DNA of 64,000 bases from Prochlorococcus marinus XMU1419. Its GTDB lineage: Bacteria; Cyanobacteriota; Cyanobacteriia; PCC-6307; Cyanobiaceae. Location: NCBI RefSeq assembly GCF_017695955.1, contig NZ_JAAORO010000003.1:372001-436000 (forward strand), given 5' to 3'. A program made the translations under genes and the position numbers. Shown in pieces: positions 1 through 64,000 of this stretch. The number at the start of each line of letters is the position of its first letter. Position 1 is the stretch's first letter. Under the pieces are notes generated by a model. It searched no databases, had not been told where the DNA came from, and worked only from the letters and a program-made list of their open reading frames with translations.

Positions 1-1
1 A

Positions 2-1249
2 TTACATGAAGAATTTTTTAATAAAAAATATGCAATTATTTCTCCGCTGATACTTTCTACGACATATCTATGGTTTGACTACTCCCACTTAGCAACTCAA
101 GATGTCATTTATTCATGTTTAGTAAGTATTGGTGTATTTTCTTTAGTAAAAATAAAAAGTAAAAATAACAAAATTTATATTCTGCTTTTTGGTATTTGGA
201 TTGGTTTATCTTTTATGATGAAAACTTTTCTAGTATTTGTACCTTTATTATCACTTCTGCCATATTTGTATTTAAAAAAGAATTGTTTATTCAGTAAATT
301 CTTTTGGCTTGGACTAATAATTGGATTTATTCCGTACTTATTATGGTCTTTTTCTATTAATTCATATTTAGATAAAAATATTATCTTTTACTTATTCGAC
401 AAATTCACTATTCTCTCTAACAAAAATAATTTCACAAATCCCTTCTATTATTATTTTTGGAATATTCCAGTCACATTCCTACCATGGAGCGTATTTGCAA
501 TTATTGGTACAATTCTAAATATTTCTGAAAGTAAAGACAATAAATATATACTTACCTTTTTCCCCTTAATTTGTATAGTAATTCTAAGTTTTTTTTCTAC
601 GAAAACTCCCTATTACGCTTTACAAATATCATCAATTTTCTCACTAAATACTTATGTAGGAATTAGATATTTATTTAATTCTAAAAAATACAAAAGTATC
701 TTTATGTTTGTCACTTCCAAAATAATTCCATTATTTCTATTAACTCTAACTGCCACATATTATTTTTTATTTAAAAATATAAGTAACTTTAACTTGAAAG
801 AAAATACATTATTAATTATTGGTTTATTATTTTTCGGGTTATCTTGGTCATTCATAAAACATAAGAACTCATTTAAAGAAATCTTAATAGCTCTTATAAT
901 TGGTCCTTACTTATTAACTTCATTTCTTTTGCAATCAGGATTATTCACTGATAGATCAAGAGAATTAAGAGAAGAAATGGAATTGATATCATCTCTTGAT
1001 ATAGTAAAAAGTCAACCTATAAAAGTTGATAAAGCAGGTATGAACAATCCTCAATCTTCATCAAAAATAATTAAAATTTCTTTATTAACACCTAAACTTG
1101 GCGAAGTTTTAGAGAATATTGATCAGTTAAAAAAAGCAGAATTAGCCTGGACAACAGATTTTCAAGAGATAAAAAACAATAATAATTCTTATGAAGTAAT
1201 TTATGATAATTATATTTTAAAACCCTGGATATTAATATTAAAGAAGTAA
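2..1249 (+). CDS. GT-C type membrane glycosyltransferase (partial, 5' end outside window)
   Basis: The reading frame is open from base 2 to the stop at 1249 (415 codons), so the gene begins before the window; the ATG near 215 is internal. The product is strongly hydrophobic with about seven visible membrane segments, and ends in a hydrophilic tail of about 100 residues. An early ATQDV stretch after a Trp-Phe-Asp segment resembles the region after the first loop of ArnT/PMT-type lipid-dependent glycosyltransferases. By family it would transfer a sugar from a polyprenyl-phosphate donor at the membrane. The following gene is a cytosolic GT2 enzyme, a usual partner that makes such donors. Family call moderate, substrate unknown. 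Confidence 0.7.
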   Translation, partial: LHEEFFNKKYAIISPLILSTTYLWFDYSHLATQDVIYSCLVSIGVFSLVKIKSKNNKIYILLFGIWIGLSFMMKTFLVFVPLLSLLPYLYLKKNCLFSKFFWLGLIIGFIPYLLWSFSINSYLDKNIIFYLFDKFTILSNKNNFTNPFYYYFWNIPVTFLPWSVFAIIGTILNISESKDNKYILTFFPLICIVILSFFSTKTPYYALQISSIFSLNTYVGIRYLFNSKKYKSIFMFVTSKIIPLFLLTLTATYYFLFKNISNFNLKENTLLIIGLLFFGLSWSFIKHKNSFKEILIALIIGPYLLTSFLLQSGLFTDRSRELREEMELISSLDIVKSQPIKVDKAGMNNPQSSSKIIKISLLTPKLGEVLENIDQLKKAELAWTTDFQEIKNNNNSYEVIYDNYILKPWILILKK

Positions 1250-1294
1250 ACAGCCTTTATATAATAAAGTGTCTTTAGCCAATTATACAAAGTC

Positions 1295-2386
1295 ATGAAA
1301 TCTGAAAATAGTTGGAATTTGACGCATAATAAACTACATCAATTATTCAAAAACAATAGCGAATTAATTTCAATCAAAGTTCGGGGTAATGCATGGGAAC
1401 CAATAACTAGATGGCTAAGATTTGATTCAAGAATTTTTAGAGAAACTACCAGCCAAGCAAGAATAACTTTAGGCGATATTGAATCCTTAGCTGAAATTTA
1501 TAATTATAGATCCATTAGATGGAAAGCAAAAAAGTTAACTCCTTTAAAAACTAAACTGATTCCACTATCAGTAAAAAATATTTTTCGCAAATTACCAATT
1601 ATCAAACAATTAGCTTACGAACTAGAAATTGTTTTTTATAAATATAGCGAAAATATTTCTGATCATTTAATTTCAATAGTTATTCCTGCAAGAAATGAAG
1701 CAGGTAATAAAGAGCTTTTAGTAAATGCATTAAATAAATTTAAAAGCATACCAAATGAATTAGAAATCATCTTTGTGGAAGGGAATAGCAAAGATAATAC
1801 ATATTCGATGTTAAAAGAACTAAAAGAAAAATTCACAAATTCCTATAAAATATCACTTTTAAAACAAACATCTAAGGGCAAAAAAAATGCTGTCGTAGAG
1901 GGATTTAATATTTCTTCAGGTCAAACCCTAGCCATAATTGATAGCGATTTTACCGTAGATATAAATGACAGTATTGCAGCAATAATGGAATCAACCAAAA
2001 ATGAAAATATTTTAATTAATTGTGCCCGAACAACCTTTCCAATGGAAAAGGATGCTATGAGATGGGCCAACTACATAGGGAATAGACTCTTTGCAATATT
2101 TTTATCAATTCTCATTAATAAGCCAGTGTCAGATTCTCTTTGTGGAACAAAAGTTTTTTCAAGAAAATTCTTTAAGCTTATGAAACAAAACGGTAGTTGG
2201 GATTCTAAATCTGATCCATTTGGAGATTTCACAATAATATTTGAAGCAGCAAAAAATAATATTAAAATACTTAATTATCCTGTCCGGTATTATGCTAGAA
2301 AATCTGGAGCACCAAATATATCTAGATGGATTGATGGATTAAAACTCCTAAAAGTATGTTGGATTTATATGATTTCTGATATTTAA
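1295..2386 (+). CDS. Family 2 glycosyltransferase (dolichyl-phosphate-sugar synthase-like)
   Basis: 363 residues. A GT-A fold starts near residue 125: VIPARNE at 129-135, an acidic EIIFVEGNSKDNT strand, and the metal-binding DSD at 216-218. A later DSLCGTKVF segment is typical of GT2 enzymes that charge polyprenyl phosphate. The first 120 residues are basic, resemble no domain I recognise, and make the protein longer than a bare GT2 domain. No C-terminal membrane segment is seen. The upstream in-frame stops leave only the ATG at 1295. It lies 45 bp behind the membrane glycosyltransferase and may supply its lipid-linked sugar; the sugar cannot be deduced. Confidence 0.8.
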   Translation: MKSENSWNLTHNKLHQLFKNNSELISIKVRGNAWEPITRWLRFDSRIFRETTSQARITLGDIESLAEIYNYRSIRWKAKKLTPLKTKLIPLSVKNIFRKLPIIKQLAYELEIVFYKYSENISDHLISIVIPARNEAGNKELLVNALNKFKSIPNELEIIFVEGNSKDNTYSMLKELKEKFTNSYKISLLKQTSKGKKNAVVEGFNISSGQTLAIIDSDFTVDINDSIAAIMESTKNENILINCARTTFPMEKDAMRWANYIGNRLFAIFLSILINKPVSDSLCGTKVFSRKFFKLMKQNGSWDSKSDPFGDFTIIFEAAKNNIKILNYPVRYYARKSGAPNISRWIDGLKLLKVCWIYMISDI

Positions 2387-2463
2387 ATTACAAAAAATTC
2401 TCATTAGTATTTTCTAAAAATTTTCAATTTCGCCAAATTAGTAATAAAGTAGTTAGATTCTTA

Positions 2464-4116
2464 ATGGATATAAATTCATTAGAAATTCATAACATGAATT
2501 TTAATTTAAAGTTCAAAAAATTGAATACAAAGAATTACTTCAGAAATCAATATGGGAAGATTTTGACTGTACGACTTCCATGTAATCCGATATTTCCAAT
2601 AGGACCTATTTATTTAGCAGACCATATTCATAAATGTTTTCCAAATATTGAGCAGCAATTTATTGATCTGGCAATAATCCCATCCAGTAAAGTTTCCAAA
2701 TACTTAGTAAGAAAAATTGATACATTTAGACCTCATCTAATTATTTTTTCATGGAGAGATATACAAATTTATGCACCTGTCGATGGAAGGAGTGGGAATC
2801 CCCTACAAAACTCTTTCGAGGTTTTTTACTCAAAAAATATCCTAAAAAAAATAAGAGGATCTTGGGGAGGATTGAAATTAATTGCATCTCATTATAAAGA
2901 AATATATAGAAATACTTCTTTCGTCAAAATGGGACTAAAAAGAGCGCAAAAATATAACAAAGATGTAAAAGTAATATTAGGAGGGGGAGCTGTTAGCGTT
3001 TTCTATGAACAATTAGGAAATTTACTTCCAAAAGGAACTATTATTTCAGTCGGAGAGGGTGAAAACCTAATAGAGAAAATTATAAGGAATAATTCAATAG
3101 AAAAAGAACGATGTTATGTTGCTGGAGAAAAACCTCGAAACAAACTAATACATGAGCAACCCGCAGGTACGATTAAAACTGCTTGCAACTATAAATATAT
3201 TAAATCAATATGGCCAGAATTCAATTGGTACATAGAAGATGGAGATTACTATGTTGGAGTTCAAACGAAAAGAGGTTGTCCTCATAATTGTTGTTTCTGT
3301 GTTTATACAGTTGTGGAGGGGAAACAGGTTCGTGTTAACCCTATCAACGAAGTAATCGAAGAAATGAAGCAATTATATGATCTTGGAGTTAGAGGATTTT
3401 GGTTTACAGACGCGCAGTTTATTCCAGCCAAAAAACATATTGAAGATGCAAAAGCACTGTTGCAAGCTATTAAAGATCAAGGTTGGAAGGATATTAATTG
3501 GGCTGCATACATCCGAGCCGATAATATTGATGCTGAGCTCGCTCAGCTTATGGTGGATACAGGTATGAGCTATTTTGAAATAGGTATAACTTCAGGATCT
3601 CAGGAACTTGTTAGAAAAATGAGATTAGCATATGACCTTGAAACGGTATTAAATAATTGCAGAATGCTTGTCAAATCAGGTTTCAAGAATCATGTTTCAG
3701 TTAATTATTCATTTAATGTTTTTGATGAAACGCCAAGCACCATAAGACAAACCATTGCTTACCATAGAGAACTAGAAAATATTTTTGGTAAAGGTCTTGT
3801 TGATCCAGCTATTTTCTTTATAGGTTTACAACCTCATACTCTTCTTGAGAAGTACGCTTTAGATAATAAAATTTTGAAGCCCAACTATAACCCAATGAGC
3901 ATGATGCCTTGGACAGCAAGAAAACTTTTATGGAATCCAGGCTCTTTAGGAAAAAAACTTGGTCAGGTTTGCTTAGAAGCTTTTGATAATAAAGAAGATG
4001 AATTTGGTAAAACAGTTATAAATATCCTTGAGAGAGAATATGGTAAGTCCTCTTTAAAAGAATCCCTAAAAGTTCGTCCTCTATCAGAGAGAAAATTAGC
4101 TTATTCGAAACAATAA
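2464..4116 (+). CDS. Radical SAM protein with N-terminal B12-binding-like domain
   Basis: 550 residues. The [4Fe-4S]/SAM motif CxxxCxxC is C272-C276-C279 in RGCPHNCCFC. The preceding 210 residues have the layout of a cobalamin-binding domain, with the GGG strand 'VILGGGAVS' and 'VGEGE' typical of this radical SAM subclass. The TIM-barrel part follows, including 'FWFTDAQF' and 'YFEIGITSGSQ'. Its substrate is unknown; relatives include methyltransferases and ring-forming enzymes. It follows two envelope glycosyltransferases in the same direction, with a 77-bp gap, so a role in lipid or polysaccharide modification is possible but not shown. A second in-frame Met lies at residue 11. Confidence 0.8.
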   Translation: MDINSLEIHNMNFNLKFKKLNTKNYFRNQYGKILTVRLPCNPIFPIGPIYLADHIHKCFPNIEQQFIDLAIIPSSKVSKYLVRKIDTFRPHLIIFSWRDIQIYAPVDGRSGNPLQNSFEVFYSKNILKKIRGSWGGLKLIASHYKEIYRNTSFVKMGLKRAQKYNKDVKVILGGGAVSVFYEQLGNLLPKGTIISVGEGENLIEKIIRNNSIEKERCYVAGEKPRNKLIHEQPAGTIKTACNYKYIKSIWPEFNWYIEDGDYYVGVQTKRGCPHNCCFCVYTVVEGKQVRVNPINEVIEEMKQLYDLGVRGFWFTDAQFIPAKKHIEDAKALLQAIKDQGWKDINWAAYIRADNIDAELAQLMVDTGMSYFEIGITSGSQELVRKMRLAYDLETVLNNCRMLVKSGFKNHVSVNYSFNVFDETPSTIRQTIAYHRELENIFGKGLVDPAIFFIGLQPHTLLEKYALDNKILKPNYNPMSMMPWTARKLLWNPGSLGKKLGQVCLEAFDNKEDEFGKTVINILEREYGKSSLKESLKVRPLSERKLAYSKQ

Positions 4117-4128
4117 ATTCAAACGTTG

Positions 4129-4446
4129 TTAATCTTCTTTCTCAATAGAACTAGAAATACCTTTTGATTTTAAAGATTCTGAATAAAATTCTGCTGGCTC
4201 TAAATCACAAATAATCACCAAACCTATTCCAGTATTATGAGCCTCCAGCATTATAGCAATAGCATCTTGCTCACTTAATTGCGGAACAACTTCTCTTAGT
4301 GTGATGGTGACATACTCCATGGAATTAATTGGATCGTTATGAAGTAAAACTTTATATTTTGGAGATTTACTTTTTAACTCAGCAGGTTTCTTTTCAATAA
4401 CTGCTGAGTTATTACTTTTACTTTGCTCTGATTTTATTGATTGCAT
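4129..4446 (-). CDS. clpS: ClpS, adaptor of the Clp protease
   Basis: About 105 residues. ClpS binds N-degron substrates and hands them to the ClpA/C ATPase. The conserved core is present: KVLLHNDPINSMEYV, with the HND that contacts the substrate's first residue at 36-38, then 'EQDAIAIMLEAHNTG'. The N-terminal 30 residues are Ser/Lys-rich and probably unstructured, as is usual. I chose the ATG at 4446; a TTG two codons earlier is possible. It converges on the radical SAM gene with a 12-bp gap and is 33 bp downstream of dapL, perhaps on one transcript with it. Confidence 0.92.
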   Translation of the reverse strand: MQSIKSEQSKSNNSAVIEKKPAELKSKSPKYKVLLHNDPINSMEYVTITLREVVPQLSEQDAIAIMLEAHNTGIGLVIICDLEPAEFYSESLKSKGISSSIEKED

Positions 4447-4479
4447 TAACAATTTTTTTAAGGAACTTTGTAATTACAA

Positions 4480-5706
4480 TTATATATTAATTATTCTTTC
4501 CATCGCATCAATGACATTTGCTCTCGAGTTAAATGCTGACAAACGAAAGTAACCCTCTCCTGATAATCCGAATCCGCTCCCTGGTGTGCCAACGACACTA
4601 ACTTTTTGGAGAAGAAAATCAAAAAAGTCCCATGATGTCATCTGATCTGGAACTTTGATCCAGATATAGGGGGCATTGTCCCCCCCGTAAACTTTATATC
4701 CTGCAGTTTGTAGTTTATTTTTCATAATTTTTGCATTTTCCATATAAAAATTAATTAAATCTCTTACCTCTTTCTTCCCTTCAAGAGAGTATACAGCCTC
4801 TGCTCCTTTCTGAACAACATAACTAACTCCATTGAATTTTGTGGATTGTCTCCTATTCCAAAGAGGCCATAAGTCTATTTCCTCATTTGTTGAGCTCATC
4901 CCTTTTAAATTTTTAGGTATTACTGTATAAGCACATCTAATTCCAGTAAATCCTGCATTTTTTGAAAAAGACCTAAATTCAATAGCACAATCCTTTGCTC
5001 CCTCAATCTCATATATTGAATGAGGGATATTTATATCTTGAATAAATGCTTCATAAGCTGCATCAAAAAGTATTAATGATTTGTTTTGAAGAGCGTAGTC
5101 AACCCATTTTTTTAATTCTTGTTTAGTAATAATTGCTCCAGTAGGATTATTTGGAAAACAAAGATATAAGATATCAACTTTATTCTGTGGTATTTCTGGT
5201 AGAAAATTATTTTGCTCATTCATTGCGAGATATGTTAATCCTTGATAAGTTCCATTTTCTTGGGCATGACCAGTTCTGCCCGTCATAACATTACTATCTA
5301 CATAAACAGGGTAAACAGGATCTGTTACAGCAATTGAATTATTTTTGCCAAGAATATCTAGGATATTACTACTGTCGCATTTAGAACCATCTGAAACAAA
5401 GATTTCTTCAGGTGAGATTTCGCAACCTCTAGAAATAAAATCATGTTCTGCTATTTTTTCTCTAAGCCATGAATAACCTTGTTCTGGTCCATAACCTTTA
5501 AAACCTTCGGTTGTTCCCATTTCATCCAAAGCTTTACCCATAGCATCTCTGCAAGCTTTAGGTAATGGTTCTGTTACATCTCCTATACCAAGCTTAATTA
5601 TGCTTGAGCTCTCATTTGATTGAGAATATATTTTTACCCTTTTAGCAATTTCAGGAAATAAATAACCAGCTTTGAGTTTTAAATAATTTTCGTTGACTTG
5701 AACCAC
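4480..5706 (-). CDS. dapL: LL-diaminopimelate aminotransferase
   Basis: 408 residues, full length for DapL. It converts tetrahydrodipicolinate to LL-diaminopimelate in one step, using glutamate and PLP, for lysine and peptidoglycan synthesis; this is the usual route in cyanobacteria and plants. Seen in the sequence: [12 protein letters not shown] near the N-terminus, GYGPEQGY at 71-78, NNPTG at 186-190, the PLP-contacting D215 and the Schiff-base lysine K249 in SFSKNAG. It starts with GTG. A cluster of CACTTTAA/TTAAGTG repeats overlaps its start. clpS follows 33 bp downstream. Confidence 0.95.
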
Positions 5707-5768
5707 TTTAAAAAAAATTTAATCACTTTAAGAATAATGGATCAACGTGCTTAAGTGGTAATTAAGTG
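5704..5768. promoter_or_regulatory. Clustered CACTTTAA / TTAAGTG repeats between dapL and rne
   Basis: CACTTTAA occurs at 5704-5711 and 5724-5731. The reverse-oriented TTAAGTG occurs at 5751-5757 and 5762-5768, starting 11 bp apart. This is a candidate operator between two divergent genes. The remaining 230 bp to rne is AT-rich, with several TATAAT-like stretches and no gene. No known regulator is assigned. Confidence 0.35.
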
Positions 5769-5996
5769 TTAATATTATCTTAGTTATGATAAATCCAAAG
5801 ATAATCATAGCTACGAATTCAATTTCAAATAGTTTGAAAGTGGTCTAAGCTTTACATATAGCAGAATCTGATTTCTATTAACTTTAATTTAAAAATTAAA
5901 TAATATTAGCTATAAATAATTGCTCCTTAAAGTAAGTAATTTCTTACCCTTTTCGTTAGATGACTCTCAAAATTCAAACCATTCAGTATCAATTAT

Positions 5997-7808
5997 ATGT
6001 CTCAGCAAATTATCATCGCTGAGCAGGCTCGAATTGCAGCACTACTCACAGATGATCGAGTTGATGAATTAATCGTCGCACAAGGTCAATATCAAATTGG
6101 CGATATTTTTTTAGGAACAGTTGAAAATGTTCTCCCTGGAATTGATGCAGCTTTCATAAATATTGATGAAAGTGATAAAAATGGATTCATCCATGTTTCA
6201 GATCTAGGTCCATTAAGACTTAAAAAAGGAATATTTGGAATAACTGAATTGCTAGAACCGAAACAAAAAGTTTTAGTACAGGTAATCAAGGAACCCACAG
6301 GATCTAAAGGTCCAAGGCTGACTGGGAGTATTTCAATACCCGGCAAATACTCAATATTGCAGCCATATGGACAAGGAGTGAATATTTCAAGAAAAATAAA
6401 TACAGAAACCGAAAGAAGTCGTTTAAAAGCTCTTGGGGTTTTAATAAAACCACCCAGCACAGGTTTGCTTTTTAGAACAGAAGCAGAAAAGATAAAAGAA
6501 GAACTACTTATTGAAGATTTAGAAAATCTAATACAACAATGGGAGAAAATTTTAAAAGTTTCTGAGACTTCTAATCCTCCAAAGTTAATAAAAAGAGATG
6601 ATGATTTCTCTCTTAAAATTTTAAGAGACTACATTAAATCTTCGACTAAAAGCATAATTATAGATAGTAAATTTTCGGTTGAAAGGGCAAAAGATTTTAT
6701 AATAAATTATGGATCAAATATAGATATTGAATATCATAATAATGATTTAAATGAACATATTTTAGAAAAGTACGAAATTAAAAAAGCGATACAAAAAGCT
6801 CTTCAACCAAGAGTAGAACTTCCTTCTGGCGGTTATATAATTATTGAACCAACTGAAGCACTAACAGTAATTGATGTAAACTCTGGATCATTTACTAGAT
6901 CAGCCAACTCAAGACAAACTGTTTTATGGACGAATTGCGAAGCAGCAGTTGAAATCTCGAGACAATTGAAATTAAGAAATATTGGTGGGGTTATCGTAGT
7001 AGATTTTATTGATATGGAATCTAGAAGAGATCAATTCCAATTACTTGAGCATTTTACTTCTGCAATAAAAGATGATACTGCTAGGCCTCAAATAGCTCAG
7101 CTTACTGAATTAGGTTTGGTTGAGTTAACCAGAAAAAGACAAGGTCAAAATATATATGAATTATTCAGTAAAAAATGTTCTTCTTGCGATGGTACAGGTC
7201 ACATAGAAAATAAACTAAATTTTGAAATTCCTAATCTAAAAATTAAGAATTTTAAAGAAACTTCAGACAAATCAAACGGCATTCAAACAATAGATATAGA
7301 TACATCTCAATCAACTGATAAGAAAGAAAAAACCCCTGAAGATGAATTTCTTTTTTCCAAGAACCAAAATAATGAGGATTCTTCTAATAAAAAAGAAAAT
7401 AATGATTTGAATGCATTAAATTTAAGGGAAAAAAACATCATTACAGTTGATCTTACAAATGATGAAAAAATTGTTTTCAGTCAATTAGGTATTAACCCAC
7501 TCATAAAATTAGGGAAAGAATATCTCACTAATAATAATATTGTGCGATTGAAGGACAATTCTAATGAAAAAGAAAAAATTTTAGATAATAAAAAAACAAA
7601 AGCAAAAAAAACAAAACCAATCTCAAAATCTAAAGAAGCTGAAGAGATTGAGATTGAAGCAAACACAAATTCTGGAAAAAAATTAATAAAAAAAATTAAT
7701 AAAAATGAAGAAGTTGAATTTTTAAATAAAGAAGACGCACTTGAACTTAATGATGAGACAAATAACACTAGAAAAAAAAGAAGAAGATCATCAGCAAGTG
7801 CTGAATAA
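5997..7808 (+). CDS. rne: Ribonuclease E/G
   Basis: 603 residues, the short cyanobacterial RNase E type without the long E. coli C-terminal scaffold. It cleaves single-stranded AU-rich RNA and starts mRNA decay and rRNA/tRNA maturation. An S1 RNA-binding domain covers about 35-120. Catalytic Mg-binding aspartates are D293 in VIDVNSG and D336 in VVDFIDM. The zinc-link cysteines C394 and C397 lie in CSSCDGTG and should join dimers. From about residue 410 the chain is low-complexity Lys/Glu/Asn and ends in the conserved Arg-rich cyanobacterial tail (RKKRRRSS). Its last 59 bases overlap rnhB. The 290-bp AT-rich leader may allow autoregulation, as known for RNase E. Confidence 0.95.
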
Positions 7809-8382
7809 ATCATTAGAAGTTGGAATAGATGAGGTCGGAAGAGGAGCGGTTTTTGGTCCAGTTTTCTCAGCAGTTGTAGTGTTAACAGAAAAAAATAAAT
7901 TTATGCTAAAACAATTTGGAGTGACGGATAGTAAAAAATTAACTCCAAAAAAAAGAAAATTACTTTTACCAAAAATTTTATTGCTTTCTTCAGATTACGG
8001 AATTGGGCAATCCTCTGCAAGAGAAATAGATAATCTCGGAATCAGAGTGGCGACTGAACTATCCATGATAAGAGCTCTAAAAAAATTAAAAGAGCAGCCA
8101 TCGGAACTAATAATTGATGGCCCCTTATCACTAAGACCATGGAACGGAATTCAAAAAAATATTATTTCAGGAGATTCGAAATTTACTGCAATAGCTTCAG
8201 CAAGCATAATTGCGAAAGTATCTCGAGATAATCTAATGGAAAGGTTAGAAAAAAAATACTCAGAATACTTATTAGCTAAAAATAAAGGTTATGGTACCAG
8301 AGAACATTTTTCAGTTATCAAAGAAAATGGTATAACTCATCTTCACAGAAAAAGTTTTTTAAAAAAATCAAATCTTATTTGA
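7750..8382 (+). CDS. rnhB: Ribonuclease HII
   Basis: About 210 residues. It nicks RNA in RNA-DNA hybrids and removes misincorporated ribonucleotides. Motifs: [13 protein letters not shown] carrying the first Asp-Glu pair (27-28), SDSKKLT-like '[12 protein letters not shown]', IIDGP, and the [17 protein letters not shown] block. The start is uncertain. TTG at 7741, ATG at 7750 or 7753, and GTG at 7798 are all in frame and all lie inside the end of rne; 7750 is my choice. It is translated in a different frame over the Arg-rich RNase E tail. Its 3' end overlaps the convergent DUF1997 gene by 15 bp. Confidence 0.92.
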
Positions 8383-8886
8383 TTCACACCAATCTGAAAA
8401 ATCATTAACTAATTGCTGTTGTACTCTTGACTTTATACCCAACAAAATTCCATTTAAAACCGAATGACCTGTAGATTCCAAAATTTTCTTTGGTACCAGC
8501 TTCAATATCGGGGGTTGACTTACAGACACCCCAAGAAGCGCCTCACCCTCTAATCCAATCTCAGTTGCTTCTAAATTCGCTTGCAAAATAAGATTAAAGT
8601 CATCTATCATACCAAGCCCATCCAATTTACTTTCAAGGGCACTCATTCTTAAAGTTCCATTTTTATTCTCTACCGAAATTGAAACAACAGGGTTAATATC
8701 TAATTGAAAAACCTTAAAACTTGTTACTGTATACTTATACCTACCTTCACCTTCAGGTACCAATTTTTTGGAGTCCAGCATTGCTCCAACAACTCTTTCT
8801 TCTTCCAAAAGATATTTAGAAAGATATTCTTTATTTCTTGTTACAGAAAGCTTTAGTTTCTGTTTAGCATCAAAAGACAGTAGCAT
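8368..8886 (-). CDS. DUF1997 family protein
   Basis: 172 residues, soluble, no signal peptide. The sequence resembles the DUF1997 family, widespread in cyanobacteria and plastids, with a predicted START-like fold: an N-terminal '[13 protein letters not shown]' strand, a basic middle and the C-terminal '[22 protein letters not shown]' helix. Its molecular function is not known to me. It overlaps the rnhB 3' end by 15 bp in convergent orientation and starts 52 bp from the divergent pheA, so the two probably share a short promoter region. Confidence 0.7.
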
Positions 8887-8938
8887 TTTCTATATCCCTC
8901 CAATGCTTATTTGACTTCTTTTTTTTTTACAAGTAATC

Positions 8939-9784
8939 ATGCGCAAACAAGTTGCATATTTAGGTCCTAAAGGGACATACGCAGAAAAAGCAGCTCATAT
9001 TTTATCAAAGCTTGCCGATTTCCAGACACCTATATTTGTACCATGTAACGGGTTACATTCGGTCATTAAATCAATAGCCTACAACAATTGTGATGCTGCC
9101 GTAGTCCCAATTGAAAATTCCGTGGAGGGCGGGGTTACTGCCACTCTGGATGCTCTTTGGAAATTTCCCGAAATATACATTAATAAAGCAATCGTTTTAC
9201 CCATAAAACATGCATTAATTAGTAATGGAGAACTTTCAATCATTTCAGAAGTACTATCTCATCCTCAAGCATTAGCTCAATGTTCAGAATGGTTATCCGA
9301 AAATCTTCCAAATGCAATTCCTCTTCCAACAAATTCAACTTCAGAGGCTGTAAACATGGTAAAGGGAAGTAAATTCAGAGCAGCGATCGGTTCAAAATCA
9401 TTAATTCAAATCGAGGGACTTAAAGAATTAGCTTTTCCTATTAATGACATCCCAGGTAATTGCACTAGATTTGTCTTATTGAGTAAAGAATTTAACTGTA
9501 ATTCAGGAAATATATACAGTTTTGCTTTCTCATTAATCTCCAATAAACCTGGTTCCTTACTTAAAGCTTTAAATTATATTGCAGATTTTGGATTCAATAT
9601 GAGTAAAATTGAGTCTAGACCATCTAAAAGGGAGTTAGGCGAATACATCATTTATATTGATTTAGAAATCGATAATCAAAATAATATTAAAAACTTTCTT
9701 GAACTAAAAAATAATCTAAAGCCACTTTGTAAGAACTTTGTCGATTTTGGAAATTATTTTTCTGAAAATATTGAATTAAATTAA
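8939..9784 (+). CDS. pheA: Prephenate dehydratase
   Basis: 281 residues, monofunctional (no chorismate mutase domain). It turns prephenate into phenylpyruvate for phenylalanine synthesis. YLGPKGTYAEKAA opens the catalytic domain; the catalytic TRF is at 176-178 in GNCTRFVLL. An ACT domain follows from about 193, with the ESRP phenylalanine-binding motif at 225-228, so feedback inhibition by Phe is expected. The sister branch enzyme, tyrA, lies far away at 60.4 kb. The gene converges on the methyltransferase with 1 bp between stops. Confidence 0.95.
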   Translation: MRKQVAYLGPKGTYAEKAAHILSKLADFQTPIFVPCNGLHSVIKSIAYNNCDAAVVPIENSVEGGVTATLDALWKFPEIYINKAIVLPIKHALISNGELSIISEVLSHPQALAQCSEWLSENLPNAIPLPTNSTSEAVNMVKGSKFRAAIGSKSLIQIEGLKELAFPINDIPGNCTRFVLLSKEFNCNSGNIYSFAFSLISNKPGSLLKALNYIADFGFNMSKIESRPSKRELGEYIIYIDLEIDNQNNIKNFLELKNNLKPLCKNFVDFGNYFSENIELN

Positions 9785-9785
9785 C

Positions 9786-10721
9786 CTACCCTCTACATTT
9801 ATAGACTCCAAACTCCATTAAACCTTTACTGAATGCCCAATTCATGAGGAGTATCGTAGGTATTTCTCTAATGGATTTTATAATCGCTAATGGACCAAGA
9901 GACAGAATTGTTAAAGGTCTTCGAATTCCTTCAAATATGGAGTCATACCATGAGGGATTAGTATAAGAATTCCAATTTTCAGTAATAACCCTTCCTGCAC
10001 TATTTTTATTAGTTCTAAGAATCTCACCGAATTCGTTAATACTAATAAAATTTGGATGTACCCACTGTTCAAGTAATTGCTTAAGAACTATTTTCTCAAA
10101 AATAGATGGTGGGTAAGTTCTTAGATCTCTTGAGTTCCAATCAGCCAATGCCAAATAACCTCCTGGTCTCAAAGTTCTAAGCATCTCATCTGCAAATTTT
10201 TTTTTGTCAATCATGTGGGCACCAGCTTCAACACTCCAAACGGCATCAAATGATCCATCTTCAAATTTCAAATCTAAGGCATCCATAACTTGGAAGGTGC
10301 AATTTAGTCCCACAGGAGTAAGATCTCTCGCTCTCTTTACTTGAGCGGGACTAATTGTTATTCCAGTAACATTAAAGCCATAATATTTTGAAAGAATTCT
10401 AGAGCTGCCTCCTATCCCACAACCTACATCAAGTACTCTAGAACCTTTTGGTAAGGTATCTAATCCGCTCCACTTTACTAATTCATGCACGAACTGAACT
10501 TTAGCCTTTCTAAAATCGACATTTTTTCCATTTGAGGGATAATAGCCTAAATGGATATGCTCACCCCATAACCTCTCCAGTAATTTATCCTGAGTCCAAG
10601 CATCATATGCTGATGCAACAGTACCAGAAGTAATAAATTTTCTAGCTTTAATTCTCCAGATAATAGTTAAAGCTAAAAGGAATAAAATCAGTAAAAAAAA
10701 AGGTAATAGTATTTCAAACAT
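9786..10721 (-). CDS. MPBQ/MSBQ methyltransferase-like SAM enzyme
   Basis: 311 residues: one N-terminal membrane anchor (3-22), then a class I SAM methyltransferase. SAM motif I is LDVGCGIGG at 97-105; 'WSVEAGAHM' and 'LRPGGYLALADW' follow. The HIHLGYY segment, the 'VTGITISPAQVKRA' run and the 'REIPTILLMNWAF' tail closely recall Synechocystis Sll0418, which methylates 2-methyl-6-phytyl- and solanesyl-benzoquinone on the way to tocopherol and plastoquinone. That match is from memory. Plastoquinone is needed by every oxygenic phototroph, which fits. Stop and start are back-to-back with the LON-domain gene upstream, so they are probably co-transcribed. Confidence 0.8.
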   Translation of the reverse strand: MFEILLPFFLLILFLLALTIIWRIKARKFITSGTVASAYDAWTQDKLLERLWGEHIHLGYYPSNGKNVDFRKAKVQFVHELVKWSGLDTLPKGSRVLDVGCGIGGSSRILSKYYGFNVTGITISPAQVKRARDLTPVGLNCTFQVMDALDLKFEDGSFDAVWSVEAGAHMIDKKKFADEMLRTLRPGGYLALADWNSRDLRTYPPSIFEKIVLKQLLEQWVHPNFISINEFGEILRTNKNSAGRVITENWNSYTNPSWYDSIFEGIRRPLTILSLGPLAIIKSIREIPTILLMNWAFSKGLMEFGVYKCRG

Positions 10722-11378
10722 TTAATTTTCTTTAATATCAGGTAAACTTTCTTTTAAAGCAGTTCTTGCTGCAAGTTGTTTTCTTGTATGATCAAGCATT
10801 TCATATTCTCTTTGCAAACGTGTAAAAGTGTTTCTTTCCTCTAGAAGTCTTTGCTGTTCCTCCGCAACTGGGCCTCCTAAATGAGCTCCTATCCAAAATG
10901 ATAATTCCATAGGATTTTTGGGTAACTTATCGGGTAGGTTTTTCTTGGTATTAGTCAATTTACTCGTAAGGTTGATAACGTCACTGAGTGCTTCTGTAAC
11001 TGAGTCTTTTAAAGTATCTAAATTTTGAAGGTTATCAATATTATCATCATTAATCCAACTGACCATCGCTGAGCAAAATGGAGTTGAACGGGTGATCTCT
11101 AGTATTTGAAATCTTTGTTGTCCTAGGGTAATAATATTACTTCTTCCATCCTCTGCAGTTTGATGTTTTATTATTTGTGCACAGCATCCAACATTAGCCA
11201 TACTCTTAGTATTTGGGTCCCACTTCACAACTCCAAACATAGAATCTGTTTCTAGAACAGATTGAAGCATAATTCTGTACCTAGATTCAAAAATATGTAA
11301 AGGCAATACCTCTTGAGGGAAAAGGACTACCTCTGGCAAAGGAAATAAAGGTAATTCCCTTACAGAGAGTTCTCCCAT
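10722..11378 (-). CDS. LON substrate-binding domain protein
   Basis: 218 residues containing only the N-terminal (LAN) domain of Lon protease: 'LPLFPLPEVVLFPQEVLPLHIFESRYR' is the diagnostic opening. There is no AAA or protease domain. The C-terminal half is helical and charged. Such stand-alone LON-domain proteins are common in cyanobacteria; their role is not established, and substrate recognition is only assumed from the Lon homology. It lies 56 bp behind rpsJ at the end of the str operon, and its stop abuts the methyltransferase start, suggesting one transcript. Confidence 0.85.
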   Translation of the reverse strand: MGELSVRELPLFPLPEVVLFPQEVLPLHIFESRYRIMLQSVLETDSMFGVVKWDPNTKSMANVGCCAQIIKHQTAEDGRSNIITLGQQRFQILEITRSTPFCSAMVSWINDDNIDNLQNLDTLKDSVTEALSDVINLTSKLTNTKKNLPDKLPKNPMELSFWIGAHLGGPVAEEQQRLLEERNTFTRLQREYEMLDHTRKQLAARTALKESLPDIKEN

Positions 11379-11434
11379 TTAAACCTCATTTATATAATTT
11401 AATACTAATCAATTTAAGTAGTTTTCGGGATTTA

Positions 11435-11755
11435 TTAAAGTTTCACTTCTATATCTACACCGCTAGGGAGGTCCAACTTCATTAAAGCATCAATAGTTTT
11501 TGCGGACGGACTATAAATATCTATTATTCTTCGATGTGTTCTTGTTTCAAAATGCTCTCTAGAATCTTTGTCAACATGAGGCGATCTTAGGACACAATAA
11601 ATTTTTCTCTTTGTTGGTAAAGGTATTGGGCCTATTGCCGAAGCTGAAGTAGTATCGGCAGTTTGGATTATTTTATCGCAAGACAAATCAAGCATTCTTC
11701 TATCAAATGCTTTTAATCTTATTCTTATTTTTTGTTGTGCAATTGATGCAGTCAT
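11435..11755 (-). CDS. rpsJ: 30S ribosomal protein S10
   Basis: 106 residues, full length. It is a 30S head protein and also the NusE transcription antitermination factor. Typical blocks: [18 protein letters not shown], '[19 protein letters not shown]'. As in other cyanobacteria it lies behind tuf in the str operon instead of leading the S10 operon at 54 kb. A 10-bp hairpin sits between tuf and this gene. Confidence 0.97.
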
Positions 11756-11778
11756 AATTTCAAATTAACTTCTTTAGG

Positions 11779-11803
11779 AGGGCCGTTGAATTACAACGGC
11801 CCT
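11779..11803 (-). other. Perfect hairpin between tuf and rpsJ
   Basis: A 10-bp perfect inverted repeat: AGGGCCGTTG at 11779-11788 pairs with CAACGGCCCT at 11794-11803, with a 5-base loop. On the minus-strand transcript no U-run follows, so it is not a normal intrinsic terminator. It may be an attenuator, a processing site or a 3'-end stabiliser for the tuf message. Confidence 0.6.
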
Positions 11804-11857
11804 AATTCCTTCTTTTATATTAGTTTATTGAGGTTAAATTCTTAAAGTTCAAATATA

Positions 11858-13057
11858 TTATTTGAGAATTTTAGAAACAACTCCAGCACCAATAGTCCGT
11901 CCACCTTCACGGATTGCAAATCGCATACCTTGTTCAATAGCTACTGGACAAATTAATTCTCCAGTCATCTTGATTCTGTCACCAGGCATAACCATTTCGA
12001 CATTAGAACCATCATCAGAGGTAAATGCTGTAATTTGACCTGTCACATCAGTTGTTCTGATATAAAATTGAGGTCTATATCCGGCGAAGAAAGGGGTATG
12101 TCTACCGCCCTCTTCTTTTTTTAGAACATAAACCTCTCCTTCAAACTGAGTATGAGGAGTAATTGATCCTTTCTTAACAAGAACCATTCCTCTCTCAATA
12201 TCTTCTTTCTGAACACCACGCAAAAGCAAACCAACATTATCGCCAGCCATACCTTCATCAAGAAGTTTACGGAACATTTCAACTCCAGTAACAGTGGTTA
12301 CTCTTGTATCTCTGATTCCAACTATTTCAACTTCTTCTCCAACCTTTACTTTACCTCTCTCAATTCTTCCGGTAGCTACTGTTCCTCTACCAGTAATTGA
12401 GAAAACATCTTCAACTGCCATTAAGAATGGCTTATCAACTTCTCTTTCCGGTTCAGGAATGCTAGCATCAACGGCTTTCATTAATTCTTCAATTTTTGAT
12501 TCCCAAGTAGAATCACCTTCAAGAGCTTTTAAACCGGAAACTTGAACTATAGGAATATCATCTCCAGGAAAGTCATAACTATCTAATAGTTCTCTAATTT
12601 CCATTTCAACAAGTTCGATAATTTCTTCATCATCGACCATGTCACATTTATTGAGGGCAACTACGAGAGCAGGAACTCCAACTTGTTTAGCTAGAAGAAT
12701 ATGCTCTTTTGTTTGCGCCATAGGGCCATCTGTAGCTGCACAAACTAAGATAGCTCCATCCATTTGAGCAGCTCCAGTAATCATGTTTTTTACATAATCG
12801 GCATGTCCTGGGCAGTCGACGTGAGCATAATGCCTGCCTTCAGTTTCGTATTCAACGTGAGCTGTATTAATTGTAATGCCACGCTCTCTTTCTTCAGGAG
12901 CACCATCAATGTCTCCATAGTCTTGTGCTTGAGCTTGACCTTTTTTAGCTAATACGTTTGTAATAGCAGCAGTTAGTGTTGTTTTTCCATGATCAACATG
13001 GCCAATAGTACCTATGTTGACATGTGGTTTGTTCCTTTCGAACTTCTCGCGAGCCAT
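11858..13057 (-). CDS. tuf: Elongation factor Tu
   Basis: 399 residues, full length. The GTPase delivers aminoacyl-tRNA to the ribosome. P-loop GHVDHGKT at 19-26, the effector stretch with [22 protein letters not shown] and the SGL motif are all intact; beta-barrel domains 2 and 3 follow. It lies 45 bp behind fusA in the str operon and is followed by the hairpin and rpsJ. Confidence 0.98.
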
Positions 13058-13102
13058 TTTGAATTAAAGAATCGAGGGTTTAAGAGTGTTTTGGTTTAGA
13101 GA

Positions 13103-15178
13103 TCAGGAATTGCCCTGATTCTTGGAAATGATAGCTTCAGCAACGTTACGAGGAACTTCCTCATAATTTGCGAACTCCATTGAAAATATACCCCGACCTT
13201 GAGTCATTGATCGGAGTTGAGTAGCATAACCGAACATTTCGGCTAAGGGTACTTTGGCCTGTACCTTAGACAATCCATCATCAACAGATTGTCCTTCTAC
13301 TTGACCTCTTCTAGAAGAGAGATCACCAATTACAGATCCAAGAAAGTCTTCAGGACTTTCGACCTCAACTTTCATCATAGGCTCTAAAAGGACAGGATTG
13401 CATTTTTTAACCCCGTCTTTAAAAGCCATGGAACCTGCTATTTTGAAGGCCATTTCAGATGAGTCTACATCGTGGAATGAACCATCGACTAGTGTTACTT
13501 TTACATCAATGAGTGGATAACCTGCAAGAACACCAGATTCACAGGTTTCTTTCATCCCATTAGAAGCAGGACCAATGTACTCTTTGGGCACAGCTCCGCC
13601 AACAATTTTGTTAACAAATTCAAAACCTTTACCGACTTCAGCAGGTTCCATCTCAATTATTACGTGACCGTATTGACCCTTTCCTCCAGTTTGCCTTGCA
13701 TATTTACCTTCACCGGTAGAACTTGATCTTATAGTTTCTCTGTAAGAAACCTGGGGAGCTCCAATATTAGCTTCAACTTTAAATTCCCTTAACATTCTGT
13801 CTACAAGAATCTCAAGGTGCAATTCACCCATACCAGCAATTACAGTTTGATTAGTTTCTGGATCTGTACTAACCCTAAAGGTCGGATCCTCTTCAGATAA
13901 CGCTGTTAAAGCTTTTGATAATTTTTCCATATCTCCTTTAGTTTTGGGCTCAACTGCCACAGAGATAACTGGTTCAGGGATAAATAATGTTTCTAACACT
14001 ATAGGATCTTCCGTATTACATAAAGTATCTCCAGTTGTTGTATTTTTAAGACCCAATACAGCGCCTAAATCTCCTGCCCTCAATTCATCAACCTCCTCTC
14101 TTTCATCGGCTTTTAGAATGACTAATCTAGAAATTCTCTCTTTAGCATCTTTTGTTGAATTCATAACATAACTACCCTTTGAAAGAACCCCAGAATACAT
14201 TCTTACAAAAGTTAATTTCCCATAAGGATCAGACATAACTTTGAAAGCTAGTGCACTGAACGGAGCATTATCGTCTGAAGGTCTGACGTCTTCTTTACCA
14301 CTTGGTAAAACTCCTTGTATTGGTTTTACATCAACTGGAGCTGGCAAGTAATCCACTACTGCATCCAAAACAAGTTGTACTCCTTTATTCTTAAAAGCCG
14401 AACCACACAATACAGGAACCAATCCATGTTTTAAAACCCCTTCTCTTATTCCTTTTTTTAGTTGTTCCTCAGATAATTCTCCTGTTTCGAGAAATATTTC
14501 AATTAATTCTTCATCATTTTCTGCAACGCTCTCCATTAACTTGGATCTCCACTCATCAGCTTCATCCTTCATGTCAGATGGAATTGGTGCTTCTTCAATA
14601 TCAGTACCTAAGTCATTTTTGTAAAGATATGCTTTGTTGGCGACTAAATCAATAATGCCTGTAAGATCGCCTTCAGCTCCAATAGGTAACTGAATTGGGA
14701 GTGCATTCGCTTTTAGTCGATCTTTAATTTGTTTATTAACTTTTAGAAAATCTGCACCAGTCCTGTCCATTTTATTAACAAAAACCATTCTTGGCACAGA
14801 GTATCTGTCTGCTTGACGCCAAACTGTTTCGGACTGAGGCTGAACTCCACCAACTGCGCAAAATACAGCTATCACTCCATCTAAGACACGCATTGATCTT
14901 TCAACTTCAATAGTGAAGTCAACGTGTCCAGGAGTATCAATGATATTAATCCTGTGATCTTGCCAGCTAGTTGATATTGCAGCAGCAGTAATAGTTATTC
15001 CTCTTTCTCTTTCTTGAGCCATCCAATCTGTTACTGCGGCACCATCATGAACCTCACCTATTTTGTGAACTACACCTGAGTAAAATAATATTCTTTCAGT
15101 AGTTGTTGTCTTCCCAGCATCAATATGAGCGGCTATACCTATGTTCCTTACTCGTTCTAGGGGAAAGTCGCGTGCCAA
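13103..15178 (-). CDS. fusA: Elongation factor G
   Basis: 691 residues, full length. The GTPase drives ribosomal translocation. P-loop AHIDAGKT at 17-24, RGITITAAA switch I, DTPGH and NKMD are present; domain II, the 'GMGELHLEI' domain III motif and the domain IV-V region are complete. It is the third gene of the str operon, 97 bp after rpsG. Confidence 0.98.
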
Positions 15179-15275
15179 TTTTAAAGCTCCAAATAAAATA
15201 ATTTTTGAAAAGTATAGTTCACTCTAAAAGTAAACTTTAATAATAATAAACTACTTAAGTACCTTTTTGATGAAA

Positions 15276-15746
15276 TTAGTATCTGTAATGTGCAAAAGCT
15301 TTATTAGCTTCAGCCATTTTGTGAGTATCCTCCCTTTTTTTAACTGCACTACCAGTTTCATTTGCTGCATCCATCAACTCCCCAGCAAGTTTTTGGGACA
15401 TACTTTTACCATTTCTTGCTCGTGAAAATGTCACAAGCCATCTTAATGCCATAGCTGTGCCCCTCTCCTGGCGTACTTCCATAGGTACTTGATAAGTTGC
15501 CCCACCAACTCTTCTAGCTCTTACCTCAACAAGGGGAGTTGCATTTTTCACAGCTGTTTCAAATAATTCGACTGCATCTCCTCCAGTTCTCTCGCTTATT
15601 AAAGAAAAAGCATCAGATAATATTCTTTGAGCTGTTGACTTTTTTCCATGTTTCATCAATCTAGAAATCATCATTGAAGCAAGACGACTATTAAATTGAG
15701 GATCTGGAAGAACTGGTCTTTTTACTGCTGCATTACGACGTGACAT
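15276..15746 (-). CDS. rpsG: 30S ribosomal protein S7
   Basis: 156 residues, full length. It nucleates assembly of the 30S head on 16S rRNA; in other bacteria it also represses its own operon. Diagnostic stretches include [13 protein letters not shown] and '[10 protein letters not shown]' with the C-terminal '[14 protein letters not shown]'. It follows rpsL after a 24-bp gap. Confidence 0.98.
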
Positions 15747-15770
15747 GTTTTTAAAAGTGATGTTTACAAA

Positions 15771-16145
15771 TTAGTCTTTTGGAGCTTTTGCTCCATATTT
15801 AGATCTGGATTGACGTCTATCCTTGACTCCAGCCGTATCTAATGTTCCTCTTATTATATGATATCTAACTCCTGGCAAATCCTTAACTCTTCCACCTCTA
15901 AGTAGAACGACAGAGTGCTCTTGCAAATTATGTCCAATCCCAGGAATATAAGCAGTTACTTCAAAACCAGAAGTTAATCTAACCCTTGCGACTTTTCTTA
16001 AAGCTGAATTAGGTTTTTTAGGTGTAGATGTATAAACTCTCGTACATACCCCTCGTCTTTCAGGGCAAGCTTTTAATGCAGGAGATTTTGTTTTCCTAGT
16101 CAGACGTTTTCTTTCTGAACCTATTAATTGTGAGATGGTGGGCAT
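15771..16145 (-). CDS. rpsL: 30S ribosomal protein S12
   Basis: 124 residues. It is the decoding-site protein and the first gene of the str operon. KKPNSALRK, the KxPNS lysine linked to streptomycin resistance in other bacteria, and the '[17 protein letters not shown]' block are intact. The start ATG has a 5-base 'GTG GGC' context typical of these genes. A TATGAT -10 candidate lies about 35 bp upstream. Confidence 0.98.
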
Positions 16146-16178
16146 CTATTATATTTGAATAAAAATAATCATCCTTAC

Positions 16179-16184
16179 ATCATA
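16179..16184 (-). promoter_or_regulatory. Candidate -10 box of the str operon
   Basis: TATGAT on the minus strand, 34 bp before the rpsL start, would give a 5' UTR of about 25 bases. No clear -35 is seen, which is common in Prochlorococcus promoters. Confidence 0.35.
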
Positions 16185-16297
16185 ACCTTTCACGAGCACT
16201 AACTAAAAGTTTTTTAATTATTTATTTGAAAAATTTGTAAAATTAAAATTCTTTGATAAATATTCATTTTTTTTATATTTATTTTCATATTTATTTT

Positions 16298-16303
16298 TAT
16301 AAT
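16298..16303 (+). promoter_or_regulatory. -10 box TATAAT of gltB
   Basis: A perfect TATAAT lies 32 bp before the gltB ATG, implying a start near 16310 and a UTR of about 26 bases. I looked for an NtcA site (GTA-N8-TAC) upstream and found none. Confidence 0.5.
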
Positions 16304-16335
16304 GGAGTAAGTAACTAAAAAAAGTTAAATAATCT

Positions 16336-19300
16336 ATGGGAGAGAGTATCAAAAGATTCGTTGAGCCATATCAAGATAGTTATTCCCCAAATGGAATAAT
16401 TGGTGAGAAAGATGCGTGCGGAGTTGGTTTTATAGCAAATATTAAAGGAATAGAAAGCAACTGGATCCTTAAACAATCCCTTAAGGGCCTTAGTTGCATG
16501 GAGCATAGAGGAGGTTGTGGAGGTGATAGTGACTCAGGTGACGGAGCTGGCATTTTATGTTCGATTCCATGGGGATACTTAGAAAAAGAACTGAATCTAA
16601 AAAATAAACAAGACTTGAATAGAGGTTTAGGCATGGTTTTTATGCCAAATAAAAAAGAGAAAATTGAAGAATGTAAATCAATATGTGATCAGGAAGCAGA
16701 AAAATTAAGAGTCAACAAAACTTCTTGGAGAAAAGTTCCTGTTAATAATGAAATCTTAGGTCCTTTAGCTAAGGCAAATGCGCCATTTATCTGTCAGTGG
16801 ATTTTATACATAGATAAAAAAGATCACCAAGATATTGAGAGGCTTTTGTTTCAGTTAAGGAAAAGAATAGAAAAAAGAATAAGAGAAACTTTGAAAAATA
16901 ATGTTGGGGATTGTGAATTTTATTTTGCCTCACTAAGTTCTAAAACAGTTGTTTATAAAGGTATGGTTCGTTCTGAAATATTATCTGAGTTTTATCAAGA
17001 CCTAAAAGAAGAGAGTTTTAAAGTCTCATTTTCTGTTTACCATAGGAGGTTTAGTACTAATACACTTCCAAAATGGCCATTAGCGCAACCGATGAGATTC
17101 TTAGGTCATAACGGTGAAATTAATACTCTCTTAGGTAATATCAACTGGGCTAAAGCTTCAGAAACACACATAGATGATTTTTGGGGAGAGTTATCTAATG
17201 AAATTAAGCCAATCGTAGATATTAATAAAAGTGATTCATCAAATCTTGATGCAACTCTTGAAATTAATATTCGTTCAGGTCAGCCAATTACCGACTCATT
17301 ATTAAAACTTGTTCCTGAAGCATTTAGAGATCAACCAGAACTCGAAGAGAGAGAAGATATAAAAGCTTTTTATGAATATTCTGCAAGCCTACAAGAAGCG
17401 TGGGATGGTCCTGCGCTGCTTGTATTTGCTGATGGAAATTTTGTCGGAGCAACACTTGATAGAAATGGCTTAAGACCAGCAAGATATTCCATAACAAATG
17501 ATGGTTTTGTAATAATGGGTTCTGAAACAGGAGTAGTAGATCTTGAAGAGGAAAGAGTCCTAGAGAAAGGTCGATTAGGACCAGGACAAATGTTGGCAGT
17601 TGATTTTCATAAAAATAAAATCCTAAGAAATTGGGAGGTAAAATCTGAAGCGGCTCAAAGGCATGACTATAAAAAACTCCTAAGTAATAGAGCTATAAAT
17701 ATTGAGAATAATGAATGGTTTAAAGACTGCAAATTAAAAGACCTCGAGTTGTTACAACAACAAACTGCATACGGTTTTTCAGCAGAAGATAATGATCTTA
17801 TCTTGGATTCAATGGCTTCATTAGCTAAAGAGCCTACCTATTGCATGGGTGACGATATCCCATTAGCAGTGCTTTCTTCAAAACCACATATTTTATATGA
17901 CTATTTCAAACAAAGATTTGCGCAAGTTACAAATCCTCCTATTGACCCTCTGAGAGAAAAACTGGTAATGAGTTTAGAGATGCATCTTGGCGAAAGATGT
18001 ACACCATTTGAGATTAAAGATCCTAAACCTTTTGTTCATCTACAAAGTCCAATTTTAAATGAGGAAGAACTCATTTCTCTTAAAAAATCAAAAATTAAAT
18101 CTCAAACAATTTCAAGTTTGTTTAATATTGAGGAGGGTGTTCAAGGTTTAGAGAAACAATTAAAAGCAATTTGTAAACAGAGTGAACTCTCAATTAAAGA
18201 AGGCTGCTCTTTAATAATTATTTCCGATAAGGGAATTAATCCTAAAAAGACTTTTATTCCTCCTTTACTAGCTATTGGAGCAATTCATCATTATCTTCTA
18301 AAAAAAGAAATTAGGCTCAAAGCTTCCCTCATTATTGAAACAGGTCAATGTTGGAGCACACACCACTTGGCTTGTTTGATTGGTTATGGTGCTAGCGCTG
18401 TTTGCCCTTGGTTGACTTTCGAAGCAGTTAGACACTGGTTAAAACATCCAAAAACACAAAAACTTATTGATAGCAACAAAATAAATCCATTATCAATAAT
18501 TGATGTTCAAGAAAATATTAAAAAAGCTCTAGAAGACGGTCTAAGAAAAATTCTCTCAAAAATAGGCATCTCACTTTTATCTAGTTACCATGGTGCACAA
18601 ATTTTTGAAGCTGTAGGCCTTGGATCTGATTTAATAAAAGTTGCTTTTGATGGTACAACAAGCCGTATCGCTGGCATAACATTAAAAGAATTAACTAATG
18701 AAACACTTTCAATACATACAAAAGCCTATCCAGAGATCGATTTAAAGAAATTAGAATTTTTAGGATTTGTACAATTTAGAAATAATGCAGAATATCATTC
18801 CAATAATCCGGAGATGTCCAAAGTTTTACATTCAGCTGTAAAACAAGGACCTGGATACGATCATTTTGAAACTTACAAAAAACTGATCAGTAATAGACCG
18901 ACAACATCGCTAAGAGATTTACTAACAATTAATTCAAAAAGACAAAGCATTCCATTAGAGGAAGTTGAAAGTGTTGAATCAATTTGCAAAAGGTTCTGTA
19001 CTGGAGGAATGAGTTTGGGTGCTTTATCGAGAGAAGCACATGAAGTGTTAGCAGTTGCAATGAATAGAATTGGAGGAAAAAGTAATAGTGGAGAAGGGGG
19101 AGAAGATCCAGCTCGATTTAATGTTTTAAATGATATCGATGAAAATACTCAATCAGCGACGTTGCCATTTATTAAAGGTCTAGAAAATGGGGATACCGCA
19201 TGCTCAGCTATTAAACAAATAGCATCAGGTAGATTTGGAGTTACACCTGAATATCTTAGAAGTGCTAAACAACTCGAAATTAAAATGGCTCAAGGTGCAA

Positions 19301-20910
19301 AACCTGGTGAAGGGGGACAATTGCCTGGTCCAAAAGTTGATTCTTACATAGCAAAACTAAGAAATAGTAAACCGGGAGTAGCTCTAATATCTCCTCCGCC
19401 GCATCATGATATTTATTCAATTGAAGATTTAGCTCAACTGATCCATGACTTACACCAAGTTCATCCAAAAGCAAAAGTGAGCGTTAAACTTGTTTCTGAA
19501 ATTGGTATAGGCACTATTGCTGCTGGGGTAAGCAAAGCTAATGCAGATGTAATTCAAATTTCGGGCCATGACGGGGGTACAGGTGCTTCACCACTAAGTT
19601 CTATTAAACATGCAGGTTTACCATGGGAACTAGGTGTTGCTGAGGTTCATAAATCTCTTTTAGAGAATAACTTACGTGAAAGAGTAATTTTGAGAACTGA
19701 TGGAGGTCTTAAAACGGGCTGGGATGTAGTTATTGCAGCTTTACTAGGTGCTGAAGAATACGGTTTCGGTTCTGTAGCGATGATTGCTGAAGGATGCATA
19801 ATGGCTCGGGTTTGTCATACAAACAAGTGTCCTGTTGGAGTTGCTACTCAAAAAGAAGAATTAAGAAAAAGATTTAAAGGTATTCCAGAAAATGTTGTCA
19901 ATTTTTTCTTGTACATTGCTGAAGAAGTCAGACAGATAATGAGTAGTATAGGCGTTTCTAATATGGAAGAACTGATTGGTAATCAAGAATTTCTTTCTGC
20001 AAGAAATATCTGTCTTCCAAAAACTTCTAATATCGATCTTTCTTCTTTAGTGAATAATGAACATTCAACCACTGATAGATCATGGTTAAAACATTCAAAA
20101 AATGCTCATAGTAATGGTTCAGTATTAGAAGACGAGTTTTTGTCTGATACCAAATTTATAGATTCAATTAAAAATCACGAAAAATTAACAAAAGAAATTG
20201 AGATAAAAAATACAGATAGAAGTGTTTGTGCGAAAATATCAGGCGAAATCGCAGAACTTCATGGCAATACTGGCTTCAATGGCGAACTCAACTTAAATTT
20301 CACAGGATATGCAGGACAAAGCTTTGGTGCCTTTTTATTGAAGGGAATGAATGTTCAATTAATCGGAGAAGCTAATGATTATGTTTGTAAAGGAATGAAC
20401 GGAGGTATACTTACAATAATCCCCCCACAAATAGATAAATTTTCCTCCGAACAAGTAATACTAGGAAATACTTGCCTTTATGGAGCAACAGGTGGAAAAC
20501 TATTTGCTTTAGGAAAATCGGGAGAAAGATTTGCAGTAAGAAATAGTGGTGCTACAGCCGTAACAGAGGGAGCAGGTGATCATTGTTGTGAATACATGAC
20601 TGGTGGGAAAGTGGTTATTCTAGGTTCCACAGGAAGAAATATCGGAGCGGGCATGACTGGTGGAATAGCTTTTATAATCGACGAGAATAATGATTTAAGC
20701 AATAAAGTTAATAAGGAAATAGTTAGCATTCACAAAATAACTTCATCAAAGCAAGAAGAAATCTTATTGGAAATTATTAGAGAATATCGAACAAAAACAA
20801 ATAGCCTGAAGGCTGCTAAAATAATTAAAAATTGGTCTTATTTTAAGAATAATTTCAAGTTAATTATTCCCCCAAGCGAAGAAGAGATGCTTGGTATAAA
20901 TAAAATATAA
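16336..20910 (+). CDS. gltB: Ferredoxin-dependent glutamate synthase (Fd-GOGAT)
   Basis: 1524 residues, the expected length. It makes two glutamates from glutamine and 2-oxoglutarate using reduced ferredoxin, the second half of the GS-GOGAT ammonium pathway. The class II amidotransferase nucleophile is C28 in DACGVGF, so a 27-residue propeptide would be removed. The FMN/synthase domain has 'GAKPGEGGQLPG' and 'HDGGTGASP'. The 3Fe-4S cysteines are C1154, C1160 and C1165. The C-terminal Gly-rich beta-helix (GxxGG repeats) is complete. There is no gltD neighbour, consistent with the ferredoxin type (also called glsF). The stop directly abuts the YCII gene start. Confidence 0.97.
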   Translation: MGESIKRFVEPYQDSYSPNGIIGEKDACGVGFIANIKGIESNWILKQSLKGLSCMEHRGGCGGDSDSGDGAGILCSIPWGYLEKELNLKNKQDLNRGLGMVFMPNKKEKIEECKSICDQEAEKLRVNKTSWRKVPVNNEILGPLAKANAPFICQWILYIDKKDHQDIERLLFQLRKRIEKRIRETLKNNVGDCEFYFASLSSKTVVYKGMVRSEILSEFYQDLKEESFKVSFSVYHRRFSTNTLPKWPLAQPMRFLGHNGEINTLLGNINWAKASETHIDDFWGELSNEIKPIVDINKSDSSNLDATLEINIRSGQPITDSLLKLVPEAFRDQPELEEREDIKAFYEYSASLQEAWDGPALLVFADGNFVGATLDRNGLRPARYSITNDGFVIMGSETGVVDLEEERVLEKGRLGPGQMLAVDFHKNKILRNWEVKSEAAQRHDYKKLLSNRAINIENNEWFKDCKLKDLELLQQQTAYGFSAEDNDLILDSMASLAKEPTYCMGDDIPLAVLSSKPHILYDYFKQRFAQVTNPPIDPLREKLVMSLEMHLGERCTPFEIKDPKPFVHLQSPILNEEELISLKKSKIKSQTISSLFNIEEGVQGLEKQLKAICKQSELSIKEGCSLIIISDKGINPKKTFIPPLLAIGAIHHYLLKKEIRLKASLIIETGQCWSTHHLACLIGYGASAVCPWLTFEAVRHWLKHPKTQKLIDSNKINPLSIIDVQENIKKALEDGLRKILSKIGISLLSSYHGAQIFEAVGLGSDLIKVAFDGTTSRIAGITLKELTNETLSIHTKAYPEIDLKKLEFLGFVQFRNNAEYHSNNPEMSKVLHSAVKQGPGYDHFETYKKLISNRPTTSLRDLLTINSKRQSIPLEEVESVESICKRFCTGGMSLGALSREAHEVLAVAMNRIGGKSNSGEGGEDPARFNVLNDIDENTQSATLPFIKGLENGDTACSAIKQIASGRFGVTPEYLRSAKQLEIKMAQGAKPGEGGQLPGPKVDSYIAKLRNSKPGVALISPPPHHDIYSIEDLAQLIHDLHQVHPKAKVSVKLVSEIGIGTIAAGVSKANADVIQISGHDGGTGASPLSSIKHAGLPWELGVAEVHKSLLENNLRERVILRTDGGLKTGWDVVIAALLGAEEYGFGSVAMIAEGCIMARVCHTNKCPVGVATQKEELRKRFKGIPENVVNFFLYIAEEVRQIMSSIGVSNMEELIGNQEFLSARNICLPKTSNIDLSSLVNNEHSTTDRSWLKHSKNAHSNGSVLEDEFLSDTKFIDSIKNHEKLTKEIEIKNTDRSVCAKISGEIAELHGNTGFNGELNLNFTGYAGQSFGAFLLKGMNVQLIGEANDYVCKGMNGGILTIIPPQIDKFSSEQVILGNTCLYGATGGKLFALGKSGERFAVRNSGATAVTEGAGDHCCEYMTGGKVVILGSTGRNIGAGMTGGIAFIIDENNDLSNKVNKEIVSIHKITSSKQEEILLEIIREYRTKTNSLKAAKIIKNWSYFKNNFKLIIPPSEEEMLGINKI

Positions 20911-21204
20911 ATGCCTTTCTTTGTAAAAACTGAAATTATAAAAAAAGAATACTTAATTAATAATGATTTAAAACGAAAAATAATTAACGAACATATTGAT
21001 TGGATAAAAAAATTAAAAAAAGAAGGAATTAATATAAAAAGTGGTTTTTTGGTAGATGAGTTAAATAGACCCGGTGACGGCGGATTACTCATTCTTGAAA
21101 TGAACAATTATAAAAATGCACTAAAAATCATTAGGAATGATCCAATGATTAAAAATCATCTAGTCGAATGGAAATTAAATGAGTGGGTAGATTCAAATAA
21201 ATGA
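20911..21204 (+). CDS. YCII-related small protein
   Basis: 97 residues. The fold matches YCII/DUF-type dimeric alpha-beta barrels related to ferredoxin-like folds: 'HIDWIKKLKKEGINIKSGFLVDE', then 'GDGGLLILEMNNYKNALKIIRNDPM'. The conserved Asp-His pair expected of YCII proteins is only partly recognisable. Function is unknown. Its ATG follows the gltB stop with no spacer, so it is almost certainly translated from the gltB mRNA. Whether it acts in glutamate metabolism is inference from position only. Confidence 0.75.
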   Translation: MPFFVKTEIIKKEYLINNDLKRKIINEHIDWIKKLKKEGINIKSGFLVDELNRPGDGGLLILEMNNYKNALKIIRNDPMIKNHLVEWKLNEWVDSNK

Positions 21205-21210
21205 AAATAA

Positions 21211-22104
21211 CTATCTTGGATACTTTTTCATAAGTTTTTGAATCTCTTCAGCATGGTAACTACTTCGAGTTAAAGGAGAACTAACTACTTGCATAAAGTC
21301 CAAATCTTTTTCCCCGAAAACTTTAAAGTAATTAAATTTTGAGGGGCTTACAAATCTTTGAACTGGTAAATGATTAGGGCCAGGAGATAAATATTGACCA
21401 ACAGTAACAATATCAACGAAATTTCTTTTTAAATCTTTAAGAAGACTTAAGACCTCTTCATCTTTTTCGCCTAAACCAAGCATAAAGCCTGACTTTATAT
21501 AAACTTTAGGAGAATATTCTCTGGTTCTTTTAAGTAACTCAAGAGTTCTTTCATATTTACCCTGAGGTCTTACTTTTTTATATAGCGAGGCAACAGTCTC
21601 AATATTATGGTTTAAAACATTTGGATTTGAATCAAGAACTTTTTCAAGAGCTTTCCAATCGCCACAAAAATCAGGAATTAAAAGCTCAATAGTAGTTTCA
21701 GGAGATTTTTTTCTTACTTTATAAACACATTCAAAAAATTGAGAAGCGCCACCATCCTCAAGATCATCTCTATTAACTGATGTTATTACAACATGTTTGA
21801 GCTTCATTCTGTAAACTGCTTCCGCTAGACGATATGGTTCTGTTGGATCTAATTCTCTTTTTGATCTATCAAAATCAATATCGCAATATGGACATGCCCT
21901 AGTACAGCCAGGACCCATTATGAGGAAAGTGGCAGTACCGCTCGCAAAACATTCACCAATATTTGGACAGCTTGCTTCTTGACATACAGTATTGAGATTT
22001 AAATCGCTTAACAAATTTGCAGTATTACCAATTCTCTCGACTTGGGGAGCTTTTACTCTTAACCAATCAGGTTTTGAAATTAAACTATTAGGATTATTAG
22101 TCAA
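21211..22104 (-). CDS. lipA: Lipoyl synthase
   Basis: 297 residues. This radical SAM enzyme inserts two sulfurs into octanoyl groups on E2 and GcvH proteins. Both clusters are visible: auxiliary cluster cysteines C41, C46, C52 ([12 protein letters not shown]) and the SAM cluster C67, C71, C74 (CTRACPYC). The C-terminal RSSY motif (TRSSYHAEE) that ligates the auxiliary cluster is also present. It converges with the YCII gene, 6 bp apart. Confidence 0.96.
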
Positions 22105-22445
22105 GTTGATTGATTCTGACCTGTAATTCTATTTTACTAAAAACAATTTAAATTAACTATTTTTATTTTTAAAAATGAAGTCTATTCAATTGATGTCAAA
22201 AAATAAATGAATTTAACTATTCTATTGATTATTTAAAATCCTAATTAAGGTTATTACTTACAAAATATTTTTGTTTCAAAAACTATATCCAAAACAGTAA
22301 TTAGAATAGTATTTTTAATACAGATATTAGAACATTTTATTTCACTACTAAGGTCAAGTTCTTAACTAAATAAAACAAATACACGTACCAAAAAGTGTTT
22401 TTTTACTTATTTATTGATACAGTAAAAAATATATGTAATAAAACA
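22105..22445 (+). other. AT-rich intergenic region before the recombinase-like gene
   Basis: About 340 bp with no gene I can support. It serves the divergent lipA and recombinase-like promoters. Several TATATT/TAATAT stretches could be -10 boxes; no clear repeat, hairpin or RNA gene was seen. Confidence 0.5.
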
Positions 22446-23069
22446 GTGACTTTTAAATTTAAAAGAAAACGTCTTTTATTGTCTGAAAAATATAAAATCT
22501 CTAAAGTAATAGGTTATGCTAGAGCTACTCATAATGAAAACAAGTATTTAGAAGAGCAGATAAAATCTTTAAAGGAAGAGGGTTGCAGTTTAGTTTTCTC
22601 TGAATTTATAAGTTTAGATGAAGAAATCAAACCCCAACTCAATCAAGCTATAAATTGCTTATCTGCAGGCGATCAATTAATAATGACTCAGCTTGATAGA
22701 GCATTTAAAAATAAAAAAGAATGTTTGAGGACAATAAATAAACTTATTAATAAGGATATTCAATTGCGAACTTTGACTGGTTTTTTTGCTGCTAATGAAT
22801 CCTCTAATGCAAATTCTTCAATTTTTAAGATTTTATATGAATTAGATAATTTAGAAGACAAAAGTTTAGGTGAAAGAAAAAAAGAACAACTACTACGCAG
22901 AAAATTATCTGGAAATAATTTGGGAGGAAGGCCCAAAATAAGTCCTTTAAAAGAATCATTAGTAATCAGATTGCGTAATGAAGGATATTCATATCGATCA
23001 ATCAGATCACAAACTGGAATTGCATTATCAACAATTAGAAGAGTGATTTTGGAGGGAGAATTAACATAA
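22446..23069 (+). CDS. Serine-recombinase-like protein with altered active site
   Basis: About 207 residues from the GTG at 22446; TTG at 22479 or GTG at 22395 are also open. The N-terminal half matches the resolvase/invertase catalytic fold. The GYAR strand is at 23-26, but the catalytic Ser that normally follows is Thr (T28, in YARATH). LDRAFKN stands for the usual LDRLGRS, keeping the first Arg but replacing the second by Lys. The C-terminus has GRPK and a Hin-type helix-turn-helix ('SYRSIRSQTGIALSTIRR'). It is probably a DNA-binding protein with weak or no recombinase activity. A small acidic gene follows 1 bp after the stop. Confidence 0.75.
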   Translation: MTFKFKRKRLLLSEKYKISKVIGYARATHNENKYLEEQIKSLKEEGCSLVFSEFISLDEEIKPQLNQAINCLSAGDQLIMTQLDRAFKNKKECLRTINKLINKDIQLRTLTGFFAANESSNANSSIFKILYELDNLEDKSLGERKKEQLLRRKLSGNNLGGRPKISPLKESLVIRLRNEGYSYRSIRSQTGIALSTIRRVILEGELT

Positions 23070-23070
23070 A

Positions 23071-23283
23071 ATGAGGAAGAAAGAAATTGAAAATTTAATA
23101 AAAGAAAATTTTAAAGATACAGCATTGCGTATTTATGAATTAGATAATGAAGATAGAAAAAGTTTGTTAGCAGAATATAGAGAATGGATTATGAATGATT
23201 TAGATATTGCAGAAGTAATGATGTTACCTTATGAAGCATATACTGACAAATTAGATTCTAATTACTTAGAAGATTTATTTTAG
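23071..23283 (+). CDS. Small acidic protein, function unknown
   Basis: 70 residues, rich in Glu, Asp and Leu, with no signal peptide, cysteine or membrane segment; predicted mostly helical. It begins 1 bp after the recombinase-like stop and is very likely co-translated with it. Its acidic nature next to a basic DNA-binding protein would fit a partner or inhibitor, but that is inference. I recognise no family. Confidence 0.65.
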   Translation: MRKKEIENLIKENFKDTALRIYELDNEDRKSLLAEYREWIMNDLDIAEVMMLPYEAYTDKLDSNYLEDLF

Positions 23284-23285
23284 TC

Positions 23286-24188
23286 CTAAATAGTATATTT
23301 TTTATTAAATTCATATACTTCTTTTGCTATTAATGGCAAGAAAGAAGAATCTTTGGAATATTTTTCTCCATTACAAAAAACAACTAATAAAGTTTGCAGA
23401 GATTGACTATTAATCCACCAAGCCGAATCATGTCTAACTTCAGACATTAAGCCTGCTTTACTCCAAAGATTAATGCTTTCTGGTAATCCTTCACCCAAAA
23501 AACCATCTATTTGATTAAGAGAATCTTTTTTAAGAACAACTTTATTTAAATTTCTTTTTAAAAAACTTCGCAAATTTAAATCATTTTCTTGATAATCAAT
23601 ATGAATCATAATTTCCTCCAAAACCCTTGCGGCTGAATCAGAATTCATAGCGTTTCTATTTTTATTACCATACCCATAAAATTCTTTCTCACGACCAAAT
23701 GGTCCATCATCCCATGTCTTCTGACAGCAATTTATACCAACCAATTCTTCCCAATTTAAATCATGTAGCCAATCATTTATTATACTTCTTTGGAATTTCC
23801 AATTTTCCCATGGTTCGCCTTCAATACAAGGTCCACTTGTTGTTCCAGTAAGTAAATCAATTAAAAAGCTTGTTGCATTATTACTGGAAAAAGACAACAT
23901 TTTCCTTACTGCATCAACAATTTCATCTGATAATAATAAACTTCCTTTTTTAATCCAATAAAATGCAGCAAGGCCATAAACCAACTTGACTATACTTGCA
24001 GGGTAAACCATTTTTTTATTATTAATACCAGTTCCAAAACCTTTAAATACACTTTTATTTTCACTTTTATAATTAATCCAAGTTATCGAAATATCTTCTC
24101 TTGAAAAATCTTTATTATGAGAACATGATCTTCCTAAAATATCATTTAGGGCTAGATCCATCTCTTTACTTAAATAGTAAAAGGACAT
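23286..24188 (-). CDS. Class A beta-lactamase-related serine hydrolase
   Basis: 300 residues. The active-site tetrad SxxK is S65-I-V-K68 in YPASIVKLVYG, the SxN triad is S102-N103-N104, and the KTG box is K244-A-G (KAG), as in many class A relatives. So the fold is that of a penicillin-interacting enzyme. No N-terminal signal peptide is visible from either possible start (24188 or the Met at residue 10), which is odd for a wall enzyme. A role as esterase, amidase or DD-peptidase is more likely than antibiotic resistance. Its start is 3 bp from the divergent NlpC/P60 gene. Confidence 0.75.
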   Translation of the reverse strand: MSFYYLSKEMDLALNDILGRSCSHNKDFSREDISITWINYKSENKSVFKGFGTGINNKKMVYPASIVKLVYGLAAFYWIKKGSLLLSDEIVDAVRKMLSFSSNNATSFLIDLLTGTTSGPCIEGEPWENWKFQRSIINDWLHDLNWEELVGINCCQKTWDDGPFGREKEFYGYGNKNRNAMNSDSAARVLEEIMIHIDYQENDLNLRSFLKRNLNKVVLKKDSLNQIDGFLGEGLPESINLWSKAGLMSEVRHDSAWWINSQSLQTLLVVFCNGEKYSKDSSFLPLIAKEVYEFNKKYTI

Positions 24189-24191
24189 TGT

Positions 24192-24950
24192 ATGAAAATT
24201 TATAAAAATCCTATCTCACTATTTAAACAAACTAATTTTTCAAAAACTATTTGGTGGAAATTAAAAGTTAATATTTCTGGATATAAAAATGAAACAGAAG
24301 ATAAATTAGTGACTGAAATATTTAAAAATAGAATTTTTAGGCTTATTTATCCAAATATTTATCAGAACAACCATAAATTTTCAAGAATACTAGTACAACT
24401 ATATGAAGATGGTTACATCTGTTGGATAAATTTAGATGGATTAATTATTGAGAAATACGAATTAGGAAAACCTGAAAATTCAAAAAAAGAATACTTCTTA
24501 ATAAAAGACAAAGTTAACTCAATTTTAAAATGGATCAAGGATCAATCTGAGTTAAATAATGAATATCTTTGGGGAGGTGCATTAGGACCCAATTATGATT
24601 GTTCTGGATTAATTCAGACTGCTTTTTTAAAGCATCAAATTTATATACCTCGAGACTCTTTTCAAATAAAAAGTTTTTGTAAACACCTTTTTTATTACAA
24701 AGAATCGTATGCGGCTCTGCTACCTGGCGATCTTTTATTTTTTGGAAATAAAAAAAAATGTGATCATATTGGAATCTACAAGGGAGATGGATTGTATTAC
24801 CATAGCTCTGGAAAGGATTTTGGCAGAAATGGAATAGGATTAGATACCCTAAAAAAGTCTAATGATAAAATCTCATTGCATTATAAATCTAAACTAATTT
24901 CGGCAGGAAGAGTAGTTAGAAATTATAGATGGGACCGCACTATACGTTAA
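24192..24950 (+). CDS. NlpC/P60 family cysteine peptidase
   Basis: 252 residues. A bacterial SH3-like region covers about 40-105 ('ILVQLYEDGYICWIN'), followed by the NlpC/P60 domain. The catalytic Cys is C137 in YDCSGL, preceded by the usual WGG; the catalytic His is H192 in CDHIGIY. 'LLPGDLLFFG' is the conserved strand between them. Such enzymes cut gamma-D-Glu-meso-diaminopimelate bonds in wall peptides. No signal peptide is visible. It is divergent from the beta-lactamase-like gene with only 3 bp between start codons. Confidence 0.85.
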   Translation: MKIYKNPISLFKQTNFSKTIWWKLKVNISGYKNETEDKLVTEIFKNRIFRLIYPNIYQNNHKFSRILVQLYEDGYICWINLDGLIIEKYELGKPENSKKEYFLIKDKVNSILKWIKDQSELNNEYLWGGALGPNYDCSGLIQTAFLKHQIYIPRDSFQIKSFCKHLFYYKESYAALLPGDLLFFGNKKKCDHIGIYKGDGLYYHSSGKDFGRNGIGLDTLKKSNDKISLHYKSKLISAGRVVRNYRWDRTIR

Positions 24951-25014
24951 TTAATAGAGCTCACCTTTAAATTTTAAATTTAATTTAAATATTACTTATT
25001 CTTTTATTTAGGAA

Positions 25015-25614
25015 TTAACCAGCTGTCCAGATATTTTTAATGATTGGCATTATGGTATCTAAGTGTAATGTCCCTACAAGTAACCAAGCAAAAACAGCTC
25101 CTCCACAGCCTCCTAACCAAAATCCACTTGTAAAATCAGCCCAACCAGCTCTTGTAAATAAGTCTTTTGGTGGATTATTAACAGTCGCATCTGGAGGTTG
25201 AACATTAGGTGATTTACCAGGTGCATTGTATAGAACAAAAAGTGCTGTCAAAATATGAACAGCTCCAATAGTAGCGAGAAGTCCAGCTGTTAGTGAAAAT
25301 TCAGAATTTCTTAATGGGCCAGTCATAGTAAAAGGTCCGTATAGAAGATATCCAAAAGCTGCTCCAGTTTCTAAACCTCTAAAATTAGGAGAAATACCTT
25401 CTCTGTAAAAAGGTAAATTATTTATAAAGGCTTTTGTAAAATAACCACTATTAACTGGAGTAGCTAAATTACCAACACAAGGATCAGCAACTGTTTTTAC
25501 TGCCCATTGTTCTGCTACGCCAATATCATTTGGTTGTACAGAAGTATCTATGTATTTCTCATCAAACTTAATAGAACTTGTTGATTCTGAGAATGATTTT
25601 TGAAAGTCGCTCAT
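25015..25614 (-). CDS. psaL: Photosystem I subunit XI (PsaL)
   Basis: 199 residues. PsaL is a thylakoid membrane subunit that forms the core of PSI trimers. '[13 protein letters not shown]' in the stromal N-terminal part is diagnostic; two to three membrane helices follow, ending in the '[21 protein letters not shown]' region. It follows psaI on the same strand, as in other cyanobacteria. Confidence 0.97.
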
Positions 25615-25641
25615 TTTTTTAATAGTTTAGTGTTTGATAAT

Positions 25642-25755
25642 TTATTCAGTTGCTGTAATTAATCTTCCAATCAATACGATAAAAACAGCAGGCATTGCTA
25701 TACCAATTAATGGAACAAAAATTGAGGGTAAAAGACTTGGTAAATCAGATGGCAT
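25642..25755 (-). CDS. psaI: Photosystem I subunit VIII (PsaI)
   Basis: 37 residues, read directly from the minus strand: MPSDLPSLLPSIFVPLIGIA and then one hydrophobic helix ending RLITATE. PsaI is a single-span PSI subunit next to PsaL that helps trimer formation. It lies 27 bp upstream of psaL. Size, motif and neighbour agree. Confidence 0.93.
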   Translation of the reverse strand: MPSDLPSLLPSIFVPLIGIAMPAVFIVLIGRLITATE

Positions 25756-25759
25756 AGTT

Positions 25760-25778
25760 CTTTAAACATCTTTAAACA
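25760..25778 (-). repeat. Tandem CTTTAAACA repeat in the psaI leader
   Basis: CTTTAAACA occurs at 25760-25768 and again at 25770-25778, a 10-bp period, just before the psaI start. It may be a regulator site or a leader element. Confidence 0.4.
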
Positions 25779-25847
25779 CTCTAGTATTTATCTGCGAAAT
25801 AGTGTTAATTTTATTACTGGATGATATAAAAATTATTAACTTTTTAC

Positions 25848-26228
25848 ATGATAAATTTTTTCGCAGTTTTACTTATTATTTTTATAGGAATATTACTTCT
25901 AGTTTTTAAAAAAAGAAGCTTTAAAAAGTTAATAAATAAAAGCAATATATATTCTATTAAATTAAACAAAAATAATAAATTTGCATCTGATAAAAATAGT
26001 TTTTTATACAATCACGAAGAAAAAAAGTACTCAGTATTTTATAAAAATTCTCAAAAAAATAAAATGATTAGTCTTTTTCAGGGTAATACAGAAAATAAAT
26101 TAAAGGCATTAAAAATTGCGGAAGAATTGGCTGACAAATCAACATTGCCAATTTTAAGAAAAGGCTTAAGAGATATTTCTCCTGAAGTCGTTGAAATTTC
26201 AGCTTTATTAATAAGAAAGTTCAAGTAA
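25848..26228 (+). CDS. Membrane-anchored HEAT-repeat-like protein
   Basis: 126 residues. One N-terminal membrane segment (2-20) is followed by a basic Asn/Lys-rich linker. The last 50 residues ('NKLKALKIAEELADKSTLPILRKGLRDISPEVVEISALLIRKFK') look like one and a half HEAT-type helix pairs. Function unknown. It is divergent from psaI and converges with a glycosyltransferase gene 4 bp away. Confidence 0.65.
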   Translation: MINFFAVLLIIFIGILLLVFKKRSFKKLINKSNIYSIKLNKNNKFASDKNSFLYNHEEKKYSVFYKNSQKNKMISLFQGNTENKLKALKIAEELADKSTLPILRKGLRDISPEVVEISALLIRKFK

Positions 26229-26232
26229 ATAA

Positions 26233-27195
26233 TCAGTTTTGATTAGCACTGTTTATTGATCTAATTCTGTAAATTGGACGACTTTGACTTTCATGATAAG
26301 TCCTAATTAAAAGTTCGCTCAATAAACCAAAGCTAAATAATTGAACACCAGCAATTCCTAATATTAATGCAAACATCAGCAACGGACGATTTCCAATATC
26401 CTCACCCATTATTTTTAAAACTATCAAATAAGAACTCATCGCAAGGCTAATGAAAATACTTATAATTCCAACAAAACCAAATCCATACATCGGTCTTGTT
26501 AAAAATTTAGTCATAAACCAAACAGTTAGTAAATCCATTAAAACTCTAAAAGTTCTATCAATTCCATATTTACTAGATCCATATTGCCTGCTCCTATGAT
26601 TCACTTTAATTTCTTTGATTCTTGCACCTTCAATATTTGCTAAAACGGGCAGAAACCTGTGAAGTTCGCCATACAACTTGATATCATCTATTATTTCTTT
26701 CTTAAAAGCTTTTAATGAGCATCCATAGTCATGTAACTTCAAACCTGTTACATAAGCTATTAATTTATTCGCTATTTTTGATGGAATCTTTCTATTAATT
26801 AATTTATCTTTCCTATCAAACCTCCACCCACAAATCAAATCATAACCATCATTAATTTCTGAAATTAATGTAGGAATATCATTTGGATCATTCTGTAAAT
26901 CACCATCCAGAGTAATGATGATGTCTCCTTTAGAATAATCAAAGCCAGCTGACATTGCTGCAGTTTGCCCATAATTTTTGCGAAGAGAAATTACTGACAA
27001 CTCCTTAATTTTGAGAGTTAGCTTTTTCAATACTTGATAAGTCTCATCTTTAGAACCATCATTGACAACAATCAGTTCAAAATTATATTCATGACATGAC
27101 ATTACATTTATAACTTCATTCAATAAAAAACCAATACTCTCACTTTCGTTGTAAACAGGGATAATAATAGAAATTAATTGTTTTATATTTTTCAT
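26233..27195 (-). CDS. Membrane GT2 glycosyltransferase (DPMS/bactoprenol glucosyltransferase type)
   Basis: 320 residues. The GT-A domain carries IIPVYNES at 11-18, VVNDGSKDET at 43-52 and the metal-binding DGDLQNDP at 97-104. Two C-terminal membrane helices are seen (about 236-260 and 270-295), as in GtrB-type enzymes that put glucose or another sugar on undecaprenyl phosphate for export. The C-terminus is basic. The sugar and acceptor cannot be told. It lies behind psaB but after a strong terminator, so it has its own promoter. Confidence 0.85.
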   Translation of the reverse strand: MKNIKQLISIIIPVYNESESIGFLLNEVINVMSCHEYNFELIVVNDGSKDETYQVLKKLTLKIKELSVISLRKNYGQTAAMSAGFDYSKGDIIITLDGDLQNDPNDIPTLISEINDGYDLICGWRFDRKDKLINRKIPSKIANKLIAYVTGLKLHDYGCSLKAFKKEIIDDIKLYGELHRFLPVLANIEGARIKEIKVNHRSRQYGSSKYGIDRTFRVLMDLLTVWFMTKFLTRPMYGFGFVGIISIFISLAMSSYLIVLKIMGEDIGNRPLLMFALILGIAGVQLFSFGLLSELLIRTYHESQSRPIYRIRSINSANQN

Positions 27196-27252
27196 TTTAT
27201 ATTTGATAATATTTATGTAATTTTAACTTAATTTAGAACATTAAAATTAAAC

Positions 27253-27281
27253 AAAAAAAATCACCACAAAAGTGGTGATTT
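27253..27281 (-). terminator. Intrinsic terminator of psaAB
   Basis: A perfect 10-bp stem (27258-27267 with 27272-27281, AAAA loop) is followed on the minus-strand transcript by eight U residues. It is 19 bp past the psaB stop. Confidence 0.9.
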
Positions 27282-27299
27282 AAATTATTTAATAAGAAT

Positions 27300-29528
27300 T
27301 TAACCAAACTTACCTGAAGTGGATGCAATAACAAATGCACCGAATGTAAGAATGTTTCCAATCGTAAAATGTGCTAGTCCAACTAATCTAGCTTGAACGA
27401 TTGAGAGTGCAACTGGCTTATCTCTCCAGCCAACAAGATTAGCTATTGGAGTACGCTGATGTGCCCAAACTAATGTTTCAATTAATTCTTGCCAGTAACC
27501 ACGCCATGATATTAGGAACATGAAACCAGTAGCCCAAACCAAGTGACCGAATAAGAACATCCAAGCCCAAGGAGATAAGGAATTTACTCCGAATGGATTA
27601 TATCCGTTAATCAGTTGAGCAGAGTTTAACCAGAGATAATCTCTGAACCAACCCATTAGATAAGTTCCTGATTCATTAAATTGTGCTACATTACCCTGCC
27701 ATATTGCTAGATGTTTCCAATGCCAGTAGAAAGTTACCCATGCCAGTAAATTTAATGCCCAGAACATAGCTAAGTACATGGCATCCCAAGATGAACTATC
27801 ACAAGTACCTCCACGTCCAGGTCCATCGCAAGGGAATGCATAACCTAAATCTTTCTTATCAGGAATTAATTTTGTTCCTCTAGCATCAAGTGCACCTTTG
27901 ATGAGTATTAAAGCGGTTGTATGAAGACCTAAAGCGATGGCATGGTGAACTAAGAAATCTGCAGGACCGATAGGTAAGAAAGCACTTAAGGCATCTTGTC
28001 TATTGATCAGATCCATCCAGTAATGATTCCCTGGTAATGAATTAGCAGCTAGACTTGCTGAACTTGTAGGATCAGATAGTAGAGCGTTAAAACCATACAT
28101 CATCTTACCTTGAGCAGCTTGAACAAATTGAGCAAATACTGGCTCAATTAAAATCTGCTTTTCAGGATTACCAAAAGCTACAACAACATCGTTATGAACA
28201 TAAATTCCTAGAGTATGGAATCCAAGCAACATTGTTACCCAACTAAGGTGACTTATCAAAGCCTCCTTTGTTCCAAGAACTCTTGCTAATACATTGTCTT
28301 TATTTAATTCTGGATCGTAATCTCTTACAAAGAAAATAGCTCCGTGCGCAAATGCACCAACCATCAAGAACATGGCTATGTACTGATGATGACTATACAA
28401 AGCAGATTGGGTAGTGTAGTCCCTTGCAATAAAAGCGTAAGAGGGAAGTGCACCCATATGTTGCGCTACAAGAGAAGTTGCTACACCAAGTGATGCTAAT
28501 GCTAGCCCAAGTTGGAAATGTAATGAATTATTTACAGTTTCATATATTCCATCATGGTTAATTCCGAAACTACCTTTATGAGGATCATTAGGGTGTCTTG
28601 TATTATGAGCTTCTGTAATTTCTTTAAGGCTATGACCAATACCAAAGGTATTTCTGTACATATGACCAGCAATTACAAAAACCGTTCCAATCGCAATATG
28701 GTGATGCGCAATATCTGTAAGCCATAATGCTTCGCTTTGAGGATGAAGACCACCTAGGAAAGTAAAGATTGCTGTTCCAGCTCCTTCAGTTGTTCCAAAT
28801 ACTTGATCTAAAGAATCAGGATTTTGGGCATAAGCTCCCCAGTTTAAAGTAAAGAAAGGAGCTAAACCTGCAGGGTGCGGAAGGACTGTTAACCAGTTAT
28901 CCCAACCTACATGCTGTCCTCTTGATTCAGGTATTGCAACATGGACCAAATGACCTGTCCAGGCGATACTACTAAACCCAAATAAGACAGCCAAATGATG
29001 ATTTAATCTTGACTCTGCATTTTTAAACCAAGCTAGAGAAGGTCTGAATTTTGGCTGTAAGTGTAACCAACCTGCAAATAGAGTCCAACAAGCCAAAATA
29101 CTCATGAAGATTGAAGCTTGGAAGAGTTGCTCATTAGTTCTCATTCCAATTGTGTACCACCAATGGTAGAGACCTGAGTAAGCTATGTTCACTGGACCAC
29201 TAGCTCCAGCTTGTGTCATTGCTTCTGTGATACCAGATCCAAAATGAGGATCCCATATAGCATGAGCAATAGGACGAACGTGGGTTGGATCAAGTACAAA
29301 TTGCTCGAAGTTACCTTGCCAAGCAATATGAAATAAGTTACCAGCCACCCAGAGGGCGATTATTGCCAGATGACCAAAATGTGTAGAGAAAAGCTTCTGA
29401 TAAAGCTTTTCTTCGGTCATACCATCATGACTTTCAAAGTCGTGAGCGGTAGCGATTCCGTACCATATTCGTCTGGTTGTAGGGTCCTGAGCTAGACCCT
29501 GGTTAAATGATGGAAATTTTGTTGCCAT
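27300..29528 (-). CDS. psaB: Photosystem I P700 apoprotein A2 (PsaB)
   Basis: 742 residues, full length. PsaB forms the PSI core heterodimer with PsaA and binds P700, A0, A1 and half of the FX cluster. The FX cysteines are C567 and C576 in [11 protein letters not shown]. Eleven membrane helices with many His ligands of chlorophyll are apparent. It starts 27 bp after psaA and ends at a strong terminator. Confidence 0.98.
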
Positions 29529-29555
29529 TGAATTAAAAAGGTGAAGTTCAGGTAA

Positions 29556-31859
29556 TTAGCCCAGGCCGAAAAGGCGAGCATGGAAGAAAGCCCATGTGGT
29601 AGCTATACCACCGACAAGGAAATGTGTTACACCTACTGCTCTACCCTGTGTGATAGATAAAGCTCTTGGTTGAATGGTTGGAGCAACTTTAAGTTTATTA
29701 TGTGCCCAAACAATTGATTCAAATAATTCTTGCCAATATCCCCTTCCACTAAAGAGGAACATTAAACTAAATGCCCAAATGAAGTGAGCTCCTAAGAACA
29801 TCAAACCATACATACTTATGGATTGACCATAACTTGTTAATACTTGAGAAGCCTGAGCCCAAAGGAAATCTCTTAACCAACCATTAATAGTAATGGAGCT
29901 TTGCGCGAAATTACCACCAGTAAGTCCCCATACATCACTCTGCATTTTCCAAGAGAAGTGGAAAATAACTATTGATAAACAGTTATACATCCAGAAAAGA
30001 GCCAAGAATACGTGATCCCATGAAGAAACTTGACATGTACCACCTCTTCCAGGACCATCACAAGGGAATCTAAAACCTAAAGAAGCTTTATCAGGGATCA
30101 ACCTTGAACTTCTTGCATAAAGTACTCCTTTGAGAAGTATCAAAACAGTTACGTGAATTTGGAAAGCATGAATATGATGAATCATTAAATCAGCTGTTCC
30201 TAATGGAATTGGAGCTATAGCAACCTTTCCACCAACTTCCACTAAACTTCCATTAAAAACTTCACTTAAAGCTTTGTGAGGTAAAGCTTCTGCAGTACCT
30301 GCTAAAAGAGAAGTTCCAACAGCAGATGCTTGAATACTCTGAACCCATTGAGCAAAAATTGGCTGAAGTTGGATTGCAGAATCACTAAACATATCTTGGG
30401 GTCTACCCAAAGCTCTCATAGTATCGTTGTGAATATAGAGTCCAAAACTATGGAAGCCTAACCACATACATACCCAGTTCAAGTGACTTATTAATGCATC
30501 TCTTGCTTTGAGAATTCTGTCTAGTACATTATCAATATGTTTTGCAGGATCGTAATCTCTAACCATTGCAATTCCAGCATGAGCGCCAGCTCCCACTATG
30601 AATAATCCACCAATCCACATGTGATGGGTAAATAATCCAAGAACTGTCATATAGTCAGTAGCAATATAAGGATATGGAGGCATCGCATACATATGATGAG
30701 ATACAAGTATGCTTATTGATCCCAGCATTGCTAGGTTTACAGCAAGCTGGGCATGTCTACTTTCTGCCATGAACTCAAAAAGACCTTGATGACCTTTAGG
30801 AGCAGGGAATAATATTGGGTCTCCTTGCTGTGAATCTAATATTTCTTTCATGCTATGACCAATACCGTAATTGGTTCTATACATATGACCACCAATAATT
30901 GCTATTACACCAAAAGCTAAATGATGATGCGAAACATCAGTCATCCATAAACTTCCTGTCACAGGGTTAAGTCCACCTTTGAAAGTAAGGAAGTCTGAGA
31001 AAGCTAACCAGTTTAAACTAAAGAAATTACCTGTACCACTTGCTAACCCTGGAAAAATCTGACCGATAATTTGAGGATCACAGAGTTGATGCGGCATAGG
31101 CATATCAGCAATAGTAGCTATTTCTTTTCCATTTATGACTAAAGGTGAACCTGCATCAATTGCATCTAAGAGAGCTGCAGTAGGAGCTCCGATATGAATA
31201 CAATGGCCAGCCCAAGCTAAAGATCCTAGTCCTACTAAACCAGCTATATGGTGGTTAAGCATAGACTCAATATCTTGGAACCACTCCATTTTTGGAGCTG
31301 CTTTATGATAATGAAAAATTCCGGCATGAAGCATAAGTGCAGCCATTACTACAGCACCTATTGCTAAAGCCATCAGTTCACTCTCGTTAGTAATTCCCCA
31401 TGCTCGCCACATGTGGAATATTCCAGAACTGATTTGAATACCGTTGTAGTTAGCGCCTAGATCAGCATTAAGCATTTCTTGGCCAACAATTGCCCATACT
31501 TGCTGAGCTCCTGGTTTGACATGAGTTGGGTCAGCTAACCAACCTGAATAATTAGAAAATCTCGCTCCATGGAAAAATGCAGCACTCATCCAAATAAAAA
31601 TGACTGCAAGATGCCCAAAATGAGCTGAAAAGATCTTTCTTGTTGCTTCTTCAGCATCACCTGTATGCACATCAAAATCATGTGCATCAGCATGCAAATT
31701 CCAGATCCAAGTTGTAGTTTTTGGACCTTTAGATAATTTACTTGACCAGAAACCTGGCTTATCTAATTTGGCAAAATCAATAGGTCTTGGATCGGCCTTA
31801 ACAGGATCTTCCAAAACTTTTTTGTTTTTTTCTCCACTTTCTGGTGGGCTGATGGTCAT
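29556..31859 (-). CDS. psaA: Photosystem I P700 apoprotein A1 (PsaA)
   Basis: 767 residues, full length for PsaA. The FX ligands are C600 and C609 in [11 protein letters not shown], and the N-terminal '[11 protein letters not shown]' and many chlorophyll-binding His pairs are intact. A GAGGT Shine-Dalgarno precedes the ATG by about 6 bases. Its 330-bp upstream region contains two inverted repeats near the start and a third further up, fitting a light-regulated leader. Confidence 0.98.
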
Positions 31860-31889
31860 CTAGCACCTCGAAAATAATTGACATTAAAG

Positions 31890-31934
31890 CCGATTGATCG
31901 GAACTTGAACTTATTTTTAATGATAATGTTCAAG
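31890..31934 (-). promoter_or_regulatory. Two stem-loops in the psaA leader
   Basis: CCGAT-TG-ATCGG at 31890-31901 is a 5-bp-stem hairpin. CTTGAAC at 31904-31910 pairs with GTTCAAG at 31928-31934 around a 17-base AT-rich spacer. Both lie 30-75 bp before the psaA start. They may form an mRNA leader structure or protein-binding sites. Confidence 0.45.
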
Positions 31935-32008
31935 AAAACGAATCCCTCGGAACTTTAGATATTCGTTTCAAAAATAATAAGGCAAAGATTCTTTCGTTAT
32001 GCATTAAC

Positions 32009-32034
32009 GTAACAAATGTTCTAATGATTGTTAC
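32009..32034. promoter_or_regulatory. Inverted repeat GTAACAA-N12-TTGTTAC upstream of psaA
   Basis: Two perfect 7-bp arms (32009-32015, 32028-32034) with a 12-bp spacer lie 150 bp upstream of psaA. The arms partly resemble half-sites of the light-response regulator RpaB (HLR1 GTTACA-type), but the spacing and orientation differ from the usual direct repeat. Confidence 0.4.
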
Positions 32035-32192
32035 TATATGAATATTTTGTTAAATTCTAGTCTATGACTAAATTATGGGTATTTTTACTCAAATTTTATA
32101 TAAATTTCTTAAATTTTTTTTTATATTTCAAAGAAAATTTTTAAATCCAGCGACAGGATATAATTTCAAGGTAACTGTCAATAGTTTCTGAT

Positions 32193-33995
32193 TTGAAAGG
32201 AATTGCTATAGGTCTATCTAATAACTCGAAAGAAATTTTAATAAGACTAAAAAAAACCGAATTTATCGAAAATATATATATTGCAGGTTATTCAAAAGAT
32301 GATGGACAAGAAAATGAACTTATCCAAGTACAAAAACCTAGGGAAATCTTACTTAAAAAATGGCCGGAGATAGATTTAATAATTTTTATAGGCTCAATTG
32401 CTGCATCAATACGAATAATAAATTCTTTTTTAACCTCTAAAGAACAAGATCCAGGTGTAATTGTTATAGATAACAAATGTTCCAAGATAATTCCTTTAAT
32501 TGGATTACATCAGTCAAATTCGCAAAATATTGCATATCAAATTGCTAATTTACTTGGTGGCGAAATAATAGAAACTAATAACTCTAACGATCAACGCTTC
32601 TTAAATCTTGATGCATTTGGGAATCAATGGGGATGGAAAAGATCTGGCAACATAAAGGATTGGTCAAAACTAGTAATTAAACAAGCTAAAAACGAAGAAA
32701 TATTTTGCAAACAATTATCTGGAAATTGCTTATGGAGGACTTCAGAGTCAGGGGAGATTATTAATAAAATTGATGAAAAAGAGACCGAAAAAAAAGATTC
32801 AACTTTTCACGTAAGTATATTCGAAAATCATGAAACAACTTGGCATCCGCCAGTATTATGGATTGGCATTGGTTGTGAAAGAAATACAAGCAAAGAATTA
32901 ATAGCAAATTCTTTAAATAATTTTTTTGAGTCAAGAAATTTATCACAGCAATCAATTGCGGGATTTGCAACTATTGATATTAAAAAAGATGAGATAGGAA
33001 TTTTAGAACTTACTGAAGAAAAAAACTTGCCTATAAAATTTTTTAGTAAAGAAGATCTTTCAAAAATAATTGTTCCAAATCCATCAAATGTCGTGCAAAA
33101 GGAAATTGGCACACCTTCTGTAGCAGAAGCCTCTTGCTTACTCGCAGCAGGAGAAGAATCAAAATTATTAGAAGAAAAAAGAATTTTTAAAAATCAATCT
33201 GGAGCAGTAACTATCGCTGTAGCAGAATCAAAAAATCAATATAAACCAACCCATGGCGAAATACATATTATTGGAAGCGGACCTGGTGATATCTCCTTCC
33301 TAACCAATAATGCAAAAAAAGCACTTTCAAGATGTAATGTTTGGATTGGATATAAGATGTATTTAGATTTGATTAAGCCCCTAAAAAGGAGTGACCAAGT
33401 TTTAGTTGAAAGTAAACTTACTGAGGAAAAGGAGAGATGCATTAAAGCTATTAAACTTGCTGAAGAAGGAATAAAAGTAGCTTTAATTTCTTCAGGTGAA
33501 TCTGGATTCTATGGAATGGCAGGTTTACTTTTAGAGTTTCTTCAAAAAATCAAAAAAAGATATAGACCTTACTTTGAAGTACATCCTGGAATAAGTAGTG
33601 TTCAATTAGCGGCTGCTCTTAGTGGAGCACCATTAACAAACGACTTTTGTTCAATAAGCTTAAGCGATAAATTAACTCCCTGGTCTTTAATCGAAAAAAG
33701 AATTGAGGGAGCTCTCCTGGGTGACTTTGTTATAGCTTTATTTAATCCTCAATCAGTTGAGAGAAATTGGCAGCTAAAAAGTGTTATTGATAAATGTTTA
33801 AAATCTAGGCCAGGAAATACCCCCGTTTTAATAGCTAGACAAGTAGGTAGAGAAAATCAATCAAAAAAATTTTTTAATTTAAACGATATCCCTATTAAAG
33901 AAATAGATATGTTATCAATAATAATTATTGGGAATTCTCAAACCACATTAGTAGATGGAATATATCTTACTCCAAGAGGATATTTACAAAATTAA
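32193..33995 (+). CDS. cobJ: CbiG-CobJ fusion, precorrin-3B C17-methyltransferase
   Basis: 600 residues. Residues 1-125 look like the CbiG N-terminal domain (cobalt-precorrin-5A hydrolase family, 'IFIGSIAASIRII'). About 225-345 is a CbiG C-terminal part ('WIGIGCERNTSKE', 'PSVAEASCLLAAG'). From residue 355 is a CobJ/CbiH SAM methyltransferase (EIHIIGSGPGD, SSGESGFYGMAG). Thus one chain holds two ring-contraction steps of corrin synthesis, a fusion known in cyanobacteria. It starts with TTG, the first start in a frame that opens exactly at the CbiG strand. No other cob gene is in this window. Confidence 0.93.
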   Translation: MKGIAIGLSNNSKEILIRLKKTEFIENIYIAGYSKDDGQENELIQVQKPREILLKKWPEIDLIIFIGSIAASIRIINSFLTSKEQDPGVIVIDNKCSKIIPLIGLHQSNSQNIAYQIANLLGGEIIETNNSNDQRFLNLDAFGNQWGWKRSGNIKDWSKLVIKQAKNEEIFCKQLSGNCLWRTSESGEIINKIDEKETEKKDSTFHVSIFENHETTWHPPVLWIGIGCERNTSKELIANSLNNFFESRNLSQQSIAGFATIDIKKDEIGILELTEEKNLPIKFFSKEDLSKIIVPNPSNVVQKEIGTPSVAEASCLLAAGEESKLLEEKRIFKNQSGAVTIAVAESKNQYKPTHGEIHIIGSGPGDISFLTNNAKKALSRCNVWIGYKMYLDLIKPLKRSDQVLVESKLTEEKERCIKAIKLAEEGIKVALISSGESGFYGMAGLLLEFLQKIKKRYRPYFEVHPGISSVQLAAALSGAPLTNDFCSISLSDKLTPWSLIEKRIEGALLGDFVIALFNPQSVERNWQLKSVIDKCLKSRPGNTPVLIARQVGRENQSKKFFNLNDIPIKEIDMLSIIIIGNSQTTLVDGIYLTPRGYLQN

Positions 33996-34060
33996 GTTAA
34001 ATAATAAATTATCTGTTGAATTTTTTTCTTTGCTTTTTTTTTATAAGAACACTAATCTTT

Positions 34061-34066
34061 TATAAT
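34061..34066 (+). promoter_or_regulatory. -10 box TATAAT before the HAD gene
   Basis: A perfect TATAAT lies 20 bp before the TTG start, implying a very short UTR (about 13 bases). No -35 at normal spacing is seen. Confidence 0.4.
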
Positions 34067-34085
34067 AATGATTTAAGAAAATTAA

Positions 34086-34874
34086 TTGAAAAATATTGGT
34101 TTAATTTTGTTTGACATAGATGGAGTAATCCGAAACGTAGAAAATAGTTACAGACTTTCATTAAAAAAAACAGTTTACAAATTTTCCGGATGGGAGCCTA
34201 GTTATCTAGATATTGATAATGCAAAAAATGAGGGGATCTGGAATAATGACTGGGATTTAAGTTTAGAACTTATAAAAAGATGTATAAAAAAAGATAACTT
34301 AAACCTTAAAATTCCTCTTAGAGAGGAAATAGTAAAATGTTTTGAAGAGTTTTACTTTGGTGGAGATCCAAATAAAGATAGTAAATATTGGTCTGGATAT
34401 ATAAACAATGAAGAGTTATTAGTTGATAAAAAGTTTTTTGATTTATTAAAAAACAATGGAATAATATGGGGTTTTGTTAGTGGTGCAGAGTCCGCTTCTG
34501 CAAAATTTATTTTAGAAAAAAGAATTGGACTAATATCACCACCGTTAATATCTATGGGAGATGCCCCTGACAAGCCTGACCCTCAAGGTTTTATTAACTT
34601 ATCAAAAAAGCTTATTGGAGATAAACTTGGCGAATCAAATATTCCCATTGCATATGTAGGAGATACTATTGCAGACATAAATACAGTTATAAACGCTAGA
34701 AAGGAAATACCATCTCAGAAATTCATAAGTATTGGAATAGCACCTCCTCATTTACATTTAAAATCTCGATTAAATGAACGTATTGCATACGAAAAAAATC
34801 TACAAGATGCAGGTGCTGACTTAATTCTAAATTCTATTAATGAACTAAAATCTATTAATCTTGCTCTATTTTAA
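34086..34874 (+). CDS. HAD superfamily phosphatase (subfamily IA-like)
   Basis: 262 residues, TTG start. The nucleophile motif DxDG is D10-I-D12-G in LILFDIDGVIRN. Motif II Ser/Thr is in 'GFVSGAESA', Lys in 'DAPDKPDP', and the acidic motif IV in 'AYVGDTIADI'. All catalytic parts are present, so it is probably an active phosphatase. It resembles a cyanobacterial HAD group of unknown substrate. It stands behind cobJ with its own -10 box. Confidence 0.8.
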   Translation: MKNIGLILFDIDGVIRNVENSYRLSLKKTVYKFSGWEPSYLDIDNAKNEGIWNNDWDLSLELIKRCIKKDNLNLKIPLREEIVKCFEEFYFGGDPNKDSKYWSGYINNEELLVDKKFFDLLKNNGIIWGFVSGAESASAKFILEKRIGLISPPLISMGDAPDKPDPQGFINLSKKLIGDKLGESNIPIAYVGDTIADINTVINARKEIPSQKFISIGIAPPHLHLKSRLNERIAYEKNLQDAGADLILNSINELKSINLALF

Positions 34875-34981
34875 AAAAATATAATTTAAAAGATTTTTCT
34901 TTTTAAATACGTAGAAGGAGGAAATCTGACTAAAAATATTTGGCAACGCTAGGCAGAGGAAAATAAGTATTATGAATCGTT

Positions 34982-35014
34982 CTCACAACATTATTCACAA
35001 CAAAATTTTTTGAT
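34982..35014 (+). repeat. CTCACAACA repeat, copy 1 (upstream of TM2 gene)
   Basis: About 33 bp carrying two TCACAACA units followed by a T-run and GAT. A near copy lies at 35519-35550, so the two flank the TM2-domain gene as direct repeats. Confidence 0.6.
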
Positions 35015-35100
35015 TTTTTTCAAAAACAAAGTGTTTATCTGAAGTTATATATTGCAAAAATTACAAAGCTAAAATTAAAATTATAAAAATTCTTCTAAAA

Positions 35101-35412
35101 ATGGATTTTCGTATAATCGAATTGCAAAAACAACTCTCTGAAAACGAAAAAAATACATTTAACTACAAATACGAAAGGCAAAAGAAAACTGTTTCAACTG
35201 GAGTGCTTTTAGCTTTATTTGTTGGCGGGTTTGGTATCCATAAGTTCTGGTTAAGCGAAATAGTTCCTGGAGTGCTTTATTTATTATTTTGTTGGACATT
35301 TATACCTTCAATAATTGCTTTAATAGAATGTTTCTTTATGAAAAATACCGTCAATAATTACAATTATCGACTTGCACAAGATATTTTCAAAGAAATAGAA
35401 ATGCTGAGATAA
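35101..35412 (+). CDS. TM2-domain membrane protein
   Basis: 103 residues. After a charged N-terminus, a TM2 domain spans about 31-80: first helix 31-46, the GIHKFWL turn at 45-51 (typical GxHxFYLG of TM2), second helix 53-78. The C-terminus is hydrophilic. TM2 proteins are small membrane proteins of unknown function. It is bracketed by two copies of a CTCACAACA repeat and sits at the edge of the tRNA-Ser islet. Confidence 0.75.
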   Translation: MDFRIIELQKQLSENEKNTFNYKYERQKKTVSTGVLLALFVGGFGIHKFWLSEIVPGVLYLLFCWTFIPSIIALIECFFMKNTVNNYNYRLAQDIFKEIEMLR

Positions 35413-35518
35413 TAGATATAATTTTCAAAAATAATGATTAAATTTAATCCTCCTCAAAACAAATTCACTCAAAAGGATTCTCTTCACTGTAAAAATTAAA
35501 GGCTAAAAAAATATTAGC

Positions 35519-35550
35519 CTCACAACATCCCTCACAACATTTTTTTTGAT
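35519..35550 (+). repeat. CTCACAACA repeat, copy 2 (downstream of TM2 gene)
   Basis: About 32 bp, again two TCACAACA units and a long T-run ending in GAT, closely matching 34982-35014. With copy 1 it brackets a roughly 500-bp segment. Confidence 0.6.
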
Positions 35551-35649
35551 AATCTATGTCATTGAGAGGCAAACTCAAACATTCAAAATTATCAGTTTTC
35601 ATTGTTGTTACTTAATTTTCTATATTCTTAGCAACCGCAGGTTTTCTCA

Positions 35650-35675
35650 GACAACCAATTAGGACGGAGAGGGAG
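35650..35675 (+). repeat. att-like direct repeat of the tRNA-Ser 3' end
   Basis: 21 of 26 bases match 36623-36648, including an uninterrupted ACGGAGAGGGAG that is the discriminator base and acceptor stem of tRNA-Ser plus flank. Orientation is the same as the tRNA end. Confidence 0.45.
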
Positions 35676-35742
35676 TCTTTCAGAGTGAATCAATATGGAA
35701 TTAAATGACACCATATGGAAGGGAAAAGTAGGCATTTAAGGT

Positions 35743-35767
35743 ATTTCCTACCCTATTTCCTACCCCC
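35743..35767 (+). repeat. ATTTCCTACCC repeat cluster, left (two units)
   Basis: Two units start at 35743 and 35755, a 12-bp period. The same unit appears three times at 36477-36523, on the other side of the small ORFs. Confidence 0.55.
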
Positions 35768-35829
35768 TATGAATAGACCTCAAATTCGCCCAAAAGGGCT
35801 GACACGATTGAAGTTTAGTGCTATACTAT

Positions 35830-35982
35830 ATGCATACAAACGGGATAAAACAATTTAATACTTACGACACTCGAAAGAGTTTTATTCGGTGGAATGCTCA
35901 AACCTCCACCTCCATTCGGAAAAGGCAGAAGATAAACAATAATCCCAGATTTAAAGGTCCTGCGACTGATACAAATTACTAA
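35830..35982 (+). CDS. Small basic protein, function unknown (50 residues)
   Basis: An uninterrupted frame of 50 codons, starting MHTNGIKQFNTYDTRK and ending FKGPATDTNY. It is Asn/Thr/Arg-rich, basic, with no membrane segment. A TATACT -10 lies only 3 bp before the ATG, so either another promoter or a downstream start is used; GTG at 35818 is also in frame. A second small ORF follows after 11 bp and a terminator after that. The DNA also forms an ACTC-GAAA-GAGT hairpin at 35869-35880, so a structured RNA is an alternative reading. Confidence 0.5.
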   Translation: MHTNGIKQFNTYDTRKSFIRWNAQTSTSIRKRQKINNNPRFKGPATDTNY

Positions 35983-35993
35983 TCCTTATAAAC

Positions 35994-36080
35994 ATGAAAG
36001 GCGATCATCTTATAAAAGGATGCAAATATTGGGTAAAGAGAAGAGAACTTCGGGAAGGTTGGTGTCCTGAAGTTGCCTAA
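35994..36080 (+). CDS. Small basic peptide, function unknown (28 residues)
   Basis: MKGDHLIKGCKYWVKRREL then REGWCPEVA and stop. It has two cysteines and seven Lys/Arg. It starts 11 bp after the 50-residue ORF and ends 10 bp before an intrinsic terminator-like hairpin, which supports a real transcription unit. Its last 18 bases recur with two changes at 36454-36471. Family unknown. Confidence 0.4.
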   Translation: MKGDHLIKGCKYWVKRRELREGWCPEVA

Positions 36081-36090
36081 AAATAAAATA

Positions 36091-36113
36091 AGAGGGCATT
36101 TGTTTGCCCTCTT
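36091..36113 (+). terminator. Terminator-like hairpin after the small ORFs
   Basis: AGAGGGCA (36091-36098) pairs with TGCCCTCT (36105-36112) around a 6-base loop. Only a short T-run follows, so efficiency is uncertain. Confidence 0.6.
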
Positions 36114-36229
36114 CGAGTCTTATTCACTTCCTTGTCTACAAAGTCGGGGAAGTGCTTTGACTCCTGAATTATTTTTACTCCTAATTCATGGCAAAAGATA
36201 GTCGTGACAACCACAAAGCACTAATACTC

Positions 36230-36243
36230 GGGTAGAAATACCC
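36230..36243 (+). other. GAAA-tetraloop hairpin
   Basis: GGGTA-GAAA-TACCC is a perfect 5-bp stem with a GNRA loop. It lies upstream of a strong Shine-Dalgarno and the 49-residue ORF, so it may be part of that gene's leader. Confidence 0.4.
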
Positions 36244-36296
36244 TATGAATTTCAAGTAAAAAGGAGGACAATATAAGTGTAGATATAGGAGGTCTT

Positions 36297-36446
36297 ATGA
36301 AACTCATTACTCCTTTCACTATTCTCAATCGAAAATTCAATGAAATGGATTTGATTAGAGACGCAATGAAAAAAAGAAGACTAGCAACAGAAAGATTGCA
36401 TGATGATTACAGGAAAATGTACAAAAATCATCAATTTGCATATTGA
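36297..36446 (+). CDS. Small basic protein with strong Shine-Dalgarno (49 residues)
   Basis: 49 codons, starting MKLITPFTILNRKFNEMD and ending MYKNHQFAY. It is basic and probably helical in the middle, with no signal peptide or membrane segment. A perfect AGGAGG lies at 36287-36292, just before the ATG; another AGGAGG is 25 bp earlier at 36262-36267. Strong Shine-Dalgarno sites are uncommon in this window, which supports real translation. I recognise no family. It lies in the tRNA-Ser islet, before the right repeat cluster. Confidence 0.55.
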   Translation: MKLITPFTILNRKFNEMDLIRDAMKKRRLATERLHDDYRKMYKNHQFAY

Positions 36447-36476
36447 AAATAGTTGTACTGAAGTTGCTTAATGATG

Positions 36477-36523
36477 ATTTCCTACACCCATCTATTTCAT
36501 TTCCTACCCCATTTCCTACACCC
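36477..36523 (+). repeat. ATTTCCTAC(A/C)CC repeat cluster, right (three units)
   Basis: Units begin at 36477, 36499 and 36511. The last two are 12 bp apart, the same period as the left cluster at 35743. Together they enclose about 700 bp with the small ORFs. Confidence 0.55.
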
Positions 36524-36637
36524 TTATACTTAATTTCCGTGATATTGTGTGAATATACCTGACTTACTATTTTCTTCTAATTAACTGGTATAACTTAATT
36601 CTGGGATTCTATGAATTCTTCTGACACCTAATAATCA

Positions 36638-36726
36638 CGGAGAGGGAGGGATTCGAACCCTCGACAAAAGTTACCTCCTGTAACTCCTTAGCAGGGAGCC
36701 GCTTTCAACCACTCAGCCACCTCTCC
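36638..36726 (-). tRNA. tRNA-Ser (GCT)
   Basis: 89 nt on the minus strand. Acceptor stem GGAGAGG pairs with CCTCTCC plus discriminator G; D-arm GTGGCTGAGTGG, anticodon loop CTGCTAA with anticodon GCT, a long class II variable arm and the GGTTCGAATCC T-arm. It reads AGC/AGU serine codons. CCA is not encoded. Its 3' end faces the islet with the small ORFs. Confidence 0.95.
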
Positions 36727-36787
36727 AGTTCTTATACATTATCAATTTTTTTGCAAACATTCAAAATTTTTTATTTAATCGAAATGT

Positions 36788-37987
36788 CTAATCAACTTGA
36801 ACTCTCGGTAATCTATTTTTAAAAGAACAAAGAATTTCCCACGGGATAGTATTAGATTTTCTTGCCCATTCAAGAGGAGAAATTGTTTTGTCTCCGTCAG
36901 ATCCTAGTAATAACATCGTACTACCAATTCTAATTTCATTTGAACCTGTTATGTCCACCATCATTTGATCCATAGTTATAGATCCAACTTGGGGATAAAA
37001 TTTTTTATTATGAAGGACTTTTATCTTGCCTGAAAGATTTCTTGGAACTCCATCTGCGTAACCAATACTTAATACAGCTAACTTTGTTCTTCTACTACTT
37101 ACAAAGTTTCCTCCATAACTTACACTTACACCAGGTTCAATAATCCTAATAAAAGCTACTTTAACTTTCAAAAATAAAGCTGGTTTGAGTGATAAATTTT
37201 TATCTATTTTGGCTATTGGACAGTATCCATACATAGAAAGCCCAACACGTACCATGTGATAATGAAAATCTTTGTTAAGAAGCATTCCCGCAGAATTAGC
37301 CAAATGAATCTTAATTTTATTATTTCTATCAAGATTAATCTGCTTTAATAATTTATTAAACTTCAGTCTTTGTAATTGAGTAACACTTTTAGGATCAAGT
37401 ACGTTATTTTCATCTGCAGAAGATAAATGACTATATATTCCTTCTATTGAAATATTCTCAAAAGATATAATCTTTTCAAATTGCTGTACAAATTTATTTA
37501 ATTCGAATCCTAATCTTGACATTCCGGTATCAACCTTAAGATGTAAGGAAAATTTCAACCCAACGTTCTTCCCGATATTATTGCAAATTAAACACTCTCT
37601 TATACTACTGATAGTTGGCATAAGATCATTTTTAAAAGCTATTATTAAATCTCTTTTTGTATAAAGATTTCCTAGAATAAGAATTGGTTTTTTAACTCCA
37701 AAAGAACGAAGCTTAATCCCCTCTTTTAAAGTAGCAACCCCTAATTGCGAAGCTCCACCTTTAATAGCGTAGTCAGAAACTACTTTTGCATCATGACCGT
37801 ATCCATCAGCTTTGACAACCGCCATAAATTGACAATTTTTACTTAGCTTTTTTCTTAACTGCTTTACATTTGTTTCAAGTGCTTTGCCTTTAACCTCTAT
37901 CCATGCTCTTTGTTTTGGATTTATATCTTGATTAAAAGTTGGATATTTATCAAAATTAAATCCCTGATTAATTTGCCGAATTTGCAT
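36788..37987 (-). CDS. alr: Alanine racemase
   Basis: 399 residues. PLP enzyme converting L- to D-alanine for peptidoglycan. The PLP lysine is K59 in VVKADGYGHDA; the second catalytic base region 'GVSVSYGGNF' and 'SIGYADG' are present. An N-terminal extension of about 28 residues precedes the usual RAWIEV start of the family. It is divergent from the HNH gene with 17 bp between starts. Confidence 0.94.
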   Translation of the reverse strand: MQIRQINQGFNFDKYPTFNQDINPKQRAWIEVKGKALETNVKQLRKKLSKNCQFMAVVKADGYGHDAKVVSDYAIKGGASQLGVATLKEGIKLRSFGVKKPILILGNLYTKRDLIIAFKNDLMPTISSIRECLICNNIGKNVGLKFSLHLKVDTGMSRLGFELNKFVQQFEKIISFENISIEGIYSHLSSADENNVLDPKSVTQLQRLKFNKLLKQINLDRNNKIKIHLANSAGMLLNKDFHYHMVRVGLSMYGYCPIAKIDKNLSLKPALFLKVKVAFIRIIEPGVSVSYGGNFVSSRRTKLAVLSIGYADGVPRNLSGKIKVLHNKKFYPQVGSITMDQMMVDITGSNEIRIGSTMLLLGSDGDKTISPLEWARKSNTIPWEILCSFKNRLPRVQVD

Positions 37988-38004
37988 TAAATTTGCACAA
38001 ATAA

Positions 38005-38562
38005 ATGCGCTTATTGAAATATACAGTTAGCATGACATGTAATTCCTATTTTGGCATGGGCCAGACTCTAGTCTTAAATGCATCTTATGAACCTTTAAAC
38101 ATCACTTCTTGGAGAAGAGCTGTCATTTTAATGATCAAAGGTAAAGCAGAAAGCTTAGAGGAAGATAAATCTTATTCAATACATAGCGGAACAAAATTGC
38201 CGACAGTTATAAGACTTCGTTATTACGTAAAAGTACCATTTAGAGAGGTTTCTTTAACAAGAAAAAATATTCTTCTGAGAGATAATAATGCTTGCCAATA
38301 CTGTAATTACAGGGGTAGTGACCTATCAATAGATCATGTTTTGCCGAGAAGCAGAGGTGGAACTGACAACTGGGAAAATGTAACTACAGCATGTCTCAGA
38401 TGTAATGTACAAAAAGGTAACAGAACCCCAGAAGAGGCAAATATGCCTCTAAAACGAAAGCCTTATCGTCCACTTAGTAATCTCAATTTTGAGGCTACCA
38501 GACAAATTGACTCTGGCAGACATAAAGAATGGAGTAAATACGTAATAGGAGTTGCAATTTAA
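38005..38562 (+). CDS. HNH endonuclease family protein
   Basis: 185 residues. The N-terminal 'LVLNASYEPLNITSWRRAVILMIKGKAE' is a conserved block of this cyanobacterial group. The HNH motif follows: CQYC, IDHVLPRSRGG and the second CLRC pair that would bind zinc. Such chromosomal HNH proteins are widespread; their substrate is unknown. Starts at 38032 or 38056 (just before GQTLVLNASYEP) are also possible and closer to the family's usual beginning. It converges with prfA, 12 bp apart. Confidence 0.85.
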   Translation: MRLLKYTVSMTCNSYFGMGQTLVLNASYEPLNITSWRRAVILMIKGKAESLEEDKSYSIHSGTKLPTVIRLRYYVKVPFREVSLTRKNILLRDNNACQYCNYRGSDLSIDHVLPRSRGGTDNWENVTTACLRCNVQKGNRTPEEANMPLKRKPYRPLSNLNFEATRQIDSGRHKEWSKYVIGVAI

Positions 38563-38574
38563 AAAAATAAAATC

Positions 38575-39669
38575 TTAATTTACTTCGTTATTAAAATCTT
38601 CCATCATTCTTTTTTGTTCTTGAGCTATGCATGCATCAATTACTTCGTCCAATTGCCCAGCAAGAATTGGCTCTAGTGAAAAATTAGAACCTAATCTATG
38701 ATCAGTTGTCCTATTATCTTTAAAATTATAAGTTCTAATTTTTTCACTCCTATCACCCGTACCAACCTGGGAAAGTCTTTGTGATCTCTCTTTTGCATTA
38801 GCTTCTTTTAATTGAATTTCATATAATTTAGCTCTTAAAATTTCCATTGCTCGTTCGCGATTTTGCAATTGTGATCTCTCTTGAGTACAAAAAACTCTTA
38901 TTCCTGTAGGCTTGTGGAGAAGATCAATAGCTGTCTCCACCTTATTAACATTTTGTCCCCCTGCACCTCCTGATCTTGCTGTTCCAACCTCTAAATCAGT
39001 TGGATCAATCTTAACCTCTACAGGATCAGCCTCAGGCATAACAGCCACTGTAGCAGTAGAGGTATGGACTCTACCTTGAGATTCAGTGGCTGGAACTCTT
39101 TGGACTCTATGTACGCCAGCCTCAAATTTAAGTTGACTATATACAGAATCTCCCTTAACGGAAATGACTAACTCCTTAAATCCTCCCATATCTGACTCGG
39201 AAGCACTAACAGGTTTTACAGACCATCCAATTTTTTGTCCATATCTTTCATACATTCTTGCTAAATCACCCGCCCAGATACAAGCCTCGTTCCCTCCAGC
39301 ACCAGCTCTGATTTCCAACATAACACTTCGCTCATCTCTTGGATCTTTTGGCAATAATGCGATAGTTGTTTTTTGAATCAGTTCATTCTTACATTCTTCT
39401 AAATTTATTAACTCCTCATTAATCAAAGATTCCATTTCTTTGTCATTTCTATTCTCTTTTAGTAGATTTTTTGAATCTTCGATCTCTTTATCAGTATCAA
39501 GCAACTTATTAAAATCTATAACCAAAGGTTCCAATTTTGACCTTTCTCTTGCTATTGATTCTAATTTTTTTGGATCATTAGCTATATCCGGATCTGCAAG
39601 CTGCACTTCCAAATTTTCAAAACTTTCTGAAGCAGTTTTCAACCTTGCAATTAATGTTGAGTATTCCAA
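38575..39669 (-). CDS. prfA: Peptide chain release factor 1
   Basis: 364 residues, full length. It reads UAA and UAG and triggers peptide release. The catalytic GGQ is at 237-239; the anticodon-like PAT motif is seen in VPATESQGR. The last gene of the long minus-strand ribosomal run, 28 bp behind rpmE. Confidence 0.97.
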
Positions 39670-39697
39670 TTGAAATTGTGCTTAATTTTTGAAAGTT

Positions 39698-39958
39698 TTA
39701 TTTTTTAGAGTCTTTTTCTTCTTTTTGCTCTTTTGATGTGGCTGAATTAGCTGAACCCATTCCATATTTTTTCATAAACCTATCAACCCTACCTTCTGTA
39801 TCAAGAATTTTCTGAGTTCCAGTGAAGAAGGGATGATTACCACTCCATACATCAACATGTAATTCAGGTTGTGTCGAACCACAAGTCATAACGACTTCAC
39901 CGTTACAAATAACTTTTGCATTTGGATACCATTTTGGATGAATTTCTGATTTTGGCAT
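39698..39958 (-). CDS. rpmE: 50S ribosomal protein L31 (without full zinc ligands)
   Basis: 86 residues. 'IHPKWYPNAKVIC' and 'HPFFTGTQKILDTEGRVDRF' identify it. C18 and C26 remain, but the CxxC expected before HPFF has become WSGN, so it should not bind zinc in the usual way. The C-terminal tail is charged. It lies between rpsI (13 bp) and prfA. Confidence 0.95.
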   Translation of the reverse strand: MPKSEIHPKWYPNAKVICNGEVVMTCGSTQPELHVDVWSGNHPFFTGTQKILDTEGRVDRFMKKYGMGSANSATSKEQKEEKDSKK

Positions 39959-39971
39959 GATTTAAATTCCT

Positions 39972-40382
39972 TTAACGTTTAGAGAATTGAGGAGCTTTTC
40001 TTGCTTTTTTAAGACCATATTTTCTTCTTTCCTTAGCTCTAGGGTCTCTACTGAGATGGCCTTCAGTTTTGAGTGGTTTCCTATTGTCAGGAGATAATTC
40101 GCAAAGTGCTCTTGCTGCTCCTTGCTTGATAGCGTCTGCTTGACCAGTCAATCCACCTCCAAAAACATTAACCAAAATATCATAAGAATTTTCAAGGCCC
40201 AATGTTTGCAAAGGTGCTTTTATTGAATTTAAGTGCAAAGGATTAAAGTTTAAATAATCATCGCCAGAACGACCATTAATTTTTATTAGTCCATTCCCTG
40301 GAATCAAGCGAACTCTAGCTACTGAAGTTTTTCTTCTTCCAGTCCCCCAATAAACAGCTTTGTTTTTTATTTGACTATTCAT
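39972..40382 (-). CDS. rpsI: 30S ribosomal protein S9
   Basis: 136 residues. The [14 protein letters not shown] start and the C-terminal basic tail ending SKR, which contacts the P-site tRNA in other bacteria, are intact. It is 10 bp behind rplM, the usual S9-L13 pair. Confidence 0.97.
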
Positions 40383-40392
40383 TTTGATAAAT

Positions 40393-40824
40393 TCAACTAT
40401 TTAATAATACAGGATTCTGAGCAGCATGAGGATGATCAGGACCTTTATAAACTTTTAATTTTGTAAATTGCTGTCTTCCCAAAGAGTTATGAGGCAGCAT
40501 GCCCTTTACAGCTTGCTCGATGATTCTTTCAGGAATTCTCTCTTGCAGAGACTCAAATTTTTCAGTTTTCATTCCTCCTGGTCTTCCAGAATGTCTTCTA
40601 TACAACTTTTGTGATGCTTTTTTACCTGTTACCTCAACTTTTTCAGCATTTATCACAATGACAAAATCTCCAGTATCTAAATGAGGAGTAAATGTTGGTT
40701 TATTTTTACCTCTCAATACAGTCGCAATTTCTGTAGCGAGTCTCCCAAGTGTTTTATCTTTTGCATCAACCAAAAACCAATTTCTTTCAATGGTTTCTAA
40801 AGGTGGAGTAATTGTTTTATTCAT
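40393..40824 (-). CDS. rplM: 50S ribosomal protein L13
   Basis: 143 residues. Early assembly protein of the 50S. '[16 protein letters not shown]', '[16 protein letters not shown]' and '[10 protein letters not shown]' are diagnostic. It starts 115 bp after truA and precedes rpsI. Confidence 0.97.
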
Positions 40825-40939
40825 TTACCAAATCTATACAAATAAATTTAAAGTTAGTATTAAATTCTACCTTATCGGAGGATTATTAAACAACAGTATT
40901 GAATGTTTTATTCAAAAAATTCGCTCAATTAAACTTTAC

Positions 40940-41746
40940 TTAAGAAAAACCCTTAATTAAAAATACAGGGAAAAAATCATTTTTGTTAACCTTTTTAAAA
41001 ACACTCTCTTCATAAACAGCATTTACAAAACATAACCCCTTAGCTGGAGCAGATTCTTTAACATCATTTTTCTTTTTGTTTACCCATCTATCTGTAAAAA
41101 TTTCTGGCGATATTTTTTTTTCTCCAACTAACACTAGTTGACCAACAATTAAACGAACCATTCCATACAGAAAACCAGAAGCTTTAATATCTACTAAAAT
41201 TAAATCTTCTACTCTCTTAATATCTATATTTTTTATATTCGTAATAGAGTTTGTCCTGTTACTTCCACTTTTCTGAAAAGCAAAAAAATCATGCTCACCT
41301 TCCATTCTCTTGGATGCATTTAACATTAAAACTTCATCTAATTCTTTTTGATATCTATGCCATGACCAATTATTGATAAACAAGTTCGGGAATTTACTAT
41401 TATTAATAACATATCGATAATGTCTATACATTGCTGAATAACATGCATGCCAATTATCTTTAACCTCAACTGATTCCAAGATCCTAATTGTTGATGGTAA
41501 AAGATTATTTAAGACATTAGAATAACTGCCCGCCGGCATAACACAATCTACATCAAAGTGTACTACTTGACCTGATGCATGAACCCCAGCATCAGTCCTG
41601 CCAGCAGCAAAAGTCTTTACTGTATGTTCTGTAATCTTTAAGAGAGCTTTGTCTAAAATTTCTTGTACAGTGATTGCATTTTTTTGTCTTTGCCAACCTG
41701 AATAATTAGATCCATCGTATTGGATTAGTAAAGCTACCCTTTTCAA
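40940..41746 (-). CDS. truA: tRNA pseudouridine synthase A (38-40)
   Basis: 268 residues. It makes pseudouridine at positions 38-40 in the tRNA anticodon arm. The catalytic Asp lies in AAGRTDAGVHA. 'RLIVGQLV' and the C-terminal 'APAKGLCFVNAVY' block are family marks. Its place between rplQ and rplM is common in cyanobacteria. Confidence 0.95.
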   Translation of the reverse strand: MKRVALLIQYDGSNYSGWQRQKNAITVQEILDKALLKITEHTVKTFAAGRTDAGVHASGQVVHFDVDCVMPAGSYSNVLNNLLPSTIRILESVEVKDNWHACYSAMYRHYRYVINNSKFPNLFINNWSWHRYQKELDEVLMLNASKRMEGEHDFFAFQKSGSNRTNSITNIKNIDIKRVEDLILVDIKASGFLYGMVRLIVGQLVLVGEKKISPEIFTDRWVNKKKNDVKESAPAKGLCFVNAVYEESVFKKVNKNDFFPVFLIKGFS

Positions 41747-41785
41747 AAGTTATTTTCTTATAAAAAAGACCCTTAAGTAACTAAC

Positions 41786-42136
41786 TTAAACAAGCTCAAT
41801 TATAGCCATCTGAGCATTATCACCTTTTCTAGAGATTGTTCTAACTATGCGTGTATAGCCACCTTTTCTATCTCCATATCTTTCTTTTGCTTTTTCAAAT
41901 AATGAATGAACTAATTTCTTATCATAAATATATCCTATTGCTCTTCTCCTAGAAGATAAACTACCCTCTTTAGCTAGAGAAATCATCCTTTCAGCCTCAT
42001 TTCTTAAAGCTTTTGCTCTGGCTTTTGTTGTCGTAACTCTACCTTCCCTAATTAATTGTGTAGTCAAACCTCTTAAAAGTGCTTTCCTTTGGTCAGCAGG
42101 TTTACTCAATAATGGAATTCTAAGTTGGTGTCTCAT
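41786..42136 (-). CDS. rplQ: 50S ribosomal protein L17
   Basis: 116 residues. '[20 protein letters not shown]' and '[20 protein letters not shown]' identify it. It follows rpoA by 14 bp as in the alpha operon. Confidence 0.97.
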
Positions 42137-42150
42137 AATCTTAAAAATTG

Positions 42151-43089
42151 TTAAACAGAAGTTCTGCTTTGTGGAATAGAAATTCCTATGCGCTCAAGAG
42201 CTTCAATAACTTCATCTGCAGATTTAGAGCCAAAGTTCTTAATTTCAAGAAGATCTTCATAACTAAAACCCATTAAATCTGACACTGAGTTAACTTGTGC
42301 TCTTTTTAGACAATTATATGCTCTAACGGACAAGTTTAGTTCCTCAAGGGGAATTTGAGCTTCAGGAGATGGTTCAGGTTCTTCTGGAATTTCCTCAACC
42401 ATTGTAACAGTTGCTAGAGGTTGAAAAAGTTCTATTAACTGGTTTGCAGCTTCAGCAATGGCATCATCAGGGCTTGTTGAGCCATCCGTCACAACTTCCA
42501 TTTTTAATCTTTCTCTACCAGTTCCGCCCTCTGCTACAGCAGTTTCATCAATCGTAAAATTAACTCTCTTTACTGGCATAAATACAGCGTCTATTTGAAG
42601 TAAATCAATAGCAGTTGTCTCTTCATTCTTGCGATCGACCGGTCTATATCCTATACCTCTTTCTACATGGATTTCTAGTTCTAAGTTATGACCAGCCTGA
42701 ATAGTAGCAATCGGTTTTTCACCATCAACAATCTCAACTTGAGAAGAGAATTGAATATCATTCGCCTTCACTTCCATTGGACCAGTTGCAACTAGCCTGC
42801 CAATTTCAAGCTCTGGATTAGAACTATTAATTGATAATTGCTTACAATTGAGAAGAATATCTAAAACGTCTTCTCTTACGCCAGGAATAGTTGCATATTC
42901 ATGGTTGATTCCTGCTATTCTAACTGCGGTCACTGCACTTCCTTCAAGTCCTCCCATAAGGACTCTTCTAAGCGAATTACCCAAGGTTGTAGCTTGTCCC
43001 CTTTCTAGAGGGCCAATTAAAAATGTTCCTGTTTGGGAGCGATCATCTGCTATTTGATGGTCGATTCTGTCAATCTGGTATTGCAACAC
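42151..43089 (-). CDS. rpoA: RNA polymerase alpha subunit
   Basis: 312 residues, the usual cyanobacterial length. The N-terminal dimerisation domain has '[19 protein letters not shown]'; an acidic Pro/Glu linker follows near 240; the C-terminal domain ('[18 protein letters not shown]', '[10 protein letters not shown]') should bind UP DNA and activators. It lies in the alpha operon after rpsK. Confidence 0.97.
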
Positions 43090-43142
43090 GGAAAAAAATA
43101 AAGGTTAAAAGTTTTTTTGGGGGTTTGGAGAATGGTTAAGAA

Positions 43143-43535
43143 CTAAACGCGTCTTCGTTTAGGTCTTCTACATCCATTATGAGGTAATGGAGTTACATCT
43201 CTTATTAGAGTTATTTCTAATCCGGCCACTTGTAAAGCTCTTATGGCCGTTTCCCTACCTGAGCCTGGCCCTCTTACTAAAACTTCTATTTGTCTCATTC
43301 CTTGATCAAGTGCTCTCCTAGCTGCAGCTTCAGCTGCTGTTTGAGCTGCAAAGGGTGTACCCTTACGAGCGCCTTTAAATCCACTTGCGCCTGCGGAAGA
43401 CCAAGAAATTACCTGTCCGGAATTATCGGTAATTGAGACAATAGTATTATTGAATGTACTTTGAATGTGCACTACACCATTCGGTATATTACGCTTAGAT
43501 TTCTTCGAACCTGTTTTTTTTACTGTAGCTGCCAT
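43143..43535 (-). CDS. rpsK: 30S ribosomal protein S11
   Basis: 130 residues. '[18 protein letters not shown]', '[11 protein letters not shown]' and the C-terminal '[12 protein letters not shown]' are diagnostic. It lies between rpsM and rpoA. Confidence 0.97.
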
Positions 43536-43579
43536 GATGAATAAATTTAATACTGGAAATAGTGAGTAAAACTAATTAA

Positions 43580-43945
43580 TTATTTTTTTCTTCCAGCAAC
43601 TGTTTTCCTTGAACCCCTTCTTGTTCTTGCATTAGTTCTAGTCCTTTGGCCTCTAACCGGAAGGCTCATTCTGTGCCTCCTTCCTCTCACACAACCGATA
43701 TCTTGTAAGCGTTTTAGGGCCATTCCCTCTTTTCTTCTCAAATCTCCTTCTAAAGTGAAATCCTCTGTAGCACCTCTAAGTTTTTGCACATCAGAATCAG
43801 AAAGATCTTTGACACGAGTGTCTGGGTTAACACCCGTATTTTCAAGAATTAGCTTTGATCTTGTTAAACCAATTCCATAAACGTACGTAAGAGCAATTTC
43901 AACTCGCTTTTCGCGAGGTATGTCAATTCCTGCAATCCTAGCCAC
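43580..43945 (-). CDS. rpsM: 30S ribosomal protein S13
   Basis: 121 residues. '[24 protein letters not shown]' and the C-terminal basic tail with [13 protein letters not shown] identify it. It contacts the ribosome head and the B1 bridges. rpmJ lies 40 bp upstream. Confidence 0.97.
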
Positions 43946-43985
43946 TTGTTTTGAGTAAGTAAAAGTTTATTTAATGGGTTGTAAT

Positions 43986-44102
43986 TTAACCCTGACGCTG
44001 TTTATTGCGAGGTCTTTTCTTGTTGATAACAAAGATTTTACCTCTTCTCCTCACGATCTGATCGTCAGGACTAATTTTTTTGACTGAAGATCTGACCTTC
44101 AT
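43986..44102 (-). CDS. rpmJ: 50S ribosomal protein L36 (zinc-free form)
   Basis: 38 residues, read from the minus strand: [14 protein letters not shown], then a basic tail ending KQRQG. The C-terminal KxRQG and N-terminal MKVRxSVKK mark L36. The zinc ligands (Cys and His) of the classical form are replaced: SPDDQ stands where CxxC normally lies and INKKR where another Cys is. It is a C-minus L36. It lies between adk and rpsM, as usual. Confidence 0.94.
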
Positions 44103-44146
44103 GGGGGTTTGCAAATAAAACGCTAGTTCTTTATTCTACATCATCA

Positions 44147-44695
44147 TCAAGCCATTTTTTGTTTAATTTCAGAGGAAATAGTTTTAAAATCTCTATCAGC
44201 GTCAATATACTCTAGCAATGAAAGATCTTTGAAATATTTAATCAATGGTTCTGTAGTTTTTTTATAAATATCAAATCTTGTTCTAATAGTCTCTTCAGTA
44301 TCATCTTTTCTTCCTCTTAGAAGCAAACGCTTTATTAAAACTTCTTCTGGAATATCCAAGTAGAAAACTATTTCTAAAGGTTGATTTAATTCAATTAAAA
44401 CCTGGTTCAATGAATTTGCTTGAGATAAATTTCTTGGATAGCCATCTAGAATCCAACCTTTGTTATTATTATCTAGATTTTGTCTTACTATTTTCAAAAC
44501 AAGGTCATCGCTAACCAGTTTTCCTTTGTTAATAATATCCTTTACCTGTTTACCAAGAGAAGTATCCATTTCAATTTCTTTTCTTAATAATTCACCTGTA
44601 GAAAGGTGCAAATAAGAATTGGATTGACTTAGTAATTCCGCCTGAGTCCCTTTTCCCGCTCCTGGCGCACCTAAAAATAATATATGTTTTTTCAT
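44147..44695 (-). CDS. adk: Adenylate kinase (short form)
   Basis: 182 residues. It balances ATP, AMP and ADP. The P-loop GAPGAGKGT is at 9-17; '[10 protein letters not shown]' and 'WILDGYPRN' (AMP site) and 'LLLRGRKDD' (short LID) follow. The LID lacks the zinc insertion of the long form. It shares one base with the secY stop, so the two are translationally coupled. Confidence 0.96.
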
Positions 44696-46014
44696 TAATT
44701 GTTAATTAGTCCCTCATACCTTTGAGAAATAACATAAGTTTGAATTTGCTTAGAGGTATCAATAGCCACTCCTACAAGAATAAGCAATGAAGTTGCTCCT
44801 AAGCCTTGAAAAGTCTGAACATTTGTTGCTCTTTCTACTGCGGCTGGGATTATAGCAACCGAACCAAGAAATAATCCTCCTAATAATGTCAACCTATTTT
44901 GTATACCTGATAGGTATTTCGCTGTATTAGTTCCTGGCCTAACTCCTGGGATTGCCACTCCTCCTTTTTTTAAATTTGACGCTACATCAACTGGATTAAT
45001 TGTAAGAGATGCATAAAAATAGGAGAATCCTAAAATCAATGAAAAAAAAGTAAGAGCATACGGCCATGGATTTGAAGATCCGGGATTTAAACTACTAGCC
45101 AATTTAATTAAGACTGGATTGCCCGTAATGTTCGCAATGGTTATAGGTAAAAAAATTAAAGCAGATGCAAATATAATTGGCATTACTCCTCCTGCATTTA
45201 ATTTCAAGGGTAGATAACTTTGCCTCGTAGGAAGCAATGTTGAATTTCCTATTTGTCTTTTTGCACTAACAATAGGTATACGTCTCGCTCCTTCTTGGAC
45301 AAAAATTATTCCAATAATTGTTAACAAAAACACTCCAAGTAAAACTGCTATACCTAAAACATCTCCTCGATCACCAGTTTGAGCTTTTTCAATAGTTGAG
45401 CTTAAAGCCTTTGGCAAAGTCGAGACAATATTCAAAAAAATTACCAGTGAAGCGCCTTGTCCTATTCCTTTCTCTGTAATAATTTCACTGAACCACATCA
45501 CCAACATTGATCCAGTTACTAATGCTATGGAGGTTTGCAACACAAATGTGGTTTCACTTATCCCCTGAATTGCATATTGTTTAAGAATTAATGAGAAAAT
45601 AATACTCTGTAAAAAACCCCAGCCTAAAGAAACATATCTAGTTATTTGAGCAATTTTTCTTCTACCCGCTTCTCCCTCATTTTTTTGTAAATCTTCAAGA
45701 ACAGGCAATGAAGCAGTTAGAAGCTGAATAATAATTGATGCATTGATAAAGGGGAGTATGCCTAATGCAAATATTCCTAGGGTAGAAATTCCTCCGCCAG
45801 TAAAAATATCTAAAAAACCTATTAATTGCCCCCCTTGATCGATAAAACTTTTAAAAGCAACTCTATCGATACCTGGCATTGGGATATATATACCAAGTCT
45901 TACTAAAAGAAGAAGACCTAAAGTTGTTAAAACTCTGCTTCTAAGCTCTTTATTTAAAAATAATTGGGAAAGTATTTCAGAAGCGCTAGGATTTCTACTT
46001 TTGTTAACAAACAT
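44695..46014 (-). CDS. secY: Protein translocase subunit SecY
   Basis: 439 residues, ten membrane segments. It forms the pore of the SecYEG translocon in plasma and thylakoid membranes. '[14 protein letters not shown]' and '[11 protein letters not shown]' are conserved; the plug region is intact. It is 29 bp behind rplO. Confidence 0.97.
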
Positions 46015-46043
46015 TTTGAACTTACCTAAATTTTTTAGTAAAT

Positions 46044-46502
46044 TTATTTTTTACCGATAAGCTCGCAAGACCCACCTGCGTCCTCAATTTTTTGTTTTGC
46101 AGCTTTCGTGAATGCATGAGCTTGGACTGTCAATTTTACATTAACCTTTCCGTTACCAAGAATTTTTAAAGGAAATTTTGGCTTAAAGATCAATCCTTTT
46201 TTGACTAGTGAATCTAAATTAACAGTATCGTTATCTTTGAAATCATTTAATTTATTTAAATTTATAATAGAAAAATTCTTTTGATTAATTATTTCAAAGT
46301 GCTTTAATTTTGGAACTCTTCTATATAAAGGCATTTGCCCACCTTCGAAACCTGGACGTGTAGGTCTCCCAGAACGTGACTTTTGACCTCTCATTCCAAA
46401 ACCACATGAAGCACCTTGACCCGCAGCAATACCTCTACCTTTTCTTAACTTTTTCTTTCTAGAGCCAGAGTTTGATTTAAGTGTATTTAATGTTGAAGTC
46501 AT
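46044..46502 (-). CDS. rplO: 50S ribosomal protein L15
   Basis: About 152 residues from the ATG at 46502. A TTG three codons earlier overlaps the rpsE stop and is less likely. The Gly/Arg-rich '[29 protein letters not shown]' start and '[18 protein letters not shown]' are diagnostic. There is no rpmD (L30) between rpsE and this gene, as is typical of cyanobacteria. Confidence 0.96.
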
Positions 46503-46507
46503 AATTT

Positions 46508-47128
46508 TCAAGAATAGAGCTGTTCAAGTGAGATTCCTCTCTCCCTTGAGGCAGATTTGTGTGTTCTTAATTGTGAAAGAGCTACCATGGCAGCTCTTGC
46601 ATTATTCAAAGGTGTTTTACTACCTAATCTTTTAGCTAAGACATTTTTTATGCCCGCTAATTCTAAAACTGTTCTAATTGAACCACCAGCAATTACTCCT
46701 GTACCTGGTGCAGCTGGCCTAATAAGTACATTAGCAGCACCGTCTCTACCTTTAGATAAAGTTGGTATTGAGTTATTTGGAGTTAAAGGAACCCTAACAA
46801 GATTCTTTTTCCCATCTGAAACTCCCTTTCTCACCGCACCAATTACATCTCCTGCTTTACCGACTCCAACTCCAACTTGACCCTTCTCATTACCTACAAC
46901 AACTATTGCTCTAAAACTCATTTTTTTCCCACCCTTAACAGTTTTAGAAACTCGTCGAATTTGAACAACTCTTTCTTGCCAGTCAGAATCTCTCTCAAGA
47001 TTTTTTGAGTCACCTCTTTTATTTCTTTTTCGATCATTACGATTATTCTTTTTTTGTTCAACAGGCATAGCTCCAGGAACGTTATCGTTCTTGGATTGAA
47101 TTTCTTGTTTTGTTGGAGTGTCAGTCAT
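46508..47128 (-). CDS. rpsE: 30S ribosomal protein S5
   Basis: 206 residues, longer than the E. coli form because of an N-terminal charged extension of about 45 residues. '[27 protein letters not shown]' marks the S5 domain with its RNA-binding loop, and '[14 protein letters not shown]' the C-terminal half. It is encoded after rplR in the spc operon. Confidence 0.97.
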
Positions 47129-47140
47129 AGTAAAAATAAA

Positions 47141-47509
47141 TTAGAATTCTAGGCCAGCTTCACGAGCAGCATCTGCAAGTGCCTTTACTCTGCCGTGATA
47201 TAAATTACCTCCACGGTCGAAAATTACTTGCTTAATACCTTTTTTTATCGCTCTCTTTGCTAATAATTTCCCAACAATGGAAGAAGAATTACAATCAGAA
47301 GGTAATTTATCAGATTTTTCTCTTAGTTCCTTATCAACAGTTGAAGCTGAGCAAATGGTTGTTTGAGCACTATCATCTATAACCTGGGCATAAATATGGT
47401 TATTAGAGCGAAAAACAGACAATCTTGGACGCGTTGCATCTCCAATTAAGAATCTCCTTAATCTTCTATGTCTTTTTTGGGTTTGTAATTTCCTGGAAAG
47501 TTTGGTCAT
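47141..47509 (-). CDS. rplR: 50S ribosomal protein L18
   Basis: 122 residues. It binds 5S rRNA together with L5 and L25. '[20 protein letters not shown]' and '[26 protein letters not shown]' are diagnostic. It lies between rplF and rpsE. Confidence 0.97.
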
Positions 47510-47524
47510 TTTTTTTAATTGGAA

Positions 47525-48064
47525 TTATTTTTTGCCAGATTTACCAGCTTTTCTGAGAATTCTCTCATCATGGTATTTAATTCCTTTACCTTTATATGGT
47601 TCTGGAGGTCTAATTGATCTGATTTTTGCTGCCTCATTGCCAACAATTTCCTTATCAATTCCAGATACAGTAACGTTTGTATTACTCTCAACCTTGTATG
47701 TTATACCATCAGGGGGGATCATTTCTACAGGATGACTATATCCTGCACTTACAACTAGATTTTTACCTTTTACTTGCGCTCTCGACCCAACTCCAACAAT
47801 TTCTAGTTTCTTTGAAAAACCTTGAGTAACCCCTTCAACCATATTCGCAATTAAGGCTCTACATAAACCATGTCTCTGCTTTGAATATATTTTGGTTGTA
47901 GTAGGACTTACGACAACAGTATTATCTTTCTTATCAAAACTAACTCCCTCAGGCATGAGACGTTTTAATTCACCCTTTGGGCCTTTCACTGTAACTGTTA
48001 ATCCATCAAAATCAACTGTAACTTTCTCTGGAATAAGTACTGGTGTTTTTCCGATTCTTGACAT
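47525..48064 (-). CDS. rplF: 50S ribosomal protein L6
   Basis: 179 residues with two tandem alpha-beta domains. '[16 protein letters not shown]' and the C-terminal '[17 protein letters not shown]' are family marks. It sits between rpsH and rplR. Confidence 0.97.
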
Positions 48065-48076
48065 AATTAATTCTCC

Positions 48077-48478
48077 TTAATAAACATAGCAGAGGACTTC
48101 GCCGCCAATGCCTTGCTTTCTAGCATCACGATCACTCATAACGCCTTTAGAAGTTGAAATTATGGCAACTCCAAGACCTCCAAGAACTTTTGGTAAACCT
48201 CTAGTATTTTTGTATACTCTCAAACCAGGTTTACTAACTCTTTGCATAGATCGGATAGTAGGAAATTTGTTTTTACCACTATATTTGAGGCCGAGTATTA
48301 TTTGTGATTTATAACCTTCACCTTCCTCATTAATATCAGAAATAAATCCCTCCTTTTGAAGCACTTTGGCGATACTTAAGGACATTTTTGAACCTGGGAT
48401 TGTTGTGGTTGTATGCTTTTTTTGACTCGCATTTCTAATTCGAGTAAGCATATCTGAAATAGGATCGTGATTTGACAT
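48077..48478 (-). CDS. rpsH: 30S ribosomal protein S8
   Basis: 133 residues. '[13 protein letters not shown]' and the C-terminal '[26 protein letters not shown]' identify it. It is an early 16S binder and the classical spc operon repressor in E. coli. rpsN is not in front of it, as is common in cyanobacteria. Confidence 0.97.
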
Positions 48479-48487
48479 AGTTTTAAT

Positions 48488-49027
48488 TTAATTCTTACTA
48501 AAAGGCATTCCTAACTCCTGCAAAAGAGCTTTACCTTCTTGATCTGATTTTGCACTAGTGACAATAGTTATATCCATACCTCTTATTGAATCTATTTTAT
48601 CAAAAGAGATTTCAGGAAAAATCAATTGTTCTTTCACTCCAACGGTATAATTCCCTCTCCCATCGAAACTTTTTGGATTAACTCCTCTGAAGTCTCTTAT
48701 TCTTGGTAAAGCAAGATTTATAAATCTCTCCAAAAAGGAATACATCCTATCTCCTCTCAAAGTAACAGTACAACCTATCGGCATGCCCTCACGAATTTTA
48801 AAACCCGCGATAGCTTTTTTAGCCCTAGTGACGAGGGCCTTTTGTCCTGTAATTGTTGCCATTTCGTTTAAAGAGGCTTCTAGAGCTTTCGAATTTGAAG
48901 CTGCCTCACCAAGACCTCTGTTAACGTTGACTTTGACAACTTTAGGTACTTGATGAATATTTTTAAGACCAAGGTCCTTTAAAAGTTTTGGTCTTATTGA
49001 TTCTTTGTAGCGATTTTTTAGAGTCAT
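48488..49027 (-). CDS. rplE: 50S ribosomal protein L5
   Basis: 179 residues. '[28 protein letters not shown]' and '[18 protein letters not shown]' are diagnostic. It binds 5S rRNA. It lies between rplX and rpsH. Confidence 0.97.
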
Positions 49028-49101
49028 AATTTTTTGTTAATTCTGGTCTTTGTCAGAATTGATAAATTAGAAAAAGTTGAAATCTGGTTTCTGATGAAAA
49101 A

Positions 49102-49413
49102 TTAATCAATTACTTCACCAGTTTTCTTCAATCTTCTTTTCTTAACCCCCTCTTTATCAATAAAGTACTCAATCTTACTTGTAAGATTTTTATCCTTCGA
49201 AAAAAACATTACATTTGATGCATGTAAAGATGCTTCTTCTGTAAGTATTCTTCCACTTTCTCCTTCCTGTGTTGGTTTTACATGTTTTGTCCTAAGGTTA
49301 ATTCCCTTAACTATTACTCTATTTTCAAGAGGGATTGTTTTTAAAACTTCGCCAGTTTTGCCTTTTTCCTTTCCGTTAATTACTTTTACTAAATCTCCAG
49401 TTTTGATTCTCAT
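49102..49413 (-). CDS. rplX: 50S ribosomal protein L24
   Basis: About 103 residues starting at the [12 protein letters not shown] (49413). The frame stays open 15 codons upstream to 49458, but the family starts here. The KOW motif '[18 protein letters not shown]' is intact. It is 45 bp behind rplN. Confidence 0.94.
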
Positions 49414-49458
49414 TTTAATTTTTTGGAAATTCTTTTTTTGTTTTAATGAATCCAGCAT

Positions 49459-49824
49459 TTAAATTACCTCCGGAGCAAGAGAAACAATCTTAGTATAATT
49501 TTTATCCCGCAGTTCTCTAGCCACAGGACCAAAAACTCTAGTACCTTTTGGATTCTTATCCTCATTTATCAAAACGGCAGCATTATCATCAAATCTGATT
49601 GAATTACCAGTATTTCTTCTTAATGTTGCTTTTGTTCTAACAATGACAGCTTTAACAACCTCAGATTTCTTAACTCCCATATTAGGAAGAGCATCTTTAA
49701 CAGTTGCTACTATTACATCTCCGACATGAGCGTATCTTCTATTAGAACCTAAGACCCTAATACATTGAAGTCTTTTTGCACCGCTGTTATCAGCAACTGT
49801 TAAATATGTTTCTTGTTGAATCAT
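49459..49824 (-). CDS. rplN: 50S ribosomal protein L14
   Basis: 121 residues. '[26 protein letters not shown]' and the C-terminal '[10 protein letters not shown]' are diagnostic. Its start overlaps the rpsQ stop by 4 bp, so translation is coupled. Confidence 0.97.
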
Positions 49825-50087
49825 TTTTTTACCTCCTTTGCCTCAGTTGTTTTATTAAGGATCTCTTCTATTGCCCATCTTTTATGAGCGCTCAGAGGTC
49901 TGGTTTCTCTAATTTTAACTCTATCACCTAAAACACATGAATTTTCGGGGTCATGCGCCTTGTATCGAGTAGTTCTACTTACAATTTTTTTATAAGTGGG
50001 ATGTGGATATCTGTTAATAACAGCAACAACAACTGTTTTGTCCATTTTGTCGCTGACAACAGTACCAATTCTTTCTTTAAGTGCCAT
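49821..50087 (-). CDS. rpsQ: 30S ribosomal protein S17
   Basis: 88 residues. '[16 protein letters not shown]' and '[15 protein letters not shown]' identify it. It is encoded between rpmC and rplN, overlapping the latter by 4 bp. Confidence 0.96.
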
Positions 50088-50098
50088 AACTAAAATAA

Positions 50099-50317
50099 TT
50101 AATCAGAAGTAGTTTTAGAAGCAGATTGACTTTTACTGAGAGTTAGTAATTGCGCAACTTGTTTCTTGATGATTTTAAATTTATGAGTTTCATTGAGCTG
50201 TCTCGTAGCTTGCTTGAATCTCAAATCAAAGAGATCTTTTCGTAATTGGTCAATCTTTTCAGAAATTTGATCAGAATTTAATTTTTTAAATTCTTTAAGA
50301 GACTCTGAGTTTTTCAT
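50099..50317 (-). CDS. rpmC: 50S ribosomal protein L29
   Basis: 72 residues, mostly two helices. '[33 protein letters not shown]' is diagnostic. It lies at the polypeptide tunnel exit. It overlaps the rplP stop by 4 bp. Confidence 0.95.
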
Positions 50318-50781
50318 TGTTTAACCTCCTCTTGAGATTTTTTACTATTTTTTGCTTCTTCTTGATTTTTATCAATGGATATAAATTTTGTTTTTACAGG
50401 AAGTTTGTATTGCGCAAGACGCATAGCTTCCTTTGCAATTTCCTCAGTGATATCATCACCACCCATTTCAAAAAGTATTCTGCCTGGTTTTACAACTGCA
50501 ACCCAAAACTCTGGATTACCCTTACCAGAACCCATTCTAGTTTCGGCAGGTCTCATGGTTACAGGTTTATCAGGAAAAATTCTTATCCAGATTTGACCTC
50601 CACGTTTTATATATCTTGTCATAGCTCGTCTACTTGCCTCAATCTGACGTGCAGTTACCCAACCACAGTCTTGAGCTTGGAGAGCAAATTGACCGAAAGC
50701 AATAGTATTACCTTTTGAGGCAACTCCCCTCATTCTGCCTCTATGTTGTTTACGAAATTTAGTGCGTTTTGGACTAAGCAT
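50314..50781 (-). CDS. rplP: 50S ribosomal protein L16
   Basis: 155 residues. '[17 protein letters not shown]' and '[22 protein letters not shown]' are diagnostic. The Lys/Glu-rich tail of about 20 residues after the core is longer than in E. coli. It is 11 bp behind rpsC. Confidence 0.97.
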
Positions 50782-50792
50782 TTTTATACCTC

Positions 50793-51524
50793 CTATGAAT
50801 TCTCTTTTGAACGATCCTCAAATTGCTGAGGTCTTCTACTAGCTTTCCTTTTTGGGCTTGCACCCACAGGGATAGTTTGTTCTTCTTTAGGAAGAACTTC
50901 ACCTTTGAAAACCCAAACTTTGATGCCTAGAACACCGTAAGTTGTATTAGCTTCACGTGTTGCATAGTCAATCTCAGCTCTCAAAGTATGCAAAGGTACT
51001 CTACCTTCTCTGGTCCATTCAGTTCTAGCTATTTCAGCGCCATTTAACCTTCCACCTACTTGAATTTTAAGACCAAGAACTCCGGCCCTTTGGGCCCTTT
51101 GCAGGGCCATTCTTATAGTTCTTCTAAATGCAACTCTTTTTTCAAGTTGTTGGGCAATATATTCTGCAAGTAAAAAAGCATCTGCATCAACTCTCTCAAC
51201 TTCTACTACATTTATTCTAACTTGCCTTGTCCTATCCCCTATAGTTTTTTGAATTCCAGATCTTAATTCTTCAATCCCACTTCCTTGTCTTCCAACTATC
51301 ACCCCTGGTCTTGCTGTTTTTAATTCAAGTTCCAATTGATCAGCTTTTCTAGCAATTAATACATCGCTAATTCCCGCTGCACCATATTTTTTCTGTATGA
51401 AATTGCGAATTTTAAAATCTTCTTGGAGAAGAATTGGATACGTCTTTGAAGTAGCAAACCATTTGGAGCGATGTTCTTGTGTAATTCCTAGTCTTAGTCC
51501 TGAAGGATGTATTTTTTGTCCCAT
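50793..51524 (-). CDS. rpsC: 30S ribosomal protein S3
   Basis: 243 residues. '[12 protein letters not shown]' opens it; the KH domain has '[17 protein letters not shown]', and '[11 protein letters not shown]' ends the core. It takes part in mRNA entry. It shares one base with rplV's stop. Confidence 0.97.
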
Positions 51525-51910
51525 TAGTTTTGTACCTCCGCATTAGTTTGAGTAGGAGCAGATTCAACAGAAATACTAATATGGCAAGTCTGTTTTTTAA
51601 TTGAAAAAGCTCGACCTTGAGCTCTGGGCCTATACCTTTTCATTACAGGACCATTATTAGCCCATGCAGATGAAATCACTAGGGTAGATGGATCCATACC
51701 AAGATTATGCTCTGCATTAGCAACCGCAGATCTTAAAACTTTAGTAATGGGATCAGTAGATCTGTAAGGCATAAATTCCAACATAATCAATGCATCTCTG
51801 TAAGACCTACCCCTTATCTGATCCAAAACTCTTCTTACTTTAGAGGCTGATCCTCGAATATAGTTCCCATGAGCAATGGCTGTTTTTGTTATTTCAGGTG
51901 TTTTTGTCAT
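51524..51910 (-). CDS. rplV: 50S ribosomal protein L22
   Basis: 128 residues. '[22 protein letters not shown]' and '[16 protein letters not shown]' (tunnel loop) are diagnostic. It overlaps rpsS by 4 bp and rpsC by 1 bp. Confidence 0.97.
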
Positions 51911-52185
51911 GATTTTGCTCCTTTCTTATCTCTTATGTGACCTCGGTAAGTCCGTGTAGGAGCAAATTCACCGAGTTTATGACCAATCATTTGTTCAGTA
52001 ATAAATACTGGAATGTGGCTCTTGCCATTATGTACAGCGATTGTGTGACCAATCATTACAGGTAAAATAGTAGAGGATCTCGACCAAGTTTTGATAACAG
52101 ACTTGTCATTATCAGTATTTTGTTTTTCTACCTTTTTAAGCAGGCTATCTGCTATAAAAGGTCCTTTTTTTAGTGAACGTCCCAT
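51907..52185 (-). CDS. rpsS: 30S ribosomal protein S19
   Basis: 92 residues from the [10 protein letters not shown] start at 52185. The open frame runs 31 codons further upstream to 52278, overlapping rplB, but that part is unlike S19 and should not be translated. '[38 protein letters not shown]' is diagnostic. It binds the 30S head with S13. Confidence 0.96.
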
Positions 52186-52222
52186 GATTATGTAATAGAA
52201 ATTGGAATAATAAATGAAGTAA

Positions 52223-53086
52223 TCAAGAGTCTCTTCCTCCTCTACTCCTCTTAGAAACACGACGACGTCTTCGAACAACTAATTTATTACTTGGCTTGTT
52301 CTTTTTACGTGTCTTTAACCCAAGAGCTGGTTTACCCCATGGAGTAACTGGGCCTGCTCTACCAATTGGTGCTTTTCCCTCTCCTCCTCCATGTGGATGA
52401 TCACATGGGTTCATCACGCTACCTCTTACTTGTGGCCTTCTTCCAAGCCATCTTCTTCTTCCTGCTTTACCTAGGCTAGTATTCCTTATTTCTGAGTTAC
52501 CAACTTCTCCAAGAGTTGCGTAGCATTCTTTTCTAACAAGTCTAACTTCAGTAGATGGGAGTTTTAAAGCAACATAATCTCCCTCTTTTGCCATAACTTG
52601 TGCACTAGCTCCGGCAGATCTAACCATCTGAGCACCTCTTCCTGCATATAACTCAACACAATGAACACTAGATCCTAACGGCATAACAGAAAGTGGCATT
52701 GCATTTCCATCTTCAATTGGAACACTTTCTCCAGATATAACAATCTGTCCAACTTTTACACCTGCTGGAGCGATAATGTATCTTTTCTCTCCATCTTCAT
52801 AAAATAAAAGCGCAAGCCTTGCATTTCTATGCGGATCGTAGTGTATAGCTGCAACTTTAGCATTAATATTTCTTTTATCTCTTCTGAAATCGACTAATCT
52901 ATATTGCCTTTTATGTCCACCTCCACGATGACGACAAGTAATAACTCCACGATTATTCCTTCCTTTAACTCTGTGTTTTGAAACTACAAGTGATTTCTCA
53001 CGTTTTGAACTTGTTATTTCACTGAAATCTGTAACTACTCTCTGTCTAGTGCCAGGTGTATAAGGTTTAAATTTACGAATTGCCAT
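52223..53086 (-). CDS. rplB: 50S ribosomal protein L2
   Basis: 287 residues. '[15 protein letters not shown]' opens it and '[19 protein letters not shown]' carries the conserved His near the peptidyl transferase centre. It lies between rplW and rpsS. Confidence 0.97.
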
Positions 53087-53098
53087 GATTAAAACTCC

Positions 53099-53401
53099 TT
53101 AGGATTCTGGGAAAAGTTGGATTTTGTCTCCTTCTGCAAGACGTACAATTGCCTTCTTGACCTGAGAACGTCTACCGGAAAATTTTCCGACTCTTCTTGT
53201 TCTCCTAGGAGGATTCATAGTGTTAACTCCTATAACTTTAACACTGAATAAGGCTTCAATAGCTGCCTTTATTTGTGGCTTTGCCGCTCTATGATCTACT
53301 TCAAAAGTATATTGGTTAAGATCTAGCGCGTTTGTAGCTTTCTCAGTAATAACTGGCTTTCTTATTACATCGGCTAAACGAGAATCGAATAACTTACTCA
53401 T
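53099..53401 (-). CDS. rplW: 50S ribosomal protein L23
   Basis: 100 residues. '[23 protein letters not shown]' and the Arg-rich loop '[22 protein letters not shown]' are diagnostic. It is the docking site for trigger factor and SRP at the tunnel exit. It overlaps rplD by 4 bp. Confidence 0.96.
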
Positions 53402-54030
53402 GATGCATAAACCTCCTGAATTTTATTTACTGCAGATTGACCTATTACCAATTTATTAGCATTGAGAATATCAAATACATTTAATTGATCGGCGGCAATT
53501 AATTTTACTTTTTCAATATTGTTGATGGATTTTTTTATGACATCGGACGGATTATCAAGAATAACCAAAACTTTTTCAGTTTTTTGTATACCTAATCGAG
53601 CAAGGCCATTTATGATATCGCTTGTTTTAGGCTGCTTTAGAGTAGATCCAAAATCTTCAACAGCCTTCATATCAGATACTCTGGACATAAGTGCTGTTCT
53701 AAGAGCTAATCTTCGTTCCTTGCGATTCATATCAAGATTATAAGAACGTGGCTTCGGTCCAAAAATAATTCCGCCACCTGGTCTTAAAGGTGTCCTTATT
53801 GAACCTTGACGAGCTCTTCCTGTACCTTTCTGTTTGTATGGCTTTCTGCCGCCGCCACGTACTTCAGATCTTGTCAAAGTTGATGCTGTCCCTTGTCTTT
53901 TATTTGCAAGCTGCCTAAGAACTGCTCTATGAATTAAGTCTGCTGAAGAGGTTTCTTTAGCAACTGCTAAATCAAGATTAACTTTTCCTGATTTTTTGCC
54001 GTCCCACTTGAGAGTTTCGAGTGTTGTCAT
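53398..54030 (-). CDS. rplD: 50S ribosomal protein L4
   Basis: 210 residues. '[37 protein letters not shown]' is the tunnel loop; the C-terminal half is the nucleotide-fold body. In E. coli L4 represses the S10 operon. It overlaps rplC and rplW by 4 bp each. Confidence 0.97.
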
Positions 54031-54680
54031 GATTTTTCACCTCCTTTTTTGCCCACAACATTATTTGGCTTAATGTTGACAATTGAACCAGGTTTACCTG
54101 GGACAGAACCTTTCACTACAAGCAAATTTTTCTGATCATCAATTTTTAGAACTAACAGACCTTTCGTAGTTATCAGTTTTCCTCCATATCTTCCTGCCAT
54201 TCTTTTCCCTGGATAAATTCTTCCTGGAGTTGTTCCTGCTCCTGTAGATCCGGGAGCCCTGTGATTTTTTGAACCATGACTCATAGGACCTCTGCTAAAA
54301 CCATGTCTTTTCTGGTAACCAGCAAAACCTCTACCCATAGATTTGCCACTGATATCAACTTTTTGACCAACCTCAAAGTTTTTTACAGTTATTTGATTTC
54401 CTATTTCATAGGGTGAAGTTTCCTCAACCCTATATTCTTTCAAGTGCTTTAAAAGTTCTGTACCTGATTTCAACAAATGTCCCTTTTCAGGTTTGCTTAT
54501 ATGCTTATCTTTAGACAAGCCATAACCTAACTGAACGGCAGTATAACCATCCAAAGCTGTAGTTTTTAATTGCGTGACACGGCAGGGACCAGCTTCAATA
54601 AGAGTAACTGGTACGGCATTACCTTTGTCGTCGAAAAGTTGGGACATGCCCAATTTCTTTCCTAAAATTCCGATAGACAT
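54027..54680 (-). CDS. rplC: 50S ribosomal protein L3
   Basis: 217 residues. '[34 protein letters not shown]' and '[23 protein letters not shown]' are diagnostic. It is the first gene of the merged S10-spc-alpha run, since rpsJ lies elsewhere. Its promoter must lie in the 279-bp AT-rich gap to ndhN. Confidence 0.97.
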
Positions 54681-54959
54681 AAGACTAAATTAGGCTAGCT
54701 ATTAATGATTTTTAAATTAATTAAATCTTCAGTGATTGAGATTTATTTGAATAAAAAAACAATTAGTAAGGTTGAGACTTTTCTAAAACTAAGATAGTTT
54801 CTCTTGAGATAAACCCACCTGAATTTTTTAACGAAACGCTAAAAAATGTGAAATTTTGTAGAGGCTCGGCTAGCTTGCGAGCTTAAAAATTCACTAAGTT
54901 ACAATTGTACATCATCAAGTACCATAAAATAAAATAATATAGAAATAAAGGAAATTTTT
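54681..54959. other. Divergent intergenic region rplC / ndhN
   Basis: 279 bp without a gene. An inverted repeat AGGCTCG (54862-54868) with CGAGCTT (54878-54884, one G-T pair) could form a leader hairpin. The part nearest ndhN has AATATAG-type -10 candidates. Confidence 0.4.
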
Positions 54960-55436
54960 ATGCCATTACTTCTCACAGGGAAAAAATTTCATAACGATTT
55001 AAAAACTAACAAATGTCTTGCAATATTTGCCCCTCTTGAAGGTGGTTATGAAACTCGTCTTTTGAGGAGAATGAGAGCCAAGGGCTTTAAAACTTACATA
55101 ACATCAGCAAGAGGGCTTGGAGATCCAGAAGTATTCTTGCTCAAATTGCATGGCGTTAGACCACCTCATCTTGGTCATCAAAGTGTAGGAAGAAACGGAG
55201 CGCTCGGGGAAGTTCAACAAGTAATTCCTCAAGCTTCTGAATTATTTAATGAAAATGAAAAAAATAAATTACTTTGGTTGTTAGAAGGTCAAGTATTATC
55301 TCAATCTGAATTAGAGAGCTTAATAGAGATTTGCACTAAAGATAACAAACTAACAATTGTTGTTGAAATGGGGGGTTCAAGAAAACTTGAATGGAAGCCA
55401 TTAAGTAATTATATTTTGGATGAATTTGAAAGTTAA
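54960..55436 (+). CDS. ndhN: NAD(P)H-quinone oxidoreductase subunit N
   Basis: 158 residues. It belongs to the oxygenic-photosynthesis-specific stromal subunits of NDH-1, used in cyclic electron flow and respiration. '[22 protein letters not shown]' and '[20 protein letters not shown]' are characteristic. The following ldpA starts 5 bp later, so they are co-transcribed. Confidence 0.92.
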
Positions 55437-55441
55437 ATTGT

Positions 55442-56440
55442 TTGATTAAAATCAAGAATAAAAACGATAAATGGATTAAGTTAATTTGTGGTGCCAGTAA
55501 TGAAGATATTGTTGCCATAGAGGATTTATGTGCAATTTATACTGCTGCCGGTGTTGACTATATAGATGTTGCCGCAGAAGAATCTATAGTTCATGCAGCA
55601 AAAAAAGGAATCCAGTGGGCAAAAAAAGTCTTTAATAACTTCCCTGGATTAATGATAAGCATCAGTGACGGTAATGATATCCACTTTCGTAAAGCAATAT
55701 TTGATCCATTAAAATGTCCCCCTAATTGTCCAAGACCGTGCGAAAAAGTCTGCCCAACCTTTGCAATTGATCATTCTGGGATCACAAAGAGTAAATGTTA
55801 TGGATGTGGAAGATGCTTAAATAGCTGTCCCTTGAATCTAATTAGTGAATATGAATATAATTTGTCAAAAGATGATTTAGCATACACACTTCAAAAAATA
55901 AAGCCTGATGCAGTAGAAATTCATACAGAAATCAATCGCCTAGATTCTTTTACGAAAGTTGTCAGTATCCTTAAAAATTCTGGAATGAAATTCGACAAGA
56001 TCTCTGTAAGTTGTGGATTAAATCAATCTTTCAAAAAATCACGAGAACCCGAAGATCTATTGAAAGCTCTTTGGGAAAGATACGAAATTCTTAATGAGCT
56101 CAATATTCCCCTCATTTGGCAGCTAGATGGAAGGCCAATGTCTGGTGATCTTGCTCCTGCAACAAGCAGAGCAGCAGTTAAGTTGTTTGAAAAAATCGGT
56201 TCAGATCTGCCACCAGGATTAATTCAATTGGCAGGAGGAACAAATGCAAAAACTCATGAATTTTTGAAGTCAAACAATCTTCCAGACGGAATAGCATTTG
56301 GAAGTGCTGCAAGAAAAATTATGCAGCCACTTATTGAATTTGCTCAAAAAAATAACAAAAGAATCTATGATTATCCTGAAATAATGGCTATAGCGATCAA
56401 AAAAGCTAAGAAATTTCTAGAGCCATGGAAATCGAGCTAA
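55442..56440 (+). CDS. ldpA: LdpA, iron-sulfur protein of circadian light input
   Basis: 332 residues. In Synechococcus elongatus LdpA senses redox state and modulates the clock period. Two 4Fe-4S motifs are seen: C92, C96, C100, C104 and C119, C122, C125, C129. The rest is a TIM-barrel-like body with 'AGGTNAKTHEFL'. It starts with TTG, 5 bp after ndhN. High-light Prochlorococcus have a reduced clock (no kaiA), so its role here may be different. Confidence 0.88.
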   Translation: MIKIKNKNDKWIKLICGASNEDIVAIEDLCAIYTAAGVDYIDVAAEESIVHAAKKGIQWAKKVFNNFPGLMISISDGNDIHFRKAIFDPLKCPPNCPRPCEKVCPTFAIDHSGITKSKCYGCGRCLNSCPLNLISEYEYNLSKDDLAYTLQKIKPDAVEIHTEINRLDSFTKVVSILKNSGMKFDKISVSCGLNQSFKKSREPEDLLKALWERYEILNELNIPLIWQLDGRPMSGDLAPATSRAAVKLFEKIGSDLPPGLIQLAGGTNAKTHEFLKSNNLPDGIAFGSAARKIMQPLIEFAQKNNKRIYDYPEIMAIAIKKAKKFLEPWKSS

Positions 56441-56445
56441 TATAT

Positions 56446-56464
56446 AAATACTTTGTATTTTTTT
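56446..56464 (+). terminator. Weak terminator after ldpA
   Basis: AAATAC pairs with GTATTT around a TTT loop, followed by a T-run. The stem is only AT-rich 6 bp, so strength is doubtful. Confidence 0.45.
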
Positions 56465-56489
56465 GATAGAAAAAAATCTTTTCGTGTAT

Positions 56490-56495
56490 TAAAAT
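56490..56495 (+). promoter_or_regulatory. -10 candidate TAAAAT of tRNA-Gln
   Basis: TAAAAT lies 11 bp before the mature tRNA 5' end. A TTGATA -35-like box lies too far upstream (about 21 bp spacing). Confidence 0.3.
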
Positions 56496-56505
56496 AGAAA
56501 ATCAA

Positions 56506-56577
56506 TGGGCCGTCGCCAAGTGGTAAGGCATCGGGTTTTGGTCTCGACATTCCTAGGTTCGAATCCTAGCGGCCCAG
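56506..56577 (+). tRNA. tRNA-Gln (TTG)
   Basis: 72 nt. Acceptor stem TGGGCCG pairs with CGGCCCA plus discriminator G; D-arm GCCAAGTGGTAAGGC; anticodon loop with TTG; T-arm CTAGGTTCGAATCCTAG. The 5' T and weak first pair are typical of tRNA-Gln. CCA is not encoded. Confidence 0.95.
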
Positions 56578-56593
56578 TTTTACTATTCAATTA

Positions 56594-57385
56594 GTGTCTT
56601 CTCAAGAAATATTTTTATTTGATTTTGATGGAGTAGTTGTCGATGGAATGAACGAATATTGGAATAGTTCCTTACTCGCCTGTGAAAAATATTTAAATTC
56701 ACCATTCATCTCTCTTGATCAAAAACTTTATAAAAAAGTACCTAATTCTTTCATAGAAATTAGGCCTTGGGTTAAATATGGCTGGGAAATGATTCTAATT
56801 GTTCACGAAATTATAAAAACAGAAAATCCATTAAAAAATCATAATAAAGATGATTTCATTAATAATTATCATCAAAATTGCCAGAGGATTTTAAAAGACA
56901 ATTCCTGGATTGCTGAAGATTTACAAAACATATTAGATAAGGCTCGCAAGTACCAAATTGATAAAGATTTTAAATCGTGGGTAAATTTACATAATCCATT
57001 TTTTGAAGTTATAAATTTTATGAAAGAATTAAGGAGAAGAGAAATAAAAACCGGAGTTATAACAACAAAAGGTGGAATATTTGCAGAAAAAATTCTTAAA
57101 CAATTAGATATTTTTCCAGAATTAATTTTTGGTTATGAATCCGGAACAAAAACCAAAATAGCTGAAAAGCTCACACAAACGTATGAAATATTAGGTTTTA
57201 TAGAAGATAGAAAAAAAACACTGATTGATATTAAACAAAATTCAGCAACTTCTCATATTCCATGTTTCCTAGCTGATTGGGGGTATTTAAAAGAGTCAGA
57301 TAGATATAATTTAAGTAATGAAATCAAATTATTAAAGTTAGATAACCTAGAGGCATTTAGTTGCAATTTAAAGAACATTAGCTAG
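56594..57385 (+). CDS. HAD-like hydrolase
   Basis: 263 residues, GTG start 16 bp after tRNA-Gln. DFDGVVVDG holds the nucleophile Asp; motif II is in 'GVITTKGG', the Lys in 'SGTKTK' and the acid pair in 'GFIEDRKKT'. So a HAD phosphatase fold is likely; the substrate is unknown. Its stop abuts the LexA-type box of recA. Confidence 0.75.
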   Translation: MSSQEIFLFDFDGVVVDGMNEYWNSSLLACEKYLNSPFISLDQKLYKKVPNSFIEIRPWVKYGWEMILIVHEIIKTENPLKNHNKDDFINNYHQNCQRILKDNSWIAEDLQNILDKARKYQIDKDFKSWVNLHNPFFEVINFMKELRRREIKTGVITTKGGIFAEKILKQLDIFPELIFGYESGTKTKIAEKLTQTYEILGFIEDRKKTLIDIKQNSATSHIPCFLADWGYLKESDRYNLSNEIKLLKLDNLEAFSCNLKNIS

Positions 57386-57399
57386 AGTACGGATGTACT
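57386..57399. promoter_or_regulatory. LexA-type SOS operator of recA
   Basis: AGTACGGATGTACT fits the cyanobacterial LexA consensus RGTACNNNDGTWCB at every fixed position (consensus recalled, not searched). It begins on the base after the HAD gene stop and overlaps the first base of the -10. Confidence 0.7.
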
Positions 57400-57404
57400 A
57401 TAAT
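57399..57404 (+). promoter_or_regulatory. -10 box TATAAT of recA
   Basis: A perfect TATAAT overlaps the LexA box by one base, as expected for repression. It is 80 bp before the recA ATG. Confidence 0.65.
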
Positions 57405-57483
57405 TTGTATTTATGAAGTTTGGTTTAAATAAAAAAATCCAAATTTAGAATAATTACAAGCACTTTAACCGATAAATCAAACA

Positions 57484-58581
57484 ATGAGCCTTGAAGAACA
57501 GAAAAAAACTGAATCAAAAGAAAAAGACAAAGCATTAAGTCTCGTCTTAGGTCAAATAGAAAGAAATTTCGGAAGAGGATCAATAATGAGACTTGGTGAC
57601 GCCTCAAGAATGAAAGTAGAAACAATATCTACTGGAGCGCTTACCTTAGATTTAGCATTAGGAGGAGGCTATCCCAAAGGAAGAGTAGTAGAAGTTTACG
57701 GACCAGAAAGTTCAGGAAAAACTACCTTAACGCTTCACGCGATTGCGGAAGTCCAAAAAAATGGAGGAGTAGCTGCATTTGTAGATGCTGAGCATGCACT
57801 GGATCCAGTTTATGCAGCTTCTTTAGGAGTTGATGTTGAAAATTTGTTAGTTTCACAACCAGATACTGGAGAAATGGCTCTAGAGATAGTTGACCAACTT
57901 ATAAGATCGAGTGCAGTAGATCTTGTAGTTGTTGACTCGGTCGCAGCACTAACACCAAGAGCCGAGATAGAGGGAGAGATGGGAGATCACGTAATTGGAA
58001 GTCAAGCAAGGCTAATGAGCCAAGCAATGAGGAAAATAACAGGTAATATCGGTAAATCTGGATGTACGGTAATATTCCTAAATCAATTACGACTAAAAAT
58101 TGGCGTTACATACGGCAATCCAGAGACAACCACAGGAGGTAATGCATTAAAATTTTATGCCTCAGTGAGACTTGATATCAGAAGAATTCAAACTCTTAAA
58201 AGAGGTACTGAAGAATATGGTATAAGAGCAAAAGTGAAAGTAGCAAAAAACAAAGTTGCACCACCATTTAGAATTGCTGAGTTTGATATTCTCTTCGGAA
58301 AAGGTATTAGTACAACAGGATGTTTATTAGATTTAGCAGAAGAGACTAATATCATAATAAGGAGAGGTGCTTGGTATAGTTATGAAGGAGAAAATATTGG
58401 ACAAGGAAGAGATAATACAATTATTTGGCTTGATCAAAACTTAGAAATCAGGAATAAAGTAGAATCCATGGTTAAAGAAAAATTAACAGAAGGTACTGAA
58501 GTCAGTTCTAATTCAATGAAAGCATTAAATAGCAATCCTGCTAATACAATCGCTGTTAATGATATAAAAACAGTAGCTTAG
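57484..58581 (+). CDS. recA: RecA recombinase
   Basis: 365 residues, full length. The strand-exchange ATPase has Walker A GPESSGKT at 73-80, Walker B '[10 protein letters not shown]', the L1/L2 region '[14 protein letters not shown]' and a variable C-terminal tail. It is preceded by a LexA-type operator, so SOS control is likely. It converges with the DUF2839 gene, 3 bp apart. Confidence 0.98.
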
Positions 58582-58584
58582 AAT

Positions 58585-58830
58585 TTACAAAGTATCAGCC
58601 AAAGTCCACCATCCAGCAGCAGGACCTATAAATCTAACAACAATCCATAAGATTACTAACCCTCCGATTCCAAACCAACTAGCCTTAATACTTAATTTAA
58701 TTAGTTGATCTCTTTGATTAATGGTTAAAGGAAGCCATTCAAACAATCTTGGAGAATCATCAAATTTAGTTTTAGTGTTATTTTTTTTTGGAGGTAAACC
58801 AAGTGTTTTACGTCTTTTTGCTTCTCCCAT
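58585..58830 (-). CDS. DUF2839 membrane protein
   Basis: 81 residues. 'GEAKRRKTLGLPP' at the start and one C-terminal membrane helix (about 50-70) match the cyanobacterial DUF2839 family; function is unknown. It lies 29 bp behind the DinG-like gene on the same strand. Confidence 0.8.
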   Translation of the reverse strand: MGEAKRRKTLGLPPKKNNTKTKFDDSPRLFEWLPLTINQRDQLIKLSIKASWFGIGGLVILWIVVRFIGPAAGWWTLADTL

Positions 58831-58859
58831 ATTTATTAAGTTATTTACAAAATCATAAC

Positions 58860-60308
58860 CTAATCAAAAGGTAGCATATAGTTAATTTGTTTTGAGGGTT
58901 GAATGTTTTGCAAAAGTAATCTTCCCCAGTTTCTTTTATTTGCTCTTCCATCTAAAATTATTAACTTACCTGAGTTCCTTCTTAAAGGAGAAATAGATCT
59001 TTCGAGTTTTATTCTGGCTTGAGGAAGAAAGAAATCTCTAAACCAATCTTGAGAAAGCTTGTTTTTGTGAGAAACTGTAATTGCATTAATAGGTTCTGTC
59101 ATATTAGGAATCGGAAGTAGAGGAATGATAATTTGTTCTGGAATTTGAATTAAATTAGAATTCATAATCCACCAGTCAAAACTAGAGCAAAGAATTTCAT
59201 TTTTACCGGAGGGAATTGTCTCTAGCAATACCCTCTTACCGTACTTAGAAGCTAATTCTGTAGCAAGATTAGTTTTTAAATCAATATCGTCAGTCAAAAC
59301 TAAAGTTAAACCCTTTCTAAAAAGTATTAACTTTTTACATTTATCTAAGATTGAATTGATAAAAAGAGGATTATTAGGAAGCAACTGTCTAGGAGGTACA
59401 TATAATGATATTTTTTTCTCTTCAAAATTACTTTTAAAATTAATAACCAAGTCAATATCTAAACTGTGCTTTTTAAGATACTTTTGAAAAAAATTATCTT
59501 TTCTCAATGCTGATAAAAAAACAAATTTATTATTTGAAAAGAATTCCCTAATTTGAGAAAGTTCATCGATTGGCTGCAAATACAAATTCCACTCTAAATT
59601 CGTATCATTTAATTTTACCCAGCATGCCCATCCTTGAGATAATGCTTTATTAACACTTAAAAATTTTTCAGAAAAAAAAGAATTCTCATAAAAAAAATTT
59701 GACAAAAAACTAATTTCTTTTTCATCTAAATTAATAAAACTATTGCCTAAAACTTTTCTCATGAAAAACTTTTTCTTTAAAGAATCATATACGTTTATAA
59801 ATTTTTGATTGATTAATTCAAATTCTTTAGTATTTCTTGTCCAATCCTTTTTTAGTAAAGAAATTCTAAAATGATTTTTTAAATCTTGTTTTATACCCTC
59901 AATTCCAGAGTAAACTATTCGATGATTTTTCAGATTAAGTAAATTGGGATCATTGAGTAAATCTTGAATTGTTATCAAGCGAACAAGATGATTTGCAAAA
60001 ATTAGTTGATCATTTTTAAGAATGAAATTAAAACCTAGATTCTTCATTAAATCAATCTGAAATTGCCTTATATATTGAATTTTTTGTTTAGATAAAACCA
60101 AAATTGAATCTTTTTCTTTTAAAAAAAGAGAAATTAAAATTGGAGGTAGCCATTCATCAGTAAAAAAAATTTCTGAATTAATTAAATATGTAGAATCATT
60201 TTCAATACACTTTGAAATTATTCTCCCAAAAGAATATATATGTTTCCATTTGATACTTTGATCTCTCAAAAAGTTTTTCAAATAACGATGACTTAAAATT
60301 TCAAGCAT
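58860..60308 (-). CDS. DinG/Rad3-like protein that has lost ATPase motifs
   Basis: 482 residues. The C-terminal 'QARIKLERSISPLRRNSGKLIILDGRANKRNWGRL' aligns with the motif VI region and end of DinG helicases, but QxxGRxxR is not preserved. In the N-terminal part where a Walker A GxGKT should stand there is only 'LINSEIFFTDEWLP', and no DEAH box is seen. The middle is Lys/Phe/Asn-rich. It is therefore probably a helicase-fold protein without ATP hydrolysis, with a function unknown to me. No frameshift is visible and the frame is intact. Confidence 0.6.
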   Translation of the reverse strand: MLEILSHRYLKNFLRDQSIKWKHIYSFGRIISKCIENDSTYLINSEIFFTDEWLPPILISLFLKEKDSILVLSKQKIQYIRQFQIDLMKNLGFNFILKNDQLIFANHLVRLITIQDLLNDPNLLNLKNHRIVYSGIEGIKQDLKNHFRISLLKKDWTRNTKEFELINQKFINVYDSLKKKFFMRKVLGNSFINLDEKEISFLSNFFYENSFFSEKFLSVNKALSQGWACWVKLNDTNLEWNLYLQPIDELSQIREFFSNNKFVFLSALRKDNFFQKYLKKHSLDIDLVINFKSNFEEKKISLYVPPRQLLPNNPLFINSILDKCKKLILFRKGLTLVLTDDIDLKTNLATELASKYGKRVLLETIPSGKNEILCSSFDWWIMNSNLIQIPEQIIIPLLPIPNMTEPINAITVSHKNKLSQDWFRDFFLPQARIKLERSISPLRRNSGKLIILDGRANKRNWGRLLLQNIQPSKQINYMLPFD

Positions 60309-60404
60309 TTATAATTAATTTAATTTCAAACATATGCAAAATTTTATGAACCTAATATACAAAAAATTGTTATCAATATAAGAAAGTCTCGAATTTATTA
60401 ATTT

Positions 60405-61244
60405 ATGAAAATTGGAATAGTAGGATTAGGTTTAATAGGAGGATCATTAGGATTAAAACTCCAAAGTCTGAACCATACAATTTATGGTATAGCTAATAAT
60501 GAAATTAATAAAAAAAAAGCTAAAGAAAAAAAGCTCGCCAATTTTATTAGCTGTGATCTTAACTTATTAAAAGAATGTGAACTCATAATTTTGGCATTGC
60601 CTATTAAGGATCTAATTAATCCATCTGAACGATTAGTAGCATCAATACCACAAGAATCTTTCTTAACTGATGTAGGCTCTGTTAAAGAACAAATTGTCGA
60701 TAAATGGGAAAAATTACATCCTAAATTTATTGGATCTCATCCAATGGCAGGTACAGAAAAAAGAGGAGTTGATTCGGGTTTTGAAGGTCTTTTTAAAAAT
60801 GCAATGTGGGTTATTACCCCTACAGAAAATAGTGATTTAAATGCAATTAAAACTATTTCAGAACTAATCAAGTCGATGGATTGCGCAATTTGTCAAGCCA
60901 CACCAAAAGAGCACGATAAAGCAGTATCTCTAATTTCTCATTTGCCTATATTTTTAGCTTCTGCCCTAATTGAAGCTGCACATACAAAAAATAATCAATC
61001 CGTAGCAGACCTCGCACAAAAATTGGCATCTACAGGATTTTCAGACACTTCCAGAGTTGGAGGCGGTAATGAACAACTAGGCTTAGAATTAGCTATGAAT
61101 AATCAGATGAATATTTTAAATGCAATTAATATTTTTAAAAATAAACTAAATTTATTGGAATCTCTTATAAAAGAAAAAAATTGGGAGTTACTTGCTAAAA
61201 AACTTACTGAAGCAAAAGAAATCAGGAAAATATTTATAAATTAA
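60405..61244 (+). CDS. tyrA: Prephenate/arogenate dehydrogenase
   Basis: 279 residues. It gives tyrosine via arogenate or 4-hydroxyphenylpyruvate. The NAD(P)-binding GLGLIGG is at 7-13; 'GSHPMAGTEKRG' is the substrate block with catalytic His. In cyanobacteria the arogenate-type reaction is usual. Its 3' end overlaps the convergent flavoprotein gene by 11 bp. Confidence 0.94.
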   Translation: MKIGIVGLGLIGGSLGLKLQSLNHTIYGIANNEINKKKAKEKKLANFISCDLNLLKECELIILALPIKDLINPSERLVASIPQESFLTDVGSVKEQIVDKWEKLHPKFIGSHPMAGTEKRGVDSGFEGLFKNAMWVITPTENSDLNAIKTISELIKSMDCAICQATPKEHDKAVSLISHLPIFLASALIEAAHTKNNQSVADLAQKLASTGFSDTSRVGGGNEQLGLELAMNNQMNILNAINIFKNKLNLLESLIKEKNWELLAKKLTEAKEIRKIFIN

Positions 61245-62739
61245 AATTTTTTATTCCTTTGGAAGCTAAAATTTGCCTCGAAACCATTAAGGCAGACTGA
61301 CTCACACCTGCAGTTCCCTCTCCTGGATAAATTGAATCTCCACATATCCATAAACCTTCAAAAGGAGTCCTACTTGATAATCCAAATAAACCAAAAATCT
61401 CTGGATTTTGACCAAGTCCGCCAACTATTCCATTTGGTCTATTTGTCCATTTTTCAAATCCCAATGGAGTTGCTAATTCCCTATGTAGCCAATTTTCAGG
61501 AAGAATATCAAATTGACTTTCCAATTCAAGTGATATTTTTTTCATGAAATCTTTTTTTCTCCTTAAATAATTTTGTTTATCTAAATCAAACCAATCTTTT
61601 GTCTTAGTAAAAATACTTGCTATTAAAGTAACCTCTCCTATAGGTGCTCTGCCATCACCATCTTCGCTAATTGAAACAAATAATGAACCAAATTCATTCG
61701 AAACAAATTGATAATGATTAGAAAAAATTTTTTTTATATGTTCTTTTTTTAATGCGGAATAGAAAACTACTGCTCCACTTGGATCAGGCAAATTAGTAAG
61801 TCGATTTTTATAAGTTAGTTTTCTATTAAGTGGTCCCTTCAAATGCTTCAGCAAAGATTGAGGTGGCGCGGTATAAATCAAATCTTTTGCTTCATAAACA
61901 AAAGAATTTTTTTTCGAATTAGCAGATAATTTCCAACGAATATTTACATCATCAAAATTTATAGAATTGACTTTTTGGCCAAAAATCAAATTAACTCCAG
62001 TTTTTTTTAATGAACTTTCTAATGCTTCACTTAAAGACTGCATAGATTTTTTAAGATGCCAAAGACCATGTGGTTGTTGACATATTTGTAAAACAGTTGA
62101 TCCATATAATGCTGCAGTGTTATAAACATCCTCTTGGGAATAGAGTTTAAGTTGAAGATTTAAGAATTTTATCAAGCGCTCGTTCTTAGATAATCCACAT
62201 ATACGCAATAAATCAAAGATAGTAGATTTAAGTAAGATCCCAGTGACGAGGTTTGACGGAACTAGTGCTTTAAGAAGTTGAGAAAAATCCCAAAAGTTAC
62301 TGATTGGCAGCACTGGATTATTATTTGCAAATAACCAATTGCTTTGATGTATTCGGTTACAAAGATTCCAAAATCGACTACTTCCTGGAAACTGCATTTC
62401 TTGTTCAGCAATCCATTTACTTTTTTCATACCAAATAGATATTGGCTTTAGACCATCTTTCAAATCCACAATGCAAGCAGGGTCTAAAATAGTAGCTTCA
62501 GGAGATTGAATATCTAAAAAATTAAAAATTCTTGAATGTATTCCTCCTTTCTCTAAACCCGCAACTTGAGTTGCGCCAACATCAAAAATATAATTCTTTC
62601 TTTTAAAAGTGCCTGCACATCCACCTGCTTGCGAATGAGATTCTATTAAAGTTACAGATAAACCTTGCTTTGATAAAATTGCTGCAGATGTTAGTCCTGC
62701 TATACCAGCACCCACAACAACAACTTCAGACTTACTCAT
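61234..62739 (-). CDS. CrtD/CrtH-like FAD-dependent carotenoid oxidoreductase
   Basis: 501 residues. The FAD Rossmann motif VVGAGIAGL begins near residue 8. 'GGCAGTFKRKNYIFDVGATQVAGLE' and the C-terminal 'GDSIYPGEGTAGVSQSALMVSRQIL' are typical of carotenoid desaturases/isomerases. It best recalls the cyanobacterial C-3',4' desaturase CrtD group, which acts in myxoxanthophyll synthesis, but Prochlorococcus is not known to make that pigment. A role as carotene isomerase or something else is possible. The start is 4 bp from the divergent kinase gene. Confidence 0.7.
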   Translation of the reverse strand: MSKSEVVVVGAGIAGLTSAAILSKQGLSVTLIESHSQAGGCAGTFKRKNYIFDVGATQVAGLEKGGIHSRIFNFLDIQSPEATILDPACIVDLKDGLKPISIWYEKSKWIAEQEMQFPGSSRFWNLCNRIHQSNWLFANNNPVLPISNFWDFSQLLKALVPSNLVTGILLKSTIFDLLRICGLSKNERLIKFLNLQLKLYSQEDVYNTAALYGSTVLQICQQPHGLWHLKKSMQSLSEALESSLKKTGVNLIFGQKVNSINFDDVNIRWKLSANSKKNSFVYEAKDLIYTAPPQSLLKHLKGPLNRKLTYKNRLTNLPDPSGAVVFYSALKKEHIKKIFSNHYQFVSNEFGSLFVSISEDGDGRAPIGEVTLIASIFTKTKDWFDLDKQNYLRRKKDFMKKISLELESQFDILPENWLHRELATPLGFEKWTNRPNGIVGGLGQNPEIFGLFGLSSRTPFEGLWICGDSIYPGEGTAGVSQSALMVSRQILASKGIKNFNL

Positions 62740-62743
62740 TACA

Positions 62744-63622
62744 ATGCAAAAATTATCACCTTTTGAAGTTAGCGAAATTTGTAATGAATTAGGTGAACCT
62801 TATCCAAAAAGTATTGAACAAGTTCATGGGGGTGATATTCATAGTGCATGGAAAATAGAATTTGCAAACAAAAAATTATTTCTCAAAAGAAACGATAGGC
62901 ACAAAAACTTTCTTGAATTTGAAAAATATTGTCTACAAAATTTGAGAGATTATAGTAACGAAAAAAACTTAATTATTCCTGAAGTTATTACATTTAGAAA
63001 TTTTAAAAATGTAGAAATTCTTCTGATGGAATGGATAGATATGCAAAATTTTGATCAAAAAAACCTTGGTAAAGGTTTAGGAGAAATGCACTTAAATTCA
63101 ACAGAATCTAATCCAAAAATTTTTGGGTATCCGATTGAAGGTTTTATAGGATTAACAGATCAGTTGAAAGGCTGGGAACATAATTGGGTAGATTGTTTTT
63201 TAAACTTACGAATAATACCTCAATTATCAATTCTTAAATCAAATTTTTTAAACAAAGAAACCATAAATAAAGTTAATGAAAAAATTAGATCAGAATTGCT
63301 GAAGCATAAACCAATAAATACTCTTATTCATGGTGATTTGTGGTCAGGGAATGTTGGAATAGATAAAAGTGGTAGAGGAGTTATATTTGACCCAGCATCT
63401 TGGTGGGCAGATAATGAAGTAGATATCGCTATGACAAGACTATTTGGAGGTTTTGATAAAGAATTTTATGATGAGTATCATAAAATTTTTCCCATAAGAG
63501 AAGGATTCGAAAAGAGAATTATAATTTATAATTTTTACCACATATTGAATCACGCCAATATGTTTGGAGGTACATACTTTAACCAAGTAAAAGATTACGT
63601 TAAATCAATACTTAAAATGTAA
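62744..63622 (+). CDS. Fructosamine kinase family protein
   Basis: 292 residues. The APH-like kinase fold holds the catalytic HGD (H196-D198) in LIHGDLWSGN, and 'IFDPASWWADNEVDIAM' carries the metal-binding Asp. FN3K relatives phosphorylate ketosamines (glycated amines) to allow their breakdown. The ATP Lys region 'KKLFLKRN' is present. Its start is 4 bp from the divergent flavoprotein. Confidence 0.85.
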   Translation: MQKLSPFEVSEICNELGEPYPKSIEQVHGGDIHSAWKIEFANKKLFLKRNDRHKNFLEFEKYCLQNLRDYSNEKNLIIPEVITFRNFKNVEILLMEWIDMQNFDQKNLGKGLGEMHLNSTESNPKIFGYPIEGFIGLTDQLKGWEHNWVDCFLNLRIIPQLSILKSNFLNKETINKVNEKIRSELLKHKPINTLIHGDLWSGNVGIDKSGRGVIFDPASWWADNEVDIAMTRLFGGFDKEFYDEYHKIFPIREGFEKRIIIYNFYHILNHANMFGGTYFNQVKDYVKSILKM

Positions 63623-63629
63623 TCTATAA

Positions 63630-63995
63630 CTAACCAAGATATGTTTTTTTAAGATTTTGTACTTTATCTAAAACAGCTTCACGATTTTCACTAGTGCGAA
63701 GATTTTGCCAGCTCCATTGACCAACAACAATTACTCCAAGAAGTTCTAGTAATCCAGGTAGAATTGGGAAAAAATTAATTGTGTCAATAATAACTTTAAT
63801 TATTATCTGAGCTATTACGACAACAGCAATTATGCCTGCCGCTTTGCCATACTTACCCATTTGAGTCCAATCAACCTTACCAAGGGTCTCATTGACTTTT
63901 CCCATTACATCAGAGTACTTGTCTGAAAAGCTTTTAGTTTCTGAGCTTGTAGCGGAGCCGGAGTCTTGATTAGACTCTGGTGTGTTATCACTCAT
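63630..63995 (-). CDS. CAAD/CURT1-like thylakoid membrane protein
   Basis: 121 residues. An acidic Ser-rich N-terminus precedes an amphipathic helix and two membrane helices (about 51-70 and 76-95); the C-terminal 'SWQNLRTSENREAVLDKVQNLKKTYLG' is amphipathic. This is the CAAD domain (cyanobacterial aminoacyl-tRNA synthetase appended domain), related to CURT1 that bends thylakoid margins. It converges with the kinase gene, 7 bp apart. Function in curvature is inferred from the family. Confidence 0.8.
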   Translation of the reverse strand: MSDNTPESNQDSGSATSSETKSFSDKYSDVMGKVNETLGKVDWTQMGKYGKAAGIIAVVVIAQIIIKVIIDTINFFPILPGLLELLGVIVVGQWSWQNLRTSENREAVLDKVQNLKKTYLG

Positions 63996-64000
63996 GAAAT

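Follow-up and report, generated by a model that had tools for sequence, protein, structure and literature searches.

Two integrase-less mini-elements in tandem at the tRNA-Ser(GCT) gene of Prochlorococcus, probably mobilised in trans by tyrosine integrases that recognise the same arms

The genomes of Prochlorococcus are small and yet show rapid gene gain and loss. Hackl et al. (2023, in Cell) are said to have described the Prochlorococcus tycheposons, which reportedly insert at tRNA genes, seven of which were published, and carry a tyrosine recombinase together with cargo genes. The accessible sections of a further paper give tycheposons a length of 4–200 kb (PMC10872708). In the same sections, additive flexible islands of Methylophilaceae, 330 bp to 42 kb long, are marked by tRNA 3′-end repeats, and these sections contain no description of arm repeats or element families. 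The available part of PMC10187409 places tyrosine integrases of marine picocyanobacteria in variable islands near tRNA-Phe and tRNA-Cys, hence in the same organisms as here and at other tRNAs. CIMEs, as presented in excerpts of PMC5704250, keep their att sites, lack integration genes and accrete in tandem at one site, also at tRNA 3′ ends; they are described there as decayed ICEs or IMEs, mobilised in cis. Finally, the KplE1 prophage possesses a core with repeated arm motifs on both sides and a two-domain integrase (PMC2951348, in the portion available). Integration at tRNA genes, Prochlorococcus tycheposons, CIMEs and islands with tRNA-end repeats are known from these partial texts. In the open-licence literature, to the extent that its text was accessible, no description was found of integrase-less elements with conserved arm pairs, arm families or solo elements at a Prochlorococcus tRNA.

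The window, by which we mean the whole 64-kb stretch of DNA analysed here, contains two such elements beside its tRNA-Ser(GCT) gene. They resemble tycheposons, as far as the latter are covered by the sources above, in the genus, the insertion at a tRNA gene and the presence of cargo; a tyrosine recombinase is found only in integrase-bearing islands of relatives. They differ by their sizes of 767 and 985 bp (0.77 and 0.99 kb), outside the 4–200 kb range, and by having no recombinase, which tycheposons would encode together with hallmark genes. As in CIMEs, att sites are kept (the outer far core being decayed), integration and transfer genes are absent, and tandem accretion at a shared site is seen, in the window and in eight other islands of the first set of relatives. 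Here, in contrast, arms are kept by family, integrase-less elements are the majority and solos exist, and movement in trans, rather than in cis, is our proposal. No ICE or IME parent was seen among the islands examined. The elements may thus be called CIME-like and tycheposon-like, a likeness that assigns them to neither class. Compared with lambda-type sites as the partial sources present them, no integrase gene accompanies the site here, and the arm motif varies from family to family at a position that stays the same.

The integration target, tRNA-Ser(GCT), lies on the minus strand at 36637..36727 with its 3′ end at 36637 (ARAGORN; Rfam RF00005, 62.9 bits). All other features are on the plus strand. 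A repeat search of the window yielded a direct repeat of 29 bp (79% identity) whose end is an exact 12-mer, ACGGAGAGGGAG. One copy, the tRNA-proximal core at 36637..36648, is also the 3′ end of the tRNA gene; the other, the middle core at 35664..35675, was the att-like copy of the first-pass annotation. The likeness claimed there between 35650–35675 and 36623–36648, in the same orientation, was confirmed by count at 21 of 26 bases, as were the 12 consecutive identical bases, starting at 35664 and 36637. The sequence just ahead of both 12-mers is alike because both are the right ends of elements. Only two exact copies of ACGGAGAGGGAG exist in the window, with three further places at two mismatches, and the whole 1.64-Mb genome contains the exact 12-mer at the same number of places, 973 bp apart, and five more with one mismatch. 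A far core, ACGTAGAAGGAG, decayed with two mismatches, was located at 34909..34920, the position of the core in the empty sites of relatives. The island therefore extends over 34909–36648 and the copy at 35664 is the border between an outer and an inner element. The left limit formerly put at 35650 had to be moved accordingly: the 1-kb interval is indeed bounded by the repeat, but represents only the inner half of a tandem pair. Given the genome-wide count of the core and the empty sites in relatives, the earlier idea of a footprint of integration at a tRNA end is supported: the repeat exists as described and is the mark of site-specific integration at this tRNA-Ser(GCT) gene. An Rfam search of the island gave nothing besides the tRNA, two sub-threshold matches overlying it. 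In five occupied relatives (L031, L044, L070, L105 and L107) the tRNA-side core is ACGGAGAGAGAG, the 3′ end of the tRNA gene being one base different; this variant was possibly introduced by the element.

Occupancy was examined with a probe made of the tRNA-Ser gene and the adjoining alr-side sequence, which matched 99 of 101 genomes. The opposite flank is the gene beside cobJ, presumably of the HAD family (the names alr and cobJ are taken over from the first-pass annotation). Loci were taken from 80 of the 98 matching relatives; five of the 80 had no HAD-family gene on the contig, leaving 75 with both flanks on one contig. The interval from the HAD-family gene to tRNA-Ser, which had been proposed for alignment, varies among these 75 from 28 bp to 11.8 kb. 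The site is empty in 34 of them, with gaps of 28–82 bp, and occupied in 41, with gaps of 216 bp to 11.8 kb. The possibility of an identical 1 kb in all relatives is excluded, and an empty landing site, one of the options initially considered, is ruled out for the window, where the interval is occupied and differs from that of the 34 empty relatives. A second set (80 named-record loci minus those of the first set) added 30 empty and 15 occupied sites, and seven loci had no HAD-family gene in the stretch examined. With the window's own island the occupied ones number 42; in 24 of them a far core, with two mismatches or fewer, was present at the empty-site position, and in 18 it was not callable. 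Internal two-mismatch matches in L101, L063, L049, L107 (two) and L173 (one) were not counted as cores. The window's island thus has the tRNA 3′-end copy at its far boundary and the empty sites in relatives that are expected of a tRNA-targeted element, and has no integrase gene of its own.

The outer mini-element (34909..35675, 767 bp) belongs to the TCACAACA arm family and its ends match mini-elements of L095, L034 and L060. The inner one (35664..36648, 985 bp) belongs to the TTTCCTACC family; its ends match elements of L036 and L058, and its right end also L105. In the outer element the left arm pair (34983..35002) consists of TCACAACA at 34983 and 34995, and the right pair (35520..35539) of the same motif at 35520 and 35532. 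The left pair of the inner element (35744..35764) consists of TTTCCTACC at 35744 and 35756. Its right arms (36478..36520) are TTTCCTACA at 36478, TTTCCTACC at 36500 and TTTCCTACA at 36512, the last two being 12 bp apart. Written as TTTCCTAC(C/A), a single motif describes all five inner positions.

The cargo of the outer element is a 103-aa TM2-domain protein (35101..35412; PF05154, 49.4 bits for a cut-off of 27.9). In the inner element a 49-aa small-protein gene (36297..36446), with other copies across the genus, follows a conserved structured leader (36084..36296). A Pfam search with four small ORFs from the 1-kb stretch gave no match. The first-pass annotation had reported neither an integrase nor a known gene: a genome search for integrases of the island family was negative, in the window's island as in the rest of this genome, but the gene at 36297–36446 does recur in the genus. 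Some part of the island was matched in 88 of 149 genomes, mostly the 49-aa gene and its leader, and the median dN/dS of the gene was 0.27 (53 pairs). The leader folded better than 200 of 200 shuffles on each strand (z −3.9 and −4.1), and a terminator-like hairpin can be read on the minus strand. Covariation in the leader alignment was weak (both sides changed in 2 of 53 pairs, with an unfavourable covariation term) and neither the leader nor the 49-aa unit had an Rfam match; the segment 36084..36296 is a possible RNA gene. The unit 36084–36446 is also present in two large integrase-bearing islands, L049 and L107; the L049 island holds a 365-bp inverted copy of the 49-aa-gene region, 99% identical. 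At G022:C1:135054-135885, an integrase fragment with stops adjoins two pieces of the 49-aa gene repeat.

The elements have a common attachment layout, with a core at each end and, inward of either core, a pair of direct repeats spaced by 12 bp, at about +83/+95 from the start of the left core and −147/−135 from the right end. In some families the right pair is at −157/−145, and an extra inward copy is frequent. The sequence of the motif is specific to the family and the same on both sides, and its position is nearly constant across families. Of 54 elements cut by hand, 36 had both cores; removal of four near-duplicates and five elements shorter than 500 bp left 27 non-redundant elements of at least 500 bp. 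A repeat at 12-bp spacing (at least 7 of 9 bases matching) was found in 20 of 27 left zones and 23 of 27 right zones, for 2.2 expected from internal zones; a clear pair was absent from the other seven and four zones, respectively. Spacings other than 12 bp occurred 0–4 times in the same elements. In 23 of 27 cases the left and right zones of one element had a common 10-mer (9 or more bases); the frequency was 26% when the zones came from different elements and 8% when they were internal. Since the zones had been picked after viewing this set, a retest was performed on 11 later elements, at least one of which (L177.1) is closely related to elements of the first set. The 12-bp pair was recovered in 8 of 11 on the left and 8 of 11 on the right (three without a clear pair on each side; control 5%), and the common 10-mer in 10 of 11 (control 4.5%). 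At the level of sequence, repeated arm-type motifs are present on both sides of the core, as in a lambda-type attP, and the 12-bp-spaced repeats are candidate arm-type sites that an integrase would bind. With a strict 9-base rule, repeats at 12-bp spacing were present at 5 of 15 further integrase loci at other sites, in the 510 bp upstream of the integrase. In those 15 stretches 11-bp spacings were commoner than 12-bp ones (20 vs 8), so that these related integrases show no clear preference for 12 bp and the rule is supported for tRNA-Ser(GCT). Several exact repeats at 11-bp spacing were seen in L132, L134, L135, L262 and L263, which have related integrases at other sites; perhaps these integrases use a different arm spacing. 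In L107.3 and L099 the left and right ends are of different arm families, or one side is unrecognisable, which suggests chimeras.

A tyrosine recombinase of 411–435 aa is encoded in the islands of 7 of the 41 occupied relatives, where it is among the first genes inside the left core of its own element. All five island integrases tested matched phrog_1 (integrase). PF00589 was detected in six of the seven, four over the cut-off, and was absent in that of L049, and PF13356 (Arm-DNA-bind_3) in two, both below the cut-off. The closest phage proteins were 24.5% identical over 98% of the integrase, and one such phage record is annotated with an integrase arm-type DNA-binding domain. A search of solved structures with the integrase profile returned none at E 0.01. 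In a search of 266 genomes of the genus, 23 had an integrase match, and G000 had none. The nine integrases above 500 bits were all inside elements with this core (on the G053 contig the core and arms are present and the tRNA is absent). Nine weaker ones were inspected: five were near tRNA-Ser(TGA), tRNA-Ser(CGA) or tRNA-Asn and four had no tRNA in the stretch. The family also exists in other genera, with 27 of 120 genomes of the order. A common arm motif links the integrase-less L040 with the integrase-bearing L063; the window's outer element has that of the integrase-bearing L034.2, and the ATCCCC type that of the integrase-bearing L260. No integrase-bearing element with TTTCCTACC arms on both sides was found. 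Pairs of TTTCCTACC occur in 3 of 101 genomes, the window's and two relatives in which they lie in tRNA-Ser islands, with no island integrase in any of the three. The integrase-bearing element nearest to the inner family is L107.3, with the motif on the left side only.

In eight of the nine first-set tandems, the outermost core is more decayed than the next inward one or is not callable, as expected if newcomers enter at the tRNA; a tandem call needs an inner core with at most two mismatches, which favours this outcome. Cores are perfect throughout in L049 and in L195 of the second set. Eight solo elements, free of cargo, measure 226, 227, 228, 230, 230, 230, 231 and 239 bp. The length predicted for a fusion of the arms is 83 + 147 = 230 bp, and 82 + 157 = 239 bp in the TTACCCACC family, to which the sole 239-bp solo belongs. 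Compared with the two ends of L049.1, the L032 solo agreed at 81 of 83 and 132 of 135 bases; for three other solos the agreement with a guessed parent was poor (30–47 of 83 and 48–89 of 135). Their lengths suggest that solos arise by arm-to-arm recombination, an origin comparable to that of solo LTRs. Alternatively, the solo could be the original minimal form.

We consider it likely that 34909–36648 holds two integrase-less elements in tandem, which are moved in trans by those tyrosine integrases whose arm specificity matches theirs. Each element would consist of a cargo gene between the halves of a lambda-type attachment site and be closed on either side by the 12-bp core, which is identical to the 3′ end of the tRNA. 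The tyrosine integrase of another element with the same arm motif would bind the arms and cores, excise the element as a circle and recombine the circle into the core at the tRNA, and the element-borne core would keep the tRNA gene intact. Newcomers would insert beside the tRNA and shift older elements outward, producing tandems, and if the matching arms of the two sides recombined, the cargo would be lost and a solo of about 230 bp would remain. No excised or packaged form was found; as to the satellite that had also been considered at first, phage records gave no match to the island and viral contigs none to the attP-like junction.

A different reading, which we judge unlikely, is that the mini-elements are remnants of larger integrase-bearing elements, decayed by internal deletion and no longer moving. 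In many islands the far core is decayed or could not be called, and that of the window's outer element is among them; the L107 island contains an integrase fragment with stops, the family's integrase is missing from this genome, and the solos show that cargo can be lost. However, the inner element has two perfect cores and paired arm repeats on both sides; it is therefore more likely a complete integrase-less element than the decayed one that had also been suggested. An integrase is absent in 34 of the 41 occupied relatives, more cases, and more diverse ones, than recent decay could explain by itself. In a 70-locus tree, one group unites L049 (10.7 kb), L078 (empty) and L082 (1.5 kb, no integrase), whose end branches measure 0.006–0.011. 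An integrase-less element thus stands beside an empty site and a different island at approximately 1% divergence, and these differences represent gain or precise loss among near relatives. Moreover, identity between the elements L047.1 and L082.1, neither of which has an integrase, is 96.8%, compared with 88.9% for the alr side (the HAD side being at 95.4%). The window's sister L031 has an element of a different arm family.

Still less probable is a passive exchange, by homologous recombination between the conserved flanks, with no recombinase acting on the cores today. Both flanks are conserved genes and occupancy has some phylogenetic signal: at least 19 empty/occupied changes were counted on the tree (70 rows), for a mean of 23.7 in shuffles, of which 1 in 200 was as low, so that there is much turnover, yet some inheritance. 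Against this mode of exchange, the junctions coincide with the cores, stacked elements too have cores between them, where there is no flank, and one integrase-bearing element is 93–96% identical (three pieces) between hosts whose flanks are only 76–77% identical. A coincidental recurrence of the tRNA end in a normal stretch between genes, conceivable for an exact match of just 12 bases, is rejected by the two exact copies 973 bp apart in 1.64 Mb, the 34 empty sites and the arm geometry. An integron cassette (IntI, folded attC) was set aside, the sites here being the 3′ ends of a tRNA accompanied by arm repeats.

As to the contents of the islands, the commonest cargo is a 617–622-aa carbamoyltransferase with a 130–140-aa partner gene, present in seven islands (L031, L046, L062, L067, L069, L070 and L103). 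Among ten selected island proteins, eight had a Pfam match, including a polysaccharide lyase, a polysaccharide export protein, a carbamoyltransferase, sulfotransferases and a methyltransferase. With cargo of this kind, the benefit could plausibly be an altered cell surface and perhaps an altered susceptibility to phages. On a wider scale, we give about even weight to the existence of a genus-wide pool of integrase-less cassettes shuffled at one tRNA, in which the core would be the address, the arm motif would determine which integrase acts and recombination between arms would produce the solos. The mobile unit would then be two att arms around one or two genes, able to move single genes cheaply, and the arm motifs would predict which elements a given integrase moves and which islands are stacks.
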